From Ruminococcus sp. Phil11 (GTDB lineage: Bacteria; Bacillota; Clostridia; Oscillospirales; Ruminococcaceae): a stretch of DNA of 64,000 nucleotides. Below are positions 1 through 64,000 of the stretch, piece after piece; within the stretch, counting starts at the first letter, position 1; each line of letters starts with the position of its first letter. Made by a program: the position numbers and the translations under genes. The notes beneath the pieces are model-generated. The model had not been told where the DNA came from, did not search any database, and saw only the letters and a list, made by a program, of their open reading frames with translations. The DNA lies in NCBI GenBank assembly GCA_001940925.1, contig MSGZ01000043.1:9216-73215 (forward strand), written 5' to 3'.

Positions 1-1
1 T

Positions 2-217
2 CGCCGTCCGCAGACGGCGAAATTCCCCAGCGTCAGGCGCACTGCAGGGGTGAATCCTAAAAACGCTCTGGGGGAGCGTTTTTAGGAGAGGGGGGCGCTG
101 TAAGAGAGCGCCCCCCTAGGCGGATTGCAGCGCAATCCGCGACGCCTGTTCCGCATAGGAGCGGCATAGGCCGCGACGAGTGGAACAGGCAGGTTTCCAA
201 AGGGCGGGAGCCCTTTG
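2..217. other. Intergenic array of perfect hairpins
   Basis: No convincing gene lies in the first 359 bases. The stretch is a run of hairpins: 2-19 (7-bp arms), 56-86 (13-bp perfect arms, loop of 5), 89-117 (11-bp arms), 120-140 (8-bp arms, loop of 5) and 198-217 (8-bp arms, loop of 4). The 13-bp stem ends in a T-run and could terminate an upstream gene. The rest resembles the GC-rich folded spacers seen elsewhere in this window at 1913-2036. Confidence 0.6.
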
Positions 218-359
218 AATCGGGACGGCGTCTGAAAAGCAGCTTCTCCCAATGTTTATATAGTGAAGCGTGAATGATGAAGAACGAAGAGTGAAGAACG
301 GAGCGGGGGAGATGACTGCATTTACCGCGCAGCAACAATTTTCCTGAAAGGGTTTTTCT

Positions 360-989
360 ATGAATAACAGAACAAACTATGAAAATTGGTATGCGGGTGA
401 TGCATACTACTGGGGCACGGAGCCGGGGACATTCCTTGATGAACTGATCCGGCTTTGTCCGCCCTCACCGGGTAAAAAAGTGCTCGATATCGGCTGCGGC
501 GAGGGCAAGGATGCTGTTTATATGGCAGAACAGGGCTATGCCGTGACCGCCTTCGACCTCTCCGAAAACGGCATCCGCAAGACGCTCCGGCTGGCGCGGG
601 AGAAAAACGTCACAGTCCATGCATATACTGACGATATCAACACGTTTGCGGTCAGCGGGCAGTTTGATATCGTGTATTCCACGGGCACCGTTCAGTATCT
701 GTTCGAGGAAAACAAGAAAGCGTTTTTTGACAAGCTCAGCCGCATCACCAAAACGGGCGGCATCGTGTATCTCAATGTGTTTGTGGAGAAGCCCTTTCTT
801 GCGCTGCCGCCGGACTGGGATATCGAAGAAAAAATGTGGCGGACAGGGGAGCTGTTCACATTCTTTGCTGACTGGAAGATCGAACGGATCGACGAGGTGA
901 TTTTTGAGGATACGAGCGGCGGCATACCGCATTTTCACTGCATGGATACGGTCGTATGCAGGAAGGTCGATATTCCGGCTCAAACGTGA
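360..989 (+). CDS. Class I SAM-dependent methyltransferase (TehB-like)
   Basis: This 209-residue protein has a Rossmann-type SAM-binding core. Motif I is VLDIGCGEGKD at residues 41-51, the acidic residue that binds the SAM ribose is D66 in the FDLSENG stretch, and a motif-IV-like IVYSTGTVQYL stretch follows. It is the size of a single-domain small-molecule methyltransferase and resembles TehB/thiopurine-type enzymes, but the substrate cannot be told from sequence. The ATG follows a weak GAAAGGG site. A separate promoter drives the next gene, so the two are probably independent transcripts. Confidence 0.85.
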   Translation: MNNRTNYENWYAGDAYYWGTEPGTFLDELIRLCPPSPGKKVLDIGCGEGKDAVYMAEQGYAVTAFDLSENGIRKTLRLAREKNVTVHAYTDDINTFAVSGQFDIVYSTGTVQYLFEENKKAFFDKLSRITKTGGIVYLNVFVEKPFLALPPDWDIEEKMWRTGELFTFFADWKIERIDEVIFEDTSGGIPHFHCMDTVVCRKVDIPAQT

Positions 990-1033
990 GCGGTGCCGCA
1001 TTAACTCTATGCACAATGTAAACAGACAGTTGC

Positions 1034-1062
1034 TTGACCGGGCGGGTGCGTTGTGGTATAAT
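1034..1062 (+). promoter_or_regulatory. Sigma-A promoter of the HTH/zinc-ribbon gene
   Basis: TTGACC at 1034-1039 and TATAAT at 1057-1062 are separated by 17 bases. A strong AGGAGG (1071-1076) and the ATG at 1085 follow. The promoter overlaps an in-frame upstream start at 1034, which argues against that longer reading. Confidence 0.85.
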
Positions 1063-1084
1063 CAGAAGCAAGGAGGGATGCATT

Positions 1085-1846
1085 ATGCAGACAAAAGAGA
1101 TCCTTTATGAACTTCGTACCAAAAGCGGCCTTTCGCAGGACGCGCTTGCCGAGAAAATCTTTGTGACGCGGCAGGCCGTTTCCCGCTGGGAGAACGGCGA
1201 GACCGTCCCGAACACCGAGACCCTGAAGCTGCTTTCCGATCTGTTCGGCGTGTCGATCAATACGCTGCTCGGCTCCCCGCAGAAGCTGATCTGTCAGTGC
1301 TGCGGAATGCCGCTGGAAGATGCGCTCATCAGCCGCGAAAAGGACGGCTCCATGAACGAGCATTACTGCAAATGGTGCTACGCGGACGGGCAGCATATGT
1401 ACAGCGACATGGACGACCTGATCGAGGTCTGCGTCAGGAACATGGCAAGCGACGAGCACCCCGCGGATGCCGTGCGTGCCTATCTGAAAGAGATGCTGCC
1501 GCAGCTTGATTACTGGAAGAATCAGGCGGAGCTCGGAGACGGCGGCGCGTTTGAGGCGTTCAAGGCGCAGCTGATCGGCGAGATCAATGCGCTGGAGATT
1601 CCGGGAATGCCGGAGGTCACACATCTGAATGCGCTGGTCGGCAGCTTTGTCAATCTTGCGTATCCGCTGCCGAACGGCTCTGAAGCAAGCTTTCTGGATG
1701 ACAACACGACCTATCTCGGCACGCAGCTTGCGGGCGCGGAGGACGGCAGATGCTTCGGCGTCCTTGCAAATGCGGATTTCATTCTGATCTGCACCTACGG
1801 CGAACATGCTGCGGATCCCGAGCTGCTGCTTTATAAGAAACGATGA
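1085..1846 (+). CDS. XRE-family HTH regulator with zinc ribbon
   Basis: The 253-residue protein opens with an XRE helix-turn-helix (residues 4-60), whose recognition part reads FVTRQAVSRWENGETVPN. A zinc ribbon follows, with CxxC pairs at C70/C73 and C95/C98 and the look of Pfam's 'putative zinc ribbon' (Zn_ribbon_2). Residues 100-253 form a third domain that I do not recognise. It is probably a cytoplasmic DNA-binding regulator, since HTH plus zinc ribbon is a common Clostridia arrangement; the ligand is unknown. The start at 1085 was chosen because AGGAGG lies 8 bases upstream and the promoter lies just before that. A strong terminator follows the stop. Confidence 0.82.
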   Translation: MQTKEILYELRTKSGLSQDALAEKIFVTRQAVSRWENGETVPNTETLKLLSDLFGVSINTLLGSPQKLICQCCGMPLEDALISREKDGSMNEHYCKWCYADGQHMYSDMDDLIEVCVRNMASDEHPADAVRAYLKEMLPQLDYWKNQAELGDGGAFEAFKAQLIGEINALEIPGMPEVTHLNALVGSFVNLAYPLPNGSEASFLDDNTTYLGTQLAGAEDGRCFGVLANADFILICTYGEHAADPELLLYKKR

Positions 1847-1859
1847 TATGCAGAACAAA

Positions 1860-1890
1860 GGCACCGGTCATTCAGCCGGTGCCTTGTTTT
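1860..1890 (+). terminator. Intrinsic terminator
   Basis: GGCACCGG pairs with CCGGTGCC across an 8-base loop and is followed by TTGTTTT. It closes the HTH/zinc-ribbon gene. Confidence 0.9.
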
Positions 1891-1912
1891 GTCGGAAAAA
1901 AGTGTTTTTTTA

Positions 1913-2036
1913 GGGGACGCCCTCTATCGCAGGGCGCCCCCTCTTGCGGAGTTCTTTGCACGCTGGGGGATTTCGCCCGCTGCGGCGGGCGACCAGAGGC
2001 TCTGCCTCTGGACTCCGCAAGCCTTTGAAAAGGCTT
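1913..2036. other. Intergenic array of four hairpins
   Basis: Four consecutive stem-loops lie between convergent genes: 1913-1940 (about 10-bp GC-rich arms), 1975-1990 (6 bp, loop TGCG), 1993-2011 (CCAGAGGC/GCCTCTGG, loop of 3) and 2019-2036 (AAGCCTTT/AAAGGCTT, loop of 2). There is no coding potential. It is similar in style to bases 2-217 and is probably a dispersed folded intergenic element. Confidence 0.55.
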
Positions 2037-2083
2037 GACCGAAACTTTAATTTTCGCGCACCGCCGGGCTGGCGAAGGATTAA

Positions 2084-2106
2084 GGCACCGGTTTTTTGCC
2101 GGTGCC
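2084..2106 (-). terminator. Terminator-like hairpin after the symporter gene
   Basis: GGCACCGG/CCGGTGCC arms of 8 bp flank a 7-base loop that is a T-run on the plus strand. The symporter stop codon is 11 bases away. The T-tract after the stem is poor on the minus strand, so efficiency is uncertain. The arms are identical to those of the terminator at 1860. Confidence 0.6.
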
Positions 2107-2116
2107 TTTCATAATC

Positions 2117-3703
2117 TTATTTGTTGTAAGCTGCGAATGCGTTTTCAACGGTTTCCTTCTCGCAGGGCTTGGTGAACATCGAGATCACCGGCACCAGCAC
2201 GATCGACAGGATCATGAGGAGCGCGCCTGCATTGATCGGGGAGGCGAGGTTCAGCGGCAGGCTTGCAGCCCACTTGATAAATCCGCCGAAGCTGTCCTTG
2301 AAGAACGTGAAGATGCACATATGCGCGACCGTCGAGATGACACCGAACGCGAAGCTGACCCAGACTGCTGCCTTGGTCGTCTTCTTGCTGAACAGACCCC
2401 AGAGGAACGGTCCGAGGAAAGAGCCGGAGAGCGCGCCCCACGAATAGCTCATCAGCGTGGTGATTGCAGCGTTCTTGTTCATTGCAATGATAACAGAGAG
2501 CAGCAGGAAGAACAGAATCAGCACGCGCATGGTGATAAATTCCTTCTTGTCGTCCATTTTGCCCTTGGATGCCGGACGGATCAGGTCATGCGTCAGCGTG
2601 GTGGAGGAGGTCAGAACCAGTGCAGAGAGCGTCGAGAGCGAGGCACTCAGCACCAGCACGACGACCAGACCGATCAGCAGCGGCGGCAGTGCCGTCTGGA
2701 GCATGTTCGGGACCATTGCGTCAAATTCCAGCTTGCCGTTCGAGAGCTTCTGGATCATGTTCGTGCCGAGACCCTCTCCGGCTTCCGTCGTGTTGAACAG
2801 CCGCGTGAAACCGCCGAGCAGATAGCAGCCGCCGGAAACAATCAGGCAGAAGATCGTCGAAATGATCAGGCCGCGCTTGATATCCTTTTCGTCGCGGATC
2901 GCATAGAACTTGTGCGTCATCTGCGGCAGTCCCCATGTACCCAGAGAGGTCAGCACGACAACGCCGAACAGATTGATCGGGTCCGGGCCGAAGGTCGATG
3001 CAAGCTTGCCGTCCGGAACAGCGGTGATCGTTTTCAGCATGTCAACGGATGCGGAGAAGCCGCCGTTGTAATTCAGGATGCAGATGACGACTGCCGAGAT
3101 GCCAACCAGCATGATCATGCCCTGAATGAAGTCGTTGACCGCTGTTGCGGAATAGCCGCCGAGCACGACATAGATCGCGCTCAGGACTGCCATTGCGATC
3201 ATGACATACTGATAAGCATTCGGAGAGGTCAGGTTGAACGCCATGGCAAACAGTCTGGATAGTCCGTTGTAGACCGAAGCGGTATACGGGATCATGAACA
3301 GGAACACGATGACCGCCGCTGCTGTCTTGAGCGGAGAGCTGCCGTAGCGCTTCATAAAGAAGTCCGGCATGGTCTTGGCGTCAAGATGCTTGGTCATCAG
3401 ACGAGTGCGGCGTCCGAGCACCGCCCATGCGAGCGTCGCGCCGATCAGCGCATTGCCCACGCCGATCCATGCGGCCGAGATGCCGTAGCCCCAGCCGAAC
3501 TGGCCTGCGTAACCGATGAACACGACAGCAGAGAAATACGCTGTGCCGAATGCAAACGCGGTCATCCACGGACCGATCTTGTTGCCGCCGAACACGAAGT
3601 CATTGACGCTTTTGGTTTTCTTTGAGGTGATCACGCCGATCGAGACCATGACCGCGGCGTAAACCACGACAACGATCAGTGTGATGATCTGTGATGCCGA
3701 CAT
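2117..3703 (-). CDS. Sodium:solute symporter (SSS family)
   Basis: This 528-residue, highly hydrophobic protein has about 13 predicted membrane segments and the SSS/PutP layout. An N-terminal segment is followed by the conserved FVFGGNKIGPWMTAFAFGT region (residues about 36-55) and a GYSATAVNDFIQG stretch near residue 200. It should sit in the cytoplasmic membrane and use a sodium gradient to import a small organic solute such as an amino acid, sugar, pantothenate or organic acid; the substrate is not evident. A GGAGG site lies 7 bases before the ATG. It is divergent from the cellulase gene, and each has its own promoter. Confidence 0.88.
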   Translation of the reverse strand: MSASQIITLIVVVVYAAVMVSIGVITSKKTKSVNDFVFGGNKIGPWMTAFAFGTAYFSAVVFIGYAGQFGWGYGISAAWIGVGNALIGATLAWAVLGRRTRLMTKHLDAKTMPDFFMKRYGSSPLKTAAAVIVFLFMIPYTASVYNGLSRLFAMAFNLTSPNAYQYVMIAMAVLSAIYVVLGGYSATAVNDFIQGMIMLVGISAVVICILNYNGGFSASVDMLKTITAVPDGKLASTFGPDPINLFGVVVLTSLGTWGLPQMTHKFYAIRDEKDIKRGLIISTIFCLIVSGGCYLLGGFTRLFNTTEAGEGLGTNMIQKLSNGKLEFDAMVPNMLQTALPPLLIGLVVVLVLSASLSTLSALVLTSSTTLTHDLIRPASKGKMDDKKEFITMRVLILFFLLLSVIIAMNKNAAITTLMSYSWGALSGSFLGPFLWGLFSKKTTKAAVWVSFAFGVISTVAHMCIFTFFKDSFGGFIKWAASLPLNLASPINAGALLMILSIVLVPVISMFTKPCEKETVENAFAAYNK

Positions 3704-3801
3704 ATAAATGCCTCCCGAATATATATAGTATAGCAGGGGAATTGCCGCGTGCTTTACTGCTTTATAGCTTTTAGATGCTACAGCTTTAACGCGACAAAGT
3801 A

Positions 3802-3830
3802 ATTATAGCATATTTCCCCCGGCTTGTCAA
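3802..3830 (-). promoter_or_regulatory. Promoter of the symporter gene
   Basis: On the minus strand TTGACA (3825-3830) is spaced 17 bases from TATAAT (3802-3807), giving a leader of roughly 95 bases before the ATG at 3703. Confidence 0.85.
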
Positions 3831-3861
3831 GCAGTTGCAAAGATTCGGAAAGAGGCACAAA

Positions 3862-3884
3862 AAATCGGCGAAATACGCCGATTT
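3862..3884. other. Hairpin between divergent genes
   Basis: AAATCGGCG (3862-3870) pairs perfectly with CGCCGATTT (3876-3884) across a 5-base loop. It lies upstream of the symporter promoter and the cellulase promoter, outside both transcripts. It looks like a terminator, but there is no gene to terminate. The rest of the 3704-4340 spacer holds only the two promoters and the cellulase leader. Confidence 0.45.
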
Positions 3885-4069
3885 CTGTGCGGAATTGACA
3901 ATCGGCGAAAACATCCTGTATTATTCCGGAATGATTCTACGTTCAATTATTGCGATTGCATCCGAAAATGTCCGGCCGGGAGCGCAAAAACTACCCCACC
4001 GGAATTTGGCAGTTATTCACAAAAAACGGCGGGCGGTTTATACAGTTCTGCCAAAGTTTCAAAAACCCC

Positions 4070-4098
4070 TTTACAAGAAATCAACTTTGTATTATAAT
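4070..4098 (+). promoter_or_regulatory. Promoter of the GH9 cellulase, with long leader
   Basis: TTTACA (4070-4075) and TATAAT (4093-4098) are 17 bases apart. The start codon is at 4341, so the untranslated leader is about 235 bases. It begins with a near-perfect stem (GAGAAATTGCGC at about 4108 against GCGGAATTTCTC ending near 4139). I could not match it to a known riboswitch. Confidence 0.75.
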
Positions 4099-4340
4099 GT
4101 AAGCAGTGAGAAATTGCGCAATGCATCGCGGAATTTCTCAGATGGAATTTACAGACTGTATAAACGCGGTGATGCACCGGATTCTTCCCGGCCCGTCTTC
4201 CTCGCTGCACGGGGGCAGCAAGGCGGAACCGGAAAAGGAACGGCGCAGTTGCCGTGCTCTGCACTCTGTAAACTGCGCGGTCTCCGGAAGCCAGTACCGC
4301 ATCCGGGGGCACACCAAATAAAAACGGGAGGGTTTTTTTA

Positions 4341-7300
4341 ATGCACAAGAGTTCAAAACGCATCCTTGCGGCTCTGCTTGCAATCGCAACGGTCGCACCG
4401 ATGGCCGCTCAGATGGTGCCGATGGCTGCATCTGCTGCCGATCTGGACCCGGGCGAAATCTGCGGCGAGACCTCGTTCACCAACAAGGCGCTGCCGTGGC
4501 ACACCTGTGAGTCCAGCCCTGCAAAGCAGGACTTCAAGATCGAGGACGGCACATTCCATGTCAAGATCATCACCGCGAAGGGTGTTGACAACCAGTGGGA
4601 TCTGCAGTTCCGTCACAGAAAGCTCGACTTCAAGGCCGGTCACACCTACAAGGTCAGCTTCAAGGCAAAGGCCAGCAGAAACGGTCTGAAGATCAACTCC
4701 AAGATCGGTGATACCGGTGAACCGTACCATGAGTACTGCGACCTGAAGAAGGATGGCTTCGTCAACGGTCCGCACATGGGCAACAGCGGAACCGGCTGGG
4801 GCGAGCCTGTTGAGCTGAGCACCGAGTGGAAGACCTTTGAGGGTACCTTCGAGTGCACTGAGGATCTGAAGGCAAAAGAGTGGGCATTCCACTATGCTTA
4901 CGGTGAAAAGGGCAACGCAGAGGACGGCGACGAGATCTGGTTCGATGAAATGCACATCATCGATTCGGCCGGGGACGGCGTGGATCCGGATCTGCCTTAC
5001 GGCGCAACCAACCGTTACTACAGCAAACTGGAGAACAACTTCATCTCTGTCAACCAGATCGGTTACTATACCAACCGCGAGAAGATCGCAACGCTGGGTG
5101 ACAACCAGGGCGATATCATCTATCATTCTGACAAGGAATGCGAGAAGATCAACCTGAGCGGCTCCTATGACTTTGAGCTTGTTTCGACCTCCGGCGATGT
5201 CAAGTACACCGGAAAGACCAGCTCTGCGAAGGCTGACCCGGATTCCAAGGACAGTGTCTGTATCCTTGACTTCACCGAGTTCAACACGCCGGGCAGATAC
5301 TATCTGCGCATTAAGGGCAAGGACTGGAGATCCTTTGAGTTCAACATCGGTGACGACATCTATTCCGATGATTCGCACGATATGCTGACCAACGCAATCA
5401 ACTACTTCTATCAGAACCGTTCCGGTCTCGATATCAAGGGCGATTACATCACCTCCGGTGATAAGAAGATGCTGGCGCACGAGGGCGGCCACAAGACCGA
5501 TACGGCTGCTGTCCAGAAGAAGTGGCAGAACGAGTATTCCAGCAAGGAAGAGGCTGCCAACGGTTCTTCCACGATCACCGCAAACGGCGGCTGGTACGAT
5601 GCCGGTGACCACGGTAAGTACGTCGTCAACGGCGGTATCGCTGTATGGACGCTGCTGAACATGTATGAGCGCGCAATTCAGACCGATGCGGGCAAGGCAA
5701 AGTTCAAGGATGGCTCCGGCACCGTCGTGGTTCCGGAAACCGGCAACGATATCCCGGACATCATCGACGAGTGCATGTACGAGATCGACTTCATGAGCCA
5801 GATGGTCGTTGACTCCAGCGAACCGACATGGGGCAAGTATGCAGGCATGGTTTACCACAAGCTGCATGACCACAAGTGGACCGGCCTTGCAACCAAGCCG
5901 TGGGACTACGAGAAAGAGTGGGAAACCACCCGTATCGTCAAACCGCCTACATTCGCGGCAACGCTGAACTATGCAGCATGCGCTGCACAGGCAGCCCGTC
6001 TGCTCGAGCCGTACAACTCTTCCAAGGCAAAGACCTACCTCGAAGAGGCAAAGAAGGCATTTAAGGCAGCCAAGGATAACTACTATGAAGCTGATCATTC
6101 CAAGACCACGCACCCGACGCTGAAGTGCGAATGTGAGAAAGAGGAAATCAACGAGAAGTCGCTGTATGCCCCGATGTGGCAGGCAAAGGGCGGCGGACCT
6201 TACGGCGATAACGAGGTCAAGGATGACTTCTACTGGGCAGCATGCGAGCTGTTCATCACCGCAAAGGAAATGGGCGATTCCTCCGCTGACACCTACCTGA
6301 GCGAGCTTTCTGATTACAAGGATGCTTTCAAGGTCACCACCAGAATCACCGGCGGTGAGAACGCTTCCGGCGAAGGCTCCTTCACCACATTCAACTGGGG
6401 CAACACTGCTTCCGCAGGTTCCCTCGCACTGGCACTCCACAAGGATCTGCTGACTGCTGACCAGAAGTCTACGCTGGAAAAGTCGATCCTCGATGCATCT
6501 GCTGAGTACCTCGCAGAAGAGGAAAAGCAGGGCTACGGTATCCCGTACAAGTATGACGGCCCGGGCTACAATGACCCGAACAACCTCGATCCGAGCATTA
6601 TCATCAAGGGCTATGAGTGGGGCTCCAACTCCATGGTCATCAACAACCTGATCGTGATGGCGTATGCTTATGATCAGACCGCCGAAAGCAAGTACATGGA
6701 CGGCGTTCTGGTCGGTATGGACTATCTGCTCGGCCGCAACCCGCTCTCCTTCTCCTACATCACCGGTTACGGTTCCTACAAGGAAACGAACCCGCACCAC
6801 AGATACTGGTCGCATGAGCTGGATGAGGAGAACTTCCCGCTTGCTCCGGACGGCGTTCTGTCCGGCGGCCCGAATGCAGGCCTCCAGGATCCGTATGTCC
6901 GTGCACTGGGCTTCGTTCCGGGTGCATCCGATAACCCGTCTCAGAGATGCTTCGTTGACTCCATCGAGGCATGGTCTACCAACGAGGTTACCATCAACTG
7001 GAATGCTCCGCTCGCATGGATCGCTTCGTTCCTCCAGGATGAGGCTGCAAAGGAAAAGACACCGATTACCACTACAACGGCACCTGTTGTAACCACCACC
7101 AAGCAGGAGACCACGGGCGGCAGCACCAAAGATGCCACGTGGGGCGATGCCGACTGCTCCGGTAAAGTGGATGTTTCCGATGCTGTTCTGCTTGCTAAGT
7201 ATCTTAACCAGGATGCTACGGGCAACATTACGGAACAGGGCAAGGTGAATGCAAATGTCATCAGCGGCAGCCTGGATGCTGACGACCTGTCTGCAATCCT

Positions 7301-7364
7301 CATGCTGATCGCGAAGATCGTCACTGCTGATCAGTGCCCGCTGAGCGCACTGCCGAGAGCATAA
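4341..7364 (+). CDS. Dockerin-bearing GH9 endoglucanase (CBM4-Ig-GH9-dockerin)
   Basis: The 1007-residue secreted enzyme hydrolyses beta-1,4-glucan, probably within a cellulosome. In order it has a signal peptide (cleaved near ASA at 30-33), a CBM4-like carbohydrate-binding module (about 35-212), an Ig-like CelD_N module (about 232-335), the GH9 (alpha/alpha)6 domain (about 345-905), a Thr-rich linker and a two-repeat dockerin (from about 933). Catalytic aspartates are D420 and D423 in YDAGDHGKYV. The active-site His lies in NPHHRYWSH. The acid is E882 in a stretch that fits the GH9 signature 2 pattern exactly (FVDSIEAWSTNEV then INWNA). The first dockerin calcium loop is GDADCSGKVD (935-944). 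GGGAGGG precedes the ATG. Confidence 0.95.
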   Translation: MHKSSKRILAALLAIATVAPMAAQMVPMAASAADLDPGEICGETSFTNKALPWHTCESSPAKQDFKIEDGTFHVKIITAKGVDNQWDLQFRHRKLDFKAGHTYKVSFKAKASRNGLKINSKIGDTGEPYHEYCDLKKDGFVNGPHMGNSGTGWGEPVELSTEWKTFEGTFECTEDLKAKEWAFHYAYGEKGNAEDGDEIWFDEMHIIDSAGDGVDPDLPYGATNRYYSKLENNFISVNQIGYYTNREKIATLGDNQGDIIYHSDKECEKINLSGSYDFELVSTSGDVKYTGKTSSAKADPDSKDSVCILDFTEFNTPGRYYLRIKGKDWRSFEFNIGDDIYSDDSHDMLTNAINYFYQNRSGLDIKGDYITSGDKKMLAHEGGHKTDTAAVQKKWQNEYSSKEEAANGSSTITANGGWYDAGDHGKYVVNGGIAVWTLLNMYERAIQTDAGKAKFKDGSGTVVVPETGNDIPDIIDECMYEIDFMSQMVVDSSEPTWGKYAGMVYHKLHDHKWTGLATKPWDYEKEWETTRIVKPPTFAATLNYAACAAQAARLLEPYNSSKAKTYLEEAKKAFKAAKDNYYEADHSKTTHPTLKCECEKEEINEKSLYAPMWQAKGGGPYGDNEVKDDFYWAACELFITAKEMGDSSADTYLSELSDYKDAFKVTTRITGGENASGEGSFTTFNWGNTASAGSLALALHKDLLTADQKSTLEKSILDASAEYLAEEEKQGYGIPYKYDGPGYNDPNNLDPSIIIKGYEWGSNSMVINNLIVMAYAYDQTAESKYMDGVLVGMDYLLGRNPLSFSYITGYGSYKETNPHHRYWSHELDEENFPLAPDGVLSGGPNAGLQDPYVRALGFVPGASDNPSQRCFVDSIEAWSTNEVTINWNAPLAWIASFLQDEAAKEKTPITTTTAPVVTTTKQETTGGSTKDATWGDADCSGKVDVSDAVLLAKYLNQDATGNITEQGKVNANVISGSLDADDLSAILMLIAKIVTADQCPLSALPRA

Positions 7365-7400
7365 TCTCTGCGCAGAAGCGTTCCGAACACGCAATACGAA

Positions 7401-7434
7401 AAGCCGGTCTCCCAAGCGGAGACCGGCTTTTTTG
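7401..7434. terminator. Bidirectional terminator
   Basis: A perfect 12-bp stem (7401-7412 with 7418-7429, loop of 5) with T-runs on both sides separates the converging cellulase and lipoprotein genes. Confidence 0.92.
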
Positions 7435-8049
7435 CTATGCAGCGGCGGTTGTTTCCTCGGTCGGGGCGGGTTCTGCCGTGCCGGTCACTTCCGCAGTCCC
7501 GGTGACCTCCGGCGCAATGACCGTGTAGCTGCTGAACCGCAGCGTGAACGGCTGCGCAGGCATCTCCACGGAGCGCGGTTCGCCGTCTGCGGAGAAGGTC
7601 ACGGTGCAGGTCCCGGCTTCGCTCTCGCCCGCATAGCTCCATGTGCCGTCGCTCTGCTCTGTGCAGGGGAGCGGGACTGTCTCTGCCGCACGGTCAAGCG
7701 CATCGGTCGCGAGCACCAGCATGTTTTTCGCGGGCAGCGCGGACTTCGGCACCGAGAACTGCAGCCCCTTATAGCTGGCGGTCACGGCATTGCCGTCAAA
7801 CTGCAGCACGACGCCTTCCAGCGAGGCCGGCGCGGTAAACGCCGCCTCCCACTGCGCCTTTCCGTATCGCGTGACGTTCACAGAGGCGGTCTGTCCGCCT
7901 CCGTATTCGAGCTCCGCCTCCGCGGTGTAGGCACCGTCCAGCTTCGGCTCGAAATCGGCGGTTTTTTGCCCCGCTGTACAGCCGCACAGTAAAAAGCAAG
8001 CAGGTACAGAAAAAATCAGGGCACTCCCCAGAATATACATCGGTCTCAT
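7435..8049 (-). CDS. Hypothetical lipoprotein
   Basis: The 204-residue protein starts with a lipoprotein-type signal; the likely lipidated cysteine is C24 in LLCGC (C18 in SVPAC is an alternative). The rest is predicted beta-rich, with no membrane segment and a Thr/Pro/Glu-rich C-terminus. It is probably tethered to the outer face of the membrane. I do not recognise the family. GGAGG lies 7 bases from the ATG. It is the last gene of a minus-strand run that begins with the GGDEF gene at 11686, and its stop codon abuts the terminator. Confidence 0.7.
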   Translation of the reverse strand: MRPMYILGSALIFSVPACFLLCGCTAGQKTADFEPKLDGAYTAEAELEYGGGQTASVNVTRYGKAQWEAAFTAPASLEGVVLQFDGNAVTASYKGLQFSVPKSALPAKNMLVLATDALDRAAETVPLPCTEQSDGTWSYAGESEAGTCTVTFSADGEPRSVEMPAQPFTLRFSSYTVIAPEVTGTAEVTGTAEPAPTEETTAAA

Positions 8050-8120
8050 ATCAGCAGCCTCCGGTTCAAGATTTTGCTTTCAACGACCTTTGTATCTTCA
8101 GGGGAATGCCCTGTTCCTGT

Positions 8121-9641
8121 TTATTCGTATTCTCCGAACAGCAGCGGAAGCTGCCGGATGATGTCGCTCGGCAGCATGGCACGGCGCGAAAATTCCGCCG
8201 CGGCGCAGTCGCCTGCAAGCCCGTGCAGATATACGCCGATCTTTGCCGCGTCCTCCGGCGGGATGTGCTGCGCGGCCAGTCCCGCGATGATGCCCGCGAG
8301 GACATCGCCGCTGCCGCCCTTGCTCATGCCGGAGTTGCCCGTCGTGTTGACGGACGCGTGCTCCGCCGTCGCGATGACCGTGCCGGAGCCCTTCAGGACG
8401 ACGACTGTATTCGGGAAGCGCGCCGCGAGCTTCTTTGCGGCGGTGATGCGGTCCTTCTGGATATCCGAAACGGAGCAGCGCATCAGGCGCGACATTTCGC
8501 CGGGATGCGGCGTCAGAATGACGGGTGCCTTTGCCTTGCGTAATATATCTATGTTCGGGGCGACCGCATTTAGACCGTCTGCGTCCAGAATGACCGGACA
8601 GGTCAGCTGCGTCAGCAATTCGGTGACGAGCTTGCGGGTGCCGTCGGTCAGCCCGAGACCGCAGCCGATCAGCACGGCACTTGCGGTTTTTGCGTTCTCA
8701 AGGATCGCCGGAACGGCCTGCGCGGTCAGCTTGCCTGCGTTGTCCGTCGGCAGCGGGAGCATGATGGATTCCGGCGACTGGCTCACCAGCATCCGGCAGA
8801 CGCCTTCCTCTGAAGCCAGACAGCTCAGTCCGACGCCCGTCCGGAGCGCGGCCTGTACGGCGAGCATCGCGGCACCCGGCATATTGCGGCAGCCGGCAAC
8901 CGTCAGCAGCGTCCCGAACATGCCCTTATGCGCGTTCATCGGGCGGGCCGGCAGCAGTGCGCGGATATCCGCATCGGCCAGATGCATGACCGGATACGAA
9001 AGCTGTGCGAATGCGTCTGCCGGAATGCCGATCTCAACGAGATAGACCGCACCGCAGTATTCCGAAAGCGGCGGGATAAACATGCCGGTTTTCGCCGCGC
9101 CGAAGGTGACGGTCATCTTGCAGTGCAGCGTACCCTCCGCGACGGTGCCGCTCAGGCCGCTGCCGCCGCTCGGGATATCGACCGCGATGCAGAGCTTGTC
9201 CGGTGCTTCGGCGATGATGGCGGACAGCTCCCGGATAAACGGCGGAAGCTCCCCGCGGAAGCCGATGCCGAATACACCGTCCACGATGACGGATGCATTG
9301 CGCACCGCCTCGCGGATCGTATCCTGTGCATTGATAATGGGAATGTTTTTGAGCTGGCGGTATTTCGTATACGCTGTGCGGGTCTTGGGGATGCCTGCGG
9401 TCATGCAGACCGTGACATTGAACTGCTTTGCGAGCTTTGCCGCCGCGACAAAGCAGTCGCCGGCATTGTTGCCGTTTCCGCAGAGGAACACGATGCTGTT
9501 TTTGCCCTGCTCCAGTGCTGCGCGGGCGATGTGCACGGCGAGCCCGCTGCCCGCCTGATCCATCATGGAATCATAGCTGACGCCGGACTGATTCGTGAGA
9601 TCCTCCAGCTTCATCATTTCGAGTGGAGTTACTAGCCGCAT
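8121..9641 (-). CDS. nnr: Bifunctional NAD(P)HX epimerase/dehydratase
   Basis: This 506-residue cytoplasmic fusion repairs hydrated NADH and NADPH. The N-terminal epimerase (YjeF_N/NnrE, about 1-215) carries GNGNNAGD at 55-62, although the family's usual NNGGDG is here NNAGDC, and later DIPSGG. The C-terminal ADP-dependent dehydratase (NnrD, about 225-506) carries HPGEMSRL, KGSGTVI and GNSGMSKGGSGDVLAG, the nucleotide- and substrate-binding motifs. Length and order match the classic two-domain enzyme. It follows the two-TM protein by 30 bases and precedes the lipoprotein by 71, which suggests one transcript. Confidence 0.95.
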   Translation of the reverse strand: MRLVTPLEMMKLEDLTNQSGVSYDSMMDQAGSGLAVHIARAALEQGKNSIVFLCGNGNNAGDCFVAAAKLAKQFNVTVCMTAGIPKTRTAYTKYRQLKNIPIINAQDTIREAVRNASVIVDGVFGIGFRGELPPFIRELSAIIAEAPDKLCIAVDIPSGGSGLSGTVAEGTLHCKMTVTFGAAKTGMFIPPLSEYCGAVYLVEIGIPADAFAQLSYPVMHLADADIRALLPARPMNAHKGMFGTLLTVAGCRNMPGAAMLAVQAALRTGVGLSCLASEEGVCRMLVSQSPESIMLPLPTDNAGKLTAQAVPAILENAKTASAVLIGCGLGLTDGTRKLVTELLTQLTCPVILDADGLNAVAPNIDILRKAKAPVILTPHPGEMSRLMRCSVSDIQKDRITAAKKLAARFPNTVVVLKGSGTVIATAEHASVNTTGNSGMSKGGSGDVLAGIIAGLAAQHIPPEDAAKIGVYLHGLAGDCAAAEFSRRAMLPSDIIRQLPLLFGEYE

Positions 9642-9671
9642 AAGAATGAAACCTCCGGATAACAGATGTGC

Positions 9672-10205
9672 TTATTCGTTTGTATCACTGTTCTGCTGCG
9701 CCTCCCAGCGGAAGCCGAGATTGCGCGGAAGCTGTTTGGTCAGATAAAGCAGGATGTCATCGTTCGGGGTCCAGATCAGCCGGGTCTGCCCGTACTGATC
9801 GTGGTCAAAGTCTGCGCAGAAGGCGGTGTCGTCCTGTGCGGTGCAGGCGAGCACGATCGTCTGACCGGCAGAAGCCGGCTCCGCGTCACGCATCTGTCTG
9901 AAGGCGGTGAACTTTCTGACGGAGACGGTCAGCATCGGCTTGCGCTTGCTCTCGCCGAGGATCTTGGTCACGCTCAGTTCATCGCCGGAGATGATATATT
10001 CGTATTCGATCCGGTTGAGGAAGTGCAGATACCATGTGCCGAAGCCGAGTGCCGCCGCCGGAATGAGCAGCAGCGGACGACCTGTCACGAGTGCAAAGAC
10101 CGCGCAGGCGCCCGTCAGAACGGCACCGCCGATCAGGATCGCGGCGCGCTGCAGCATGTTATCATTTTTGGGAACGATCAGTTCTCTGTAATCGGATCCG
10201 AGCAT
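9672..10205 (-). CDS. Two-TM hypothetical protein
   Basis: A 177-residue protein with two closely spaced hydrophobic segments near residues 20-60, followed by a soluble C-terminal domain of beta character that starts with a YEYIISGDELSVTKI stretch. It resembles the uncharacterised DUF6106 type of small Clostridia proteins with a YEYxxxxGELxVxKI pattern, though I cannot confirm the assignment. It lies 23 bases downstream of the GGDEF gene and 30 upstream of nnr, all on one strand. No function is proposed. Confidence 0.65.
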   Translation of the reverse strand: MLGSDYRELIVPKNDNMLQRAAILIGGAVLTGACAVFALVTGRPLLLIPAAALGFGTWYLHFLNRIEYEYIISGDELSVTKILGESKRKPMLTVSVRKFTAFRQMRDAEPASAGQTIVLACTAQDDTAFCADFDHDQYGQTRLIWTPNDDILLYLTKQLPRNLGFRWEAQQNSDTNE

Positions 10206-10228
10206 AGCAGTTTTCCTTTTCTGTGTGA

Positions 10229-11686
10229 TTATTCGCCGGTCGCAGCTTCAGCCTCCGCTGCCTGCTGTTCCCGTGCGTGGAGTGCTTTTTTGCGGGTGTA
10301 CATGATCTGGTCGGCGCGGTCAAACAGCGTGACGGAATTTTCCGTGCCGTCGAACTGCGCGCTGCCGTAGCTGAATGTAACGGACTGCGGCATAAAGTCA
10401 AAGCTCATCGCCGAAAATGCCCGGAGTGCTTTTTTCATGGTTTTTTCGGCGAGCTTGCTGTCACAGTGGAAAATGACGGCAAATTCCTCACCGCCGTAGC
10501 GGAACACTTCGCCGTAGATGCCGCATTGCTCCTGCATGATTCTGGCGAGCGCAATGAGGATGATATCGCCGTTTGCATGGCCGTAGGTATCGTTGACCTT
10601 TTTGAAGCTGTCGATATCGGCAATGGAGACGGTCAGCGGCTTGTGTGTCTGATTCGATTCCGCCATGGAATCCTCCAGCATCGGATAGAAGGTCGCGTGA
10701 TTGAGCAGACCTGTCATCGCGTCGCGGTTGAGTCTTGCGCGGATCTCGGTGATGTCGTCGAAGGTCAGGATCTTGCCGTGCTGTCCCTCGCTGTTTGTCC
10801 ATTCGGTGATCTTGCGCTGGTAGGTCTTGCCGCCGGACTGGATCGTTGCGTATTCCTCCTGACAGAGCAGCTCCATGTCCGTTTCCTGCGCACGCAGCAG
10901 CTTGGAGCCGATCGCCGGGATGATCTGCGAGGCCTTGCGGTTCGCATAGATCAGACGAAAATCGCTGTCGAGGAAGATCAGGCCCGTCGCCATGTTCTGC
11001 AGCATCTCCTCTTTATTGAGCAGGCCGTACCGCAGCACGGAGAAGGTGATGAGCATGGCACCGATCATGACGCCGATCGAGGTGACGTCATAGGCCTGCG
11101 TCCAGCCGGAAAGATAGACCATCAGCGAAAAGAACGGGATGATGCAGGAGAGCAGCAGAATCGTATTGTTGGTCTTTGCTCTGCCGCGCAGTCCCGGCCG
11201 CTCATAGAGGCAGACGCCCAGAAACGTCATGGAAACGACGGTATTATATGCCATGTAGATATAATAGAATACACCCGGTACGATATGGAGCAGACCGTTC
11301 GGCATCATGTTGATCTGTTTGTAGTACAGCTCGTGGCTTTCACAGGTAAAGACCAGAAGCAGTGTGACGAACGGAATGACATACAGCAGAAGCTGCCAAA
11401 TTTTTGCCAGCTTGACCTCGTAATACCGAACGGCGAGCATCAGCAGCACAGGATTAACGAATACTCTGCCGATGTAGCCGAATTTCACAGAGTCGATCTT
11501 TGCGGCAATTCCCGGCGTATTCAGCTCAACGTAATAGGAGAGCATCATCAGCGTGGAACAGAACAGACCGAGCACCGCAAATTCACGCAGCGTGGTCTCA
11601 TGCGGATCCAGCAGGATCAGGATCACCGAAGCGCTTGTAATAGTCAGTCCGACGATCAGAATGCCGGACATCAGCGCAGTCGTCAC
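10229..11686 (-). CDS. Membrane diguanylate cyclase (7TM-PAS-GGDEF)
   Basis: The 485-residue protein should make cyclic di-GMP from GTP at the membrane. Residues 1 to about 220 hold seven or eight hydrophobic segments (histidine-kinase-7TM type), then a PAS-like domain (about 230-310) and a GGDEF domain (about 320-480) with the active-site loop RYGGEEF at 396-402. The product-inhibition I-site RxxD, expected just upstream, reads GIYG, so canonical feedback inhibition looks absent. The start is a GTG preceded by AAAGGGGG. It is the first gene of the minus-strand run down to the lipoprotein. Confidence 0.9.
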   Translation of the reverse strand: MTTALMSGILIVGLTITSASVILILLDPHETTLREFAVLGLFCSTLMMLSYYVELNTPGIAAKIDSVKFGYIGRVFVNPVLLMLAVRYYEVKLAKIWQLLLYVIPFVTLLLVFTCESHELYYKQINMMPNGLLHIVPGVFYYIYMAYNTVVSMTFLGVCLYERPGLRGRAKTNNTILLLSCIIPFFSLMVYLSGWTQAYDVTSIGVMIGAMLITFSVLRYGLLNKEEMLQNMATGLIFLDSDFRLIYANRKASQIIPAIGSKLLRAQETDMELLCQEEYATIQSGGKTYQRKITEWTNSEGQHGKILTFDDITEIRARLNRDAMTGLLNHATFYPMLEDSMAESNQTHKPLTVSIADIDSFKKVNDTYGHANGDIILIALARIMQEQCGIYGEVFRYGGEEFAVIFHCDSKLAEKTMKKALRAFSAMSFDFMPQSVTFSYGSAQFDGTENSVTLFDRADQIMYTRKKALHAREQQAAEAEAATGE

Positions 11687-11750
11687 AGCTTAGCCCCCTT
11701 TCCCGGAAAATCTTGTCAAAAGTGTGTTTTATATATTGCATACCAATTAT

Positions 11751-11779
11751 ATCATACCACAAAATGAGCGAAAAGTCAA
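11751..11779 (-). promoter_or_regulatory. Promoter of the GGDEF operon
   Basis: On the minus strand TTGACT (11774-11779) is 17 bases from TATGAT (11751-11756). It is divergent from the pectate lyase promoter. Confidence 0.8.
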
Positions 11780-11882
11780 CGAAAAACCTGTGAAATGCAT
11801 CCCGGCGTTTTTGAATTTTCTGTGAACGATATTGCAGCTTCGGATTGGTGACAATGCATCATACAGAAAGCGGAAAAAATGA

Positions 11883-11911
11883 TTGTATTTTGCGGTGTTC
11901 TGCGTTATAAT
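11883..11911 (+). promoter_or_regulatory. Promoter of the pectate lyase gene
   Basis: TTGTAT (11883-11888) and TATAAT (11906-11911) are spaced 17 bases apart. An in-frame ATG at 11883 falls inside this promoter and cannot be the real start. Confidence 0.78.
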
Positions 11912-11972
11912 GGAAATAATCGGAGCCGTGTATGCGGCCGAAGAAACGCAGAAAGAAAAAGGGGAAATCAGT

Positions 11973-13871
11973 ATGAAGAAAAGAATGAGAAGGGCAGCCG
12001 CCGCAGTCAGTGCGGCCGTGCTGCTGTTTGGCTATGCCGCTGCCGTGCCGCAGCCGGACAGCGTCATGCTCCCGGCGGTGACGGTCAGTGCCGCGGAGGA
12101 GGATTATCCGTGGTCGGATTACCTGAAAAAATCGGCGGACTGGTTCGGCTCGCAGGAGGCACTCACGGTCGCGGACAACTGCATCCAGAGACAGGTACAG
12201 GGCGAGGGCGGCTGGCAGAAGGGCATGATGACCGACCATACCGGCGACTGGGCGCATTCGACGATCGACAATGATGCGACGACCTCGCAGATCCGTTTCC
12301 TGATGCGTTCGTATCAGCAGACGCATCAGCAGAAGTATCTTGACTGCGCGATGCGCGGCGTGGACTGTCTGTTCAAGATGCAGTACAGCAACGGCGGCTG
12401 GATGCAGGTGCTGAATACGCCCGGCACCTATCATGCGCATATCACGCTGAATGACGGCGCGTATGTCCATGTGCTGAGCATCATGAAGGAAATGAGCAAA
12501 AAGACCGGCGACTTCACGGCGGTCAGCGATGAATACGCGCAGAAGGCCGCGGCCTCGCTGGAAAAGGGCATCCAGTGCCTGCTCGATATGCAGATCGTGA
12601 ACAACGGCGTGAAAACGGCGTGGTGCCAGCAGCATGACGAGAATAATCTGAAGCCCGCGGGTGCCCGCGCCTATGAGCTGCCCTCGACCTGCACGAGTGA
12701 GAGCGCAGGCGTGATCCAGTTTCTCTATAAAGAGGCGCAGGAGACCGGCCGCGCAGACCTCGCGGAGAGCGTCAATGCGGCGATCAAATGGTTCCGGAAG
12801 GTGCAGCTGAACGGCATCGCATTCGTCAAGCAGGGCGATGACAAGGTCGTCGTGCAGGACGCGAATGCCTCGCCGCTCTGGGCAAGATTCTATGAGCTCG
12901 GCACCGACAGGCCGCTCTTTTCCGACCGCGACAGCTCCGTGCATTATGATGTGGCGGAGATCAGCAAAGAGCGCAGAACGGGCTATGCGTGGTACGGCAA
13001 CTGGGGCAAGAATGTCGTGAACCTCGCCCTGCTCGATCCGGGGCAGGTCGTCATCACGCAGCCGGAGACCGAGCCGGAATACACCGGAAAGCTGATCGGA
13101 AAGCTGCTCGTGCACGATACGAAAAACGGCGCAAACTGGAGCATTCAGCAGGATCTGCAGAACGGCAGCGCAATCTTCGGCGACAGAGCCTATACCGCGG
13201 CGAATCTGCCGTCAACGCTTGCGGGTGCGGAGTACATCCGCACGGCCTGCGATTCCAAATCCTACGGCAGCGCGCTTGCGGAGCTGACCGCCGCAGCGGA
13301 CATCACGCTTTACGTGATGCCGGATGTCCGCACCGTCAATTATGTCGCGCAGCAGGGCATTTCCCCGAATTGGCTCGATGACTACACGCGGATGCGGACG
13401 CAGGTGTTCAGCTCGAACGGCGAGGAATTCGCGGTGTATATCCGGGAAGTGAAGGCCGGCGAGACCGTGACGCTCGGCAGCAATTTTACGTCGCAGAACT
13501 GTGTCTGCTACTTCGCTGCTGCGGTAAAGCGCGAAGCGGAAACGACCGCACCCGTCACGACGACGACCGAAACCGTGACCACGACGACCGCGGTCACAAC
13601 AACTGAGACCGTCACGACCGAGACAACGACCGCCACCGAAACGACGGCGGCTCCGGTGCAGAGAAAACCCGGCGACGCGGACTGCAGCGGCAAGGTCGAT
13701 ATCTCCGATGCGGTGCTGATCGCCAGATTTGCCGCGGAGGACAAGGACGCGGTCATCACCGATCAGGGCATGGTGAATGCGGACTGCGACGGTATCAAAG
13801 GCGTGGACGGCGGCGATACGACGATGGTGCTGCGGTATATTGCGAGAATCATCACGGAATTTCCTGCATGA
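11973..13871 (+). CDS. Dockerin-bearing pectate lyase (PL10 type)
   Basis: The 632-residue secreted protein cleaves polygalacturonate by beta-elimination. It has a signal peptide (ending near residue 40 at VSA), a PL10-type (alpha/alpha)3 catalytic domain (about 45-350) with the family stretch WCQQHDENNLKPAGARAYE (R232, Y234, E235), a beta-rich accessory domain (about 365-525), a Thr/Glu linker and a two-repeat dockerin whose first calcium loop is GDADCSGKVD at 567-576. It is thus likely a cellulosome partner of the GH9 enzyme. The start at 11973 has a GGGGAA site upstream. Its transcript is separate from the divergent GGDEF operon. Confidence 0.9.
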   Translation: MKKRMRRAAAAVSAAVLLFGYAAAVPQPDSVMLPAVTVSAAEEDYPWSDYLKKSADWFGSQEALTVADNCIQRQVQGEGGWQKGMMTDHTGDWAHSTIDNDATTSQIRFLMRSYQQTHQQKYLDCAMRGVDCLFKMQYSNGGWMQVLNTPGTYHAHITLNDGAYVHVLSIMKEMSKKTGDFTAVSDEYAQKAAASLEKGIQCLLDMQIVNNGVKTAWCQQHDENNLKPAGARAYELPSTCTSESAGVIQFLYKEAQETGRADLAESVNAAIKWFRKVQLNGIAFVKQGDDKVVVQDANASPLWARFYELGTDRPLFSDRDSSVHYDVAEISKERRTGYAWYGNWGKNVVNLALLDPGQVVITQPETEPEYTGKLIGKLLVHDTKNGANWSIQQDLQNGSAIFGDRAYTAANLPSTLAGAEYIRTACDSKSYGSALAELTAAADITLYVMPDVRTVNYVAQQGISPNWLDDYTRMRTQVFSSNGEEFAVYIREVKAGETVTLGSNFTSQNCVCYFAAAVKREAETTAPVTTTTETVTTTTAVTTTETVTTETTTATETTAAPVQRKPGDADCSGKVDISDAVLIARFAAEDKDAVITDQGMVNADCDGIKGVDGGDTTMVLRYIARIITEFPA

Positions 13872-13905
13872 TGTTGTGCAGAATCACGAAAAAGAAGAAC
13901 AGTGC

Positions 13906-13934
13906 TTGACTTTTCCGCCGAAATCCTGTAATAT
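13906..13934 (+). promoter_or_regulatory. Promoter of infC-rpmI-rplT
   Basis: TTGACT (13906-13911) and TAATAT (13929-13934) are spaced 17 bases apart. Transcription would start near 13941, about 170 bases before infC. Confidence 0.8.
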
Positions 13935-13940
13935 ATTGTA

Positions 13941-14084
13941 TGGATTGCAAGCGGAACATGCTGTTCTCACCGCCAGCGAAAGCGAAACGGTAATCTGATT
14001 CACGAGAATGATACGCGCAGAGCGTAGATTTGTTCATGAGCAGAGAGTACGGCGGACGCTGCACTCTCTGCTATTTTGTTTTTT
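13941..14084 (+). promoter_or_regulatory. Ribosomal-protein leader with attenuator before infC
   Basis: The leader ends in an intrinsic terminator: GCAGAGAGT (14040-14048) pairs with ACTCTCTGC (14063-14071), followed by a T-rich tract to 14084, all before the infC ribosome site. In Bacillus subtilis the same operon is controlled by L20 binding its own leader and promoting termination. The layout here is the same, but I did not identify the L20-binding mimic itself. Confidence 0.75.
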
Positions 14085-14111
14085 GAGATCAATGAATGGA
14101 GGTGCTTGGCG

Positions 14112-14717
14112 ATTAGCAAGCAGGAACTGCAGATCAATGAGGAGATCCGTGACCGTGAGGTGCTCGTGATCGACGCGGACGGTGAGAAAAAAGGCGTTAT
14201 GTCCGCAAGAGACGCACAGAAGCTCGCGTATGACCAGAATCTGGATCTGGTGAAGATCGCGCCGCAGGCAACACCGCCTGTCTGCCGTGTCATGGACTAC
14301 GGCAAGTATTGCTTTGAGCAGCAGAAGCGCGAAAAGGAAGCACGGAAGAATCAGCGTATTGTCGAGATCAAGGAGATCAGAATGTTCTCCGCCATTGATA
14401 CGCATGACTTTGAAACGAAGGTCGCACAGGGCAAGAAATTCCTGCAGGGCGGCGACAAGGTCAAGGTCTCTGTCCGGTTCCGCAAGCGCGCCATTGCGCA
14501 CCCGCATCTGGGCGAAGAACTGCTGGATCGCTACCGCGATGAGATCGGCGACGTCGCCGTCGTGGATAAGCCGCCGAAAATGGAGGGCAGAGCGATCGTA
14601 ATGTTCATGTCCCCGAAGCAGAACAAGCCCGAAAAGGCCGATAAGGCACAGAAGAAGCAGAAGCCGCAGGAGGCTCCCGCAAAGGAAGCTCCGGCTGAGG
14701 AAACGGCGGAAGCATAA
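14112..14717 (+). CDS. infC: Translation initiation factor IF-3
   Basis: The 201-residue protein prevents early subunit joining and proofreads the start codon on the 30S subunit. The N-terminal domain begins ISKQELQINEEIRDREV, followed by a basic linker helix and the C-terminal domain ending near MEGRAIVMFMSPKQ. The start is read as ATT, with GGAGGTG (14098-14104) 7 bases upstream; AUU starts are typical of infC and allow autoregulation. An in-frame TTG at 14106 is too close to the ribosome site. The last 30 or so residues are a Lys/Ala/Pro/Glu-rich tail beyond the usual end. rpmI and rplT follow. Confidence 0.93.
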   Translation: MSKQELQINEEIRDREVLVIDADGEKKGVMSARDAQKLAYDQNLDLVKIAPQATPPVCRVMDYGKYCFEQQKREKEARKNQRIVEIKEIRMFSAIDTHDFETKVAQGKKFLQGGDKVKVSVRFRKRAIAHPHLGEELLDRYRDEIGDVAVVDKPPKMEGRAIVMFMSPKQNKPEKADKAQKKQKPQEAPAKEAPAEETAEA

Positions 14718-14807
14718 AGCAAAGGATATGCAGCGTCTTGCAAAAGCAGCGGCGGCACCGCCGTTTGACGTTATCATATACAACGATTATTCAAGGAGGA
14801 CGAATTC

Positions 14808-15026
14808 ATGGCAGCCGTTAAGGTGAAGAAGATCAAAGTGAAGACCCATTCCGGTGCGAAAAAGCGCTTTCAGGTGACCGGCAGCGGAAAGGTGAAGTTC
14901 CAGCACGCTTATAAGCGTCATCGCCTTGTCTCCAAGGACAAGAAGGTCAAGCGCATCGCGCGCAACGCAGGCGTCGCAAGCACGGCAAATGCACCGACGA
15001 TCCGCGAGATGGTTCCTTACAAGTAA
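14808..15026 (+). CDS. rpmI: 50S ribosomal protein L35
   Basis: A small basic protein of 72 residues with the L35 pattern KVKTHSGAKKRFQVTGSGKV and a C-terminal NAPTIREMVPYK. It is a structural part of the large subunit. AAGGAGG precedes the ATG. It lies between infC and rplT in the standard operon. Confidence 0.96.
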   Translation: MAAVKVKKIKVKTHSGAKKRFQVTGSGKVKFQHAYKRHRLVSKDKKVKRIARNAGVASTANAPTIREMVPYK

Positions 15027-15101
15027 GAAACCGCTGAACGCGAACGGAACGAAAGCCGCGGCGAAACGCGGCGGACTGATTGATTACGGAGGAGAAAGAA
15101 C

Positions 15102-15455
15102 ATGGCTCGTATTAAGGGCGCAATGATGACGCGCAAAAGAAGAAACAAGGTCCTGAAGCTCGCAAAGGGCTACTGGGGCAGCAAATCCAAGCACTTCAAG
15201 ATGGCGAAGCAGGCCGTCATGAAGTCCGGCCAGTATGCATACATCGGCAGAAAGCAGAACAAGCGCTTCTTCCGCAGACTGTGGATCACCCGTATTTCTG
15301 CTGCCTGCAAGCTGAACGGCATGAACTATTCCACATTCATGAACGGCTGCACCAAGGCCGGCATCACGCTGAACCGCAAGATGCTTTCCGAGATTGCGAT
15401 CCACGACCCTGCCGGCTTTACCGCGATCGTCGAAAAGGCGAAGGCAGCCCTGTAA
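15102..15455 (+). CDS. rplT: 50S ribosomal protein L20
   Basis: This 117-residue basic protein starts [19 protein letters not shown] and has the L20 core [20 protein letters not shown]. It binds 23S rRNA early in 50S assembly and, in Firmicutes, represses its own operon through the leader upstream of infC. GGAGG precedes the ATG and a terminator follows. Confidence 0.97.
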
Positions 15456-15467
15456 TGTAAGATACCG

Positions 15468-15508
15468 AACACGCTCTCTCGGATACGTCAGAGCGTGTTT
15501 TGTGTTTG
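15468..15508 (+). terminator. Terminator of infC-rpmI-rplT
   Basis: AACACGCTCT (15468-15477) pairs perfectly with AGAGCGTGTT (15490-15499) and is followed by TTGTGTTTGTT. Confidence 0.9.
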
Positions 15509-15537
15509 TTATGAGACTGTGAAGGGAGCTGTGCCGT

Positions 15538-16329
15538 ATGCCGCAGAACGGTGAGATTCTGCAAGCAGGTACTGGAAATCAGGCCGTGAAGCTGTTTGCC
15601 GGACTGAACCGCAGCCGCGCGATCCGCGAGAAAAACCGTGCCTTTGCACTGGAAGGCAGCCGCCTCGTTTTCGATGCGCTGCAGACCGGCGTGAAGCTGC
15701 GTGCGGTGCTGCTGACGGAAAAGGCACGGCTCCAGCATTTTGATGCGCTGAAGCAGGCTGTGCCGGATACAAAAATGCTGCTGATCTCCGACCGGCAGGC
15801 AAAGGAGATCGCGGATACCGAGACTGCACAGGGCGTTTTTGCCGTGGCGGAAATGCTCCCGGAACGGGAAATGCTGCCGAAAGCAGGCGACCGCGCCATG
15901 CTGCTGCACTGCCTGCAGGATCCGTCCAATCTGGGGGCAATCCTGCGGACGGCGGAGGCACTCGGCACGGACGGGCTGTATCTGTTTCAGTGCTGCGATC
16001 TGTATAATCCCAAGGTGATCCGCGGGAGCATGGGCGCGATCTTCCGCGCTCCGCTCTGCCGCATCAAAGATGCAGAAAGCTTCCTTGCCCGCTGTAAGGA
16101 GGCCGGCGTTCCGACCTGCGCTGCTGTCGTGGACCGGGATGCAAAGCTTTTGGGACAGTATGATTTCAGCGGCGGTGCCGTCGTGCTGATCGGCAATGAG
16201 GGCAACGGACTGCCGCCTGAAGTCAGCGCACTTTGTACAGAAAAACTGACGATCCCGATGTCGCCGGAATCCAATTCGCTGAATGCGGCCATGGCGGCGG
16301 GATTGTTTCTCTGGGAAATGGCAAAATAG
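15538..16329 (+). CDS. TrmH/SpoU-family RNA 2'-O-methyltransferase
   Basis: The 263-residue protein has an N-terminal substrate-binding domain (about 15-100) and a C-terminal SPOUT methyltransferase domain with a trefoil knot. Motif 1 is LQDPSNLGAILRTAEALG, motif 2 is VLIGNEGNGLPPEV and motif 3 is NSLNAAMAAGLFLWEM, so the SAM pocket is complete. It methylates ribose in rRNA or tRNA using SAM; the target base is not evident. It precedes dprA by 15 bases, so the two are likely co-transcribed. Confidence 0.9.
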   Translation: MPQNGEILQAGTGNQAVKLFAGLNRSRAIREKNRAFALEGSRLVFDALQTGVKLRAVLLTEKARLQHFDALKQAVPDTKMLLISDRQAKEIADTETAQGVFAVAEMLPEREMLPKAGDRAMLLHCLQDPSNLGAILRTAEALGTDGLYLFQCCDLYNPKVIRGSMGAIFRAPLCRIKDAESFLARCKEAGVPTCAAVVDRDAKLLGQYDFSGGAVVLIGNEGNGLPPEVSALCTEKLTIPMSPESNSLNAAMAAGLFLWEMAK

Positions 16330-16344
16330 ACGGAGGTGCTGACG

Positions 16345-17631
16345 ATGGCAGAGCAGAAAGATGAATCCATGCTCCGCTACTGGGTATGGCTGTCGCTGGT
16401 GTTCGGCGCGGGCAGCGTGAAGCTGCTTTCGTATCTGCAGCGGCTCGGTTCCCCGGCGGAGGTCTATGACGCAATGCAGACCGGTATGCTGCGCGATCTG
16501 CACCCGAATGTGCAGAAGGCCATGACCGCGCACAAGATCGGGGAAGCGGACAGCATTGTCTATTTCTGCAAAACGCACGGCATTGAACTGATCCCGATCG
16601 ACAGCGAGGATTATCCACCGCTGCTGCGCGAGATCGGGGCACCGCCGGTGCTGCTGACCGCGCAGGGCAATCTGGAGCTGCTGAAAAAGCCGCTCAGCCT
16701 GTCGGTCGTCGGGACCCGTCACCCTTCGCCCTATACGGAGCGCGTGACGAATGCAATGATCTCCGCGTTGTGCAGTCAGAACGATTTTGTGATCGTCAGC
16801 GGCTTTGCAAAGGGCGTGGATGCGTGTGCGCATACCGCCGCACTCGATGCGGGCGGTTCGACGGTCGCGGTGCTCGGCTGCGGCCTGAACGTCAATTATC
16901 CGCGGGAAAATCAGCAGCTCAGGGAGCGCATCCTGACCGGCGGACACGGCCTGATGATCTCGGAATATATGCCGGGGACACAGCCGTTTCCGGCGAATTT
17001 CCCGAAGCGGAACCGCATTCTGAGCGGTCTCGGCTATGCGACTGCCGTTATGGAGGCGGCTGCGCGGAGCGGCTCGCTGGTGACGGCGCAGTGTGCGGCC
17101 GATCAGGGACGGTACCTCTACTGCGTGCCGCCTGCCGATCTGTTTGATCCGCGCTATGCCGGCGTGATGCCGCTGCTGCGGGACGGCGCGTTCCCGCTGA
17201 TGAGCCATGAGGATATCCTCATGTCATATTACAGCCATTATCCGCAGTATCTTGTGATGCAGGAAACCGGCGTGAAGCCCTCGGAACGGCTTGTCTTTTC
17301 CGAGGAAAACATGTCCGCGGAATCACCGGATGCCGCGTCACTGATCCGGCCGACCGGCTCATTCCGCGAGGAGGTGCAGCGTGCTGCATACGAATATCTC
17401 GAGGAGACAAAGCAGCCGGAGCCGCAGTCCGCTGACGATGCCTGTCCGCTGCCGGAGGATGCAGAGGCTGCCGCTGTCGTTAAGTATCTGCGGGCGCACG
17501 GCGATACCTATGCTGACGATATCGCTGCGGCACTGGATATGGATCTCTCTGCGCTGCTCAGTACACTGACGGAGCTTGAACTGGACGGATTCGTCGAATC
17601 GCTGTTCGGCAAGCAGTACCGCGCGGTCTGA
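16345..17631 (+). CDS. dprA: DNA processing protein DprA
   Basis: The 428-residue protein loads RecA on incoming single-stranded DNA during transformation. It has an N-terminal SAM-like region, the Rossmann-type DNA_processg_A core with SVVGTRHPSPYTERV, IVSGFAKGVDACAHTAAL and the NRILSGLGYATAVMEAAARSGSLVTA stretch, and a C-terminal winged-helix domain (about 365-428). The ATG at 16345 lies 8 bases from GGAGG; an in-frame GTG at 16336 overlaps that ribosome site. Its place before topA and trmFO is the usual Firmicutes order. Confidence 0.95.
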   Translation: MAEQKDESMLRYWVWLSLVFGAGSVKLLSYLQRLGSPAEVYDAMQTGMLRDLHPNVQKAMTAHKIGEADSIVYFCKTHGIELIPIDSEDYPPLLREIGAPPVLLTAQGNLELLKKPLSLSVVGTRHPSPYTERVTNAMISALCSQNDFVIVSGFAKGVDACAHTAALDAGGSTVAVLGCGLNVNYPRENQQLRERILTGGHGLMISEYMPGTQPFPANFPKRNRILSGLGYATAVMEAAARSGSLVTAQCAADQGRYLYCVPPADLFDPRYAGVMPLLRDGAFPLMSHEDILMSYYSHYPQYLVMQETGVKPSERLVFSEENMSAESPDAASLIRPTGSFREEVQRAAYEYLEETKQPEPQSADDACPLPEDAEAAAVVKYLRAHGDTYADDIAAALDMDLSALLSTLTELELDGFVESLFGKQYRAV

Positions 17632-17689
17632 TGCGCAGAAATAACTTTGAGAAGCAATCGGGCAAAGGCCCGCAGGAAGGATTGGAAAC

Positions 17690-19771
17690 ATGTCAGAACT
17701 CGTGATCGTTGAGTCGCCTGCAAAGGCAAAAACCATTCAGAAATATCTCGGCAGCGGCTTTGAGGTCGTTGCCTCGATGGGGCATGTGCGCGATTTGCCG
17801 AAATCCCGGCTCAGCGTGGATATTGAGCATGATTTTACCCCGACCTATATCGAGATGAAGGGCAAGGAAGATGTCATCAAGGATCTGAAATCGCGGGCGA
17901 AAAAGAGCTCCCGCGTCTGGCTCGCAACGGACCCGGACCGTGAGGGCGAGGCGATCTCCTGGCATCTGGCACAGCTCCTCGGGCTGGATACCGAGCAGGA
18001 TAACCGCGTGGAATTTAACGAGATCACAAAGAGCGGCGTGCAGACCGGCATGTCGCATCCGCATAAAATTGATTTGGATCTGGTCAATGCGCAGCAGGCA
18101 CGCCGGATTCTTGACCGCATCGTCGGCTATCAGCTCAGCCCGTTCCTCTGGCGGAAAATCCGCAGAGGCCTTTCTGCGGGCAGAGTGCAGTCTGTTGCGG
18201 TGCGTCTGGTCGTGGACCGGGAAAATGAGATCCGCGCATTCCAGCCGCGGGAATACTGGTCGATCGACGCCAAGCTGACCGCGAAATCCTCGCGGAAGGT
18301 CTTTGCCGCGCATCTCGCGGAGGTGGACGGCAAAAAGGCGGAGCTCGCAACCGGAGACGAGGCAAACGCAATCCTCAAATCGCTGGATCATGCGGAGTTT
18401 ATCGTAAAATCCGTGAAAAAGCGCGTCACGAGCCGTCAGCCGGCACCGCCGTTCATCACCTCGACGCTGCAGCAGGAGGCATCCCGCCGTATGGGATTTC
18501 AGGCGCGCCGGACGATGAAGGCTGCACAGGAGCTTTACGAAGGTGTGGAGATTCCGGAGATGGGCGCAGTCGGTCTGATTACCTATATGCGTACCGACAG
18601 CCTGCGCATTTCTGATGAAGCAAAGGCAGCCGCTGCGGAATATATCAAGGGTGCTTACGGCAAGCAGTATCTGCCGGCAGCACCGCGCAGCTTCAAAACC
18701 AAGAAGGGCGCGCAGGATGCGCATGAAGCGATCCGTCCGTCCATGCCGAATCTGACGCCGGATCAGGTGAAGGACAGCCTGACCGCCGATCAGTACAAGC
18801 TGTATAAGCTGATCTGGGAGCGGTTCATCGCAAGCCAGATGGCAAACTGCCAGCTTGATACCGTTTCCGCAGAGATCACCGCGAACAACTGTCTGTTCCG
18901 CGCATCGGGCTACAGCGTCAAATTCGACGGCTTTACGAAGCTTTACGAGGAAGCCAAGGACGGCGCGCAGAATGACGAGGACAATAAGGAGCTGCCGCCG
19001 CTGACCGAGGGCGATCCGCTGAAGGTCAAGGCACTGGACGGCAACCAGCATTTCACGCAGCCGCCCTCCCGCTATACCGAAGCGACGCTCATCAAGGCAC
19101 TGGAGGAAAACGGCATCGGCAGACCGAGCACCTACGCGGCAACGGTCGGCACGATCCTTTCCCGCATGTATGTCGAGCGCGACGGCAAGCAGTTAAAGCC
19201 GACCTCGCTCGGTGAGGTCACGACCGAGCTGATGAAGGATCAGTTCAAGCAGATCGTTGATGTCAAGTTCACTGCCGAAATGGAAAGTGATCTGGACGGC
19301 GTGGAGCAGGGCAAGACCGACTGGGTCGAATCGCTGCGGAAGTTCTACGATAATTTTGAAAAGACGCTCGAAAACGCCGAGAAGGCTATGGACGGCAAGC
19401 GGATGCGCGTCCCGGATGAGGAGACCGACGAGGTCTGCGAGGTCTGCGGCAAGCCCATGGTCATCAAGATCGGCAGATTCGGAAAATTCCTTGCGTGCTC
19501 CGGCTTCCCGGACTGCCGCAACACGAAGAAGATCGTTACGCCGACCAAGGGCTTCTGCCCGCTGTGCGGCAAGAAGATCATTCTGAAAAAATCTAAGAAG
19601 GGCCGCAGCTTCTACGGCTGCGAGGGCTATCCGGAGTGCAGCTTCATGACATGGAGCACGCCGGTCGAGGACCGCTGCCCGAAGTGTAAGAATACGCTGT
19701 TCAAGAAGGGCGGCAGAGCCGGCAAGCTTGTCTGTGAGAAGCCGGACTGCGGCTATGAGCGTCCGCTGTGA
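17690..19771 (+). CDS. topA: DNA topoisomerase I
   Basis: This 693-residue type IA topoisomerase relaxes negative supercoils. It has an N-terminal TOPRIM domain ([18 protein letters not shown] at 4-21, [12 protein letters not shown] near residue 82), the central gate domain with active-site tyrosine Y299 in [12 protein letters not shown], and three C-terminal zinc ribbons (CEVCGKP, CPLCGKK and CPKCKNT, each with a second Cys pair). Length and domains are standard. The stop overlaps the trmFO start in GTGA, which indicates translational coupling. Confidence 0.97.
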
Positions 19772-21084
19772 GTGCGGTAACGGTCGTCGGCGCGGGTATG
19801 GCCGGCTGCGAGGCTGCATGGGCAATCGCAGAAGCCGGCATTCCCGTGACGCTTTATGAGATGAAGCCGGTGAAATTTTCACCGGCGCATCATTCGGAAA
19901 ATTTCGCCGAGCTGGTCTGCTCCAATTCGCTGAAGGCCTCGCGGATTGATTCCGCTGCCGGACTGCTCAAGGAGGAGATGCGGAGACTCGGTTCGCTGCT
20001 GGTACCCTGTGCGGAGGCATGTGCAGTTGAGGCAGGCGGTGCGCTTGCCGTGGACAGGGAACGGTTTTCGCAGCTTGTGACGGAGAAAATCCGCTCGCAT
20101 CCGCATATCACGGTCATCAACGAGGAGATCACCGCGATCCCGGACGGCAATGTCATCATTGCGACGGGGCCGCTGACCTCTGATGCGCTCCATGAACCGA
20201 TCGCGGCACTGACCGGCAAATCGCTGTATTTTTATGATGCAGCCGCACCGATCGTCACGGGGGAGAGCGTATCTATGGAGCGCGCGTTCTATGCGTCGCG
20301 CTACGGCAAGGGGACTGCGGATTATCTCAACTGCCCGATGACAAAGGAGGAATACCTCGCGTTCTACGAGGCACTGATCCATGCGGAATCCGCGCCGCTG
20401 CATGATTTCGAGCAGGAAACGCTGCGCGTCTATGAGGGCTGTATGCCGGTCGAGGTGCTGGCGAAGCGCGGTGAGGATGCGATCCGCTACGGCATGATGA
20501 AGCCGGTCGGCCTGACCGACCCGCATACCGGAAAGCGGCCTTATGCTGTTGTGCAGCTCCGGAAGGAAAACCGCGAGGGGACGCTGTGGAATCTGGTCGG
20601 CTTTCAGACGAATCTCAAATGGGGCGAGCAGAAGCGCGTCTTTTCGATGATTCCCGGCCTGGAACATGCGGAGTTTGTGCGCTACGGCGTCATGCACCGC
20701 AACAGCTTTCTCGATTCACCGAGACTGCTCGATCAGACCTATGCGCTCCGGAAGGAGCCGCGCATCCGCTTTGCCGGACAGATGACCGGCGTTGAAGGGT
20801 ATATGGAATCTGCGGGGAGCGGGATCCTTGCAGGACTGAATACCGTGCGCGCGCTGAACGGGGAGCAGCCGCTCATTCTGCCGCGGGAGACGATGCTCGG
20901 TGCACTGACCGCGTATATCACCGATCCTTATCAGGAGAATTTGCAGCCGATGGGGGCGAATATGGGGATTCTGCCCATGCCGGAAGGCAAATTCCGCGGC
21001 AAGGACGGCAAGCAGCGTAAGTATCAGGCCTATGCCGAACGTGCGCTGGCGGCACTGGATCAGACGATTACAGATAAAAAATGA
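19768..21084 (+). CDS. trmFO: Folate/FAD-dependent tRNA (uracil-54) C5-methyltransferase
   Basis: The 438-residue flavoprotein makes ribothymidine at tRNA position 54 using methylene-tetrahydrofolate. The N-terminal FAD-binding motif is [21 protein letters not shown], followed by the TrmFO-specific [16 protein letters not shown] stretch; a [16 protein letters not shown] motif lies in the C-terminal half. The start is a GTG overlapping the topA stop. It follows dprA-topA as in many Firmicutes. Confidence 0.96.
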
Positions 21085-21198
21085 AGTATCTTACGGAAAG
21101 AAACATACAGGATGCAGGCGGATGAATGCCGGATGTGGGAACCCGGCGTTCAGGAGCAAACCGCCTGTCGGATTTGTTTGGGTTTTAGGAGAATTGCG

Positions 21199-21384
21199 AT
21201 GAAAAAAACAGTTTTGATCCTTTGGGTGGTCTGGACGGTTCTGACCGTTGTCTGCGTATGCTTTGCGGTCATGTACCGCGGCCGGATGTACACCGCTGCT
21301 GCGTTCGTGGCTCTGCTGCAGGAGCTGATCTTCTGCGGAATCTACTGCGCAGCCGTGAAGCGGGAGCTTTCCCGGAAGCAGTAA
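21199..21384 (+). CDS. Small two-TM membrane protein
   Basis: A 61-residue protein with two hydrophobic segments (about 4-24 and 33-52) and a basic tail ending VKRELSRKQ. The ATG has AGGAGA upstream; a longer in-frame reading from 21112 has no ribosome site. It lies between trmFO and smc on the same strand. I do not recognise it and infer no function. Confidence 0.6.
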   Translation: MKKTVLILWVVWTVLTVVCVCFAVMYRGRMYTAAAFVALLQELIFCGIYCAAVKRELSRKQ

Positions 21385-21438
21385 CGGGATGCAGGAATCT
21401 TCTCCCGCGGATCAAATAATAATGGAGAATGCAGATCA

Positions 21439-24400
21439 ATGTATTTGAAATCGCTGGAGCTTCAGGGCTTCAAATCGTTTCCGGATAAAATTACGCTGAC
21501 CTTTGACGAGGGTCTGACCGCAGTTGTCGGCCCGAACGGCAGCGGAAAAAGCAATATCGGCGATGCGGTGCGCTGGGTGCTCGGCGAGCAGTCCACCAAG
21601 GAGCTGCGCGGCAAGAGCATGGAGGATGTTATTTTCTCCGGTACTAAGGCCAGAAAGCCTATGGGCTTCGCGGCCGTGACGCTGACCATTGACAACAGTG
21701 ACCATGCGCTCTCCGATCCGGAACCGGAGGTTGCGGTCACGCGAAGGCTCTACCGCTCCGGCGACAGTGAGTACCTCATCAACGGCAAAAACGTCCGCCT
21801 GAAGGACGTCAATGAGCTGTTCATGGATACCGGCCTCGGACGGGACGGCTATGCGATCATCGGACAGGGACGCATTGCGGAGATCGTCGGTGCAAAATCC
21901 GGGGAACGCCGCGATATTTTTGAGGAGGCAGCGGGCGTATCGAAGTTCCGCTACCGCAAGCAGGAGGCCGAGCGCAGGCTCTCGCAGGCAGAGGATAATC
22001 TGCTGCGCCTGACGGATATCACCGCAGAGCTGGAAAGCCGGATCGGTCCGCTGAAAACACAGGCGGAAAAGGCGGAAAAATATCTGGTTCTGGCGGCGGA
22101 AAGAAGAAAGCTCGAGGTTTCCTTCTGGGTCTACCGTCTGGGACGTCAGACGGCGCAGCTTCAGACGCTCTCTGACAGCTATCTGCAACTGACCGCGGAA
22201 TACGAGAATTTACAGAGTGATCTGCAGCGCAGCGAGGAAAAGCTGCAGCTTGCCTTTCAGGATATGCAGCAGGCGACGGTCGATATCGAGCAGCTGCAGA
22301 ATAAGATCGTTGCGTCCGAGCAGGAAAATGCCGGCGTGACTGCGTCGATCGCGGTCTGCAACAATGAAATCTCGCACAGCACCGATAAGATCACGGAGCT
22401 GGAGCAGCAGCGCGAAACGCTCAATGACTCCGGCGATACATGGGAAAAGCGCATCGCGGAGCAGGACGCCTATCTCGGTACGCTGACCGACCGGCAGAAT
22501 GTACTCGCGCAGGAGATCGCGGCGCAGGAGCAGGCACTCGCGGAGGCGGAGCAGCAGGGGACGGAGCAGAACGGCAATGTCAATGCACAGGATGCCGTGC
22601 TCCGGCAGCTGTATCTGCAGCAGAGCGAGAAGCGCGTGCGGCTGCAGGGTCTTGCGCATGACCGCGAAGAAACAGAGGATACAGTCAGACGCGCGGAGGC
22701 GGACGGTTCGTCTGTCGCGGAGCGTCTGCGGGAATACGAGAAGGATGCGCAGAAGCTGCAGAAGCAGGCGGATGCCGTTTCGCAGAAGATCGCGGAGCAG
22801 CAGAACCGTCTTGCGGGCTTTAAGCAGCTGACCGGCATCCGTGAGCAGAAATATCAGCAGGCACTGGACAAACTGAACCAGTGCAGCAGCGAATGCGAGC
22901 AGGTGAACCAGAAGCTCCGCATTCTGCGCGACCTCGAACAGAATATGGAGGGCTATGCCGGGAGTGTCCGGCAGATCCTCAAGGTCGCGGGCAGCGGCCG
23001 CATCGGCGGCGTGCACGGGACCGTTGCGCAGCGCATCACGGTCGCGCCGGAATACGGCACCGCGATCGAAACAGCCCTCGGCGGTGCGCTGCAGAATCTG
23101 ATCGTGGAAAATGAGGAGACCGCAAAGCGCTGCATCCGCTATCTGAAAGAGGTGCGCGGCGGCAGAGCGACCTTCCTGCCGCTGACGACGATCAAGGGCG
23201 GCAGACTGCGTGAGCAGCTTGACGGCTCAGAGGGCTTTGTCGCACTGGCCTGTGACCTCGTGAAATATGATGCGGTCTACCGCAATGTCATGGAAAATCT
23301 GCTCGGCAGAATTGCTGTTGCAGAGGACATTGATTCCGCGACGAATCTCGCGCGGAAATTCGGCTACCGCTTCCGCATTGTCACGCTGGACGGTCAGGTG
23401 ATCCATTCGGGCGGTTCGTTTACGGGCGGCTCGGCGGCGCGTTCGGCGGGCGTCATCACCCGCACACATGAGCTTGAGGAAGCGGCGGAGAAGCTGAAAA
23501 ATCTGGCATCAGAGCAGGAATCTCTGCGGGCGGATGCCGCAAAGCGCAAGGCGGAATGGGCAAAGCTTCTGACCGATACCGAGGGTGCACAGGCACTCAT
23601 CAACGAGTATCAGGCGGAGCAGAACGATGTGCAGCAGCAGATCGCGGCACTGCAGGTGCGGGCGGCATCCGACCGCGCATGGCAGGAGAATGAAGCGGAG
23701 CAGCGTGCGCGTCTGAATGAGAAGATCGCGCAGCTCCGTACTGCGGAGGCTGATGCAGAAGCAGAGCTTTCCGCACTGGAAGAAACGATCACGACGGCAG
23801 AAACACAGCTCCGGCTGGATTCCGAAACGGCTGCCAAGCTCCACAGTGAGCAGGAGCAGCTCACGCAGCAGATTGCCGCGCAGAAGATCCGGCAGGCAGA
23901 GCTTGCAAAGGACATCGAAAACGAACGCCACAAGCGGATCGTCATGGCGCAGTCCATGGAGCAGGCGGCCGATCAGATCGCCGCACTGGAGGAGAGCATC
24001 CGGCAGGAAAAGGCAAATATCACCGCCAAGCAGCAGGAGATCGCGCTGCTGACCGCGGGGCAGGAGGCGCGCCGCACGGCGATCACCGAAATGCAGAACG
24101 AGATCGTCAAGCTGCGGAAGATCCACGAGGAAAAGGAACGCCATACCCGCGAGATCCAGGACGGCATCGGGGCATTGAGAGATGCGCGCGAAAAGCAGTC
24201 CGCGGAGCGCACCAGAGTCGAGGAGCGGCAGAACAATGTGCAGCATGAGATCGACGATCTCGTGTTCCGGCTGCAGGATTCCTACGAGCTGACGCGCACA
24301 GAAGCAGAAGCTGAGGCAGAGCCGATCGAGAATGTGAAGGAAGCCGAAACGCAGCTCAGTTCGCTGAAAAACCGCATCCGCGCACTCGGTACGGTCAATG

Positions 24401-24996
24401 TCGCGGCGGTCGATGAGTACAAGGAGGTCTCCGAGCGTTACACGTTCATGACGGGACAGATCAAGGATATCGAGACGGCGAAAACCGAGCTCGAACAGCT
24501 CATTGCACAGCTGACCTCTGACATGTGCGTGATCTTCCAGGAGAGCTTCAACAAGATCAACAAGTATTTCGGTGAGATCTTCACCGATCTGTTCGGCGGC
24601 GGCAGTGCCTCTCTGGAGCTGACCGACCCGGACAATATCCTTGAATCCGGCATTGAGATCAAGGTCGCGCCGCCCGGCAAGGTCATCAAGAACCTGATTG
24701 CGCTGTCCGGCGGTGAGCAGTCCTTTGTTGCGATCTGCATTTATTTTGCGATCCTGCGGCTGCGTCCGGCACCGTTCTGTATTCTGGACGAGATCGACGC
24801 GGCACTGGACGAGGTCAATGTGCGCAAATACGCGCAGTATCTCAGACATTTCTTCGGGCAGGTGCAGTTTGTCGTCGTCACGCACAGACGCTCCGCGATG
24901 GATGAAGCCAATGTCCTCTACGGCGTCACCATGCAGGAGGACGGTATTTCGAGGCTCTTGCGGCTTGACCAGAACGGTTCTGCGATTACGGATTAA
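21439..24996 (+). CDS. smc: Chromosome segregation protein SMC
   Basis: The 1185-residue condensin ATPase compacts and separates chromosomes. The N-terminal Walker A is GPNGSGKSN at 31-39, followed by a long coiled coil, a hinge domain (about 515-680, with GVHGTVAQRITV and TALGGALQNLIV), a second coiled coil and the C-terminal head. The ABC signature is LSGGEQSF at 1089-1096, where many SMCs have LSGGEKAL. Walker B is FCILDEIDAALDE, with D1117 and E1118. Length is normal. A dispersed repeat starts directly after the stop. Confidence 0.96.
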   Translation: MYLKSLELQGFKSFPDKITLTFDEGLTAVVGPNGSGKSNIGDAVRWVLGEQSTKELRGKSMEDVIFSGTKARKPMGFAAVTLTIDNSDHALSDPEPEVAVTRRLYRSGDSEYLINGKNVRLKDVNELFMDTGLGRDGYAIIGQGRIAEIVGAKSGERRDIFEEAAGVSKFRYRKQEAERRLSQAEDNLLRLTDITAELESRIGPLKTQAEKAEKYLVLAAERRKLEVSFWVYRLGRQTAQLQTLSDSYLQLTAEYENLQSDLQRSEEKLQLAFQDMQQATVDIEQLQNKIVASEQENAGVTASIAVCNNEISHSTDKITELEQQRETLNDSGDTWEKRIAEQDAYLGTLTDRQNVLAQEIAAQEQALAEAEQQGTEQNGNVNAQDAVLRQLYLQQSEKRVRLQGLAHDREETEDTVRRAEADGSSVAERLREYEKDAQKLQKQADAVSQKIAEQQNRLAGFKQLTGIREQKYQQALDKLNQCSSECEQVNQKLRILRDLEQNMEGYAGSVRQILKVAGSGRIGGVHGTVAQRITVAPEYGTAIETALGGALQNLIVENEETAKRCIRYLKEVRGGRATFLPLTTIKGGRLREQLDGSEGFVALACDLVKYDAVYRNVMENLLGRIAVAEDIDSATNLARKFGYRFRIVTLDGQVIHSGGSFTGGSAARSAGVITRTHELEEAAEKLKNLASEQESLRADAAKRKAEWAKLLTDTEGAQALINEYQAEQNDVQQQIAALQVRAASDRAWQENEAEQRARLNEKIAQLRTAEADAEAELSALEETITTAETQLRLDSETAAKLHSEQEQLTQQIAAQKIRQAELAKDIENERHKRIVMAQSMEQAADQIAALEESIRQEKANITAKQQEIALLTAGQEARRTAITEMQNEIVKLRKIHEEKERHTREIQDGIGALRDAREKQSAERTRVEERQNNVQHEIDDLVFRLQDSYELTRTEAEAEAEPIENVKEAETQLSSLKNRIRALGTVNVAAVDEYKEVSERYTFMTGQIKDIETAKTELEQLIAQLTSDMCVIFQESFNKINKYFGEIFTDLFGGGSASLELTDPDNILESGIEIKVAPPGKVIKNLIALSGGEQSFVAICIYFAILRLRPAPFCILDEIDAALDEVNVRKYAQYLRHFFGQVQFVVVTHRRSAMDEANVLYGVTMQEDGISRLLRLDQNGSAITD

Positions 24997-25061
24997 GGTG
25001 TCTCCGACGGATTGAAAATGGGGTGCTGCCCCAAACCCCGCTTAAGGGACAGGTCCCTTAA
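24997..25061 (+). repeat. Dispersed repeat B, copy 1 (after smc)
   Basis: Bases 24997-25030 match 36434-36467 (opposite strand) with one mismatch in 34; the sequence begins GGTGTCTCCGACGG. It continues with ACCCCGCT, also shared, and then a perfect palindrome (25042-25050 with 25053-25061, loop of 2). It starts on the base after the smc stop codon. Confidence 0.8.
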
Positions 25062-25118
25062 GAATCCCGTTTTTGAAACCAATCATATCTGATCGGACAG
25101 CAGAAAGAGGAATTGTTT

Positions 25119-25715
25119 ATGAAAGAATCGAAGCTTCTCAATTTATTCTTCACGTTGATCGCCCTGCTGTATCTGCTTTGCTGCATCGGTGCCGCACTGC
25201 TCCGGATCGGCGGCGTCAGTAACGGGAAAATGCTCCGTTGTATGGCCGCTGCCGGGATCGCCGGCACGGTGCTGGGTGCGCTGTATCTGCTGCTCTATCT
25301 GCTGCTGTTCCGGCGCATCAAGCTGAGAACGGGTGTCCGCTTCAACATCCTCGGCGTGATCGTACTGATGCCGGTTCTGGTGCTGTTTACCAAGAGCTAT
25401 GTGCTCGATTTTTTGAAGGGCAGCGCGGAAATACAGACACAGATTTATAAACTGCCGGTCGGCGGATGGCAGACGGACCCGGAGGGCGAACCGGTCTGCA
25501 TTGAGCCGTCCTGTCCGGGATACGGCTTTTTGAAGCTGCCGGTCACTGAGGAAATGTACGATGATCTGACAGCAAACAATCCGCTTGACAAGACTGTGCA
25601 GGTCTATGACGAGGCGTTCGGAGAAAATGTGTATCCGCATGTGCATCCGGTCAGCATCCGGTTTTATGAGCGCACCGGCGTGATCGAGCATATTCAGATT
25701 TTGTATGAACAGTAA
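25119..25715 (+). CDS. Hypothetical membrane protein
   Basis: The 198-residue protein has three hydrophobic segments in its first half (about residues 6-30, 40-66 and 75-95) and a soluble C-terminal domain from about 100. The ATG at 25119 lies 8 bases after AGAGG; an in-frame TTG at 25113 is too close. The gene overlaps the start of the glycosyltransferase by 11 bases, so the two are probably translated together. I do not recognise the family. Confidence 0.65.
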   Translation: MKESKLLNLFFTLIALLYLLCCIGAALLRIGGVSNGKMLRCMAAAGIAGTVLGALYLLLYLLLFRRIKLRTGVRFNILGVIVLMPVLVLFTKSYVLDFLKGSAEIQTQIYKLPVGGWQTDPEGEPVCIEPSCPGYGFLKLPVTEEMYDDLTANNPLDKTVQVYDEAFGENVYPHVHPVSIRFYERTGVIEHIQILYEQ

Positions 25716-26451
25716 GAAAACACTGACATTTTCTGTCATTATACCGGCGCACAACGAGGAAAAATACATCGCAAGATGCATCCGTTCCGTGCGGCGCGCC
25801 GTGAAGGAATCCGGCCGTGACGCGGAGATCATCGTCGTCTGCAACCGCTGCACCGACCGCACCGAACAGATCGCGCAATCGCTCGGTGCCGTGACGCTCC
25901 GGGATGAGACCCGCTGCATCGCGGCGGTGCGGAATGCAGGCATCCGTGCGGCAAAGGGCAGATACATCGTCACGATCGACAGCGACAACCGCATGACAAA
26001 GGGCACGCTTGCCGAAATATACCGGCTGATGCAGACCGGCCGCTATATCGGCGGCGGCGCACCGATCCGGTTTGAGCGGTATTCGGTGCCGCTTTATCTG
26101 AACGATCTGCTGTGCCGTGCAGGCTTTGCACTGACCGGGCTGTACAGCGGCATCTTCTGGGCGGAGCGGAAAACCTTTCTGTCGATCGGCGGCTTTGCGG
26201 ATAAGCGCGCCATGGAGGATGTGTATACCGCAAAGGCACTGAAGCGGTACGGAAAAGCACGCGGAAAGGCGTATACCTGCCTGAAAGAGAATGTGCTCAT
26301 CAATTCCGTGCGCAAATACGACGATCTTGGCGACTGGCTGTATTTCAGGCTGATCGCGCAGAATTTCGGCGCACTGGTCAGGGCGGCGTTCGGAGACCGC
26401 TCCGGCACGGACCGCCTGATCGACGAGCTGTTTTACGATTATAACGGATGA
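25705..26451 (+). CDS. Family 2 glycosyltransferase
   Basis: This 248-residue GT-A protein begins FSVIIPAHNEEKYIARCIRS, the nucleotide-sugar-binding start of GT2 enzymes. The metal-binding DxD is present as DSDN at 92-95. A later GGFADKRAMEDVYTAK stretch carries the acceptor-side acidic ED pair. No membrane segment is seen, so it likely acts on the inner face of the membrane. Donor and acceptor are unknown. It overlaps the preceding membrane-protein gene by 11 bases. Confidence 0.85.
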   Translation: MNSKKTLTFSVIIPAHNEEKYIARCIRSVRRAVKESGRDAEIIVVCNRCTDRTEQIAQSLGAVTLRDETRCIAAVRNAGIRAAKGRYIVTIDSDNRMTKGTLAEIYRLMQTGRYIGGGAPIRFERYSVPLYLNDLLCRAGFALTGLYSGIFWAERKTFLSIGGFADKRAMEDVYTAKALKRYGKARGKAYTCLKENVLINSVRKYDDLGDWLYFRLIAQNFGALVRAAFGDRSGTDRLIDELFYDYNG

Positions 26452-26493
26452 TGCAGCAACGGCTGCCCGTATCATCAGGAAGGAAGTGACAGC

Positions 26494-26871
26494 ATGGCAA
26501 AATATGTTCTGGAATTCAGCCCGGAGTATTTTGCGACGAGTCTCTGGAGCAGGAACGAAGCCGCAGATGATGCATTCGGATGGGGTCCTGTCGACTATGA
26601 CAAGCTCCCGCTTTCTGCCGAACTTGTCAGACAGCTGAAAAAGTTTGACGATCACTGCGTGGGGATCATCGACTGGTCAGACCCCGGCAAAGGCGATATC
26701 CGCCCGCAGAGCGAGGCCGAGGAATATTATCTGACCGGCGTAAAGCTCATGGAAATGGTGCGCGCAGAACTCGGCGATGAATTTGAGATCACAGACGGGC
26801 TTAACTGGATCAAGCCCGAAAGTCTGGGCGGTGAACCCGAACCCGATACAGAATACAATCCCGGAGGATAA
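26494..26871 (+). CDS. Hypothetical acidic protein
   Basis: A 125-residue soluble protein, acidic overall, with a Trp/Phe/Tyr-rich N-terminal half (KYVLEFSPEYFATSLWSRNE) and a Pro/Glu/Gly-rich end. AGGAAG lies 8 bases before the ATG, and it ends 11 bases before ftsY. I do not recognise the family. The codon use and position next to ftsY make it a credible gene. Confidence 0.6.
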   Translation: MAKYVLEFSPEYFATSLWSRNEAADDAFGWGPVDYDKLPLSAELVRQLKKFDDHCVGIIDWSDPGKGDIRPQSEAEEYYLTGVKLMEMVRAELGDEFEITDGLNWIKPESLGGEPEPDTEYNPGG

Positions 26872-26882
26872 GGAGAAACAGC

Positions 26883-28250
26883 ATGGGTATCTTTCAAAAA
26901 ATCCGTGACGGCCTGAAAAAGACGCGCGACAGCCTGATGAAGGGAATGCGCCGGATGCTCGGTTCGTTCACGAAGATCGACGAGGATCTGTTCGAGCAGC
27001 TCGAGGAAACGATGATCATGGGCGACATGGGCGCGGAGACCGCTGTGCAGATCTGCGACCGCCTGCGCGGCATGGTCAAGGAGCGCGGCATCACCGACCC
27101 GAAGGATATCATGGGGCTGATCCAGGAGATCACCGCAGACATGATGGGCGAGGACGAGGGGCTTGACCTCTCCACCAAGCCGTCCGTGATCCTTGTCATC
27201 GGCGTCAACGGCGCGGGCAAGACCACGACGATCGGAAAGATGTGCCACCAGTTCAAAAATGAGGGCAAGCGCGTGCTGGTCGCGGCGGCGGATACCTTCC
27301 GTGCGGCGGCGATCGACCAGCTTGCAGTCTGGACGGACAGAGCCGGTGCGGAGCTTGTCCGCCACGCAGAGGGCAGCGATCCGGCAGCGGTCGTGTTCGA
27401 TGCGATCACGGCGGCGAAGGCGCGCGGCTGCGATGTGGTCGTCTGCGATACCGCGGGCAGACTGCACAACAAGAAGAATCTGATGCAGGAGCTGGCAAAG
27501 ATCAACCGCATCATCGACCGCGAGGCCGAGGGCTGCGCGAAGGAATGCCTGCTCGTGCTGGATGCGACGACGGGACAGAATGCGGTCAGTCAGGCGAGAC
27601 TGTTCCAGGAGGTCGCGCCGATCACCGGCATTGTGCTGACAAAGCTGGACGGCACCGCAAAGGGCGGCATCGTCATTTCGATCCGCAATGAGCTGGGCAT
27701 TCCGGTCAAGCTGATCGGCGTCGGTGAGGGCATTGACGATCTGCAGCCGTTTGACGCTAAGAGCTTCATTGACGCGCTGTTCGACCGTGAGAATGAGGAT
27801 ACGCCGGAGCCTGTGAACACATTGGCTGCGGATACCGAAGAAGCAGCGGATGAACAGGCGGCAGAGGCTGAGACAGCGGCAGACGATACCGCAGAGGAGA
27901 TCCCGGCGGAGACTAAAGAAGTGATCAAAGAACCTGCTGCTGGCATTCCGGAGCAGATCACAGAGATGATCCCGGAGACAGTGACTGAGACGGTTCCGGA
28001 GGAACTCCCGCAGATCGCGGCGGAAATTCCGGAGACGGCTGCGGAGACTGTCAGTGCGGCTGCGGAAGCGGCGGAGGATGTCGCAGAGACGGCCGAAGAA
28101 ACCGCAGAGACAGCTGCGGCGGAGATCACCGAACCCGCAGAGGATGCAGAAGCATCCGCAGCAGAGACAGAGGAAGAACCGGCAGAGAAACCCGAAGAAG
28201 AAGCCCCGAAGAAGAAGGGATTTTTCAGCTTCTTCCGGAGAAAAAAATAA
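26883..28250 (+). CDS. ftsY: Signal recognition particle receptor FtsY with long C-terminal tail
   Basis: The 455-residue GTPase docks SRP-ribosome complexes at the membrane. The N domain starts MGIFQKIRDGLKKTRDSLMK, and the G domain has GVNGAGKTTTIGK (K113), ADTFRAAAIDQL, DTAGR (from D189) and TKLDGTAKGG. The NG core ends near residue 302. Then comes a 150-residue Ala/Glu/Thr/Pro-rich acidic tail ending KKKGFFSFFRRKK. An acidic region is usual at the N-terminus of E. coli FtsY but not here at the C-terminus. GGAG precedes the ATG. Confidence 0.95.
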   Translation: MGIFQKIRDGLKKTRDSLMKGMRRMLGSFTKIDEDLFEQLEETMIMGDMGAETAVQICDRLRGMVKERGITDPKDIMGLIQEITADMMGEDEGLDLSTKPSVILVIGVNGAGKTTTIGKMCHQFKNEGKRVLVAAADTFRAAAIDQLAVWTDRAGAELVRHAEGSDPAAVVFDAITAAKARGCDVVVCDTAGRLHNKKNLMQELAKINRIIDREAEGCAKECLLVLDATTGQNAVSQARLFQEVAPITGIVLTKLDGTAKGGIVISIRNELGIPVKLIGVGEGIDDLQPFDAKSFIDALFDRENEDTPEPVNTLAADTEEAADEQAAEAETAADDTAEEIPAETKEVIKEPAAGIPEQITEMIPETVTETVPEELPQIAAEIPETAAETVSAAAEAAEDVAETAEETAETAAAEITEPAEDAEASAAETEEEPAEKPEEEAPKKKGFFSFFRRKK

Positions 28251-28265
28251 GCTGAGGTGTGCGGC

Positions 28266-28895
28266 ATGACAAAGCTGATCCTTGCAACGAATAACCAAAA
28301 CAAGCTGCGCGAGATCCACGAAATGCTCGCAGGCACGGGGATCCACGCGCTCTCGCTCGGCGAGGCGGGCATCTCCGCGGAGATCGAGGAGACCGGCACG
28401 ACCTTTGCCGAGAACGCCGCGATCAAGGCGAAGGCGATCTATGATATCATGCTGGAGCGCGGCGAGCGGTGCTATGTCCTTGCCGACGACAGCGGCCTTT
28501 CGGTCGATGCGCTGGACGGCGCACCGGGCGTATATTCTGCGCGCTGGGCAGGGGATGGCGCATCCGACGCCGACCTGATCGCGAAGCTGCTCGATGCGAT
28601 GAAAGATGTCCCGGACGGACAGCGCGGTGCGCATTTTGCCTGCGTGATGTGCCTCATCAAGCCGGACGGCACGCAGCATTTCTTCACCGGCAAGGTCGAG
28701 GGCACGATCCTGCGGAAGGCGCGCGGCAAAAACGGCTTCGGCTATGACCCGGTCTTTGCGTATCAGGGCTGCAGCTTTGCGGAGATCCCTGCCGCGAAAA
28801 AGAACGCCGTCTCGCACCGGCACCACGCGCTGATGCAGGTCGAGGACTTTTTCACCGGCGAGCACGGCGAGTCACGGGAGAAAACAACATTATGA
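28266..28895 (+). CDS. rdgB: XTP/dITP pyrophosphatase (HAM1 family)
   Basis: The 209-residue enzyme removes non-canonical purine triphosphates. Motifs are LATNNQNKLREI at the N-terminus, TFAENAAIKAKA, DDSGLSVDALDGAPGVYSAR, KNGFGYDPVF and SHRHHAL. The ATG at 28266 follows GAGGTG by a normal distance; a GTG at 28257 lies inside that site. The stop overlaps the next start in ATGA, so it is coupled to the zinc-ribbon gene. Confidence 0.94.
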   Translation: MTKLILATNNQNKLREIHEMLAGTGIHALSLGEAGISAEIEETGTTFAENAAIKAKAIYDIMLERGERCYVLADDSGLSVDALDGAPGVYSARWAGDGASDADLIAKLLDAMKDVPDGQRGAHFACVMCLIKPDGTQHFFTGKVEGTILRKARGKNGFGYDPVFAYQGCSFAEIPAAKKNAVSHRHHALMQVEDFFTGEHGESREKTTL

Positions 28896-29113
28896 TGTAC
28901 AGAAGGATCTGCCCGAAATGCGGCAGCAATGATATTGTGATCGTGGACGGCTATTCTGCTGCTTACGGTGCCGGAAACAACATTCAGCTCGGCGGACTGC
29001 GCGAGCCGGTCCTCATTGACAGATATATCTGCGTGAGCTGCGGCTATTCCGAGGAATGGCTGCGCAGCAACGAGCTCAATAAGCTGGCAAAATCGAAAAA
29101 ATGGCACCGCTGA
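28892..29113 (+). CDS. Small zinc-ribbon protein
   Basis: A 73-residue protein with two CxxC pairs (CPKCGS near the N-terminus and CVSCGY near residue 50) around a Gly-rich middle. It is probably a zinc-binding structural ribbon. The start overlaps the rdgB stop by 4 bases. I do not know its function. Confidence 0.7.
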   Translation: MMYRRICPKCGSNDIVIVDGYSAAYGAGNNIQLGGLREPVLIDRYICVSCGYSEEWLRSNELNKLAKSKKWHR

Positions 29114-29132
29114 TGCGAAAGGAAATGAGAAA

Positions 29133-29441
29133 ATGCTGACAAGTAAACAGCGTGCACAGCTCAGAGGCATGGCCTCGACTATGGAGAGTATCCTCACCGT
29201 CGGAAAGGGCGGCATGAGCGAGCAGCTTATCAAGCAGGCTTCCGATGCGCTTTTAAAGCGTGAGCTCATCAAGGGCAATGTGCTGGAAACCTGTGAATAT
29301 TCCGCAAGAGAGGCAGCCGAGCTGATCGCCGGAGAGACCGGCGCGGAGGTCGTCTGCTCGATCGGCAACCGCTTTGTGCTGTATAAAAAGCACCCGAAAA
29401 AGCCGGTGATCCAGCTGGTCGGCGACAAGAAAAAAAGATGA
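29133..29441 (+). CDS. yhbY: YhbY/CRS1 RNA-binding protein
   Basis: The 102-residue protein fits the CRM domain: MLTSKQRAQLRGMAS at the start, a VGKGGMSEQLIKQASDALLK stretch with the GxxG loop, and IGNRFVLYKK at the end. The family associates with pre-50S ribosomes. It sits before nadD, its usual Firmicutes neighbour, and overlaps it by 4 bases in ATGA. Confidence 0.93.
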   Translation: MLTSKQRAQLRGMASTMESILTVGKGGMSEQLIKQASDALLKRELIKGNVLETCEYSAREAAELIAGETGAEVVCSIGNRFVLYKKHPKKPVIQLVGDKKKR

Positions 29442-30097
29442 AGCCGCAGATCGGCCTGTTCGGCGGCAGCTTCAACCCGATCCATAACGGGCATCTGCAT
29501 CTTGTCCGCTCGGTGAAGAAGGCACTGAAGCTCGACCGCGTGATCCTGATGCCGGCGGGAGAGGCACCGCATAAAAGTTCGGCGGAATATGCTCCGGCGG
29601 CGGATCGGCTCGAAATGTGCCGCCTTGCCGCAAAAAAATACCGCTGGCTGACCGTTTCCGATTATGAAACGCGCAAAAGCGGGAAAAGCTATACCGTGGA
29701 AACGCTGCGTGCGCTCCGTGCGGAATATCCGGAATCGGAATGGACGCTGATGATCGGCAGCGATATGCTGCTTTCGTTTGAAACATGGAAGGAATGGCAG
29801 GAGATCCTGCGGATCGCAAGGCTCTGTGCCGTTTCCAGAGAGACCGGCGATCTGCCGGCACTGAACGAAAAGGCGGATGCGCTGAAAGCCGAATGTCCCC
29901 ATGCGGAAATCGTTGTGCTCTCCGTACAGGCTGTTCCCGTATCTTCTACGGAAATCCGGCAGAATCTGCAAAAGAATGCGGATTGCTCTTGCCTTTTGCC
30001 GGAAAATGTAGTACAATATATAGGAAACAGGCATCTTTACGGAAAAGAACCGGATCAGACATGGGGTGAGCGCATTGAACAAGGAAAGTCAGAATGA
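29438..30097 (+). CDS. nadD: Nicotinate-nucleotide adenylyltransferase
   Basis: This 219-residue enzyme forms deamido-NAD from nicotinate mononucleotide and ATP. GLFGGSFNPIHNGHL is the T/HxGH nucleotidyl-transferase motif, MPAGEAPHKSS follows, and SSTEIRQNL is the ISSTxIR motif near the C-terminus. Length is typical. The 3' end overlaps yqeK by about 30 bases, as is common for this pair. Confidence 0.95.
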   Translation: MKPQIGLFGGSFNPIHNGHLHLVRSVKKALKLDRVILMPAGEAPHKSSAEYAPAADRLEMCRLAAKKYRWLTVSDYETRKSGKSYTVETLRALRAEYPESEWTLMIGSDMLLSFETWKEWQEILRIARLCAVSRETGDLPALNEKADALKAECPHAEIVVLSVQAVPVSSTEIRQNLQKNADCSCLLPENVVQYIGNRHLYGKEPDQTWGERIEQGKSE

Positions 30098-30710
30098 GCA
30101 GGTCCGTACCCTGACGGCACTGCTGAAAGCAAGGCTCTCCAAAAAGCGTTTTGTGCATTCTGTGAATGTCGCACGGGCGGCGTTCGCGCTGGCGGAACGC
30201 TGGGGTGCCGATCCGCAGCGTGCCTATCTGGCAGGTCTGCTGCATGACTGCTGCAAGGAGCTCCCGTTCGAGGAGCAGAAAGCTCTGATGCAGCAGGGAC
30301 CCTTTGTGGTCAGCGATACCGAGTGGCTCTGCAAGCCGGTATGGCACGGCGTTGCAGCGGCTTCCTATATGTACACGGAGCTCGGCATCGAGGATGCGGA
30401 GGTGCTCAGTGCGGCCCGCTGGCATACCGTGGGCCATGCGAACATGACAAAGCTTGAGGAGATCGTCTATATGGCTGATCTGATCTCCGCAGACCGGAGC
30501 TACCGCGATGTGGAACGCTTCCGGAAAATGGCGCAGAACGATCTGGAGAAGGCGATGCTCGCAGCCCTTGAATTCGCGATCGACAGCGTAATGAAAAAGC
30601 AGACACCGCTTCCGGTCTCGACCGTGGAAGCTTACAATTACTATCTGAACCGCATTGCCGCCCGGACGGAGGACAAGTCAAAGCCTGCCGACCGCCGGAA
30701 AAATGCGTGA
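30066..30710 (+). CDS. yqeK: HD-domain Ap4A hydrolase YqeK
   Basis: The protein of about 214 residues has an HD metal-binding core: RFVHSVNVARAAFALAERWG, AYLAGLLHDCCKEL (the HD pair), WHGVAAASYM, ARWHTVGHANM and EEIVYMADLISADR. YqeK enzymes split diadenosine tetraphosphate symmetrically. The start may be the GTG at 30066 or the TTG at 30075; both lie inside nadD. The stop overlaps the LCP start in GTGA. Confidence 0.9.
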   Translation: MSALNKESQNEQVRTLTALLKARLSKKRFVHSVNVARAAFALAERWGADPQRAYLAGLLHDCCKELPFEEQKALMQQGPFVVSDTEWLCKPVWHGVAAASYMYTELGIEDAEVLSAARWHTVGHANMTKLEEIVYMADLISADRSYRDVERFRKMAQNDLEKAMLAALEFAIDSVMKKQTPLPVSTVEAYNYYLNRIAARTEDKSKPADRRKNA

Positions 30711-32035
30711 CAGAGAAAAAGGAGTTTTCTTTTCGCATGAGCAGGCGAGAATCTGATGATCCGCGCAGCAGCAGAGCCGTTCACGAGACGGAGCAGGTGC
30801 GTGCGCACAGCAGCAATAAGCATAAAAAGAAGAAACGCCGCCGCATGAACGGCAAGGAACGTGTCGGCATCGTGTTCGCGATCGCCGCGGCACTGTTCCT
30901 CTGCATCATGATGGTGCTGAATATGAAGCTGATCCCGGTGACCGAATACGACCAGTTCGGCAGAGTGATCGAACCGGCGCGCCGCATTTCGGTCATGGAG
31001 AAATTCCGCGCGTGGCAGCCGTTCCTTGAGATCGACGGCGAGCTGGAATCGAAGGAGTATTCCTTCGCGCCGACGCAGGAGGTCATCCAGACGCCGAAGG
31101 GCATGTTCGACGACGGCCTTGACCTCGATCAGATTCAGGAGGGACAGTTCGCGGTACTGTTTCTCGGTACGGACGAATCCCGCTCGAACACGGACGTCAT
31201 CATGCTGGCGATGTTCGATATCCGCAACAACCAGATCCACATTCTGCAGATCCCGCGCGATACCTTTGTACCGGGTTATACCTCTTTTGAGGCGTGTAAA
31301 TTAAACAGCGTGTATACGCAGGGCACGCCGGAAAAGGCACCGGTGCAGCGCGTTGTGGACTGCCTTGAAATGACCTTCCGCATCCCGATCGACCGCTATG
31401 TGACGACAAGCTGCTCGGATATCGGCAAGATCGTCGATATCATCGGCGGCGTCCCGATCGACATGCCGTATGATATCCTGTACGAAGCGGACAAGGAGAT
31501 CAAGAAGGGCAAGCAGGTGCTGAACGGTCAGCAGGCCGAGTGGATGGTGCGTTTCCGTCACGATTATTCCGAGGGCGATATCGGCAGAATGAAGGCACAG
31601 CGCATCTTCATGGCCGCAGCCATGAAAAAGGTCTGCGATATCAACTCGATCGAAATGTTCAGCTATATCAACAAGATCGTGGACAAGAAGCTGATCGGCT
31701 CCAACCTGACCGTTGACGAGATCAGCAAGCTTTCGGATTTCGCATCGAGCATCGGCATGGACAGGATCACGATGCATATGCTGCCGGGCGAGGGCTATGA
31801 CTACTATCCGCCGAACCCGCAGAACGGCATCGAAAAGTATTCGGTCTGGATGATGCACAAGCAGCCGGTGATCCGGATGCTGAACGATTATTTCCGCCCG
31901 TATTTTGAGGATGAAAAGGAGCTCCCGATCGCCGATATGCTCGGGCCGGGACGGTATCTCAATACGGCCTACGACGAAGATATGGCGGACTTTGCGTCCA
32001 TTGATAACGGCAGCAATACGTTTGACGGCAAATAG
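30707..32035 (+). CDS. LytR-CpsA-Psr (LCP) family cell-wall glycopolymer ligase
   Basis: The 442-residue protein has a basic cytoplasmic N-terminus (residues 1-51), one membrane helix (52-73) and an extracytoplasmic LCP domain. The domain begins near FLGTDESRSNTDVIMLAMFD and includes QIPRDTFVPGY and RYVTTSCSDIGKIVDIIGGV. The conserved arginine and aspartate residues that handle lipid-pyrophosphate are present. These enzymes attach teichoic acid or other glycopolymers to peptidoglycan. The gene starts with a GTG overlapping the yqeK stop and precedes rsfS, a conserved order. Confidence 0.9.
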   Translation: MTEKKEFSFRMSRRESDDPRSSRAVHETEQVRAHSSNKHKKKKRRRMNGKERVGIVFAIAAALFLCIMMVLNMKLIPVTEYDQFGRVIEPARRISVMEKFRAWQPFLEIDGELESKEYSFAPTQEVIQTPKGMFDDGLDLDQIQEGQFAVLFLGTDESRSNTDVIMLAMFDIRNNQIHILQIPRDTFVPGYTSFEACKLNSVYTQGTPEKAPVQRVVDCLEMTFRIPIDRYVTTSCSDIGKIVDIIGGVPIDMPYDILYEADKEIKKGKQVLNGQQAEWMVRFRHDYSEGDIGRMKAQRIFMAAAMKKVCDINSIEMFSYINKIVDKKLIGSNLTVDEISKLSDFASSIGMDRITMHMLPGEGYDYYPPNPQNGIEKYSVWMMHKQPVIRMLNDYFRPYFEDEKELPIADMLGPGRYLNTAYDEDMADFASIDNGSNTFDGK

Positions 32036-32066
32036 CCGCAGGAAAGCAAGCTAAAAGGAGGATGTC

Positions 32067-32441
32067 ATGACGACACAGGAAAAGCTCGAAAAAATCGTAA
32101 AAATTCTGGACAGCAAAAAAGCCGAGGATATTCAGGTCATCGGCATCACGAATCTGACGATTATCGCAGATTATTTTGTCATTGCCACCGGTACCAGCAC
32201 GACACAGGTCAAGTCGCTGGCGGATGAGGTCGATTTCCAGCTCGGCGAGCTGGGCGTTGAGGCACGCGGCATCGAGGGCGTGCGTGCGGCAAGCTGGATC
32301 GTGCTGGATTACGGCGATATCGTCGTGCATGTGTTCTACCGCGACACCAGAGCGGAGTATCAGCTTGAACGGCTCTGGGCAGACGGCGATCAGGTCGATA
32401 TCTCGAACCTGCTGATCGACGAGAGCGGCGCGGACAAGTGA
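32067..32441 (+). CDS. rsfS: Ribosome silencing factor RsfS
   Basis: A 124-residue protein of the Iojap/RsfS family with EDIQVIGITNLTIIADYFVIATG, EGVRAASWIVLDYGDIVVHVF and YRDTRAEYQLERLW. It binds L14 on the 50S subunit and blocks subunit joining in starvation. AGGAGG lies close to the ATG. It lies between the LCP gene and leuS. Confidence 0.95.
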   Translation: MTTQEKLEKIVKILDSKKAEDIQVIGITNLTIIADYFVIATGTSTTQVKSLADEVDFQLGELGVEARGIEGVRAASWIVLDYGDIVVHVFYRDTRAEYQLERLWADGDQVDISNLLIDESGADK

Positions 32442-32481
32442 GATCAGGTAAATCAAGCATCAGAAAGTGAGGGTTTCTTGT

Positions 32482-34887
32482 ATGCAGGAATACAACTTTT
32501 TAGCAGTTGAGAAGAAGTGGCAGGATTACTGGGATGCGCACAATACCTTCCGCGCAGAGAACGGCTCCTCCAAGCCGAAGTTCTACGCGCTGGTCGAGTT
32601 CCCGTATCCGTCCGGCCACGGTATGCATGTGGGCCATATCAAGGCTTACTCCGGTCTGGAGGTCGTCAGCAGAAAGCGGAGACTGCAGGGCTACAATGTC
32701 CTGTTCCCGATCGGCTTTGACGCCTACGGTCTGCCGACGGAGAACACCGCCGTCAAGACCGGCGTGCATCCGCGCGTCGTCACCGACCAGAACATCAAGA
32801 AGTTCACGGGTCAGTTAAAGCGTGTCGGCTTCTCGTTTGATTGGTCGCGCGTGGTCGATACCACCGAGGAGGGCTACTACAAGTGGACACAGTGGATCTT
32901 CCTCAAGATGTTCGAGCACGGGCTCGTGTTCCGCGACAAGACGCTGGTCAACTACTGCCCGTCCTGCAAGGTCGTTCTGTCCAATGAGGATTCCCAGGGC
33001 GGCAAGTGCGATATCTGCCACAGCGAGATCGTCCAGAAGACCAAGGAGGTCTGGTATCTGCGCATTACGCAGTATGCGGACAAGCTGCTGGAAGGTCTGG
33101 AGACCGTTGACTATCTGCCGAACATCAAGCTCCAGCAGGAGAACTGGATCGGCAAGTCCACCGGTGCATTTGTCAATTTCAAGATCAAAGAGCAGGATGA
33201 GCAGCTCCGTATTTATACGACCCGTCCGGATACGCTCTACGGCGTGACGTTCATGGTCATGGCACCGGAGCATCCGCTGATCGAGAAGTACCGCGATCAG
33301 ATCCGCAACATCGAGGAGCTCGATGCCTATAAGGCAGAATGCGCCAAAAAGACCGAATTCGAGCGTACACAGCTTGTCAAGGACAAGACCGGCGTGAAAA
33401 TCGACGGTCTGACCGCGATCAACCCGCTGACCGGCAAGGAAATCCCGATTTACATCTCGGACTATGTCATGATGGGCTACGGTACCGGCGCGATCATGGC
33501 GGTGCCTGCACACGATACCCGTGACTACGAGTTTGCAAAGAAATTCGGCATTGATATCATCGAGGTCATCAAGGGCGGCGATATTGAGAAGGAAGCCTAT
33601 ACCGGCGACGGCGAAATGGTCAATTCCGATGTGCTGAACGGCATCACGAACAAGAAGGACGCGATCGCGAAGGTGCTGACCGTTCTCGAAGCAAAGGGCT
33701 GCGGCGAAGCAGGCGTGCAGTACAAGATGAAGGACTGGGCGTTCAACCGCCAGAGATACTGGGGCGAGCCGATTCCGCTGGTGCACTGCCCGCAGTGCGG
33801 CATTGTTGCGGTGCCATACGAGGAGCTGCCGCTGAGACTGCCGCCGCTCGAGAACTTCGAGCCCGGTACCGACGGCGAATCCCCGCTGGCAAAGCTCGAT
33901 TCCTTCGTCAACTGCAAGTGCCCGAAGTGCGGCGGCGCAGCAAAGCGCGAGACCGATACCATGCCGCAGTGGGCGGGTTCCTCGTGGTACTTCCTGCGCT
34001 ACTGCGACCCGGCAAACGACAAGTGCCTCGCGGATATGGACGCGCTGAAATACTGGATGCCGGTTGACTGGTACAACGGCGGCATGGAGCACGTTACGCG
34101 CCACATGATCTATTCCCGCTTCTGGCATAAGTTCCTGTATGACATCGGCGCAGTTCCGACCCCGGAGCCCTATGCAAAGCGTACCGCACAGGGTCTGATC
34201 CTCGGCTCGGACGGCGTGAAGATGTCCAAATCCCGCGGCAATGTCATTGACCCGAACGATGTTGTCGATCAGTACGGTGCAGACGTCCTGCGTGTTTATG
34301 TGCTGTTTATGGGTGCCTATGAGCTGGCGGCTCCGTGGAGCGATGACAGCGTCAAGGGCTGCAAGCGGTTCCTCGACCGTATCTGGGCAATGCAGGATAT
34401 GGTCACGGACGGCGACGGCTACAGCGATGTACTGCGTTCTGCAATGCATAAGACGATTCGCAAGGTCAGCGAGGATATTGAGTCCATGGGCTTCAATACC
34501 GCAATCGCTGCTATGATGAAGCTGGTCAACCAGATCTATGCGAACGGCAGCATCACGCGCGGCGAATACCGCACACTGCTGATCCTGCTGAATCCGTTTG
34601 CGCCGCATATCACGGAGGAGCTGTTCGAGAAGCTGAATTTCGGCGTGCTCAATGAGCAGACATGGCCGGAGTATGACCCGGCACTCTGTGTGGACGAGCA
34701 GGTGGAGATCGTGGTGCAGCTCTGCGGCAAGATCAAATCCAAGCTGATGATCCCGACCGGTGCCGATGAAGCGACCGCTGTTGCGATGGCTCTGGCGGAT
34801 GAAAAGGTGCAGGAGGCTCTTGCCGGAAAAACAATCAGGAAGCAGATTTATGTACAAAATAAGCTGGTGAATTTTGTAGCAAATTAA
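32482..34887 (+). CDS. leuS: Leucyl-tRNA synthetase
   Basis: The 801-residue class I synthetase charges tRNA-Leu. HIGH-type motif: PYPSGHGMHVGHIKAYS. The KMSKS motif is in ILGSDGVKMSKSRGNV. A zinc-binding CPSCK / CDICH region and the CP1 editing domain (with TTRPDTLYGVTFMVMAPEH) are present. The ATG at 32482 follows GAGGG; an in-frame TTG at 32467 is not favoured. No T-box leader is present, because rsfS ends only 40 bases upstream. Confidence 0.97.
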   Translation: MQEYNFLAVEKKWQDYWDAHNTFRAENGSSKPKFYALVEFPYPSGHGMHVGHIKAYSGLEVVSRKRRLQGYNVLFPIGFDAYGLPTENTAVKTGVHPRVVTDQNIKKFTGQLKRVGFSFDWSRVVDTTEEGYYKWTQWIFLKMFEHGLVFRDKTLVNYCPSCKVVLSNEDSQGGKCDICHSEIVQKTKEVWYLRITQYADKLLEGLETVDYLPNIKLQQENWIGKSTGAFVNFKIKEQDEQLRIYTTRPDTLYGVTFMVMAPEHPLIEKYRDQIRNIEELDAYKAECAKKTEFERTQLVKDKTGVKIDGLTAINPLTGKEIPIYISDYVMMGYGTGAIMAVPAHDTRDYEFAKKFGIDIIEVIKGGDIEKEAYTGDGEMVNSDVLNGITNKKDAIAKVLTVLEAKGCGEAGVQYKMKDWAFNRQRYWGEPIPLVHCPQCGIVAVPYEELPLRLPPLENFEPGTDGESPLAKLDSFVNCKCPKCGGAAKRETDTMPQWAGSSWYFLRYCDPANDKCLADMDALKYWMPVDWYNGGMEHVTRHMIYSRFWHKFLYDIGAVPTPEPYAKRTAQGLILGSDGVKMSKSRGNVIDPNDVVDQYGADVLRVYVLFMGAYELAAPWSDDSVKGCKRFLDRIWAMQDMVTDGDGYSDVLRSAMHKTIRKVSEDIESMGFNTAIAAMMKLVNQIYANGSITRGEYRTLLILLNPFAPHITEELFEKLNFGVLNEQTWPEYDPALCVDEQVEIVVQLCGKIKSKLMIPTGADEATAVAMALADEKVQEALAGKTIRKQIYVQNKLVNFVAN

Positions 34888-34926
34888 CGAATTATCAGCG
34901 GAATCACACTCTCATGCAAAAACTGC

Positions 34927-34955
34927 TTGACAAAACGTATAAACTATGATACAAT
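34927..34955 (+). promoter_or_regulatory. Promoter of rpsU
   Basis: TTGACA (34927-34932) and TACAAT (34950-34955) are 17 bases apart. The 90-base leader contains a bulged stem (about 34983-35006), which could be regulatory. Confidence 0.85.
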
Positions 34956-35050
34956 ATACGTGTATTCAAATTTAGCTTATAAGGAGTATCTGCTGACAGA
35001 TACCTCTTTATAGATAGCCTCTGTCGTAGGACAAAGGGAGGGAAAAATTC

Positions 35051-35224
35051 GTGGCAGAAGTACGCGTTGGTAAGAACGAGTCCTTGGACACTGCTCTCAA
35101 GCGTTTCAAGCGTTCCTGCGCAAAAGACGGCGTGATCGCTGAGGTTCGCAAGCGCGAGCATTACGAGAAGCCTTCCGTCAAGCGCAAGAAGAAGTCTGAA
35201 GCAGCTCGTAAGCGCAAGTTCTGA
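35051..35224 (+). CDS. rpsU: 30S ribosomal protein S21
   Basis: A 57-residue, strongly basic protein with the S21 pattern [20 protein letters not shown] and [18 protein letters not shown]. It binds near the anti-Shine-Dalgarno region of 16S rRNA and aids initiation. The start is a GTG with GGGAGGG 8 bases upstream. It has its own promoter and terminator, so it is monocistronic here. Confidence 0.96.
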
Positions 35225-35331
35225 TCTCGTCGGGAGTCGTTCGCCGTGCAGCTGCGCACTGCGCTTCGTGCAGGAGCGAAAATCCGTTTGTCCTGTTTGA
35301 CATGACGGGAATCTGACGAAACAAGAAAGAG

Positions 35332-35362
35332 TACAGCATCGCCTCGGCGGTGCTGTATTTTT
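35332..35362 (+). terminator. Terminator of rpsU
   Basis: A 12-bp stem with one G-T wobble (35332-35343 with 35346-35357) is followed by TTTTT. Confidence 0.88.
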
Positions 35363-35389
35363 GTGCGGGGCAGCCCGCGCTGGCATTTT

Positions 35390-35621
35390 CCTCCGGGTCG
35401 GCAGGGCCGACAGCCGTTTTCCTCCGGGTCGGCAGGGCCGACAGCCGTTTTCCTTCGGGGGCGGGTAGTGAAGCACTCCCAATTACCTAAGCACACGCCG
35501 CGTGGCGGCTTCTTTGGCGTAACTGCTCCCAATAACTAAAGTCCGCCGCATATACAGCGGAAACCTTTTAATGCTCCCCACGGGCTTTAGGAATTGCCAG
35601 CGCGGGCTCCGCGCCACGCCG
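35390..35621. repeat. Dispersed repeat A, copy 1
   Basis: A 31-bp unit beginning CCTCCGGGTCGGC occurs twice in tandem (35390-35420 and 35421-35451) and contains the inverted repeat GTCGGC/GCCGAC. A 117-bp core (35505-35621) matches 54203-54319 with one mismatch. The 35225-35739 spacer holds no gene; the repeat fills most of it. Confidence 0.9.
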
Positions 35622-35648
35622 CGGGGAGCCCCCGTGTGTTTTATCCCA

Positions 35649-35678
35649 TTGACTTTTTCTGCCTGCTTGTGGTATAAT
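35649..35678 (+). promoter_or_regulatory. Promoter of the SUKH gene
   Basis: TTGACT (35649-35654) and TATAAT (35673-35678) are 18 bases apart, just downstream of the repeat. Confidence 0.75.
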
Positions 35679-35739
35679 TCCGGTAACGGGAATGCAAGCG
35701 GCTTTTTCGTATCAACCAAACCTGAAGGGAGACTCTGCC

Positions 35740-36285
35740 ATGTTTGAAGGATTTGACTTTACGGATTTCTGGGAAGAAAGTGCGTATTCCACTGAAAAAT
35801 ATGTCAGTGAACCGCCGACAAACGAACTCATCGCAGAGATCGAGCAAGAGCTGGGGTACAAGCTCCCGGAATCGTATATATGGCTGATGAAACAGCACAA
35901 CGGCGGTGTCTTGAACTGGAACAGGGACGGCTGCAAGATCGACTGGAGTGAAGGTTATACGGAATGGACAAACAATGTTGTCAAAGTCTCCGGAATCATG
36001 AGCATCGGCAGAGAAAAGACATGGTCAATTTGCGGCACAGACGTTCAGTGTCGTCCGGATATCGGTGTTGCGATTGCAACAACCTGGGATGGCGCAGATG
36101 TGATCATTCTTGATTATCGTGAATGCGGAAAAGACGGCGAACCAGCCGTTGTCTGTGTCGATCCGAATGCGCGCCTCCGGATCACAAAGATTGCTGACAG
36201 CTTTGAAAGCTTTATCCGCAGCCTTCGCAATTGGGATGAACTCGCTGCGGAACAGGAAGCGGCGAAGAACGATCATCTCCGCTGA
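35740..36285 (+). CDS. SMI1/KNR4 (SUKH) family protein
   Basis: The 181-residue cytoplasmic protein fits the SUKH fold: IAEIEQELGYKLPESYIWLMKQHNGG at the start, then LNWNRDGC, GVAIATTWDGADVIILDYREC and a C-terminal IADSFESFIRSLRNWD helix. SUKH proteins are best known as immunity proteins against polymorphic toxins. No toxin gene is adjacent, so this is an orphan. The ATG at 35740 follows AGGGAG; an in-frame reading from 35692 has no site. Confidence 0.85.
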   Translation: MFEGFDFTDFWEESAYSTEKYVSEPPTNELIAEIEQELGYKLPESYIWLMKQHNGGVLNWNRDGCKIDWSEGYTEWTNNVVKVSGIMSIGREKTWSICGTDVQCRPDIGVAIATTWDGADVIILDYRECGKDGEPAVVCVDPNARLRITKIADSFESFIRSLRNWDELAAEQEAAKNDHLR

Positions 36286-36330
36286 CAGATCACCGCACCG
36301 AATGAAAGTATAACTGAATACAATAACATA

Positions 36331-36360
36331 AGGACGCCGATGCATTATCAGCGTCCTTTT
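36331..36360 (+). terminator. Terminator of the SUKH gene
   Basis: AGGACGC (36331-36337) pairs with GCGTCCT (36351-36357) and is followed by TTTT. Confidence 0.8.
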
Positions 36361-36373
36361 CGTATCTATAATG

Positions 36374-36467
36374 GGGTCTGGGGGTACGCCTCCAGCGGGG
36401 TTCAACATGAAGAAACAAGTTTCTTCATGTTTAGGCAGCGCCCCATTTTCAATCCGTCGGAGACACC
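36374..36467 (-). repeat. Dispersed repeat B, copy 2 (forms the GH3 stop)
   Basis: Bases 36434-36467 match the repeat after smc with one mismatch in 34. A 13-bp perfect hairpin with a 2-base loop (36404-36416 with 36419-36431) is inserted, and the element ends in GGGGT motifs. On the minus strand it supplies the last codons and the TGA of the GH3 gene. Confidence 0.8.
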
Positions 36468-37666
36468 TCTAAAATCCCCAGAGACTGCTTCCATGCGAGG
36501 ATGCGCAGGACAGAAGCATCGAGCTGTTTTTCGTCAATCTCTCCCGCTCTGACGGCCTCTGTGATCGCCGCGACTGACGGTGCAAACTCTCCGTAGCACA
36601 GCATATCATTGCCCGCCTTCACTGCTGCGACCGCCGGATTCTGTCCGTTCGTGAACTGGGTGATCGCGTTCATCGCAAGATCGTCCGAGATAATGACGCC
36701 GCGGAAGCCGAGCTCCTCGCGGAGAATGCGGTGCACCTCCGGCGAGAGCGATGCCGGATAATCCGCATCCATGCAGGCGACAATGTTATGGCTGACCATA
36801 ACGGCATCCGCGCCTGCTGCGATGCCCGCCTTGAACGGCAGAAAATCGCGCTCCGCAAAAACGTCATATCCGCGGTCGTCGTAGGCCATGTTCTTGTGTG
36901 TATCGGCACTGCCGCCGTAGCCCGGAAAATGCTTGAGCGTCGAGCCGAGCCCGCTGTCCTTCATGATACCGACAACGTCCCGGATGTAATCCGCGGTCTC
37001 CGCGGCGTCTGTGCTGAAGCAGCGCGGATAAATGAAATCACCCTCGGTAAGCGGCACATCGCAGACCGGCGCCAGATTGACATTGATGCCGAGATCAAGC
37101 AGGAACGCGGCTTTTTCTTTGGTATCGGATTCGATCAACTCCATGCCGCCCTGATTGAACAGATAGCGCGGGCTGAAAAAGATGCTGTTCCGGAGCTGCG
37201 GGTTCAGGCTGACGCGGTTGACCGTTCCGCCTTCCTCATCGACCGAGAGCAGCAGCGGGATCTTCGCCGCTGCCTGAAAGCCTGCGGTCATGTCCCTGAC
37301 CTGCTCCGCAGATTTATAATCAAACGGCTGCGCAAACAGGCAGAGCCCGCCCGCGCCGCTGCTGCAGAACTCCCTGCCGACGTTCTCGTCGGTGCAGCCT
37401 GCAAGGATCATCTGTGCGGCCTTTTCCTCGACGGTCATCGTCCTGACCGCTTCAACGAGTGCAGGATCGTCCGGCGGCGTATAGGCATCGGTTGTGGTTG
37501 TCGTCGTCATTTCGGTCGTGGTGAACGCTCCTTCGGGGTATTCGATCACGCGCGAATCGTCCTCGGCGTGATACGGTGTGATCGGTTCACTCATGGCACA
37601 TCCGCAGAGCAGAACGGCAGCCGCAGCCGTTATGACCGGTGCGGCATATTTCCAGAACGGGTGCAT
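36449..37666 (-). CDS. GH3 beta-N-acetylhexosaminidase-like lipoprotein
   Basis: A 405-residue lipoprotein; the likely lipid site is C23 in LLCGC. A Thr-rich spacer (about 48-62) precedes a NagZ-type GH3 domain, with LSVDEEGGTVNRV, LKHFPGYGGSADTHKN (the histidine/aspartate loop) and GVIISDDLAMNA, where D328-D329 include the nucleophile. It probably removes N-acetylglucosamine from peptidoglycan or glycan fragments outside the cell. The last residues (VSPTD) and the stop derive from dispersed repeat B. AGGAGG precedes the ATG. It lies 28 bases after the PFL gene and is likely co-transcribed with it. Confidence 0.88.
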   Translation of the reverse strand: MHPFWKYAAPVITAAAAVLLCGCAMSEPITPYHAEDDSRVIEYPEGAFTTTEMTTTTTTDAYTPPDDPALVEAVRTMTVEEKAAQMILAGCTDENVGREFCSSGAGGLCLFAQPFDYKSAEQVRDMTAGFQAAAKIPLLLSVDEEGGTVNRVSLNPQLRNSIFFSPRYLFNQGGMELIESDTKEKAAFLLDLGINVNLAPVCDVPLTEGDFIYPRCFSTDAAETADYIRDVVGIMKDSGLGSTLKHFPGYGGSADTHKNMAYDDRGYDVFAERDFLPFKAGIAAGADAVMVSHNIVACMDADYPASLSPEVHRILREELGFRGVIISDDLAMNAITQFTNGQNPAVAAVKAGNDMLCYGEFAPSVAAITEAVRAGEIDEKQLDASVLRILAWKQSLGILEVSPTD

Positions 37667-37694
37667 CCTGCACCTCCTTTTCCGCGATGCGGCA

Positions 37695-39053
37695 TTAGTT
37701 TTTCAGGCTCTGCATCGGTGCGGGGATGCGTCCGCCGCGCGCGATGAATTTCTCGGCACTTTCGTTTCTGACCGGCATGACGGGACCTGCACCGAACAGT
37801 CCGCCGAAGTCGAGCATCTCGCCTTCCTGTTTGCCGATCGCGGGGATCACGCGAACGGCGGTCGTCTTGCTGTTGACCATGCCGATCGCGGCTTCATCCG
37901 CGATGATCGCGGAAATGGTCGAGGCAGGCGTATCGCCGGGAATGACGATCATGTCCAGACCGACCGAGCAGACGGCGGTCATTGCTTCGAGCTTTTCGAT
38001 CGAGAGCACGCCGGAAACTGCCGCGTCGATCATGCCTGCGTCCTCGGATACCGGGATGAATGCGCCGGACAGTCCGCCGACGCTGGACGACGCCATAACG
38101 CCGCCCTTCTTGACCGCGTCATTCAAAAGCGCAAGTGCGGCGGTCGTGCCGTGCATACCGCAGACGGAAAGTCCCATGCCTTCGAGGATATGTGCAACGG
38201 AGTCACCGACAGCAGGGGTCGGGGCAAGGGAGAGATCGACGATGCCGAACGGGACGCCGAGCATCTCGGACGCGCGCGTGCCGACCAGCTGACCCATGCG
38301 CGTGATCTTGAACGCGGTGCGCTTGATGATATTCGCGAGCTCATCAATGGACGCGTCGGGGTATTTTTCGATCGCGGCGCGGACAACGCCGGGGCCGGAG
38401 ACGCCGACATGCACCTCGCAGTCCGGTTCGCCGACGCCGTGGAATGCGCCCGCCATAAAGGGATTATCCTCCGGGGCATTGCAGAGCACGACGAGCTTTG
38501 CAGGGCCGAAGCACTGCTGATCGGCGGTCAGGACGGCAGCCTCGCGGACGATCTCGCCCATGAGCCGCACGGCGTCCATGTTGATGCCGGCCTTTGTGGA
38601 ACCGACATTGACCGATGCGCAGAGATTCGAGGTCTCGGCGAGTGCCTGCGGAATCGCGCGGATGAGTGCTTCGTCACCGGCAGAAAAGCCCTTGTGTACG
38701 AGCGCAGAGAATCCGCCGATAAAGTTGACGCCGGTCGTTTCGGCGGCGCGCTGCAGGGTTCTTGCAAGCCTGACCGGGTCGCCGCCGCGGGTCGCGGAGA
38801 CGAGCATCGCTGCCGGTGTAATGGAAATGCGCTTGTTAATGATCGGGATGCCGTATTCGGTTTCGATCTGCTGCCCCGTCGCGACGAGCTTTTCGGCCTT
38901 GCGTGTGATCTTTTCATATACGCGGTCACAGACCGTGTCCATATCCTCCGCACAGCAATCCAGCAGCGAGATGCCCATGGTGATCGTGCGGATATCAAGG
39001 CACTCGTCCTGAATCATGCGGATTGTTTCCAGAATATCAGAGGTATTGAGCAT
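37695..39053 (-). CDS. PFL family (UPF0210) protein
   Basis: This 452-residue protein belongs to the UPF0210/DUF711 family, whose fold relates to anaerobic ribonucleotide reductase and pyruvate formate-lyase. Typical stretches are [38 protein letters not shown] and [14 protein letters not shown]. The biochemical role is not established. The ATG at 39053 has GGAGG about 6 bases upstream; an in-frame TTG at 39065 is poorer. It is paired with an upstream ACT-domain gene, the usual arrangement. Confidence 0.92.
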
Positions 39054-39065
39054 GGCGGCCTCCAA

Positions 39066-39335
39066 TCAAATGCGGTGCATGGAGTTGAAGATGTCCTCAT
39101 GCATGACATGAATGGACAGTCCGAGCTCCTTGCCGAGTTCGGTGAGCGCAGCGGAGAGTTCCGAGAATTCGCAGCTCAGACTGCGGATATCCACGAGCAT
39201 GAACATGGCAAACAGATCCTGCAGAACGCTCTGCGTGACCTCGATGACATTTGCATTCCGCTCTGCGCAGATGCCGCTGACCTTGTGCAGGATGCCGACG
39301 GTATCGTGGCCGATCACGGTGATAACAGCTTTCAT
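39066..39335 (-). CDS. ACT-domain protein (UPF0237)
   Basis: An 89-residue protein that is a single ACT domain: MKAVITVIGHDTVGILHKVSGICAERN at the start. ACT domains bind small ligands, often amino acids. UPF0237 genes are regularly paired with UPF0210, so it may be its regulatory partner. A GAGGCAC-type ribosome site precedes the ATG. Confidence 0.93.
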   Translation of the reverse strand: MKAVITVIGHDTVGILHKVSGICAERNANVIEVTQSVLQDLFAMFMLVDIRSLSCEFSELSAALTELGKELGLSIHVMHEDIFNSMHRI

Positions 39336-39393
39336 AACGGGTGCCTCCTTATTGAACCGGTAATTGTTTTTGTACGGATGTACACTGTACTAT

Positions 39394-39422
39394 ATTATAG
39401 CACATTATCCGGAAAAGTGCAA
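39394..39422 (-). promoter_or_regulatory. Promoter of the ACT-PFL-GH3 operon
   Basis: On the minus strand TTGCAC (39417-39422) is 17 bases from TATAAT (39394-39399). The spacer between here and the integrase (39423-39650) has no gene and includes the probable left end of the accessory element. Confidence 0.82.
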
Positions 39423-39576
39423 TGGGCGTGCATACAAAAATTATACTGTTTCACTTCATGGGAGCGATCACGGCGGCGGGCACTGCCCGCTTATAGCATA
39501 TTAACCCGGATTTTTCAACCCTCGCCGCGAAATTGCGATGTTATCAGTCGATTTCATCGGTCAGGTCTGCTGATTT

Positions 39577-39594
39577 GGTCAACAACCGGTCAAC
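39577..39594. other. Candidate left-end integrase site
   Basis: GGTCAAC occurs at 39577-39583 and again at 39588-39594, 11 bp apart. A matching pair lies at the far end of the element. This is an inference from the symmetry of position and spacing only. Confidence 0.35.
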
Positions 39595-39650
39595 TTTTAT
39601 GTTTCTGAACGATGTAGAAAGATAGAATTATCGCAGCTTTTTGTATTCTG

Positions 39651-40853
39651 TCAGTCAGCTTCACGCTTCGGCATTTTCGGCATTTTCGGCATTGCTTTCG
39701 TCACAGCCTCGCAGCAGTGCAGATCATTCTTTTTCAGCGCGTGAGAGTAAATCCTTAGGGTGACATCCGGTCTGGCGTGTCCTGCTCGCTTGGCAGCATC
39801 CGCAATGCTGATCCCTGCCTGAAGCTGAAGGCTAACCGATGTGTGCCGGAACATATGGGGATGGATTTTTTGCAGCCCGTGCGTCTTGGTAAAACTGTTC
39901 AGAAACGCCCGCACAGTATCCGGATTGATACAGCCGCCGTATCGTTTTTCGGCGTAGAATAGGGCATTTTCCCCGTTATTCCACTTGCTGCCGTAACTTT
40001 CTGCCTTTTTGAGATAGTAGACACGATACTCGTGGAGCATATCCATAATGCCGTCATCAAGCGTCAGCCACCGATCTCCGGCATTCGTCTTGCAGCCGTC
40101 CACAATCTGTGAGCCGGATTTACCGCAAACAAAGTGTCGGCAGATATGAATGCGGTTGCTCTCAAAATCAATACTGTCCCATGTCAATGCACAAATCTCC
40201 CCAATGCGGCATCCTGTGGCAAGCATCACGCTGAACAGCACCTGATACATATAGTGCTTGCTGTCGGCATAAAGCGCCGTGAAGAATGCATTGATTTCTT
40301 TCTCGCTGAGTGCCTGCACTTCTTTCGCATCACGCTTCGGCGGCATCGCTGCACTTGCGTAGTTGCGGGGAATCAGATTCTCTTTGAATGCCATTGCAAG
40401 CATCGAATGGATGAAAAGGTGATACTGATAGACCGTCGCCTTTGACACGCCCGCATTGAGCATATCCGAATACGCCTTATTGATCGCCGCAGGCGTGAGT
40501 TGCTTGAGCTGGATATGCCCGATGTAGGGCGCTACTCGCTTTCGGCAGCCGGTGTAGCTGTAGATTGTCGAAGGCGAAAGTCCTGCCTGCTCCTTCATGC
40601 CGATTGCGTATTCGCAGTAGCTGTCAAAGGTGATATGCGAATCGCTAATCGTATGCTCCTCAATTTGCTTTTCAAAGATCGCGCCTTGCTTTTCAGCATT
40701 CTTTCGGTTCCATACTTCGGACTTGCTGGTATCATACTTGATTGATAGTGTCCTGAAAATCTGCCTGTAAGTCTGCGTATCACGGTGATCGAACACACGA
40801 ATGCGATACGAGGTGATCTTCCCGTCCTTGTTTCTGCGTTCCTGAATATTCAT
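39651..40853 (-). CDS. Tyrosine-type site-specific integrase
   Basis: The 400-residue recombinase has an N-terminal arm-binding domain (about 1-60), a SAM-like core-binding domain (about 70-170) and the catalytic domain. Catalytic residues are R216 (TGCRIGE), H333 and R336 (HMFRHT), H359 (GHARPD) and Y369 (LRIYSH), so it should be active. The C-terminus has a short tandem PKM repeat (KAMPKMPKMPKREAD). The start overlaps the upstream small ORF by 4 bases. It is of the Tn916/phage integrase type and marks the left end of the element. Confidence 0.93.
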   Translation of the reverse strand: MNIQERRNKDGKITSYRIRVFDHRDTQTYRQIFRTLSIKYDTSKSEVWNRKNAEKQGAIFEKQIEEHTISDSHITFDSYCEYAIGMKEQAGLSPSTIYSYTGCRKRVAPYIGHIQLKQLTPAAINKAYSDMLNAGVSKATVYQYHLFIHSMLAMAFKENLIPRNYASAAMPPKRDAKEVQALSEKEINAFFTALYADSKHYMYQVLFSVMLATGCRIGEICALTWDSIDFESNRIHICRHFVCGKSGSQIVDGCKTNAGDRWLTLDDGIMDMLHEYRVYYLKKAESYGSKWNNGENALFYAEKRYGGCINPDTVRAFLNSFTKTHGLQKIHPHMFRHTSVSLQLQAGISIADAAKRAGHARPDVTLRIYSHALKKNDLHCCEAVTKAMPKMPKMPKREAD

Positions 40854-41083
40854 CTGACCGCCGCCTTTCTTGTCATAGCGGTTCTTACTGTCTTAAACAT
40901 ATAACCTCCGTTTCCGACAGCGAACATATCACCATCATTATAGCACTTTCGCAATTTAAAGTCAACTATATTTATCTGATCCCCAGATTGATCTGTTTTC
41001 CGCAGCGGCGGGTGTTCGACCTCTGCCAACTCTTTCATATCAAAAGTGTCCTTACTCTTCTTGACCTGCTTGTACTTTCTCAT
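40850..41083 (-). CDS. Small ORF coupled to the integrase
   Basis: A 77-residue basic protein (MRKYKQVKKSKDTFDMKELAEVEH at the N-terminus) that I do not recognise. GAAGGAAG lies before the ATG, and its stop overlaps the integrase start in ATGA, so it is probably translated and coupled to integrase synthesis. A striking run of hairpins lies just upstream. It could be a recombination directionality or regulatory protein, but that is only a guess from position. Confidence 0.55.
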   Translation of the reverse strand: MRKYKQVKKSKDTFDMKELAEVEHPPLRKTDQSGDQINIVDFKLRKCYNDGDMFAVGNGGYMFKTVRTAMTRKAAVR

Positions 41084-41144
41084 TTTTCTTCCTTCACTCA
41101 GAAAAATGCGGCTTCAGGCTGAGTCTGGAAAATGAAGTGAGATT

Positions 41145-41230
41145 GTTCAGGGCGGCGGGTTCCCTGAACTGAGATTTTTGAGGGGTATGTGCTCAAAAAT
41201 CTCTGAAAGTGGAAAGAATGCACCACTTTC
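41145..41230. other. Triple perfect hairpin array
   Basis: Three stem-loops lie end to end with a single T between each: 41145-41169 (8-bp arms), 41171-41203 (12-bp arms, loop of 9) and 41205-41230 (8-bp arms, loop of 10). All arms are perfect. A weaker stem (CTTCA/TGAAG, 41112-41137) precedes them. On the minus strand the array forms the leader of the small ORF and integrase. The rest of 41084-41444 has no gene that I can support. Confidence 0.75.
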
Positions 41231-41444
41231 TGTGCTTGCTATTCCTACAAAAACAAAAGAATACGGATACTCCGATTTTGCCCGTTTTTCTCCTGATTCG
41301 CATACCCCTAATCAATATCTGTGAATGTAACTTTCTTACAGTTGTGCTTTCTGCTGCTCAAATATGAAATGTGATAATCGTTCAGCAGCTGTTCGGCGTT
41401 GCGGTTCAGTTATTAGAGAATGATGCGGCGACATCAATTTGCAA

Positions 41445-41720
41445 TCATTCCGCACCGCCCAGATAATCAAGCAACGACTGCTTACTGATGAGGATTTTGC
41501 CGCGCTTGCCCTCACCGGTACGGATGTAGCGAACGCGCCCCTGCGCGACCAGTTTGCGGACGGTATGCTCGAAAATGCCCCTGACCGCTTCAGTGCATTC
41601 CTTGATCGTGAACATTTCCATTGGCGGTGTCTTTGCCTGCGGATTGGCAGGCGCGTCATCAACGAGTTCGGTCAGAAGATCGAGGATGCGGTCAATGACT
41701 TCTTGCTGGTTTCGTTTCAT
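41445..41720 (-). CDS. Excisionase-like DNA-binding protein
   Basis: The 91-residue protein has a winged-helix/MerR-like pattern: MFTIKECTEAVRGIFEHTVRKL, a wing with RYIRTGEGKRGKILISKQSLLDYL, and a short acidic N-terminal helix. This is the layout of Xis/excisionase-family proteins that bend att DNA and steer the integrase toward excision. A GGGAGG site precedes the ATG. It is on the same strand as the integrase, upstream of the hairpin array. Confidence 0.75.
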   Translation of the reverse strand: MKRNQQEVIDRILDLLTELVDDAPANPQAKTPPMEMFTIKECTEAVRGIFEHTVRKLVAQGRVRYIRTGEGKRGKILISKQSLLDYLGGAE

Positions 41721-41954
41721 TTTGGTTACCTCCCTGAATATTGATTGATTTGAGAGAACCGCCCTCTCATACAGCCCTACAGAAACGCGGAAAAATAATA
41801 GTCTGTTCCTGAAGCTTTGTCTGACTGCACAAAACGGTCGGCAACATTCTGTGCATTATGGAGAAAAGTTTGTATAGTTGTACGATGAAGCGTTTATCTA
41901 TCGCGCTCGAATTGCTCGTTTTGTATATAAACGTTTCTTATCATAATCCAGCGC

Positions 41955-41992
41955 AAAAAAGCCCTGCCCACTGATCGAACAGCAAGCAAGGC
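41955..41992 (-). terminator. Terminator of the helicase operon
   Basis: On the minus strand GCCTTGC (41986-41992) pairs with GCAGGGC (41961-41967, one wobble) and is followed by TTTTTT. The remaining spacer to the excisionase-like gene (41721-41954) has no supported gene; it holds loosely repeated AAACG motifs and presumably that gene's promoter, which is not clear-cut. Confidence 0.75.
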
Positions 41993-42015
41993 ATCATAAT
42001 ATGAGAATAAATAAT

Positions 42016-45000
42016 TCATTTTTCGAGGAATATATCCGGCAGAATAATCGCATATTCCTGTCCGGCGGTATCATCTTGACTCCGCCATGCGACCACAAAC
42101 CGCACTCGTGCAGACTGGACGCGATACCCCTTTGCCAGCAAGCCGTTCAGTGTACCCTGTGCCGCTTTGGACAGCATTGCGACAGAATAAGTTTTTCCTC
42201 CTATCTGAGCATACAATTCCTTCCCCTGCAATGTCAGTGTCGTACCGCTGTGTAAAGCAAAAACCAACTTCTTTCTTGGGATAAAATAGTTCAATACCAC
42301 ATCTTTGTGTGTCAGCTGCAATGTAATTTGCTCCGGCTCCGGATATATGACCGGATCATCCGTGATTTCATCGGATAAACCGTCAAAAGCATGGTTGTTA
42401 TAGTGCAGATACAGTTCCGATTTTGCTCTCGTCATACCGACATACAGCACACGCCGTTTCTCGTTGTTACTGAGATCCACACGATTCAGCATCAGATACA
42501 CACAGTCAAATTCATGTCCCTTTGCCTTATGAATGGTCGACACAACGACTTCGCTGTCATTGGGAAAACAGAAGTCTGCAAACTGCGATTCGCGGATGAA
42601 GGCTTCCAGATCTGAGCGATATTTCTTCTCATTGACCGACGCAAACCGTTCCAGCAGGCTCAGCACAAGGTCAAGGCATTGACTGCTTTCATATTTTTCT
42701 TTCAGATCAGCAATTGCTTTTATCCACTGTTCATCGGATATGATTGGGTGATTCTCTTTTCCGGTATACTTCAAGAACATCCGCAGTTCTGCTAGATCAT
42801 AGAGAGAGAACCCGTCTGAACTCTGAATCAGCCGCGACGGAATCTGCATCTGCCGCAGCAGACCGTTCACACGCAGGGCTTCATCATTCGTGGAAGTAAG
42901 AACGCAAATCGTCTTACCCTGTGCGCGATTACTGATGATGTTCTGCACAATCGGGTATTCTAAGTTATTACTTCTATGCCGAATCAGCCGCACAATGCCG
43001 GTATCCTTGCGAACAGCGCAGATCGGTTCGTTTTTCATTCTATCCAGAATCGTCTCAGCGAACCGATTTGCCAAATCGACAATTTCAGGAGTGCTGCGGT
43101 AATTATCCGGCAGATCATATTGCTTTGCACCGTGATTCGTAATAAATGAGCGCATAAAACGGGAATCCGAGCCGCGGAATGCATAGATGTTCTGATCGTC
43201 ATCACCGACCGCTATCACTCGCATATTGTCATTACGTTCCATCAGCGCACAGATCAGGTCAAATTCATGTGTATCCATGTCCTGTGCTTCGTCGATTACA
43301 ACGATTGTCTTGGTAATGCGGATTTGTTCGACCTCTCCGGCACGAATCATCGCTACCGCACGCGGCACGATGTTCTCAGACTGTTCCAGAGAGCCGATTT
43401 TGCCGAGCAGGTCAAAGCAGTACGAATGGAATGTCTTGATTTCGACGAATTTCGCCGCATTGCCGATCAGAGCCAGCAGACGCGCCTTGAATTCCGTTGC
43501 GGCGGCGCGAGAGAAGGTCAGCATCAGCAGCTGTTCATACTTCACATCATCGAGCATGACGAGCGCTGCCAGCTTATGTACCAGCAGCATCGTTTTTCCG
43601 CTGCCGGGACCGGCTGCAACCACGATATACTGCGATGAAGCATCGTCGATGATCTCACGCTGCCGGACTGACAGTTTACCCATGAGTTCATTGTATTTCT
43701 GCGGTGTGATATTACGATTGATTTCGCCCATGCGATTGCCCTTGAAATACTTGGACAGAAACGCCTTATAGTCCATCTGAAAGTAATCACTGACGAATTG
43801 AAGTGCATCATCATAGTTCTGCACCATCATGTTCGCATATTCGCCGACAATGTGAATCATCTGGATTTTTTGCTTGTAAAACTCGTTGAGCTGTCGGTAA
43901 TCATCCTGCTTGTACTGAATACGGTTGTCCATTTCCAGTCTGCGGATGTGCATAGTCTGATACAGCACCAGAAAACCGCCTTCCAGCGTCAGCGCTTCGA
44001 TCTTCGTGAGATAGAGCAGCGCATCTTGAACAGCATCAGCTGTAACTGGAGTAACTGTTGTGAGCTGTGCGTTATATGCTTCCTGCAATTCCAGTACAGA
44101 GAACAGCACCTGCGTTTCGCCCTTCTGATTTGCAGGTAAACCTGCGGCTCTGTCATACAAGAAACCGACAATGAACTTTGCAAGCGCAATTCGGCTGATG
44201 AACAGATCTGTCAGCTTGATCATCTCAATCTTCGGGATGATCTCCCGCGCCTTTTCCGTTTGGGAATTGGTTTTCTGAATAAATCCGCGGATTGTCCAGT
44301 AAAACAGAACGGTTTTCAGGGATTTGACAGATGTCCCTTTGATTCCCTGCTGCTCTGCCTGTTCATTGATCTCTTTCAGATTAAGCGTCAGCGGTTCATC
44401 GGTCATAAGATTCAGCAGCATCTGTTCAAGTTGCGCATACCGTTCCAGTATCTTCATTGACTTATTTTCAGAATCCGAGCGCTTGATATAGGCGCTCATA
44501 TCCTGTGAATCTGCAAGAAGTTTTTCCTGCCGCAGCCGGTTGACCGCTTCGATCACGCTTTCGCGGGACAGACCAAGTGTATCGGCAAGGTAGTCGATAC
44601 GACTTTCGCCCTCATCTTTCTTTCCGGCTGTCGTTTTTTTCGTGAACAGCTCGTTCATGATGCGCAGCGCATTTGTCTCTGACTGCTCATCAAAGAATTC
44701 AGAGGAACGGATGCGCTCAGATGCTTCTGCCATTGTATCAACCATGATACTGGTTGCATACACATGCGGGATATTCTGACCGCGCTCGATATATCCGGCG
44801 TTTTCCAGCGCGGCAATCGCCGTTTTCACCTGTGTTTCCAGTTCCGGACGGTGTTCATCATCCCAGCCCGCTTCTCTTGCGATCTCCAATGCAGAGCGGC
44901 TGAATGACTGCCGGTTGCCGGAGAGCTTTTTGATAGCGCGCCAGACCTGTTGAATCTCACTAAGGCTGAGCTTTGTTTGATTCAGCCGGATAAAATGCTT

Positions 45001-46794
45001 GTCAAGGTCGCCTTCATTGAAAAGAACATAGCAGTCTGCATTCAGATTCGGATCGCGTCCCGCTCTGCCTGCTTCCTGCACATAGTTTTCCAGCGAATCG
45101 GAAATGTCATAGTGAATCACCAGACCGACATCCTTTTTGTCCACGCCCATGCCAAAGGCAGAGGTCGCAACAATGATCTGCACCTCTCCGGCAATAAATG
45201 CCTCCTGATTCTCGACTTTTTCGCTGCTGTCCATTTTGCCGTGAAACGGTCTTGCTTCGTAGCCGTCATCTGTCAGCTTCTGCGCGATCTGCACAGTGCG
45301 CTTGGTACGGGACACATAGATGATCGTCGGGCAGTTCTTCTGCTCGATCAGTCTGCGCAGCGTATCATATTTTTCGTTATCATCTGCCTGATACAGCACC
45401 TCATACCGGAGATTGCTGCGGGCGGCAGATGTAGCATACAGTTCCAGATCAAGCCCCAGCTTCACCTTGAAATAGTCGCGGATATCCTCAATGACCTTCT
45501 GTTTTGCGGTTGCAGTAAAGCAGGATACCGGAATCGAATAGCAGATATTCTTCTTTTCCTGAAGATGACGAATAAAATCACCGATATAGAGATAGTCCAC
45601 GCGGAAATCCTGTCCCCACGCAGAGAAGCAGTGTGCTTCATCTATGACAAACCGCACGACATTCCGCGAGAGAAGCAGCTTCTCAATTGTGCGGGACCGC
45701 AGCGATTCCGGCGAGATGTAGAGCAAAGATGCAATGCCGTTCTGTACGCGCTCGATCGCTTCAGCACGCTCCACAGCATTCAGCAGACCGTTGATTGTGA
45801 CTGCATCGGTAATGCCGCGTTCTGCCAGATTATCCACCTGGTCTTTCATCAGTGATTGCAGCGGCGAAATGATTACGGTCAGACCTTTGGCGTTCTCGCC
45901 AGCCATGAGCGCCGGGAGCTGAAATGTGATCGACTTACCGCCGCCGGTCGGAAAGATCGCAAGCAGCGATTTATTGTGAACAGCAGCATCGGCAGCGCGT
46001 TCCTGTAACGGTTCGCCTTCGTATGTACGGAAGGACGGGTAGCCGAATATCTCAGTCAGTTTGCGTTTGACATCCAGCTTTTGCGCACAGTAAGGGCATC
46101 CCTTTTCACAGGGATGATTGCGCAGCACACGCATATAGTTGTCCACCAGCGGGTAATTGATCTGAACCCACGGCGGCGTGATCGAATGCCGGTCATCAGC
46201 AGAGATCAGCGCAAGGCAGTAGGCAAGCTCGCGCGGATGATTCAGAACCATAAAAGGCAGCGGCGCATTGGCACAGATTTTGCCGTCAAAATATACCGCA
46301 ATCAGCTTGACGGCATCGTTATCCGCAGCAAAATCTAGATATGCGAAGAAACCGGAGAACTCCGGCAGTTGATGCAGCAGAAGATACCAGATCTGTTTCA
46401 GCGTATCGTCCAGCTCGTCAAATGCCGTGACTTCATCGCAGAACAGCTCAAATGATTTCACAGCATCATCCAGTGGATTGCTGAGAGAATCTGTCTGGAG
46501 CTTATCATCTTTCAGAAGCCGGTGATACGGTTTTGCAGGAAACAAAAGCGGCGACAGGCAGAGCGTGTCAACATACTGCGCTGACGCACTCTGCGGTATC
46601 GCCGCTTCAAGATAATTCAGGTCAAAGGCAAGAATATTGTGACCGCCGATGAAGTCGTATTCCTTGACAAACGCAGTGAATTCCCCCACAGGTGCAGCGT
46701 GAAACTGACGCCCGTCAGAATCGACTGCGCCAATATCCAGTATCTGCCCGTTTTCGGGATTGATCTCTGCGTCAAAGAATACGATTGATTTCAT
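42016..46794 (-). CDS. Exonuclease-RecQ-UvrD fusion helicase
   Basis: This 1592-residue protein joins three enzymes. Residues 1 to about 140 are a DnaQ-like 3'-5' exonuclease (FFDAE with D8/E10, HNILAFDL with D58, and D109/D110). A CEKGCPYC cysteine cluster follows. About 265-640 is a RecQ-type superfamily 2 helicase (FPTGGGKS with K287, DEAH from D385, VQEAGRAGRD). About 1045-1480 is a UvrD/Rep superfamily 1 helicase (AGPGSGKT with K1067, DEAQD, GDDDQNIYAFRG, NYRS, STIHKAKGHEFD, VGMTRAKSEL). All key motifs are intact. It likely unwinds and trims DNA ends. AGGTGA lies just before the ATG. It is the last gene of the cargo operon. Confidence 0.92.
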   Translation of the reverse strand: MKSIVFFDAEINPENGQILDIGAVDSDGRQFHAAPVGEFTAFVKEYDFIGGHNILAFDLNYLEAAIPQSASAQYVDTLCLSPLLFPAKPYHRLLKDDKLQTDSLSNPLDDAVKSFELFCDEVTAFDELDDTLKQIWYLLLHQLPEFSGFFAYLDFAADNDAVKLIAVYFDGKICANAPLPFMVLNHPRELAYCLALISADDRHSITPPWVQINYPLVDNYMRVLRNHPCEKGCPYCAQKLDVKRKLTEIFGYPSFRTYEGEPLQERAADAAVHNKSLLAIFPTGGGKSITFQLPALMAGENAKGLTVIISPLQSLMKDQVDNLAERGITDAVTINGLLNAVERAEAIERVQNGIASLLYISPESLRSRTIEKLLLSRNVVRFVIDEAHCFSAWGQDFRVDYLYIGDFIRHLQEKKNICYSIPVSCFTATAKQKVIEDIRDYFKVKLGLDLELYATSAARSNLRYEVLYQADDNEKYDTLRRLIEQKNCPTIIYVSRTKRTVQIAQKLTDDGYEARPFHGKMDSSEKVENQEAFIAGEVQIIVATSAFGMGVDKKDVGLVIHYDISDSLENYVQEAGRAGRDPNLNADCYVLFNEGDLDKHFIRLNQTKLSLSEIQQVWRAIKKLSGNRQSFSRSALEIAREAGWDDEHRPELETQVKTAIAALENAGYIERGQNIPHVYATSIMVDTMAEASERIRSSEFFDEQSETNALRIMNELFTKKTTAGKKDEGESRIDYLADTLGLSRESVIEAVNRLRQEKLLADSQDMSAYIKRSDSENKSMKILERYAQLEQMLLNLMTDEPLTLNLKEINEQAEQQGIKGTSVKSLKTVLFYWTIRGFIQKTNSQTEKAREIIPKIEMIKLTDLFISRIALAKFIVGFLYDRAAGLPANQKGETQVLFSVLELQEAYNAQLTTVTPVTADAVQDALLYLTKIEALTLEGGFLVLYQTMHIRRLEMDNRIQYKQDDYRQLNEFYKQKIQMIHIVGEYANMMVQNYDDALQFVSDYFQMDYKAFLSKYFKGNRMGEINRNITPQKYNELMGKLSVRQREIIDDASSQYIVVAAGPGSGKTMLLVHKLAALVMLDDVKYEQLLMLTFSRAAATEFKARLLALIGNAAKFVEIKTFHSYCFDLLGKIGSLEQSENIVPRAVAMIRAGEVEQIRITKTIVVIDEAQDMDTHEFDLICALMERNDNMRVIAVGDDDQNIYAFRGSDSRFMRSFITNHGAKQYDLPDNYRSTPEIVDLANRFAETILDRMKNEPICAVRKDTGIVRLIRHRSNNLEYPIVQNIISNRAQGKTICVLTSTNDEALRVNGLLRQMQIPSRLIQSSDGFSLYDLAELRMFLKYTGKENHPIISDEQWIKAIADLKEKYESSQCLDLVLSLLERFASVNEKKYRSDLEAFIRESQFADFCFPNDSEVVVSTIHKAKGHEFDCVYLMLNRVDLSNNEKRRVLYVGMTRAKSELYLHYNNHAFDGLSDEITDDPVIYPEPEQITLQLTHKDVVLNYFIPRKKLVFALHSGTTLTLQGKELYAQIGGKTYSVAMLSKAAQGTLNGLLAKGYRVQSARVRFVVAWRSQDDTAGQEYAIILPDIFLEK

Positions 46795-46873
46795 TAGTTC
46801 ACCTATTATGATTGATCTCTATTTACGTTTTGCTTTCGTCTTTTTGAATCTGCACCAAGGATTTATTACAGAC

Positions 46874-47338
46874 TTATATCATCTGATCATTCAGAATGTG
46901 GTTCCTCTCTATGTTTTTCAGCCATTCACGCATGGCAAGATATATTTCATATGGACTCTTATAATCTCTTATGGGATAATCGTTCATTTCTTCGGCACCA
47001 TTATTATCCCAATCCATTGATAGGTATATAGTCATTTCTCCACTGCGCTCCATAGAGTCAATCGACATTTGATAACCATTAGGAAGAATAAAATAGATAA
47101 TTCCATCGGTTACAGTCCATGGATAGTCTTTGCTGAATTCTTTTAAGATACGAATCCTATACGTTCTCAGTTTTTTTCGCAGTTTCAATTCTTCTTGTAT
47201 TTGTTGACAGTAAATCACATAGCTCCTTTTAGCTTCCTCTGGTGCATCATCATTAATCACTCGGGCTCCATTTTCAGTAAAATGAAACCATTCTTCATTA
47301 GTTAGCCAAAAGTACTCATATTTTCGCATGTTTATCAC
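46874..47338 (-). CDS. AT-rich inserted gene of unknown function
   Basis: A protein of 151-154 residues (start GTG at 47338 or ATG at 47329), rich in Tyr, Trp, Asp and Glu, with no membrane segment; it contains YEYFWLTNEEWFHFTENGAR. Base composition is far more AT-rich than both neighbours. It sits between a truncated and an intact copy of the 5' end of the helicase gene, so it was brought in as an insert. The GTG overlaps the stop of the truncated copy in GTGA. Size and setting would suit an immunity or accessory protein, but I do not recognise it. Confidence 0.7.
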   Translation of the reverse strand: MINMRKYEYFWLTNEEWFHFTENGARVINDDAPEEAKRSYVIYCQQIQEELKLRKKLRTYRIRILKEFSKDYPWTVTDGIIYFILPNGYQMSIDSMERSGEMTIYLSMDWDNNGAEEMNDYPIRDYKSPYEIYLAMREWLKNIERNHILNDQMI

Positions 47339-47427
47339 CGCCGTTCGTCAGCATCGACTGCGCCAATATCCAGTATCTGCCCGTTTTCAGGGTTGATCTC
47401 TGCATCAAAGAATAGGATTGGTTTCAT
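47335..47427 (-). pseudogene. Truncated copy of the helicase gene 5' end
   Basis: Thirty codons (start MKPILFFDAEINPENG) match the first codons of the exonuclease-RecQ-UvrD gene at 46794, with about six differences in the first 80 bases, then stop at TGA. Its ATG overlaps the stop of the 198-residue upstream gene in ATGA. That is probably the ancestral junction between that gene and the helicase. Confidence 0.85.
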
Positions 47428-48020
47428 TTCTCTGCTTCTCTTTCACGTATAAATGCAATGAGTGTTTCCATGTTATCAAAAATGAATTGCTGCGCGTTCT
47501 TGTCATACACGTTATATTGCGTCGGAACACCTTGTTCATTGATAAAGCTTGTTTCCTTCATTCCAAGCATTTCCCCGTTTTGCGTCGGAATCTTTCTTTT
47601 TCTTCCGGCGGCGCTTTCTACTTCTTGTAGCAGGCCTACAGAGAGAAGCCAACCGGCTATATCCGTTCCTTTTAGTTTCTTCATATGTTCATCATCAATT
47701 AATTCATTTGCAATACCTGCGACTTTTGTAGCAGACAGCGCTGTATTTTGAGGTTGCAGCAACACGATCTGCTCATGTGTAAGGAAGAACGGTTCCTTTA
47801 CCGGTTTGGGCGGTTTTGGTTTCTTCTTTCTTTGTATCTCTCCGCCGTTGTCGATCACCTTTTGCAGTACGCCGGAAACATAAAACAGGCATCGCGAAAC
47901 CCGTACCTGATTGACTACATCATCGTCCCGAACAGGCTGTCCGGAAAGCGGGTTATATCCGTTTGCAAGCGCATCAATATATTGCTTTGCGCGCTGCATG
48001 ATTTCCAGTTCAGTCATCAT
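47424..48020 (-). CDS. Hypothetical protein of the helicase operon
   Basis: The 198-residue protein has an N-terminal helical part (MMTELEIMQRAKQYIDALAN) with a GYNPLSGQPVRDDDVVNQVR stretch, a Lys/Pro linker at about 65-77, and a C-terminal part ending in KIPTQNGEMLGMKETSF and FDNMETLIAFI that may be a winged-helix-like DNA-binding domain. I do not recognise the family. Two ATGs lie at its start, with GGGGGTG upstream. Ancestrally it ran straight into the helicase gene, so it is probably a functional partner of the helicase. Confidence 0.7.
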   Translation of the reverse strand: MMTELEIMQRAKQYIDALANGYNPLSGQPVRDDDVVNQVRVSRCLFYVSGVLQKVIDNGGEIQRKKKPKPPKPVKEPFFLTHEQIVLLQPQNTALSATKVAGIANELIDDEHMKKLKGTDIAGWLLSVGLLQEVESAAGRKRKIPTQNGEMLGMKETSFINEQGVPTQYNVYDKNAQQFIFDNMETLIAFIREREAEK

Positions 48021-48232
48021 GTGTCACCCCCAACATATAATCTGATTCTTCGTCATTTTGCCGCGTGTGCTCCTTCTCAACGAGATTTGAGATCCCCTTG
48101 CGCTTGATTTGATTTTCGCATTGTGATTCTCCTGCCTTTGTGTTTTGAAAGCTCGTCCTGCAATGCATGGTTGCAGGGGTATCGTTTTAGCCTCAGCAAT
48201 ATCAATGATGTAAAGCGATCAAGAGCATTTCA
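48021..48232 (-). other. Spacer inside the cargo operon
   Basis: This 212-base gap holds a stem CCTGCAA/TTGCAGG (near 48155-48175 as read on the plus strand) and a 14-codon ORF (MRKSNQAQGDLKSR) with AGGAGA upstream. It may be a leader or remnant. No clear promoter or terminator was seen, so read-through from the 51256 promoter is plausible. Confidence 0.4.
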
Positions 48233-49252
48233 TCAACTAAGTTCCAGCTGCCTATCACGCTGAAATTCCCCATCAATCTGCGACGCAACCGTTTCAGATT
48301 CCTCGGTGAGATTTCCGTCTTCTGTCAGCAGCGGCGTATCCAGTACCGCTTTGATACTGCTGACAGCGGATGCGCAGGCAGCAATCGCTTTCTTTGATTC
48401 TGGCTTATATGCCCGATAATCCTCGCCCTCATTTGCGACAATATCTTCCATGCGGTATACGAGCGGCAGGAAATATGCATCCAGCCTTGCAAGCAGAGTA
48501 TAGAACATATAGCAGCGTCTGCGGATTGCTTCACAGACAAGCGCATTCTGATGCAGTTCCTCGCAGATCACCTGAGACTGTGCCTGATTCGCTTTGGCAT
48601 TTTCCAGATCTTTTTTCGCTCTTGCATCAGTGATTAAGCCCATTACGCATAGAGCCGGACCGGCGACCAGTCCGCCGAGTACTGCGGTTCCGCCTGCCAT
48701 ACCAAGTCCGCCGGCAGCAAGAGAGCCGCCGCCGAAAAATGCAAGTGTCGCATTGGTTGCAGCTGCACCGCTCAGCGTCGCGATTGCTGTGCCGGTTGAA
48801 GCAGCAGCAAATGTAGATGCGGCACTATATGCGCCGATTGCTGTCAGAGCGCCGCCCATCGTGCCGACAGTCGCGCCCTTTGCAATATTCATTGCGAAAT
48901 TGCCCATTTCCTTCAATTCTTCAAACTCTTTATGATCCAGCGGCATCTTGTTGAGCTCGTCCAGGCCTTCGGATGCCTGAAAGTCAATGTTTTTGATCTG
49001 CTGGAATGTCTGAATAAAGCTCTGCACACTTGAATTAAGGATAAACAGTTTCTCTTTACCTAAATTCTCCAATGATTCCCGGCAGAGATCGCGCTGCGTT
49101 TCAAGTGCTTCTTTGGCATCATCTATGCTGGCATTCGCATCCTGATTGATTGTTTTTGCTTCGCGTGTATTTGCAACAGCCTTGACGGACTTTCCGACAC
49201 CGATCGTACCGGTTGCAGCTGCGATTCCGATAAATAACAAAGGTAACGGCAT
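48233..49252 (-). CDS. Glycine-rich membrane protein of the cargo operon
   Basis: The 339-residue protein has an N-terminal hydrophobic segment (PLPLLFIGIAAATGTIGVG), a coiled-coil-like region (about 25-115), a long glycine/alanine-rich hydrophobic stretch (about 120-210) with GGG and GxxxG patterns typical of glycine zippers, and a helical C-terminal region. This points to a membrane-inserting or pore-like protein. AAGGAG lies 7 bases before the ATG at 49252; an earlier in-frame ATG at 49273 overlaps the upstream gene. Family not recognised. Confidence 0.72.
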   Translation of the reverse strand: MPLPLLFIGIAAATGTIGVGKSVKAVANTREAKTINQDANASIDDAKEALETQRDLCRESLENLGKEKLFILNSSVQSFIQTFQQIKNIDFQASEGLDELNKMPLDHKEFEELKEMGNFAMNIAKGATVGTMGGALTAIGAYSAASTFAAASTGTAIATLSGAAATNATLAFFGGGSLAAGGLGMAGGTAVLGGLVAGPALCVMGLITDARAKKDLENAKANQAQSQVICEELHQNALVCEAIRRRCYMFYTLLARLDAYFLPLVYRMEDIVANEGEDYRAYKPESKKAIAACASAVSSIKAVLDTPLLTEDGNLTEESETVASQIDGEFQRDRQLELS

Positions 49253-49265
49253 GGTGTTACTCCTT

Positions 49266-49943
49266 TCATGCAATCAATGCGGCGATGCTTTTCCGGATGA
49301 TCTGCTGACGTTCTTCCAGTTCCTTTACCATCTTTTCAATCACGGCATAGGGACGATCAGTTGTTTTCAGCCATTCCATTTCAGCATCGAGCATTTGCAG
49401 CGTCTGGATCGTTTGCTCCATTTCCAGAAATACGCTTTTATCAATGTCAAGTTTGCGTGCGGTGAATTTCAGGAATTTACGCTCAATTTCTGCATACTCA
49501 CGATCACTTTGCGCAATTACAAGCAGATTCCACAGCAACAGCTTCGGCGTGATCTCCGAGAATTTGGAGCGTGGGATATGCGTCAGCGCATAATCAGCGC
49601 CCTCCTGAATGACATCATAGTAATCTTCCGGATCAATCGCCTTATCCATCTGCTTTTTGCACTCGCTGATAAATGTCTGTTTCATGTGCGGATACATGGA
49701 ATCAATCGCCATACCCATTTCATCAAACTGCTTCATTTCGTCTTCTGAAACTTCACCGTCAAGTGCAATCAGATAGTACATCATCATGATCGCTGCTTTT
49801 GGGGAGATATTACCTTCCGTAAATGATGGCCGGATAATCTCATGCTCTGATTTTTTCATCGGCTTTACAAGGTCATGAACCTTTCCGAGTGCAGTACCGG
49901 CTTTATCGGCAACGCCGCTTGCCATTTCCTTGATAGTTGCCAT
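49266..49943 (-). CDS. TerB-like protein
   Basis: The 225-residue protein has a TerB-type helical domain: AIMMMYYLIALDGEVSEDEMKQFDEMG (about 50-75), the acidic metal-binding signature of tellurite-resistance TerB/DjlA-like domains, then LLLWNLLVIAQSDREYAEIERKFL, a second turn of the same fold. TerB domains occur in stress and phage-resistance gene sets and are thought to act near the membrane with metal ions. An AGGAG site precedes the ATG. Immediate neighbours suggest it works with the glycine-rich membrane protein. Confidence 0.85.
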   Translation of the reverse strand: MATIKEMASGVADKAGTALGKVHDLVKPMKKSEHEIIRPSFTEGNISPKAAIMMMYYLIALDGEVSEDEMKQFDEMGMAIDSMYPHMKQTFISECKKQMDKAIDPEDYYDVIQEGADYALTHIPRSKFSEITPKLLLWNLLVIAQSDREYAEIERKFLKFTARKLDIDKSVFLEMEQTIQTLQMLDAEMEWLKTTDRPYAVIEKMVKELEERQQIIRKSIAALIA

Positions 49944-49958
49944 GATCCTTTTCTCCTT

Positions 49959-50795
49959 TCACAGCTTAAACGCTTCATCTGAATCCATGAACGCGTCGAA
50001 TTCATCCATATTATGAAACTGCTGCTGATATCCGAGCATCTCCTGAAGCATCGTATTTCCCTGAATGAAGCCATCAATATCGTCATGCAGAATCGCGCGG
50101 TCGATCGCAGCCAATCCTGCTTCTATGGTTTCATAATGCTCTTTGAAATACTGTTCTGTCAACTGGCGCATTTCTTCTCTTGCCTGCATCATTTCGGCAA
50201 GCATTTCAGCACACTGCTGTTCGATCAGAACACGCTCACGCGTTGCCTCACGCGCTTCTTTCAGCGAATCGGCTACCTCATTGACCACATATTCAAAGGC
50301 TTCATAGCAAAATGTTGCGCCGGTTGCGTCAAGAAGTTTGGTGAGGGGTGCCGGAACATGACTCGGGATATCAATGACGCTCAGCGCATGCTTGATTGCA
50401 TTGTTTATTTCTTCAAAGCCGCGGTCAAAGAGCGCTTCCACGCATTCTTCCTGTGATAGTGATCCGCTGAAAAAGCTGTGCAGCGTCGTTCCGATATCCT
50501 GTGCAGCACCGACCAGATCCCTTGTGAAATCTGTTCCGGCAAGTGCATTCAGGAAGCCGGACTCAGATCTTGTCATAACGCCTTGTATCTTTTCAACAAC
50601 AGTATCTGATGTAATGCTGATTTCTGCCAGCGCGTCCATTACAGTTTTTCGTTTAGAAGCAACATCGCGTACCAGTCGGATCATCCCGACAGCCTGCTGC
50701 AGCTTTTCTGCGTATTCGTCAGATAACAAATCGAATACGATAGGCGGTATTGAAAGTTCAGGCACTACATCCTTTTCTGATAAATCTTTATTCAT
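49959..50795 (-). CDS. Hypothetical helical protein of the cargo operon
   Basis: A 278-residue, mostly helical, acidic protein with a possible hydrophobic hairpin-forming middle and a coiled coil (about 185-240, with LIEQQCAEMLAEMMQAREEMRQ as its core). There is no signal peptide. It lies 9 bases after the zinc-ribbon gene and 15 before the TerB gene, so it should be made with them. I do not recognise the family. Confidence 0.68.
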   Translation of the reverse strand: MNKDLSEKDVVPELSIPPIVFDLLSDEYAEKLQQAVGMIRLVRDVASKRKTVMDALAEISITSDTVVEKIQGVMTRSESGFLNALAGTDFTRDLVGAAQDIGTTLHSFFSGSLSQEECVEALFDRGFEEINNAIKHALSVIDIPSHVPAPLTKLLDATGATFCYEAFEYVVNEVADSLKEAREATRERVLIEQQCAEMLAEMMQAREEMRQLTEQYFKEHYETIEAGLAAIDRAILHDDIDGFIQGNTMLQEMLGYQQQFHNMDEFDAFMDSDEAFKL

Positions 50796-50804
50796 ATTCT
50801 TCTA

Positions 50805-51149
50805 TTATTCGGTATCCTGCACCGAATCCTCCTCGTTAGGTAATGAAAACGCATCCTCAAAGTTTAGTATTGTTCTTTCAACTATCTGTAGGGCATTTTT
50901 TCCGCAATGCGGACAAAACCTGGAGTCATCGCCGCCAAATACAGTTGTTTCCCAGTTGTATCCGCAAGCTTCACATTTGAATCTTGTTTTGATTGGCGGA
51001 CCATAAGCATATTGAACAAACTCCAATTCATCAAACGGTTCAAATGCACCATCGCCCCGTTTTGTTCCGCAGTACCGACAGAACAGATCACTTTTTATCA
51101 TGTAGGCATGACAGTTTCCGCATCGGCTCTCATAGTCTGAAGTCTTCAT
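50805..51149 (-). CDS. Double zinc-ribbon protein, first gene of the cargo operon
   Basis: The 114-residue protein has two treble-clef or ribbon modules: CGNCHAY with CRYCGTK (about 10-29) and CEACGYNW with CPHCGKN (about 59-84), then an acidic tail (NEEDSVQDTE). Such small ribbons bind nucleic acid or act as scaffolds. GGAGG precedes the ATG. It heads the minus-strand operon behind a strong promoter at 51228-51256. Confidence 0.8.
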   Translation of the reverse strand: MKTSDYESRCGNCHAYMIKSDLFCRYCGTKRGDGAFEPFDELEFVQYAYGPPIKTRFKCEACGYNWETTVFGGDDSRFCPHCGKNALQIVERTILNFEDAFSLPNEEDSVQDTE

Positions 51150-51208
51150 TCTGCACCTCCGGCAATATCCAGACCGCTTATTTGTTTCTCATATATGAAT
51201 CCTCAAAA

Positions 51209-51256
51209 TGGTATAACAATATGTTTTATTATACCACTTTTGCGTATTAATGTCAA
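51209..51256 (-). promoter_or_regulatory. Promoter and operator of the cargo operon
   Basis: On the minus strand TTGACA (51251-51256) is 17 bases from TATAAT (51228-51233). An inverted repeat TGGTATAA/TTATACCA (51209-51216 and 51229-51236, 12 bases between the arms) covers the -10 box and the start site, so it is a likely repressor site. A mini-ORF ATG AGA AAC AAA TAA follows in the leader. Beyond it, 51260-51625 holds no supported gene. Confidence 0.8.
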
Positions 51257-51393
51257 CAAAATTAGTGAATATCTATAATATAGTGGAAAGAATTGTTCTG
51301 TGCTTTCAAAAATATCATTCTCAAATACAAAAACGGCACACAGTTTTGTCCTGTGCACCGTTTACGATATATTCGCTTGTCTTGTTGTAGTAT

Positions 51394-51411
51394 GGGCAAC
51401 TTTTGGTCAAC
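51394..51411. other. Candidate right-end integrase site
   Basis: GGGCAAC (51394-51400) and GGTCAAC (51405-51411) repeat the spacing of the left-end pair at 39577-39594. A stem with an internal mismatch (about 51332-51363) lies next to it. Confidence 0.35.
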
Positions 51412-51629
51412 TAATTGGCTGAAAACCACATTAAATCCGGATATACTGATTTGCCTATCCGAACTGATTTTGGCAATATAGCGTGCTTTTCTGCTGACGC
51501 TGGCTTGCCGCGATATGCAGTTCTCATAATAGCACATTACGCGGTAAAAAGCAAGATGAGAACGCTGTATTTTCTGCTGATGCAGATGCTCCGCCGAACG
51601 ATGGATCAATGCCCGCGGGTGCTTCCCGC

Positions 51630-51658
51630 TTGACATGGGAGATCATTGCTGATATAAT
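51630..51658 (+). promoter_or_regulatory. Promoter of the DUF3810-like gene
   Basis: TTGACA (51630-51635) and TATAAT (51653-51658) are spaced 17 bases apart. Confidence 0.87.
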
Positions 51659-51688
51659 AAGAAAAAAGGCGAAAGGCGGCGAAACCGC

Positions 51689-52936
51689 ATGGAAACACGC
51701 AAACCGAAATACCGGAAAATCCTGCTGACCCTGCTGCTGCTCAGCGCGGTCGGCAATCTTGCAGGCTGTATCCCGGCATTCTGCGACTGGTACACCGATC
51801 ACATCTATTGCCTGATCGAGGGCGGCATCAGCCGTCTGACCGCGCCGGTGCCGGTCGCCGTCGGGGAGCTGCTGATGTATCTCGGCGTGCTGCTGGTGCT
51901 GCTTGCGGTGCTGTTCCTGATCCTGCTGCTGTTCCTGCGGAAAAAGGCGGGCTACCGCCGTTTCTGCCGCGGTTATTACAAAACCTTCCTGATGACGCTG
52001 ATCTGCGTCGTGTTCGTGTATACCTTCTTCTGGGTGATCCCGTTCCGCGGTACGGTGCTGGGGCAGGGGAATCCCGGCAAACGGACATCGTTCACCTTTG
52101 AGGAGATCCGCGCCCTGACGGTCTATGCGGCAAACGGCGTCAATGCCGCTGCGGAGGAAATTGAGATCACGGCGGACGGCAAGGTCGATTTCCCGACCGA
52201 ATCCGGGATCATGCCGAAGATCGCGGCCGCGATGCAGGGGCTCTCCGGAGACTTCCCGCGGCTGAACGGCTATTATCCGCCGGTCAAGACCGCGCTCTGT
52301 TCCGATATCCTCGAACGCATGGGCATCGGCGGCTATAATTACATCTATACCATGGAGCCGACGCGGAACAAGTATCTCACGCCGACCTATCTGCCGATTC
52401 TGGATGCGCATGAGCTTTCGCATCACAAGGGCTATTACAAGGAGAATGAGGCGAATTTTCTCAGCGAGCTGGCACTTTCGCAGTCGGATGACCCGTTCCT
52501 GCGGTTCAGCGGCTTCTGGGATATGTATCAGTATGTGTTTGACGGCTATCTGACAGCGCAGGACGAGCTGCTGACGAACATGGAGGCCGAGGGCAGGCTG
52601 CAGCTGCCGGCGTTCCGGGACGGCATGACAAAAGAGGAATACATGGCGACTGCAATGGAGCGTTACCGCATTCTGGTTGAGATCTGCGGGGAGGAGCCGC
52701 AGCTGAGCGAACGTGCCGGACAGATCATGGACAGTGCCTATCAGATCGAGCGCGAGGTCTATAACGAAGATCCCCACCCGATCGACGAGATGCCCGCCGT
52801 GCAGGAGGTCATTCAGGAAACGGCCGATACCGGCTGGGAAACGCAGGGCAATATCCTGCAGGAAAATTCCTACGACGGCGTGACGCTCCTGCTTTTACAG
52901 TATTTTGACGGAAAGCTCTACGGCACTGACCCGTAA
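51689..52936 (+). CDS. DUF3810-like membrane protein with HExxH motif
   Basis: The 415-residue protein has three membrane segments in the first 125 residues (one near 10-30, then about 55-83 and 100-118) and a large domain with HELSHH at 241-246 and KENEANF just after (E254). This is the arrangement of a zincin-type metal site (HExxH plus a downstream Glu). The DUF3810 family has this architecture; its activity is not established. AAAGGCGG precedes the ATG. It is monocistronic behind its own promoter, just outside the accessory element. Confidence 0.8.
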   Translation: METRKPKYRKILLTLLLLSAVGNLAGCIPAFCDWYTDHIYCLIEGGISRLTAPVPVAVGELLMYLGVLLVLLAVLFLILLLFLRKKAGYRRFCRGYYKTFLMTLICVVFVYTFFWVIPFRGTVLGQGNPGKRTSFTFEEIRALTVYAANGVNAAAEEIEITADGKVDFPTESGIMPKIAAAMQGLSGDFPRLNGYYPPVKTALCSDILERMGIGGYNYIYTMEPTRNKYLTPTYLPILDAHELSHHKGYYKENEANFLSELALSQSDDPFLRFSGFWDMYQYVFDGYLTAQDELLTNMEAEGRLQLPAFRDGMTKEEYMATAMERYRILVEICGEEPQLSERAGQIMDSAYQIEREVYNEDPHPIDEMPAVQEVIQETADTGWETQGNILQENSYDGVTLLLLQYFDGKLYGTDP

Positions 52937-52964
52937 AAATTTAGTGCTTTTATGCGTTAAAGGG

Positions 52965-52993
52965 TTGACATTCCGGAGAAAATGCGGTATAAT
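52965..52993 (+). promoter_or_regulatory. Promoter of the DAHP synthase gene
   Basis: TTGACA (52965-52970) and TATAAT (52988-52993) are separated by 17 bases. The leader is about 60 bases, too short for a complete T-box or other large riboswitch. Confidence 0.88.
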
Positions 52994-53060
52994 AAGTGAC
53001 AGCGACGGCAGAGGACGCGACGAAGATTGTATTTTTACGGGTAAAGGAGCCTGAAATATT

Positions 53061-54092
53061 ATGATGAATATGGAATTTGAACGCAAGCTGACCATTCCGA
53101 AGGATACGAAGGAGATGTATCCGGTCACGAAGGAAATGGAGAAGATCGTCGCTGACCGGGCGGAGGAGATCCGGAAGATCTTTGCCGGGGAGGAGGATAA
53201 GCTGATCCTCATCATCGGCCCGTGCTCTGCGGATAACCCGGACGCGGTGCTGGATTACATCAGCCGTCTGCGCAAAGTGCAGGAGGAGGTCAGGGACGAG
53301 ATCTTCATCATCCCGCGCATTTACACGAACAAGCCGCGCACGACCGGCGCAGGCTATAAGGGACTGCTGCATCAGCCCGACCCGAACGCGAAGCCCGATG
53401 TGTTCAAGGGCATCATCGCGACCCGTGAGCTGCACATGCGCGCACTGAAGGAGACCGGTTTCTCCTGCGCGGATGAGATGCTCTATCCGGAGAATCACCG
53501 CTATCTGGACGACCTGCTGGCGTATGTCGCAGTCGGTGCGCGCTCCGTGGAGAATCAGGAGCACCGGCTCGTTTCCAGCGGCCTGCCGATCCCGGTCGGC
53601 ATGAAGAACCCGACCTCGGGCGATCTCTCCGTCATGATGAATGCGATCACCGCGGCACAGCAGGGACACAGCTTCATCTACCGCGGCTGGGCGGTGCATT
53701 CGACCGGCAATCCGCTCGCACACGCGATCCTGCGCGGTTATATGAACAAGCACGGGCAGTCTCTGCCGAATTATCACTATGAGGATCTGGTGCATCTTGC
53801 GGAGCTTTATGCAGCAGGCAGCTTTGCGAATCCGGCGGTCATCATTGACACGAACCATGCGAATTCCGGCAAGAATCCGCTGGAGCAGCCCCGCATCTGC
53901 AAGGAGGTGCTCAGCGCCCGCCGCTATAATAACAGCATCAAGAAGCTGGTCAAGGGCTTCATGATCGAAAGCTACATCGAGGACGGCGCACAGAAGGTGG
54001 ACGGCGGCTGCTACGGCAAGTCGATCACCGACCCGTGCCTCGGCTGGGAAAAGTCCGAGCGGCTGATCCTTGAACTCGCAGAGATGTTATGA
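53061..54092 (+). CDS. aroF: 3-deoxy-7-phosphoheptulonate (DAHP) synthase
   Basis: The 343-residue type I enzyme condenses phosphoenolpyruvate and erythrose 4-phosphate in the first step of the shikimate pathway. Key stretches are LILIIGPCSADNPDAVLDY, IIPRIYTNKPRTTGAGYKG, ADEMLYPENHRYLDDLLAY, GMKNPTSGDLSV and VIIDTNHANSGKNPLEQPRIC, holding the metal and substrate residues. The N-terminal extension of AroF/G/H-type enzymes is short. AGGAG precedes ATG ATG; the first is chosen. I give aroF as a generic symbol. Confidence 0.93.
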   Translation: MMNMEFERKLTIPKDTKEMYPVTKEMEKIVADRAEEIRKIFAGEEDKLILIIGPCSADNPDAVLDYISRLRKVQEEVRDEIFIIPRIYTNKPRTTGAGYKGLLHQPDPNAKPDVFKGIIATRELHMRALKETGFSCADEMLYPENHRYLDDLLAYVAVGARSVENQEHRLVSSGLPIPVGMKNPTSGDLSVMMNAITAAQQGHSFIYRGWAVHSTGNPLAHAILRGYMNKHGQSLPNYHYEDLVHLAELYAAGSFANPAVIIDTNHANSGKNPLEQPRICKEVLSARRYNNSIKKLVKGFMIESYIEDGAQKVDGGCYGKSITDPCLGWEKSERLILELAEML

Positions 54093-54116
54093 GCCCGGAG
54101 CCCGGGCTGGCGTTTC

Positions 54117-54319
54117 CCTCCGGGTCGGCAGGGCCGACAGCCGTTTCCCTACGGGCGCGGTAAGCGAAGCTCTCCCATTTACGTTACTGCACGCCGCTGA
54201 TCGCGGCTTCTTTGGCGTAACTGCTCCCAATTACTAAAGTCCGCCGCATATACAGCGGAAACCTTTTAATGCTCCCCACGGGCTTTAGGAATTGCCAGCG
54301 CGGGCTCCGCGCCACGCCG
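54117..54319. repeat. Dispersed repeat A, copy 2
   Basis: The 30-base unit at 54117-54146 and a 117-bp core (54203-54319) match the copy after rpsU, the core with one mismatch. Here the 31-bp unit is present once. The whole 54093-54370 spacer is otherwise empty. Confidence 0.9.
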
Positions 54320-54373
54320 GAAGTCTCTCCAAAAGCATAATCAGTAAAATAAAGCTGCTGCATTAGAATTATC

Positions 54374-54402
54374 TTGACATTCCGGACTATTCGTGTTATA
54401 CT
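54374..54402 (+). promoter_or_regulatory. Promoter of the BspA-type surface protein gene
   Basis: TTGACA (54374-54379) and TATACT (54397-54402) are 17 bases apart. The leader is about 100 bases. Confidence 0.83.
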
Positions 54403-54512
54403 GTAAGCATATTGCGGTCAGCGTGATGCTGACGCATACTGCAGGCAAGGCGCATGTCGCTCCCGGCGGGCGGCATGTGCTTTTCAATTATGCACAAAAA
54501 GGAGAATTATGG

Positions 54513-56012
54513 ATGAACAAACAAACGAAGAAATGGATGAAAACTGCAGCTGCTGCCATGTTCGGCGCGGCGGTCTGCTGCGCTGGCGCATCGCTCTCGG
54601 CCAGTGCGGATGCTTCGCTGGACGAGGAGACCGGTACGCTGACACTGAGCGGCACGGTTGCCTTTGACGAAGTACACACTTATGCAGAGGACACCCGCGT
54701 GACGAAGGTCGTCTGTGAGAGCGGTGCCGTTCTGCCGGAGGATTGTTCGGGACTGTTTACTTATTTCTGCGCGGAAAGCATTGACCTTTCCAAAGCAGAT
54801 TCCTCCGGCGTGAAGAACATAAACAGTATGTTTGCATACGACGGTGCGCTGACTTCACTGAATCTTACCACATTTGACACGAGCGAAGTCACCGATATGA
54901 CGAATATGTTTACCTGCTGTGATAATCTGACAGTGCTTGATCTTACCAGCTTTGATACGTCAAATGTGACTGCGGCGGTACACACGTTTTACGGCTGCAC
55001 CCGTCTGAAAACGATCAGCGTTTCCGAGCTGTGGAATACGGATTCCCTGACGCTTTCTGATAACATGTTCTTAAAATGCACCGCACTGACCGGCGGAAAA
55101 GGTACTGTTTACGACGCTGAAAAGACGGACAAGACCCTTGCCTGCATCGACGCAGCGGGGCAGGCCGGATACCTCACCGCGCCGTTCACGGGCGTTTCCG
55201 TTGACCTGACGTATGATCTTGCACTGAAATTCTATGTCAGCATGACGGACGCGGGCAGCTTTGATAACGTCAAGGTCGTTTTCTCCGGCAAATGCGAGGA
55301 GGACGGGAAGGAGATCCGGTGCTACGTCAAGCCGGAGGGCTCCTTCGCAAGAGCCAATCTGACCGCGGCTCACATGGATGAACCGATCAAAGCCGACCTT
55401 TACAGAAAGATCAGCGGCGAATGGCATCACATGGATACGGTCACGTATTCCGTCAACGATTATCTGGACAATGCGCAGCCGGAGGATGACTGGAGCACGG
55501 CAAAGAAAGCCGCATTTGAGAAGCTGGTCGGAACGGTGCGCATTTACGGTCAGGCTGCAAAGGCCTATTTCGGAAACGGCGATATGAGCGGCATTGCTGT
55601 GCCGGTGCACACGATCGGCGAGCTGCAGTTGAAGCAGGAGGAGGAGAACAAGACCCTTGAGCCGAACTTCTCGTCGTCGGATGCAACGATCTCTATGGTG
55701 CTCGGTTCCAGAATGACCCTCCGCCTTTATATCAGCGGTCTGCAGGTCGGTGACAAGTCGTCCAGCGGCAAGCGCGCGATCGCGGGCAAGGACGGCAGAC
55801 CCTGCTTTGAGGTCACGACCTACGCTCCGCTGAATCTGGACGGCCCGCCTGTTCTGAAATACAATGATGTTTCCTATATGTGCAGCCCGCTTTCGTGGTG
55901 CTGGCGCGCACTGGCGAACGACGGCGGCAGCCCGAAAAATACTGCAATGGCGTGTGCTCTTTATGAATACTGGCTGGATGCACAGGCGTTTGCGTATGCA
56001 CCGAATACCTGA
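54513..56012 (+). CDS. BspA-type repeat surface protein
   Basis: A 499-residue secreted protein with a signal peptide (MNKQTKKWMKTAAAAMFGAA then ending at SASA, near residue 31). Residues about 70-175 hold BspA/DUF285-type repeats (LTTFDTSEVTDMTNMFTCC and LTSFDTSNVTAAVHTFYGC). The C-terminal 280 residues form two similar beta-rich modules (VDLTYDLALKFYVSM and ISMVLGSRMTLRLYISG). No sortase motif or dockerin is seen. The start at 54513 follows AAGGAG by 8 bases. A 31-residue peptide gene follows directly. Confidence 0.8.
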   Translation: MNKQTKKWMKTAAAAMFGAAVCCAGASLSASADASLDEETGTLTLSGTVAFDEVHTYAEDTRVTKVVCESGAVLPEDCSGLFTYFCAESIDLSKADSSGVKNINSMFAYDGALTSLNLTTFDTSEVTDMTNMFTCCDNLTVLDLTSFDTSNVTAAVHTFYGCTRLKTISVSELWNTDSLTLSDNMFLKCTALTGGKGTVYDAEKTDKTLACIDAAGQAGYLTAPFTGVSVDLTYDLALKFYVSMTDAGSFDNVKVVFSGKCEEDGKEIRCYVKPEGSFARANLTAAHMDEPIKADLYRKISGEWHHMDTVTYSVNDYLDNAQPEDDWSTAKKAAFEKLVGTVRIYGQAAKAYFGNGDMSGIAVPVHTIGELQLKQEEENKTLEPNFSSSDATISMVLGSRMTLRLYISGLQVGDKSSSGKRAIAGKDGRPCFEVTTYAPLNLDGPPVLKYNDVSYMCSPLSWCWRALANDGGSPKNTAMACALYEYWLDAQAFAYAPNT

Positions 56013-56026
56013 AGGAGGATCAAGGA

Positions 56027-56122
56027 ATGAAGGAAATCTATACGGCTCCTGAAATGGAGATCATCGTGTTTGCGGCAGAGGATGTCATCACCGACAGCAT
56101 TCCGGAGATCGACGATCTTTGA
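56027..56122 (+). CDS. 31-residue peptide gene (YxxPE...AEDVIT type)
   Basis: A short ORF with GGAGG about 9 bases upstream encodes MKEIYTAPEMEIIVFAAEDV followed by ITDSIPEIDDL. It starts 14 bases after the surface protein stop and ends just before a strong terminator, so it is likely the last gene of that transcript. From memory, many Clostridia encode tiny proteins with this YxxPExExxxFxxEDVIT pattern; their role is not known to me. The acidic, Cys-free sequence gives no catalytic hint. Confidence 0.65.
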   Translation: MKEIYTAPEMEIIVFAAEDVITDSIPEIDDL

Positions 56123-56137
56123 TGCGCTGATACAGCA

Positions 56138-56175
56138 AAGCCTCCCTTTGTCCGCAAGGGGAGGCTTGTGTTTTT
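56138..56175 (+). terminator. Terminator after the 31-residue peptide
   Basis: AAGCCTCCC (56138-56146) pairs with GGGAGGCTT (56159-56167), followed by GTGTTTTT. Confidence 0.88.
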
Positions 56176-56186
56176 GCGTGTGCATG

Positions 56187-56221
56187 AAAAGGGCAGAACA
56201 AGAAGCTTGCTCTGCCCTTTT
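56187..56221 (-). terminator. Terminator of the bacteriocin gene
   Basis: An 11-bp perfect stem (56187-56197 with 56211-56221), followed on the minus strand by a short T-run that is part of the stem. The 18-base stretch AAAGGGCAGAACAAGAAG (56188-56205) recurs at 60025-60042. Confidence 0.75.
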
Positions 56222-56243
56222 GTGCATGTTCACGGAACAGGGA

Positions 56244-56546
56244 TCAGTTCCAGAAGTTGTAGTATGCGTAATCGGTCCGACCGGCGTATGCCTTTATGCT
56301 GGCTTTGGCCGTATCATTGTACTTGGTGTCGCTGGCCTTTTTGCCTTTTGCGTTTTTCACGCTTGCATAAGACCAGTTATAAGACCAGTCCTGGTACTGC
56401 GAGTAAACTTTTCCGCCGCCGAAAAGGCCTGTTGTGCCGTGAGACCAAAGGCCGTGATCCAGGATATCCAGCTGTGCCAGTGCGGTTGTTGCGGAAAGGG
56501 CAACTGCTGCCAGTGCGCTGATTGCGAGGATTCTTTTTGCTTTCAT
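56244..56546 (-). CDS. Lactococcin-972-like bacteriocin precursor
   Basis: The 100-residue precursor has a Sec signal peptide (MKAKRILAISALAAVALSAT, cleavage near TALA at residue 24) and a mature part of about 76 residues without cysteine, rich in Tyr, Trp, Ser and Lys. The GLFGGGKVYSQYQDWSYNW stretch and the YAYYNFWN end fit the lactococcin 972 family, whose founding member binds lipid II and blocks septum formation. AAGGAG lies 10 bases from the ATG. The linked membrane protein, ATPase and signal peptidase genes support the call. Confidence 0.88.
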   Translation of the reverse strand: MKAKRILAISALAAVALSATTALAQLDILDHGLWSHGTTGLFGGGKVYSQYQDWSYNWSYASVKNAKGKKASDTKYNDTAKASIKAYAGRTDYAYYNFWN

Positions 56547-56614
56547 GATAGGTCAACTCCTTTTCATCTTCTTCGTACAGGTAAATTACGGGTATATGCA
56601 TCAAGAAATATGAG

Positions 56615-56662
56615 ATTGTTGCGCAACAATTATTATATACCACATTTGAATTAAAATGTCAA
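56615..56662 (-). promoter_or_regulatory. Bacteriocin promoter with palindromic operator
   Basis: On the minus strand TTGACA (56657-56662) is followed by TATATAAT (56632-56639; 17 bases to TATATA). Directly downstream is the perfect 16-bp palindrome ATTGTTGCGCAACAAT (56615-56630). The same arrangement precedes the transporter operon at 60092-60138. The 56547-56845 spacer holds no other gene. Confidence 0.82.
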
Positions 56663-56803
56663 TATATCACATTAAATTCCGGCTGACTGCACAAACAGCA
56701 AGAATATATGTTGACAATAAAATCTTATATCAATAAATATTATTCAGACGATCAAGGATGAAGATGTTTCGGCCTGCTCTTTTTTTATCATATTGCTGCA
56801 AAA

Positions 56804-56831
56804 CCTCCCCGTGTGCGCACAGGGAGGCTTT
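56804..56831 (-). terminator. Terminator of the bacteriocin transporter operon
   Basis: On the minus strand CCTCCCTGTG pairs with CACGGGGAGG (56804-56827, one bulge) and is followed by TTTTG. Confidence 0.8.
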
Positions 56832-56845
56832 TGTGATTCTTCATC

Positions 56846-57313
56846 TTATACTGCTTTTCCGAAGCTGATCCGCTTGAACAGCAGCTGATCGGTTTTGACG
56901 GGGCCGAACATGCGGCTGTCCAGGCTGACCTTGGTATTATCGCCCAGCACAAAGATCTCATCCGGCGCGATCGTGTATTCCTGATCCTCACCGTCATATT
57001 CATAGTTGCTGTAGGCGATCCGGTTCACATAGACCTGATTGTTTTTCAGGGTGACCGTATCGCCGCCGACAGCGATCACGCGCTTCACGCACTGCTTGTC
57101 CTCATAGCGGAAAATGACGATGTCATTCTGCTGCAGATGCGAGGTGTGCGTCGTTGTGAACAATAGCTGACCGTCGGCAAGCGTCGGTTCCATGGAGCTG
57201 CCGCTGACCTTCACGATCCGGAAATTCAGGATGAACAGGACGGTTGCCGCCGTGATCAGGATGCAGAACAGAATATCACGTTTGTTTACAGCCGGATGAC
57301 TCTTTTCGCGCAT
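56846..57313 (-). CDS. Signal peptidase I, bacteriocin-linked
   Basis: The 155-residue membrane protease has one N-terminal membrane helix (about 13-31), the catalytic serine S40 in SGSSMEPTL and the lysine K77 in CVKRVIAVGGD, plus the conserved GDNTKVSLDSRMFGPV box. It cleaves signal peptides on the outer face of the membrane. Its place after the ABC gene, overlapping it by 28 bases, suggests a dedicated role in processing the bacteriocin precursor; general secretion is the alternative. Confidence 0.9.
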   Translation of the reverse strand: MREKSHPAVNKRDILFCILITAATVLFILNFRIVKVSGSSMEPTLADGQLLFTTTHTSHLQQNDIVIFRYEDKQCVKRVIAVGGDTVTLKNNQVYVNRIAYSNYEYDGEDQEYTIAPDEIFVLGDNTKVSLDSRMFGPVKTDQLLFKRISFGKAV

Positions 57314-57918
57314 TTTGTGACCTCTTTGTCATGTGTTACGATCAACACGGTTTTTCCGCTTTCATTGATGTTTTGGAAGATCTCCATGACCTTCTCGCGG
57401 TTCATCGGATCAAGACTGCCTGTCGGCTCATCAGCCAGAATGATCTTGTGCTTTTTCAGATACAGTCTGGCGAGTGCGCAGCGCTGCTGTTCGCCGCCGC
57501 TCAGGGTATAGACCTTCTTGTTCATGAATTCCGGGCCGAGGCCGACCTTGATCAGCGCATTTTCCAGGATCTCATTGTTTTTGTGCTCCATGAAGTACGC
57601 TGCGACCGAAAGATTATACTTGACCGTCTTGTCCTCCACCAGACCGTAATTCTGGAACACGTAAAACATACTGTCCTGGATCAGCCTGCGTCCGGCGCGG
57701 CTGTTGAGCTTCGGGTTTTCGACGCCGTCAATGATGAGCGTGCCGGAATCAGCCGGCTCCAGCATTCCGATGATGTTCAGGAGTGTGGTCTTTCCCTTTC
57801 CGCTTTCGCCGGTAATGCAGACAAAATCGCCCTCCGGGATCTCAAGGCTGAAATCCTTGAGGATCTGATGGTCGCCGAATTTTTTGCTGATGTTTTTTAA
57901 TTCTATCACGTTGCCCAT
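57286..57918 (-). CDS. ABC transporter ATP-binding protein, bacteriocin-linked
   Basis: A 210-residue ATPase with Walker A GESGKGKTT (K43), signature LSGGEQQRCALARL and Walker B IILADEPTGSLD, of the MacB/LolD-like group. It powers the 679-residue membrane protein encoded just upstream (8 bases apart). Lactococcin 972 and related clusters carry this pair, which is thought to give export or self-immunity. Confidence 0.93.
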   Translation of the reverse strand: MGNVIELKNISKKFGDHQILKDFSLEIPEGDFVCITGESGKGKTTLLNIIGMLEPADSGTLIIDGVENPKLNSRAGRRLIQDSMFYVFQNYGLVEDKTVKYNLSVAAYFMEHKNNEILENALIKVGLGPEFMNKKVYTLSGGEQQRCALARLYLKKHKIILADEPTGSLDPMNREKVMEIFQNINESGKTVLIVTHDKEVTKCAKRVIRL

Positions 57919-57925
57919 GCTGTTC

Positions 57926-59965
57926 TTATTCTCCTTTCAGGATTGTAACTGTATTTCTGCCGATCCTCTTTTTCATGCAGATCACATAGATCACGAGCTC
58001 CGACAGAACACAGAGGAGCGCGACCGGCAGGCTGACACCCGGCATGATCACCAGGACCGGAAGTATGATCATCTTCAATACGATCCGGATGATAAAGATA
58101 TCGAGGAAGGAATATCCGGTCACGCATTTGATCGAATAATCCTTTGCATAGATCCGGTAGTCAAGCTCTGCTGCATAGATCACGATCACGATGAATGCAA
58201 ACAGGACGACGATCAGCTTCACAACGGAAATGATCAGGCTGTTGCTGTAGTATTTCAGATCCTGACTGAACTGCTGTATGACAGCCGGTGTCGAAATGAG
58301 GATCTTTTCCATGCCGGTTTCTTTGATGATCGGCATGATCTGATACAGCGGATCCTGATCGGACGCCGTATCATAGGTAAAAAATCCGGCGGTGGAATAA
58401 TAGCTGCTCAGCATGGCAGTTGATGTTCTGGCTGATTCGCGCTGATAGAACAGCTCCGGGTCAAAGACCTCAGCAATGATCCGGGAACCGCCGACATATC
58501 CGTTCGGGACCTGATTGGAGAAGGTGAAGAATTTGCTGGATTCCGAATAGCGGATGAAATGGAAATCCTCCTCGGCATATTGGCCGCTGGATGTGTACAT
58601 CTTCAGCATTTCAGAAGGGTTGTAATGCTCGGGGATCAGATAGTTGTATTTTCCTTTGACGAGGGCATCGGAACGGATCTGCTTTCCGTCTGTTCCGCAG
58701 AGCGTATCGACGGTATCCAGATAATTGTCGTTCACCGTGACTCTGTAATTGACGGCAGTTGCTTTCTCGTTATGCAGGTCATACAGGATGTCGTTGAAGG
58801 ACGCAATGATGAAATTATGATCGTCGTGCATGGCGCGGTAGAAATCAAGCAGGATCGGTGCATATTTCTCATACTGCTGCATCGGGTCTTCCAGACGGGC
58901 ATTCATAGTGGTCGTCGCATAGCCTTCAACAAGGTCAGCGGTTTTTTTGGTGGCATGATACATGGTATAGACTTTGCCTGCACTCTGGATCAGCGTAGTC
59001 AGGGATGTGCTGAGCAGAATGATCACCACGGTCTTGAATACGACCGTGAATGCGAACAGCTGCTTGTTGAACGATTTACCCTTGCTGCTGCTGATGCTGC
59101 ACTGGGTACTGACCAGATAAATGAACACAAGAAACAGCAGGAATGTACCGCCGAGATAAAGCAAAATCCGGAGCAGATTCTTTTTCAGGAAGTAGAGCGT
59201 CGATGCGGCACCGGAGAGCGCAGAGAACACGATAAATGCCGTGAGCAGAAGAACGGCCGTGATGAGAAGCAGCAGGGAGAAGTTTTCTTTGATCTCCGCT
59301 GCTGCAATGTTCATGTCGCTGAAGCCCATTGTCTTTTTGACGATCATATCCTTGGAACGGGAAAAAGCGTAGAACACGACCGAAACGGCAAGGAAGAAGG
59401 CGAGTGCGGCCAGAATGCGGTACAGAAAACCGAAATCACCGGCAATGCTGATGCCCTTTTCCGTGCTGAGCTCCAGCCCCTTTGCGGTGACTGCCTGTGA
59501 AAACGCATTCAGCTTATCCGTGGAAACGAGGAACTGCTGAATGGAAAGGTCTATGTCCTTTCCCTTTAAGCTTTTGAGCGGCGCGATCTGAAAATCACTG
59601 TCCGATAAAAAGAAAAAGCCGCGGATCTTCTGTTCACCGTTCTGCGGATCCGTCGCATAGGTCTGACCGGGGTAAAGCCCTTCCAGCGCAATAAAGCCGG
59701 GATCGTTTTCCGTCCGGTAATACTGCAGCAGGTCGTTGTCCGCCAGATTTCTGACCATCAGATCGCCGGATATTTCGTCGGCAATGTCATACAGCATATC
59801 AATATATGCGTCGTTTTCCAGCTTCTGCGTCCATTTGACCGTGACGATCGTTTTGTCTTCCTCCACTGTTTTTAAGGGGAACATGCAGAATTCCAGCATG
59901 GAACACACCAGAAATACGATGATGTTGACTGCGTAGATCGCCAGCATGATTGCTTTTTTACTCAT
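57926..59965 (-). CDS. Bacteriocin-associated integral membrane protein (DUF1430-like)
   Basis: The 679-residue protein has a signal-anchor segment, a large extracytoplasmic domain (about 30-185), three central membrane segments (about 185-300), a second extracytoplasmic domain (about 330-565) and C-terminal membrane segments (about 580-665). This FtsX/MacB-like layout matches the bacteriocin-associated membrane protein family (DUF1430, TIGR01654) found beside lactococcin 972 genes. With the ATPase it likely exports the peptide or protects the producer. AGGAG precedes the ATG. Confidence 0.85.
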   Translation of the reverse strand: MSKKAIMLAIYAVNIIVFLVCSMLEFCMFPLKTVEEDKTIVTVKWTQKLENDAYIDMLYDIADEISGDLMVRNLADNDLLQYYRTENDPGFIALEGLYPGQTYATDPQNGEQKIRGFFFLSDSDFQIAPLKSLKGKDIDLSIQQFLVSTDKLNAFSQAVTAKGLELSTEKGISIAGDFGFLYRILAALAFFLAVSVVFYAFSRSKDMIVKKTMGFSDMNIAAAEIKENFSLLLLITAVLLLTAFIVFSALSGAASTLYFLKKNLLRILLYLGGTFLLFLVFIYLVSTQCSISSSKGKSFNKQLFAFTVVFKTVVIILLSTSLTTLIQSAGKVYTMYHATKKTADLVEGYATTTMNARLEDPMQQYEKYAPILLDFYRAMHDDHNFIIASFNDILYDLHNEKATAVNYRVTVNDNYLDTVDTLCGTDGKQIRSDALVKGKYNYLIPEHYNPSEMLKMYTSSGQYAEEDFHFIRYSESSKFFTFSNQVPNGYVGGSRIIAEVFDPELFYQRESARTSTAMLSSYYSTAGFFTYDTASDQDPLYQIMPIIKETGMEKILISTPAVIQQFSQDLKYYSNSLIISVVKLIVVLFAFIVIVIYAAELDYRIYAKDYSIKCVTGYSFLDIFIIRIVLKMIILPVLVIMPGVSLPVALLCVLSELVIYVICMKKRIGRNTVTILKGE

Positions 59966-60024
59966 AGAATGCTCCTAAAATGATAATGTGATCACGCGAA
60001 GCTGCGGTACAGGAAACGCATGAG

Positions 60025-60057
60025 AAAGGGCAGAACAAGAAGTCTGCCCTGCCCTTT
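60025..60057 (-). repeat. Terminator-like hairpin duplicated from the bacteriocin gene
   Basis: AAAGGGCAG (60025-60033) pairs with CTGCCCTTT (60049-60057). The 18-base left part is identical to that after the bacteriocin gene (56188-56205), and the flanking GCATGA matches too. It lies between the operon promoter and the start codon, so it may act as an attenuator or be a remnant of a lost gene copy. Confidence 0.75.
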
Positions 60058-60091
60058 GCTATGAATTTTCAATCGCCGTGTAAATGTGATC

Positions 60092-60138
60092 TTGTTGCGT
60101 AACAATTTTCTTATACCATATAAATGCAAAAAAATCAA
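60092..60138 (-). promoter_or_regulatory. Transporter operon promoter with shared operator
   Basis: On the minus strand TTGATT (60133-60138) is 17 bases from TATAAG (60110-60115), followed by the operator TTGTTACGCAACAA (60092-60105, one mismatch from a palindrome). An AATTTAATGT...TATATTGA block around the -35 is shared with the bacteriocin promoter. No other gene is present in 59966-60331. Confidence 0.82.
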
Positions 60139-60280
60139 TATAAAACATTAAATTTCGTCGAATACCACATAAAGCATCGTGAATAGAATACATAAATGTA
60201 CATATGCACGAAGATTGACCGGTTAGTTAGTTTGCTTTTAGCAATTTTACTGCAAATCCGGGCTCATGATGCAGCAGAAA

Positions 60281-60312
60281 CGGGCACCGGCTATTTTTTA
60301 TGCCGGTGCCCG
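60281..60312 (-). terminator. Terminator of the flippase-like gene
   Basis: An 11-bp perfect stem (60281-60291 with 60302-60312), loop of 10, followed by TTTC on the minus strand. It has the same GGCACCGG arms as two other terminators near 1860 and 2084. Confidence 0.82.
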
Positions 60313-60331
60313 CTTTACTCAGAAAGCTGCA

Positions 60332-61378
60332 TTATTCCTTATGCTTCCGTTCCTTGATGACCAGTGCCGTATGCGCGGCAAATGTGACGATGCCGCCTGC
60401 GATCAATACCAGATAATAGGTAAGACCTCTGCTGAGCAGCAGCGCAGGCCGGACGAGATCCTCGCCGAAGATGCCTGTGAAGCTCAGCAGGAAGCAGCCC
60501 TCCGTGATGCCCGCAGCACCCGGCAGCGGCAGCATCTCCGCCGCAACTGCGATCATGATCTGCAGCGCGAGGATATCAATAAAGCGGATGCTGTTCAGTC
60601 CGTAGGCGCGATACACGACCCATGTGACCGCAAACTGACAGAGCCGCTGAACGGTCGTCAGAAGGAAGATACGCAGGATGACATGCGGGTTCTGCCGGAT
60701 ATATTTCGCGCCTGCCGTGTAGGTATCGCAGATGCGGTTGATCTTGGCGGTCAGGCGATCCGTCGTTTTCTGCTTCATCAGCCTGTGTGATGAGAGCCAC
60801 AGAATGATTTTCAGGCCGATCTTCCGCACCCATTTCGGCCGGATGACCAGCAGCACCAGCAGTGCGATGAACGCGATATTCAGCACAAAGCCGAGCACCA
60901 GCAGCCAGATCATGCGGCTCGCATAGAGCGCGACGGTCTCCCGCCGCAGGATCAGGAACAGCCCGCCCAGAATGACGAGCACCGCCTTGTACACGATCGT
61001 GATCAGCATCATGATCAGCGCGGAGTGCCCGTACCGGATGCCGTCCTTTTTCATATAGACCATCTGCATCGGCTGTCCGCCGGATGCGGACGGTGTGATA
61101 TCCGAGAAGAAAAAGCCGATGAACGAATATTTCAGGCAGCGGAGAAACGGCGTTTTCTGTTCCAGCTTCCGCAGCATATAATGAATGACGGAGGCTTCTC
61201 CTGCCACATGGAGGAACACCAGCAGCACGCCGGCTCCGATCCAGACAGGGCTTGCCGTTTTCAGATCCGCGATGATCTCAGGGATCTCCTGCCCGGAAAA
61301 GACCAGCCGGAATGTCAGCCCGAGGATCAGCGCGACGAACAGGAGATTCAGCACATATTTCAGTGTCCTTTTCTCCAT
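60332..61378 (-). CDS. LPG-synthase-TM/flippase-like membrane protein
   Basis: The 348-residue protein has about eight membrane segments and the pattern of the UPF0104/LPG_synthase_TM family (MprF N-terminal part, AglD, YbhN): FFFSDITPSASGGQPMQMVYMKK and LPLPGAAGITEGCFLLSF. The cytoplasmic MprF synthase domain is absent, so it would flip or move a lipid-linked substrate but not make one. The start at 61378 has GGGAGGG upstream; the in-frame ATG at 61423 lies beside the promoter and lacks a site. Confidence 0.87.
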   Translation of the reverse strand: MEKRTLKYVLNLLFVALILGLTFRLVFSGQEIPEIIADLKTASPVWIGAGVLLVFLHVAGEASVIHYMLRKLEQKTPFLRCLKYSFIGFFFSDITPSASGGQPMQMVYMKKDGIRYGHSALIMMLITIVYKAVLVILGGLFLILRRETVALYASRMIWLLVLGFVLNIAFIALLVLLVIRPKWVRKIGLKIILWLSSHRLMKQKTTDRLTAKINRICDTYTAGAKYIRQNPHVILRIFLLTTVQRLCQFAVTWVVYRAYGLNSIRFIDILALQIMIAVAAEMLPLPGAAGITEGCFLLSFTGIFGEDLVRPALLLSRGLTYYLVLIAGGIVTFAAHTALVIKERKHKE

Positions 61379-61431
61379 GCAGGCCCTCCCTTCCCCAAGC
61401 AGATTCGGCGCGGAAAACAACACCGAATCTT

Positions 61432-61460
61432 ATTATACCTTGAATTGTACACTTTGTCAA
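61432..61460 (-). promoter_or_regulatory. Promoter of the flippase-like gene
   Basis: On the minus strand TTGACA (61455-61460) is 17 bases from TATAAT (61432-61437). Confidence 0.85.
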
Positions 61461-61569
61461 TGACTTCATAAAAATATAAGGAAATAATCGAGATTCAGAC
61501 GGGCATCGGAAGTCATCTGCTCAGCGGAACATCAACGCCGCGTGAAAATTTGTGACGCAAAACCGAAAA

Positions 61570-61612
61570 TTAGCACTCTTCCCTTGACGGTGCTAATGCG
61601 CCGTGGTATAAT
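61570..61612 (+). promoter_or_regulatory. CIRCE element overlapping the hsp20 promoter
   Basis: TTAGCACTC (61570-61578), nine bases, then CGGTGCTAA (61588-61596) matches the HrcA operator TTAGCACTC-N9-GAGTGCTAA with two differences. The promoter TTGACG (61584-61589), 17 bases, TATAAT (61607-61612) lies across it. HrcA would block it at normal temperature. Confidence 0.87.
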
Positions 61613-61700
61613 ACAGGCAGAACGAGGGAACAATATCCCGGACGGGAAAGCTCCCGGCGTTCTGATGATACTGTCAACTGTTTGAAAGGAGTTTTGCGTT

Positions 61701-62117
61701 ATGTTCGCACCGAGTGTATTCAGAAGAAATGTGTTTGACGATCTGTTTGAGTATCCGTTTGGCGGCGGGCGGAATGCGGCCCAGCTGATGAAAACAGATG
61801 TGATGGAATCCGATCAGGATTACACCCTGCTGATCGACCTGCCCGGCATTCAGAAGGAAAATGTCACCGCCGATCTCAAGGACGGCTATCTCAATATCAC
61901 TGCGTCATCCGCGCAGCAGAATGACGAACAGGATGAAAACGGCAGATACCTCCGCCGTGAGCGGTTCTCCGGCACGTATTCCAGAAGCTTTTACGTGGGC
62001 GAGGCTGTTACCGAGGAGGATATCGCGGCACGCTTTGAGAACGGTGTCCTGAAGCTGACGATCCCGAAGAAGGAGCCGCAGGCACCGCCGAAGCGCATGA
62101 TCCGGATCGAGGGATAA
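61701..62117 (+). CDS. hsp20: Hsp20/alpha-crystallin small heat-shock protein
   Basis: A 138-residue chaperone that holds unfolding proteins. The N-terminal arm is MFAPSVFRRNVFDDLFEYPF. The alpha-crystallin domain spans about 30-130, with TDVMESDQDYTLLIDLPGIQKENV and the GVLKLTIPKKE end (GxLxxxxPK), then a short tail with an IxI-like MIRIEG. AAAGGAG precedes the ATG. Control by a CIRCE element suggests HrcA regulation. Confidence 0.96.
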   Translation: MFAPSVFRRNVFDDLFEYPFGGGRNAAQLMKTDVMESDQDYTLLIDLPGIQKENVTADLKDGYLNITASSAQQNDEQDENGRYLRRERFSGTYSRSFYVGEAVTEEDIAARFENGVLKLTIPKKEPQAPPKRMIRIEG

Positions 62118-62130
62118 CACAGAACAGCGA

Positions 62131-62165
62131 AACGGCCGGGAGCAGATGCTTCCGGCCGTTTTGCC
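62131..62165 (+). terminator. Terminator of hsp20
   Basis: AACGGCCGG (62131-62139) pairs with CCGGCCGTT (62152-62160), followed by a short T-rich run. Confidence 0.85.
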
Positions 62166-62246
62166 GTTTCTCCCGCTGAAATACTGCATATCCGAAGGGT
62201 TCAGCGGGCAGTATTGCGCGCCGGTTGATTTTTCGTGCCGAAAACA

Positions 62247-62275
62247 TTGCATTTTACCGGACAATATGGTATAAT
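62247..62275 (+). promoter_or_regulatory. Promoter of the membrane-anchored protein gene
   Basis: TTGCAT (62247-62252) and TATAAT (62270-62275) are spaced 17 bases apart. Confidence 0.82.
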
Positions 62276-62318
62276 AACAGTTATGAGTATGAACAGAAAT
62301 GATCGGGAGGTAGTGCCG

Positions 62319-63149
62319 ATGAAGGCAAAACGCGGAGGAAAGCTGAAAGCGGCAGGACTGATCCTGCTGACCCTGCTGCCGGTGATCCTGCTGGCTGCCG
62401 GGCTTCTGATCGTCCGCGCGGTCAATAACAGGAAAATCATGAACGCACTGATCGACGAGGGCGTGCGGTCTGCTGCGATGCGGTATGATCTCACCCAGCA
62501 GGATACCGGCGGATATGCGGAGATGCATATCGGCAGGATGACAAAGGTCCGGACTGCGCAGTACCGTGCGGCGGGGTTCGGCAATCTTTCTGTTGCGGTC
62601 AGGGACAGCGGCCTGCGGCAGACGGTCACGTTCACGTTCACGCCGCTTGAGAAGAATATGCCGCTCTGCAGGCTGGAGCAGAGCTATTTCATGTGGACCA
62701 GAGAAACCGCTGCGGAATTTTACGATCTTGTCGGGGACACGGCTTCGCCGGATTATCAGCGCGTGACGGGATCGCTCCGGAACGCCGCGCAGTTTTTCTC
62801 GGGGGAGCCGGATGCCGGTGCGGAGCCGCACTGGTATGACAGCTATCTCAGTGCTTCGGTATACAAAAAGCTGAAAAGCAAGGATGAGGAGCGCAGCCGT
62901 GAAATGTTCCTCAGTATGCTGGAGGTGTATCTTGAGGAGTCTGTGAGACAGGAGAAAAGCAAGCCGGAGGAGGCAGCAAGACAGCTGGAGATCACGCAGA
63001 ATTTTGCAGAGAGCCTGCTTGAAAAGGGCAGCCCCTCTGCCGATCTGCTCAGGGAAGCACTCGGCGAGGCGAGGACCCGCGATTTCTTCCGGCGCGTGCT
63101 GTTCGGCACGGATGCATGTCAGCCTGATGCGCAGCAAACAAACACATAA
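62319..63149 (+). CDS. Membrane-anchored hypothetical protein
   Basis: A protein of about 276 residues with a basic N-terminus, one membrane helix (about 12-34, LILLTLLPVILLAAGLLIV) and a long soluble region, acidic and helical at its end (EEAARQLEITQNFAESLLEK). It is probably anchored with the bulk outside the cell. The ATG at 62319 follows GGGAGG by 8 bases; an ATG at 62283 is possible but lacks a good site, and one at 62235 lies upstream of the promoter. I do not recognise the family. Confidence 0.68.
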   Translation: MKAKRGGKLKAAGLILLTLLPVILLAAGLLIVRAVNNRKIMNALIDEGVRSAAMRYDLTQQDTGGYAEMHIGRMTKVRTAQYRAAGFGNLSVAVRDSGLRQTVTFTFTPLEKNMPLCRLEQSYFMWTRETAAEFYDLVGDTASPDYQRVTGSLRNAAQFFSGEPDAGAEPHWYDSYLSASVYKKLKSKDEERSREMFLSMLEVYLEESVRQEKSKPEEAARQLEITQNFAESLLEKGSPSADLLREALGEARTRDFFRRVLFGTDACQPDAQQTNT

Positions 63150-63158
63150 AAAAATAAG

Positions 63159-63190
63159 AAGGGCGTCGGCTTGCAGGCCGGCGCCCTTTT
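63159..63190. terminator. Bidirectional terminator
   Basis: A 12-bp stem with one G-T mismatch-type pair (63159-63170 with 63177-63188, loop of 6) lies between convergent genes. T-runs lie on both sides. Confidence 0.85.
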
Positions 63191-63249
63191 ATATCACGCT
63201 TTGTTTGCAGACGCCCTGCAGTCCCGTAATGCCTGCAGGCGCATCCCGC

Positions 63250-64000
63250 TCAAAGCTTGATTTGCTTTGCGATCGCGCGGAGCATCATGGTCAGGTCATC
63301 TGTATCGACATTGCCGCTGCCGTTTACGTCAGCGTTTCTGATGCCGTTGTCGTAAACGACCAGCTCCTTGTCCTCTGCGATATACCGCGCAGTCATGACC
63401 GCATCGGAAACATCCAGTTTGCCGTCCGCGTTCATGTCGCCGCGGGTGACGAATCTGTCATTGCGCACGGCATATTCCGGAACATTCGGCAGCATGTACG
63501 AGAACTCCGGGTGCTCGCCGGTCACCTTAAAGAGGTCGGCGGCGAGTGCGAACAATTCCGCATCGCTGATCTTTTCCTTCGGCGTGACCTTGATATAGGC
63601 TTCGCCGTCGGAGAGTGCCGTGTCGGTCACGACCTCTGCGGTATAGCCCGGGCGGTTTGCTTCCAGCCAGTTTTGCATGGCCTGCAGCACCTCACCGCCG
63701 TTGTACATCCGGTCTGCGTTATAGAGCAGTGCATCTCTGCTTGCAAGGCCGTAATGCCGAACCGCGGCGACATCGCCGGGGCGGAAGAATGCGCTGATCA
63801 GGCCGTCCTTTGTCAGTGCGTTGAAGATCGACTGCACCTCCTCCTCCGGCAGCGTGAGGCAGTTGCGTGCATAATCCTGGATCAGGATCAGGCCGCTGGG
63901 TTGGATGCTGACTCTGAAGTAAGACGGAACACGCGCCTGGATCAGCCGTTCAAGCGTTTCATTTGTACAGTTGAGTGCGGCGGAATAGCATCCGACCGTG
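63250..64000 (-). CDS. Dockerin-bearing protein, 5' part outside the window
   Basis: The reading frame stays open on the minus strand to the window edge, so an internal GTG at 63837 is not the start. The visible 249 residues include an unassigned domain (SYFRVSIQPSGLILIQDYA, and later GYTAEVVTDTALSDGEAYIK) and a C-terminal two-repeat dockerin with calcium loops GDMNADGKLDVSDAV and ADVNGSGNVDTDDL. It is probably another secreted component that docks to a cohesin scaffold. No catalytic domain can be named from this part. Confidence 0.8.
   Translation of the reverse strand, partial: TVGCYSAALNCTNETLERLIQARVPSYFRVSIQPSGLILIQDYARNCLTLPEEEVQSIFNALTKDGLISAFFRPGDVAAVRHYGLASRDALLYNADRMYNGGEVLQAMQNWLEANRPGYTAEVVTDTALSDGEAYIKVTPKEKISDAELFALAADLFKVTGEHPEFSYMLPNVPEYAVRNDRFVTRGDMNADGKLDVSDAVMTARYIAEDKELVVYDNGIRNADVNGSGNVDTDDLTMMLRAIAKQIKL

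Follow-up and report, generated by a model that had tools for sequence, protein, structure and literature searches.

The gene run examined here looks like two stacked defence modules and not one new six-gene system. We consider it probable that it forms part of an integrative element in which P198, RQU, an excisionase and an integrase make up a backbone and Zr, H278, TerB and Mem an independent front cargo, both blocks, judging by their neighbours, most likely acting against phages or plasmids. The window, as we call the whole stretch analysed, comprises 64,000 nt of Ruminococcus sp. Phil11. Observed directly were the gene order, the overlap of P198 with the start of RQU, the separate distribution of the two blocks, another gene set before RQU in a genus-mate (G585) and the exchange of N-terminal domains among relatives of H278.

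The gene run and its integrative element

The features of the run and of the surrounding element are as follows.

51228..51256, minus strand: promoter-like site TTGACA-17-TATAAT with TG before the -10 (12/12 consensus matches in the scan)
51205..51240, no strand: imperfect, operator-like palindrome covering the -10 (15-nt arms 51205-51219 and 51226-51240, 87%)
50805..51149, minus strand: Zr, 114 aa, zinc ribbons (Pfam PF13240, 1.5e-6)
49959..50795, minus strand: H278, 278 aa, carrying the C-terminal domain of the H family only (profile of that domain, 9.4e-38)
49266..49943, minus strand: TerB, TerB-domain protein of 225 aa (Pfam PF05099, 3.2e-7), whose relatives sit between H and Mem
48233..49255, minus strand: Mem, 340 aa, Gly/Ala-rich hydrophobic core (PADLOC PDC-M09A, 7.6e-28)
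47424..48020, minus strand: P198, 198 aa, its stop overlapping the start of the RQU stub
47337..47428, minus strand: stub of a first RQU start, 92 nt, 89% identical to the second copy
46874..47338, minus strand: P154, 154 aa, GTG start, between P198 and RQU
46796..46855, minus strand: 60 nt matching the end of the AAA gene that precedes RQU in G585
42016..46794, minus strand: RQU, 1592 aa, putative exonuclease-RecQ-UvrD protein (profile matches and invariant motifs)
41961..41992, minus strand: terminator-like hairpin, 13 pairs followed by a T run (scan)
41445..41720, minus strand: excisionase-like HTH gene (PF12728 4.3e-4, TIGR01764 9.7e-4, both below cut-off)
39651..40853, minus strand: tyrosine integrase (PF00589, 8.3e-24)
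39394..39422, no strand: left imperfect 29-nt repeat, a possible attachment site, maybe chance (79% to 51526-51554)
51526..51554, no strand: right imperfect 29-nt repeat; homology to the genus-mate G566 resumes only at 51629

The initial annotation had described a single minus-strand run of six genes behind one strong promoter with a palindromic operator, closed by a terminator. All six genes lie where they had been placed, but a seventh, P154, and the 92-nt repeat of the RQU start had been overlooked; from 51149 to 42016 the run holds Zr, H278, TerB, Mem, P198, P154 and RQU, with a common transcript that remains putative. Promoter, palindrome and terminator were found again, and the palindrome over the -10 was equalled in 7 of 300 shuffles, but the scanned region had no overall excess of such sites, with 23 promoter-like sites against 19.4 ± 4.8 and 13 terminator-like sites against 12.0 ± 3.9 in shuffles. 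The profile searches suggested at the outset returned matches for TerB (PF05099), Zr (PF13240), Mem (PDC-M09A) and the RecQ and UvrD domains of RQU.

That the run is carried on an element with its own integrase is borne out by the tyrosine integrase and the excisionase-like gene beyond RQU. The segment 39403-51628 is absent from G566, where an unrelated 1.7 kb stands in its place; the flanks, which end at 39402 and resume at 51629, are 95-97% identical to the window. The segment is a 12.2-kb integrative element, with an integrase, an excisionase-like gene, putative ends and, in a relative, a site that is filled otherwise; the chromosomal site seems to be used repeatedly, because G566 holds a different insert there. 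That insert (L235, 13275-15008) has inverted repeats near its ends by eye. A third copy of the 29-nt repeat (69%) lies at 39490. The description of the element as AT-rich is right for 39-52 kb, where G+C is 42-52% and most of the 39 kb leftward lies at 53-62% (one interval at 48%), but the sequence at 56-62 kb, to the right of the element, is similarly low (46-52%). The first proposal, a mobile element whose cargo probably serves defence, is supported, the defence role being judged from neighbouring genes.

Separate distribution of the two blocks

The same annotation had joined a DNA-end-processing enzyme and a membrane-acting group in one system and had suggested a neighbourhood survey of whether the six genes stay together. 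In that survey the two blocks were apart almost everywhere we looked and joint in three genus members only; the single six-gene system is not supported, because the blocks occur apart, the outcome that the annotation itself had named as its refutation, and we rejected it on this distribution. Mem was scanned against 84,980 species genomes, and the best 80 of 162 loci were analysed, which come from Bacillota, Bacteroidota, Actinomycetota, Campylobacterota, Pseudomonadota, Fibrobacterota and others. By single-sequence tblastn, which was used near both Mem and RQU and misses distant relatives, these 80 loci held relatives of H278 at 43 and of TerB at 30, a weak helicase piece at four, and P198, P154, Zr or full-length RQU at none. 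Around RQU, Mem, TerB, H278, Zr, P198 and P154 were absent from the stretches fetched in 15 other genomes of the phylum (some only 3.5-6 kb), and no other gene of the set was present in the stretches fetched from six of 21 plasmids. Two of the RQU genomes (G244, G338) have a Mem relative elsewhere in the genome.

An operon search in 30 genomes of the genus gave some match in 26, mostly short pieces of helicase core. Clear P198 and/or RQU was present in eight of the 30, two of them with an internally deleted RQU, and the front block in three, all of which also have P198 and RQU; the six genes thus stand together in three of 30 genus genomes, and in none outside the genus. Two relatives, G562 and G555, carry the set without P154 in matched DNA that is 92-95% identical; in G562, Zr is shortened, TerB is frameshifted and P198 is merely 78% identical, with RQU intact. 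G546 and G547 (the latter on two contigs) have P198, RQU, excisionase and integrase, the front block being absent from the stretches read. A Mob_Pre relaxase (4.2e-45) is encoded in G546 too; in the window, excisionase and integrase lie too close together to hold such a gene. The RQU of G546 is 85% identical to that of the window over the whole length (tblastn); an ungapped residue comparison of the two slips beyond about residue 600. G581 and G565 have P198 with an internally deleted RQU, followed in part by relatives of excisionase and integrase; G581 lacks the front block, and in G565 the contig starts 192 nt before P198, so that the front lies outside the view. The view of P198 and RQU as backbone follows from their overlap and from the excisionase and integrase that come after RQU in genus-mates.

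These distributions bear on the idea of one integrated system, in which TerB, Mem and H278 would sense and RQU would be the effector that replaces the domain missing from H278. The single strong promoter-like site speaks for it, as do the lack of a terminator-like site on the minus strand in the 212 nt between Mem and P198, the absence from H278 of an N-terminal domain that most relatives carry, and the presence of P198 and RQU in all three genomes with the front block. Set against these are the 80 Mem loci (best of 162) with no full-length RQU, the absence of front genes near RQU in the stretches fetched from the 15 phylum genomes, the six of 21 plasmids and three genus-mates, and a TerB gene broken beside an intact RQU in G562; we regard such an integrated system as very unlikely.

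The two blocks were also sought in phage, viral and plasmid records. A phage gene set was considered and rejected, with no RQU (at 1e-100) and no Mem (at 1e-5) in phage records. Viral contigs gave no Mem match with one alignment and four short, weak ones with another; TerB had none in viral contigs, and P154 had no match in the viral search. P198 matched two phage records, both unannotated, and two viral contigs, on one of which (L192) it adjoins RQU head to head, and it was found in none of the plasmid records. Long RQU matches occur in ten contigs of the viral collection, and RQU is present at 1e-100 in 21 plasmid records from Bacteroidota, Campylobacterota, Pseudomonadota and Cyanobacteriota. 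Mem is on two plasmid records only, one of which has it adjoining a WYL gene and a PD-(D/E)XK nuclease gene.

The front module and its exchangeable domains

H278, TerB and Mem are a separate, widespread module. TerB was found in 2 of 148 genomes of the family and Mem in 15 of 398 of the phylum, its own genome included in both counts. Neighbours were clustered at 78 of the best 80 of 162 Mem loci, two without a called ORF having been dropped; in the same run as Mem lie H at 67, TerB at 44, a YkgJ-like protein (CxxCxxCC) at 27 and a WYL regulator at 12 of these loci, and 33 have the gene order H-TerB-Mem. A common C-terminal domain was recognised in 69 of the 72 H proteins from these loci.

Their N-terminal parts vary, in a census whose profiles were partly built from the 72 proteins scanned, which match by construction, and whose labels overlap in six proteins besides 11 with M48 and a BnzB-like middle. 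PD-(D/E)xK-like domains are present as type A in 23 and as type B in 14 (three in both), and HNH-like domains in four (one also type B), both labels being our own readings of sequence. M48 was found in 13 of the 72, 11 of these with the BnzB-like middle, and the middle alone in eight; LRAT accounts for three and an L156-type domain alone for two, and nine have no N-terminal domain, seven of them shorter than 150 aa. Pfam recognises LRAT on L148 (4.4e-19) and M48 on L143 (5.9e-15), and by NCBIfam the M48 domain is HtpX-like, below cut-off. The nuclease reading draws on E...D...QxK columns that are invariant or nearly so in three alignments (A7, A9, A10), on a profile-profile match between types A and B (E 1e-4, probability 58%) and on a weak SduA match of L120 (4.4e-4). 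H278 itself matched none of the seven other H profiles, and no effector domain was found in it. Profiles of H, Mem, TerB and both nuclease-like types found no useful match in the PDB; TerB proteins of relatives had no meaningful PADLOC or NCBIfam match, and the window's TerB matched an NCBIfam anti-phage model very weakly, at 14 bits where the cut-off is 315.

At seven loci, four of them from Campylobacterota, Mem stands beside a very short H protein of 130-145 aa (L174, L177, L178, L179, L181, L182, L185). Such a pair would be the minimal form of the module, lacking an effector part.

The initial annotation could put no system name to the set, which was fair, as none fits the whole. Closest is the PADLOC candidate PDC-M09: the PDC-M09A match of Mem (7.6e-28) covers most of the protein, and some related H proteins match PDC-M09B (L120 at 4.1e-21; four of ten of type B). 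In contrast, the window's H278 has no PADLOC match at E<=1 and lacks the N-terminal half, and the window adds a TerB and a zinc-ribbon gene. By the PADLOC models H278 is a relative and not a member, and it has its C-terminal domain in common with relatives that match PDC-M09B. No paper naming PDC-M09 was found in the open literature.

TerB is listed as a domain of Bunzi (PMC10952713), and Shango uses it too (PMC10952713; PMC10250203). In close relatives the H proteins do match BnzB (L117 1e-116, L116 6e-45, L143 9.9e-46), and in G294 and G295 genes of Mem type adjoin genes of BnzB type; the window's TerB, Mem and H278, however, match neither BnzA nor BnzB, and neither model (that of BnzA has 544 positions) found a match in the window's genome (G000). 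Shango consists of TerB, an ATPase and a DEAD/DEAH helicase (PMC10250203). The window likewise has TerB and a helicase at a single locus, but Pfam finds no separate ATPase among its seven genes, its TerB has no PADLOC match at E<=1 (the SngA model is presumed to be in PADLOC, where SngC is), and its helicase is a 1592-aa fusion mostly found away from TerB. Membership in Shango and in Bunzi was rejected, TerB matching no PADLOC model and the front-block proteins neither BnzA nor BnzB; a generic SngC match of RQU may lie among its 78 PADLOC families, 25 of which were listed. Dionysus, reported as a defence system with TerB that came to light through component modularity (PMC12926258), could be of the same module family as the window's front block. 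In the open literature outside bioRxiv, we found, among the titles listed, no paper on a RecQ-UvrD-TerB defence set, and nothing on a RecQ-UvrD fusion, on TerB with M48, WYL or LRAT, or on phage defence candidates identified with PADLOC.

As to how the front module might work, infection would be sensed near the membrane by TerB together with the C-terminal domain common to H proteins, and Mem could then insert its glycine-rich hydrophobic core into the membrane and perturb it; relatives would instead rely on an enzyme at the N-terminus of H, be it a protease, a nuclease-like domain or LRAT. The same genes could instead serve stress or envelope maintenance, handling metal stress or the quality control of membrane proteins, as the family name of TerB and the M48 domain of 13 of 72 H proteins, HtpX-like below the NCBIfam cut-off, would have it. 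Conflict systems are a better fit to the way nuclease-like, LRAT and HNH-like domains replace one another and to the WYL regulators nearby, and PADLOC counts Mem and relatives of H among defence candidates; we hold the stress or envelope role to be unlikely.

P198, RQU and a probable exchange at the RQU start

RQU was first described as a fusion of exonuclease, RecQ and UvrD, and this description holds for both helicase domains; the exonuclease part is putative, supported by four acids that do not vary and by a weak match between profiles. A DEDD-exonuclease-like part spans about residues 1-240, a RecQ-type helicase about 244-626 and a UvrD-type helicase about 1041-1470. The RecQ-type core reaches 276.7 bits against TIGR00614 (NCBIfam cut-off 219.8), and the motor motifs are unchanged across eight RQU sequences. 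D8, E10, D58 and D110 are invariant in 14 sequences from five phyla, their assignment to three DEDD motifs being ours; the N-terminus matches PDB profiles weakly (1.9e-4 for a molecule named exodeoxyribonuclease III, 0.018 for PolC) and, in Pfam, DNA_pol_B_exo1 alone (0.014). RQU shares the motifs of both motors with RecQ and UvrD/PcrA and four acids with DEDD exonucleases of the DnaQ-like kind, but unlike these enzymes it joins three parts in a single chain, and it scores far under the NCBIfam cut-offs for the RecQ, PcrA, UvrD and DpdF equivalogs. It matched 78 PADLOC families; among the 25 of these that were listed, DpdF (1.3e-93), PsyrT and GajB lead, each covering a single helicase part, a likeness that is one of family.

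RQU was found at E<=1e-130 in 16 of 398 genomes of the phylum, its own included, full-length copies being 51-55% identical and partial ones 44-65%, some with stops. P198 is present in 12 of 148 family genomes, again with its own, most relatives in these genomes adjoining ordinary genes as judged by eye; a second copy in the window's genome, 58% identical, lies beside a gene read as GMP synthase. One relative directly follows HsdR of a type I restriction system (L241), another (L024) belongs to a run that encodes a 1748-aa DruE-like protein (E=0) and two helicases, one of DUF3427 and one of UvrD type, and a weaker one (L033) shares a run with an McrB-like gene. In the second of these (L024 6615-18698), a single run holds the DruE-like protein, a DUF3427/PLD helicase, the P198 relative and a UvrD helicase with a zinc ribbon, with an apparent serine recombinase gene nearby; it resembles a Druantia operon with an unlisted small gene. 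Three of eight aligned P198 relatives end in a 'PWT...' stretch, which we take to be a Myb/SANT-like DNA-binding domain. Two contigs encode chains of 314 and 318 aa with the P198-family domain twice (L027 9169-10113 and L030 1798-2754).

Nine RQU neighbours were picked by eye, without a control or enrichment test, and eight had a Pfam match: D12, N6/N4 and C5 DNA methyltransferases, type III Res, HerA, AAA_21 (AbiLi-like), an SF1 helicase and RhuM-Fic. The defence reading of RQU and P198 comes from such neighbours, namely HsdR, DruE-like and McrB-like proteins, methyltransferases and TIR-AAA. The earlier expectation that the genes lie in defence islands holds in part: some neighbours of P198 and RQU are of restriction or defence type, but ordinary neighbours are frequent, RQU often being flanked by them, and among those listed they vary between loci. 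As a counterweight, then, the defence role is inferred from neighbours of two genes that often stand beside ordinary ones. If it is right, the RecQ and UvrD motors of RQU would start at ends or nicks and unwind foreign DNA, the 3'-5' exonuclease-like domain at its N-terminus would degrade one strand during unwinding, and P198 may bind DNA or the motor and so set the site of action.

RQU could also be an enzyme of element maintenance or repair, acting in replication, transfer or integration with P198 as its loader and having no part in defence. The RecQ and UvrD families have established roles in repair, RQU keeps company with excisionase and integrase within the genus, and it adjoins parA on an Aliarcobacter plasmid and lies within 7 kb of SSB and parA genes on a Bacteroides plasmid. 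On the other hand, it is internally deleted in two copies of the element, its listed neighbours differ between loci, and relatives of P198 occur within restriction and Druantia-like operons; we think a maintenance or repair role rather unlikely.

The start of RQU appears to mark a seam. The P198 stop overlaps the RQU start in G562, G555 and G546, none of which has P154 between the two genes; in the window the overlap falls on the stub, and the first 30 RQU codons are present twice, as a 92-nt direct repeat (89%) flanking P154. The stub reads MKPILFF, as RQU does in those three genomes, and the window's RQU begins MKSIVFF, as in G585. In G585, RQU has no P198 in view and is preceded by a 200-aa gene, a TIR gene (1.4e-21) and an AAA_13 gene (4e-93; PDC-S06 4e-123) that ends 4 nt before it. 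Given the MKSIVFF start and the 60 nt that match the last part of the AAA gene in G585, the window's RQU likely derives from the TIR-AAA-RQU version. Most simply, two versions would have recombined at the start of RQU, leaving P154 and the 92-nt stub in the window. The G585 locus itself (L263 252-8641: 200-aa gene, TIR, small ORF, PDC-S06-like AAA_13, RQU) is possibly another RQU-linked defence operon. The first 45-50 residues of P154 recur elsewhere in its own genome and in two other family genomes (E 6.8e-7 to 3.6e-5; L228 5673-6086, L219, L220).

Having preferred two modules on one element, we tentatively offer a further reading that seems to us possible, short of an even chance: H-TerB-Mem would be a polymorphic membrane platform, and P198-RQU a stand-alone defence pair whose 5' end is a homologous seam for exchanging cargo. 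On the platform, the same Mem and one H C-terminal domain would be combined with M48, two PD-(D/E)xK-like types, HNH-like, LRAT or nothing at the N-terminus; at the seam, the cargo exchanged before RQU would be the TerB-Mem block, the TIR-AAA block or P154. Neither the platform nor the seam was found described in the open literature outside bioRxiv.

If this reading is true, PDC-M09, Bunzi and the window's block would be one large family with a fixed membrane/TerB core and exchangeable killing or cutting domains, which predicts that the core senses and the exchangeable domain acts. RQU would then be a single-protein helicase-exonuclease defence gene, left unnamed because it is annotated as RecQ, and the seam would show the trading of defence genes before a common gene.
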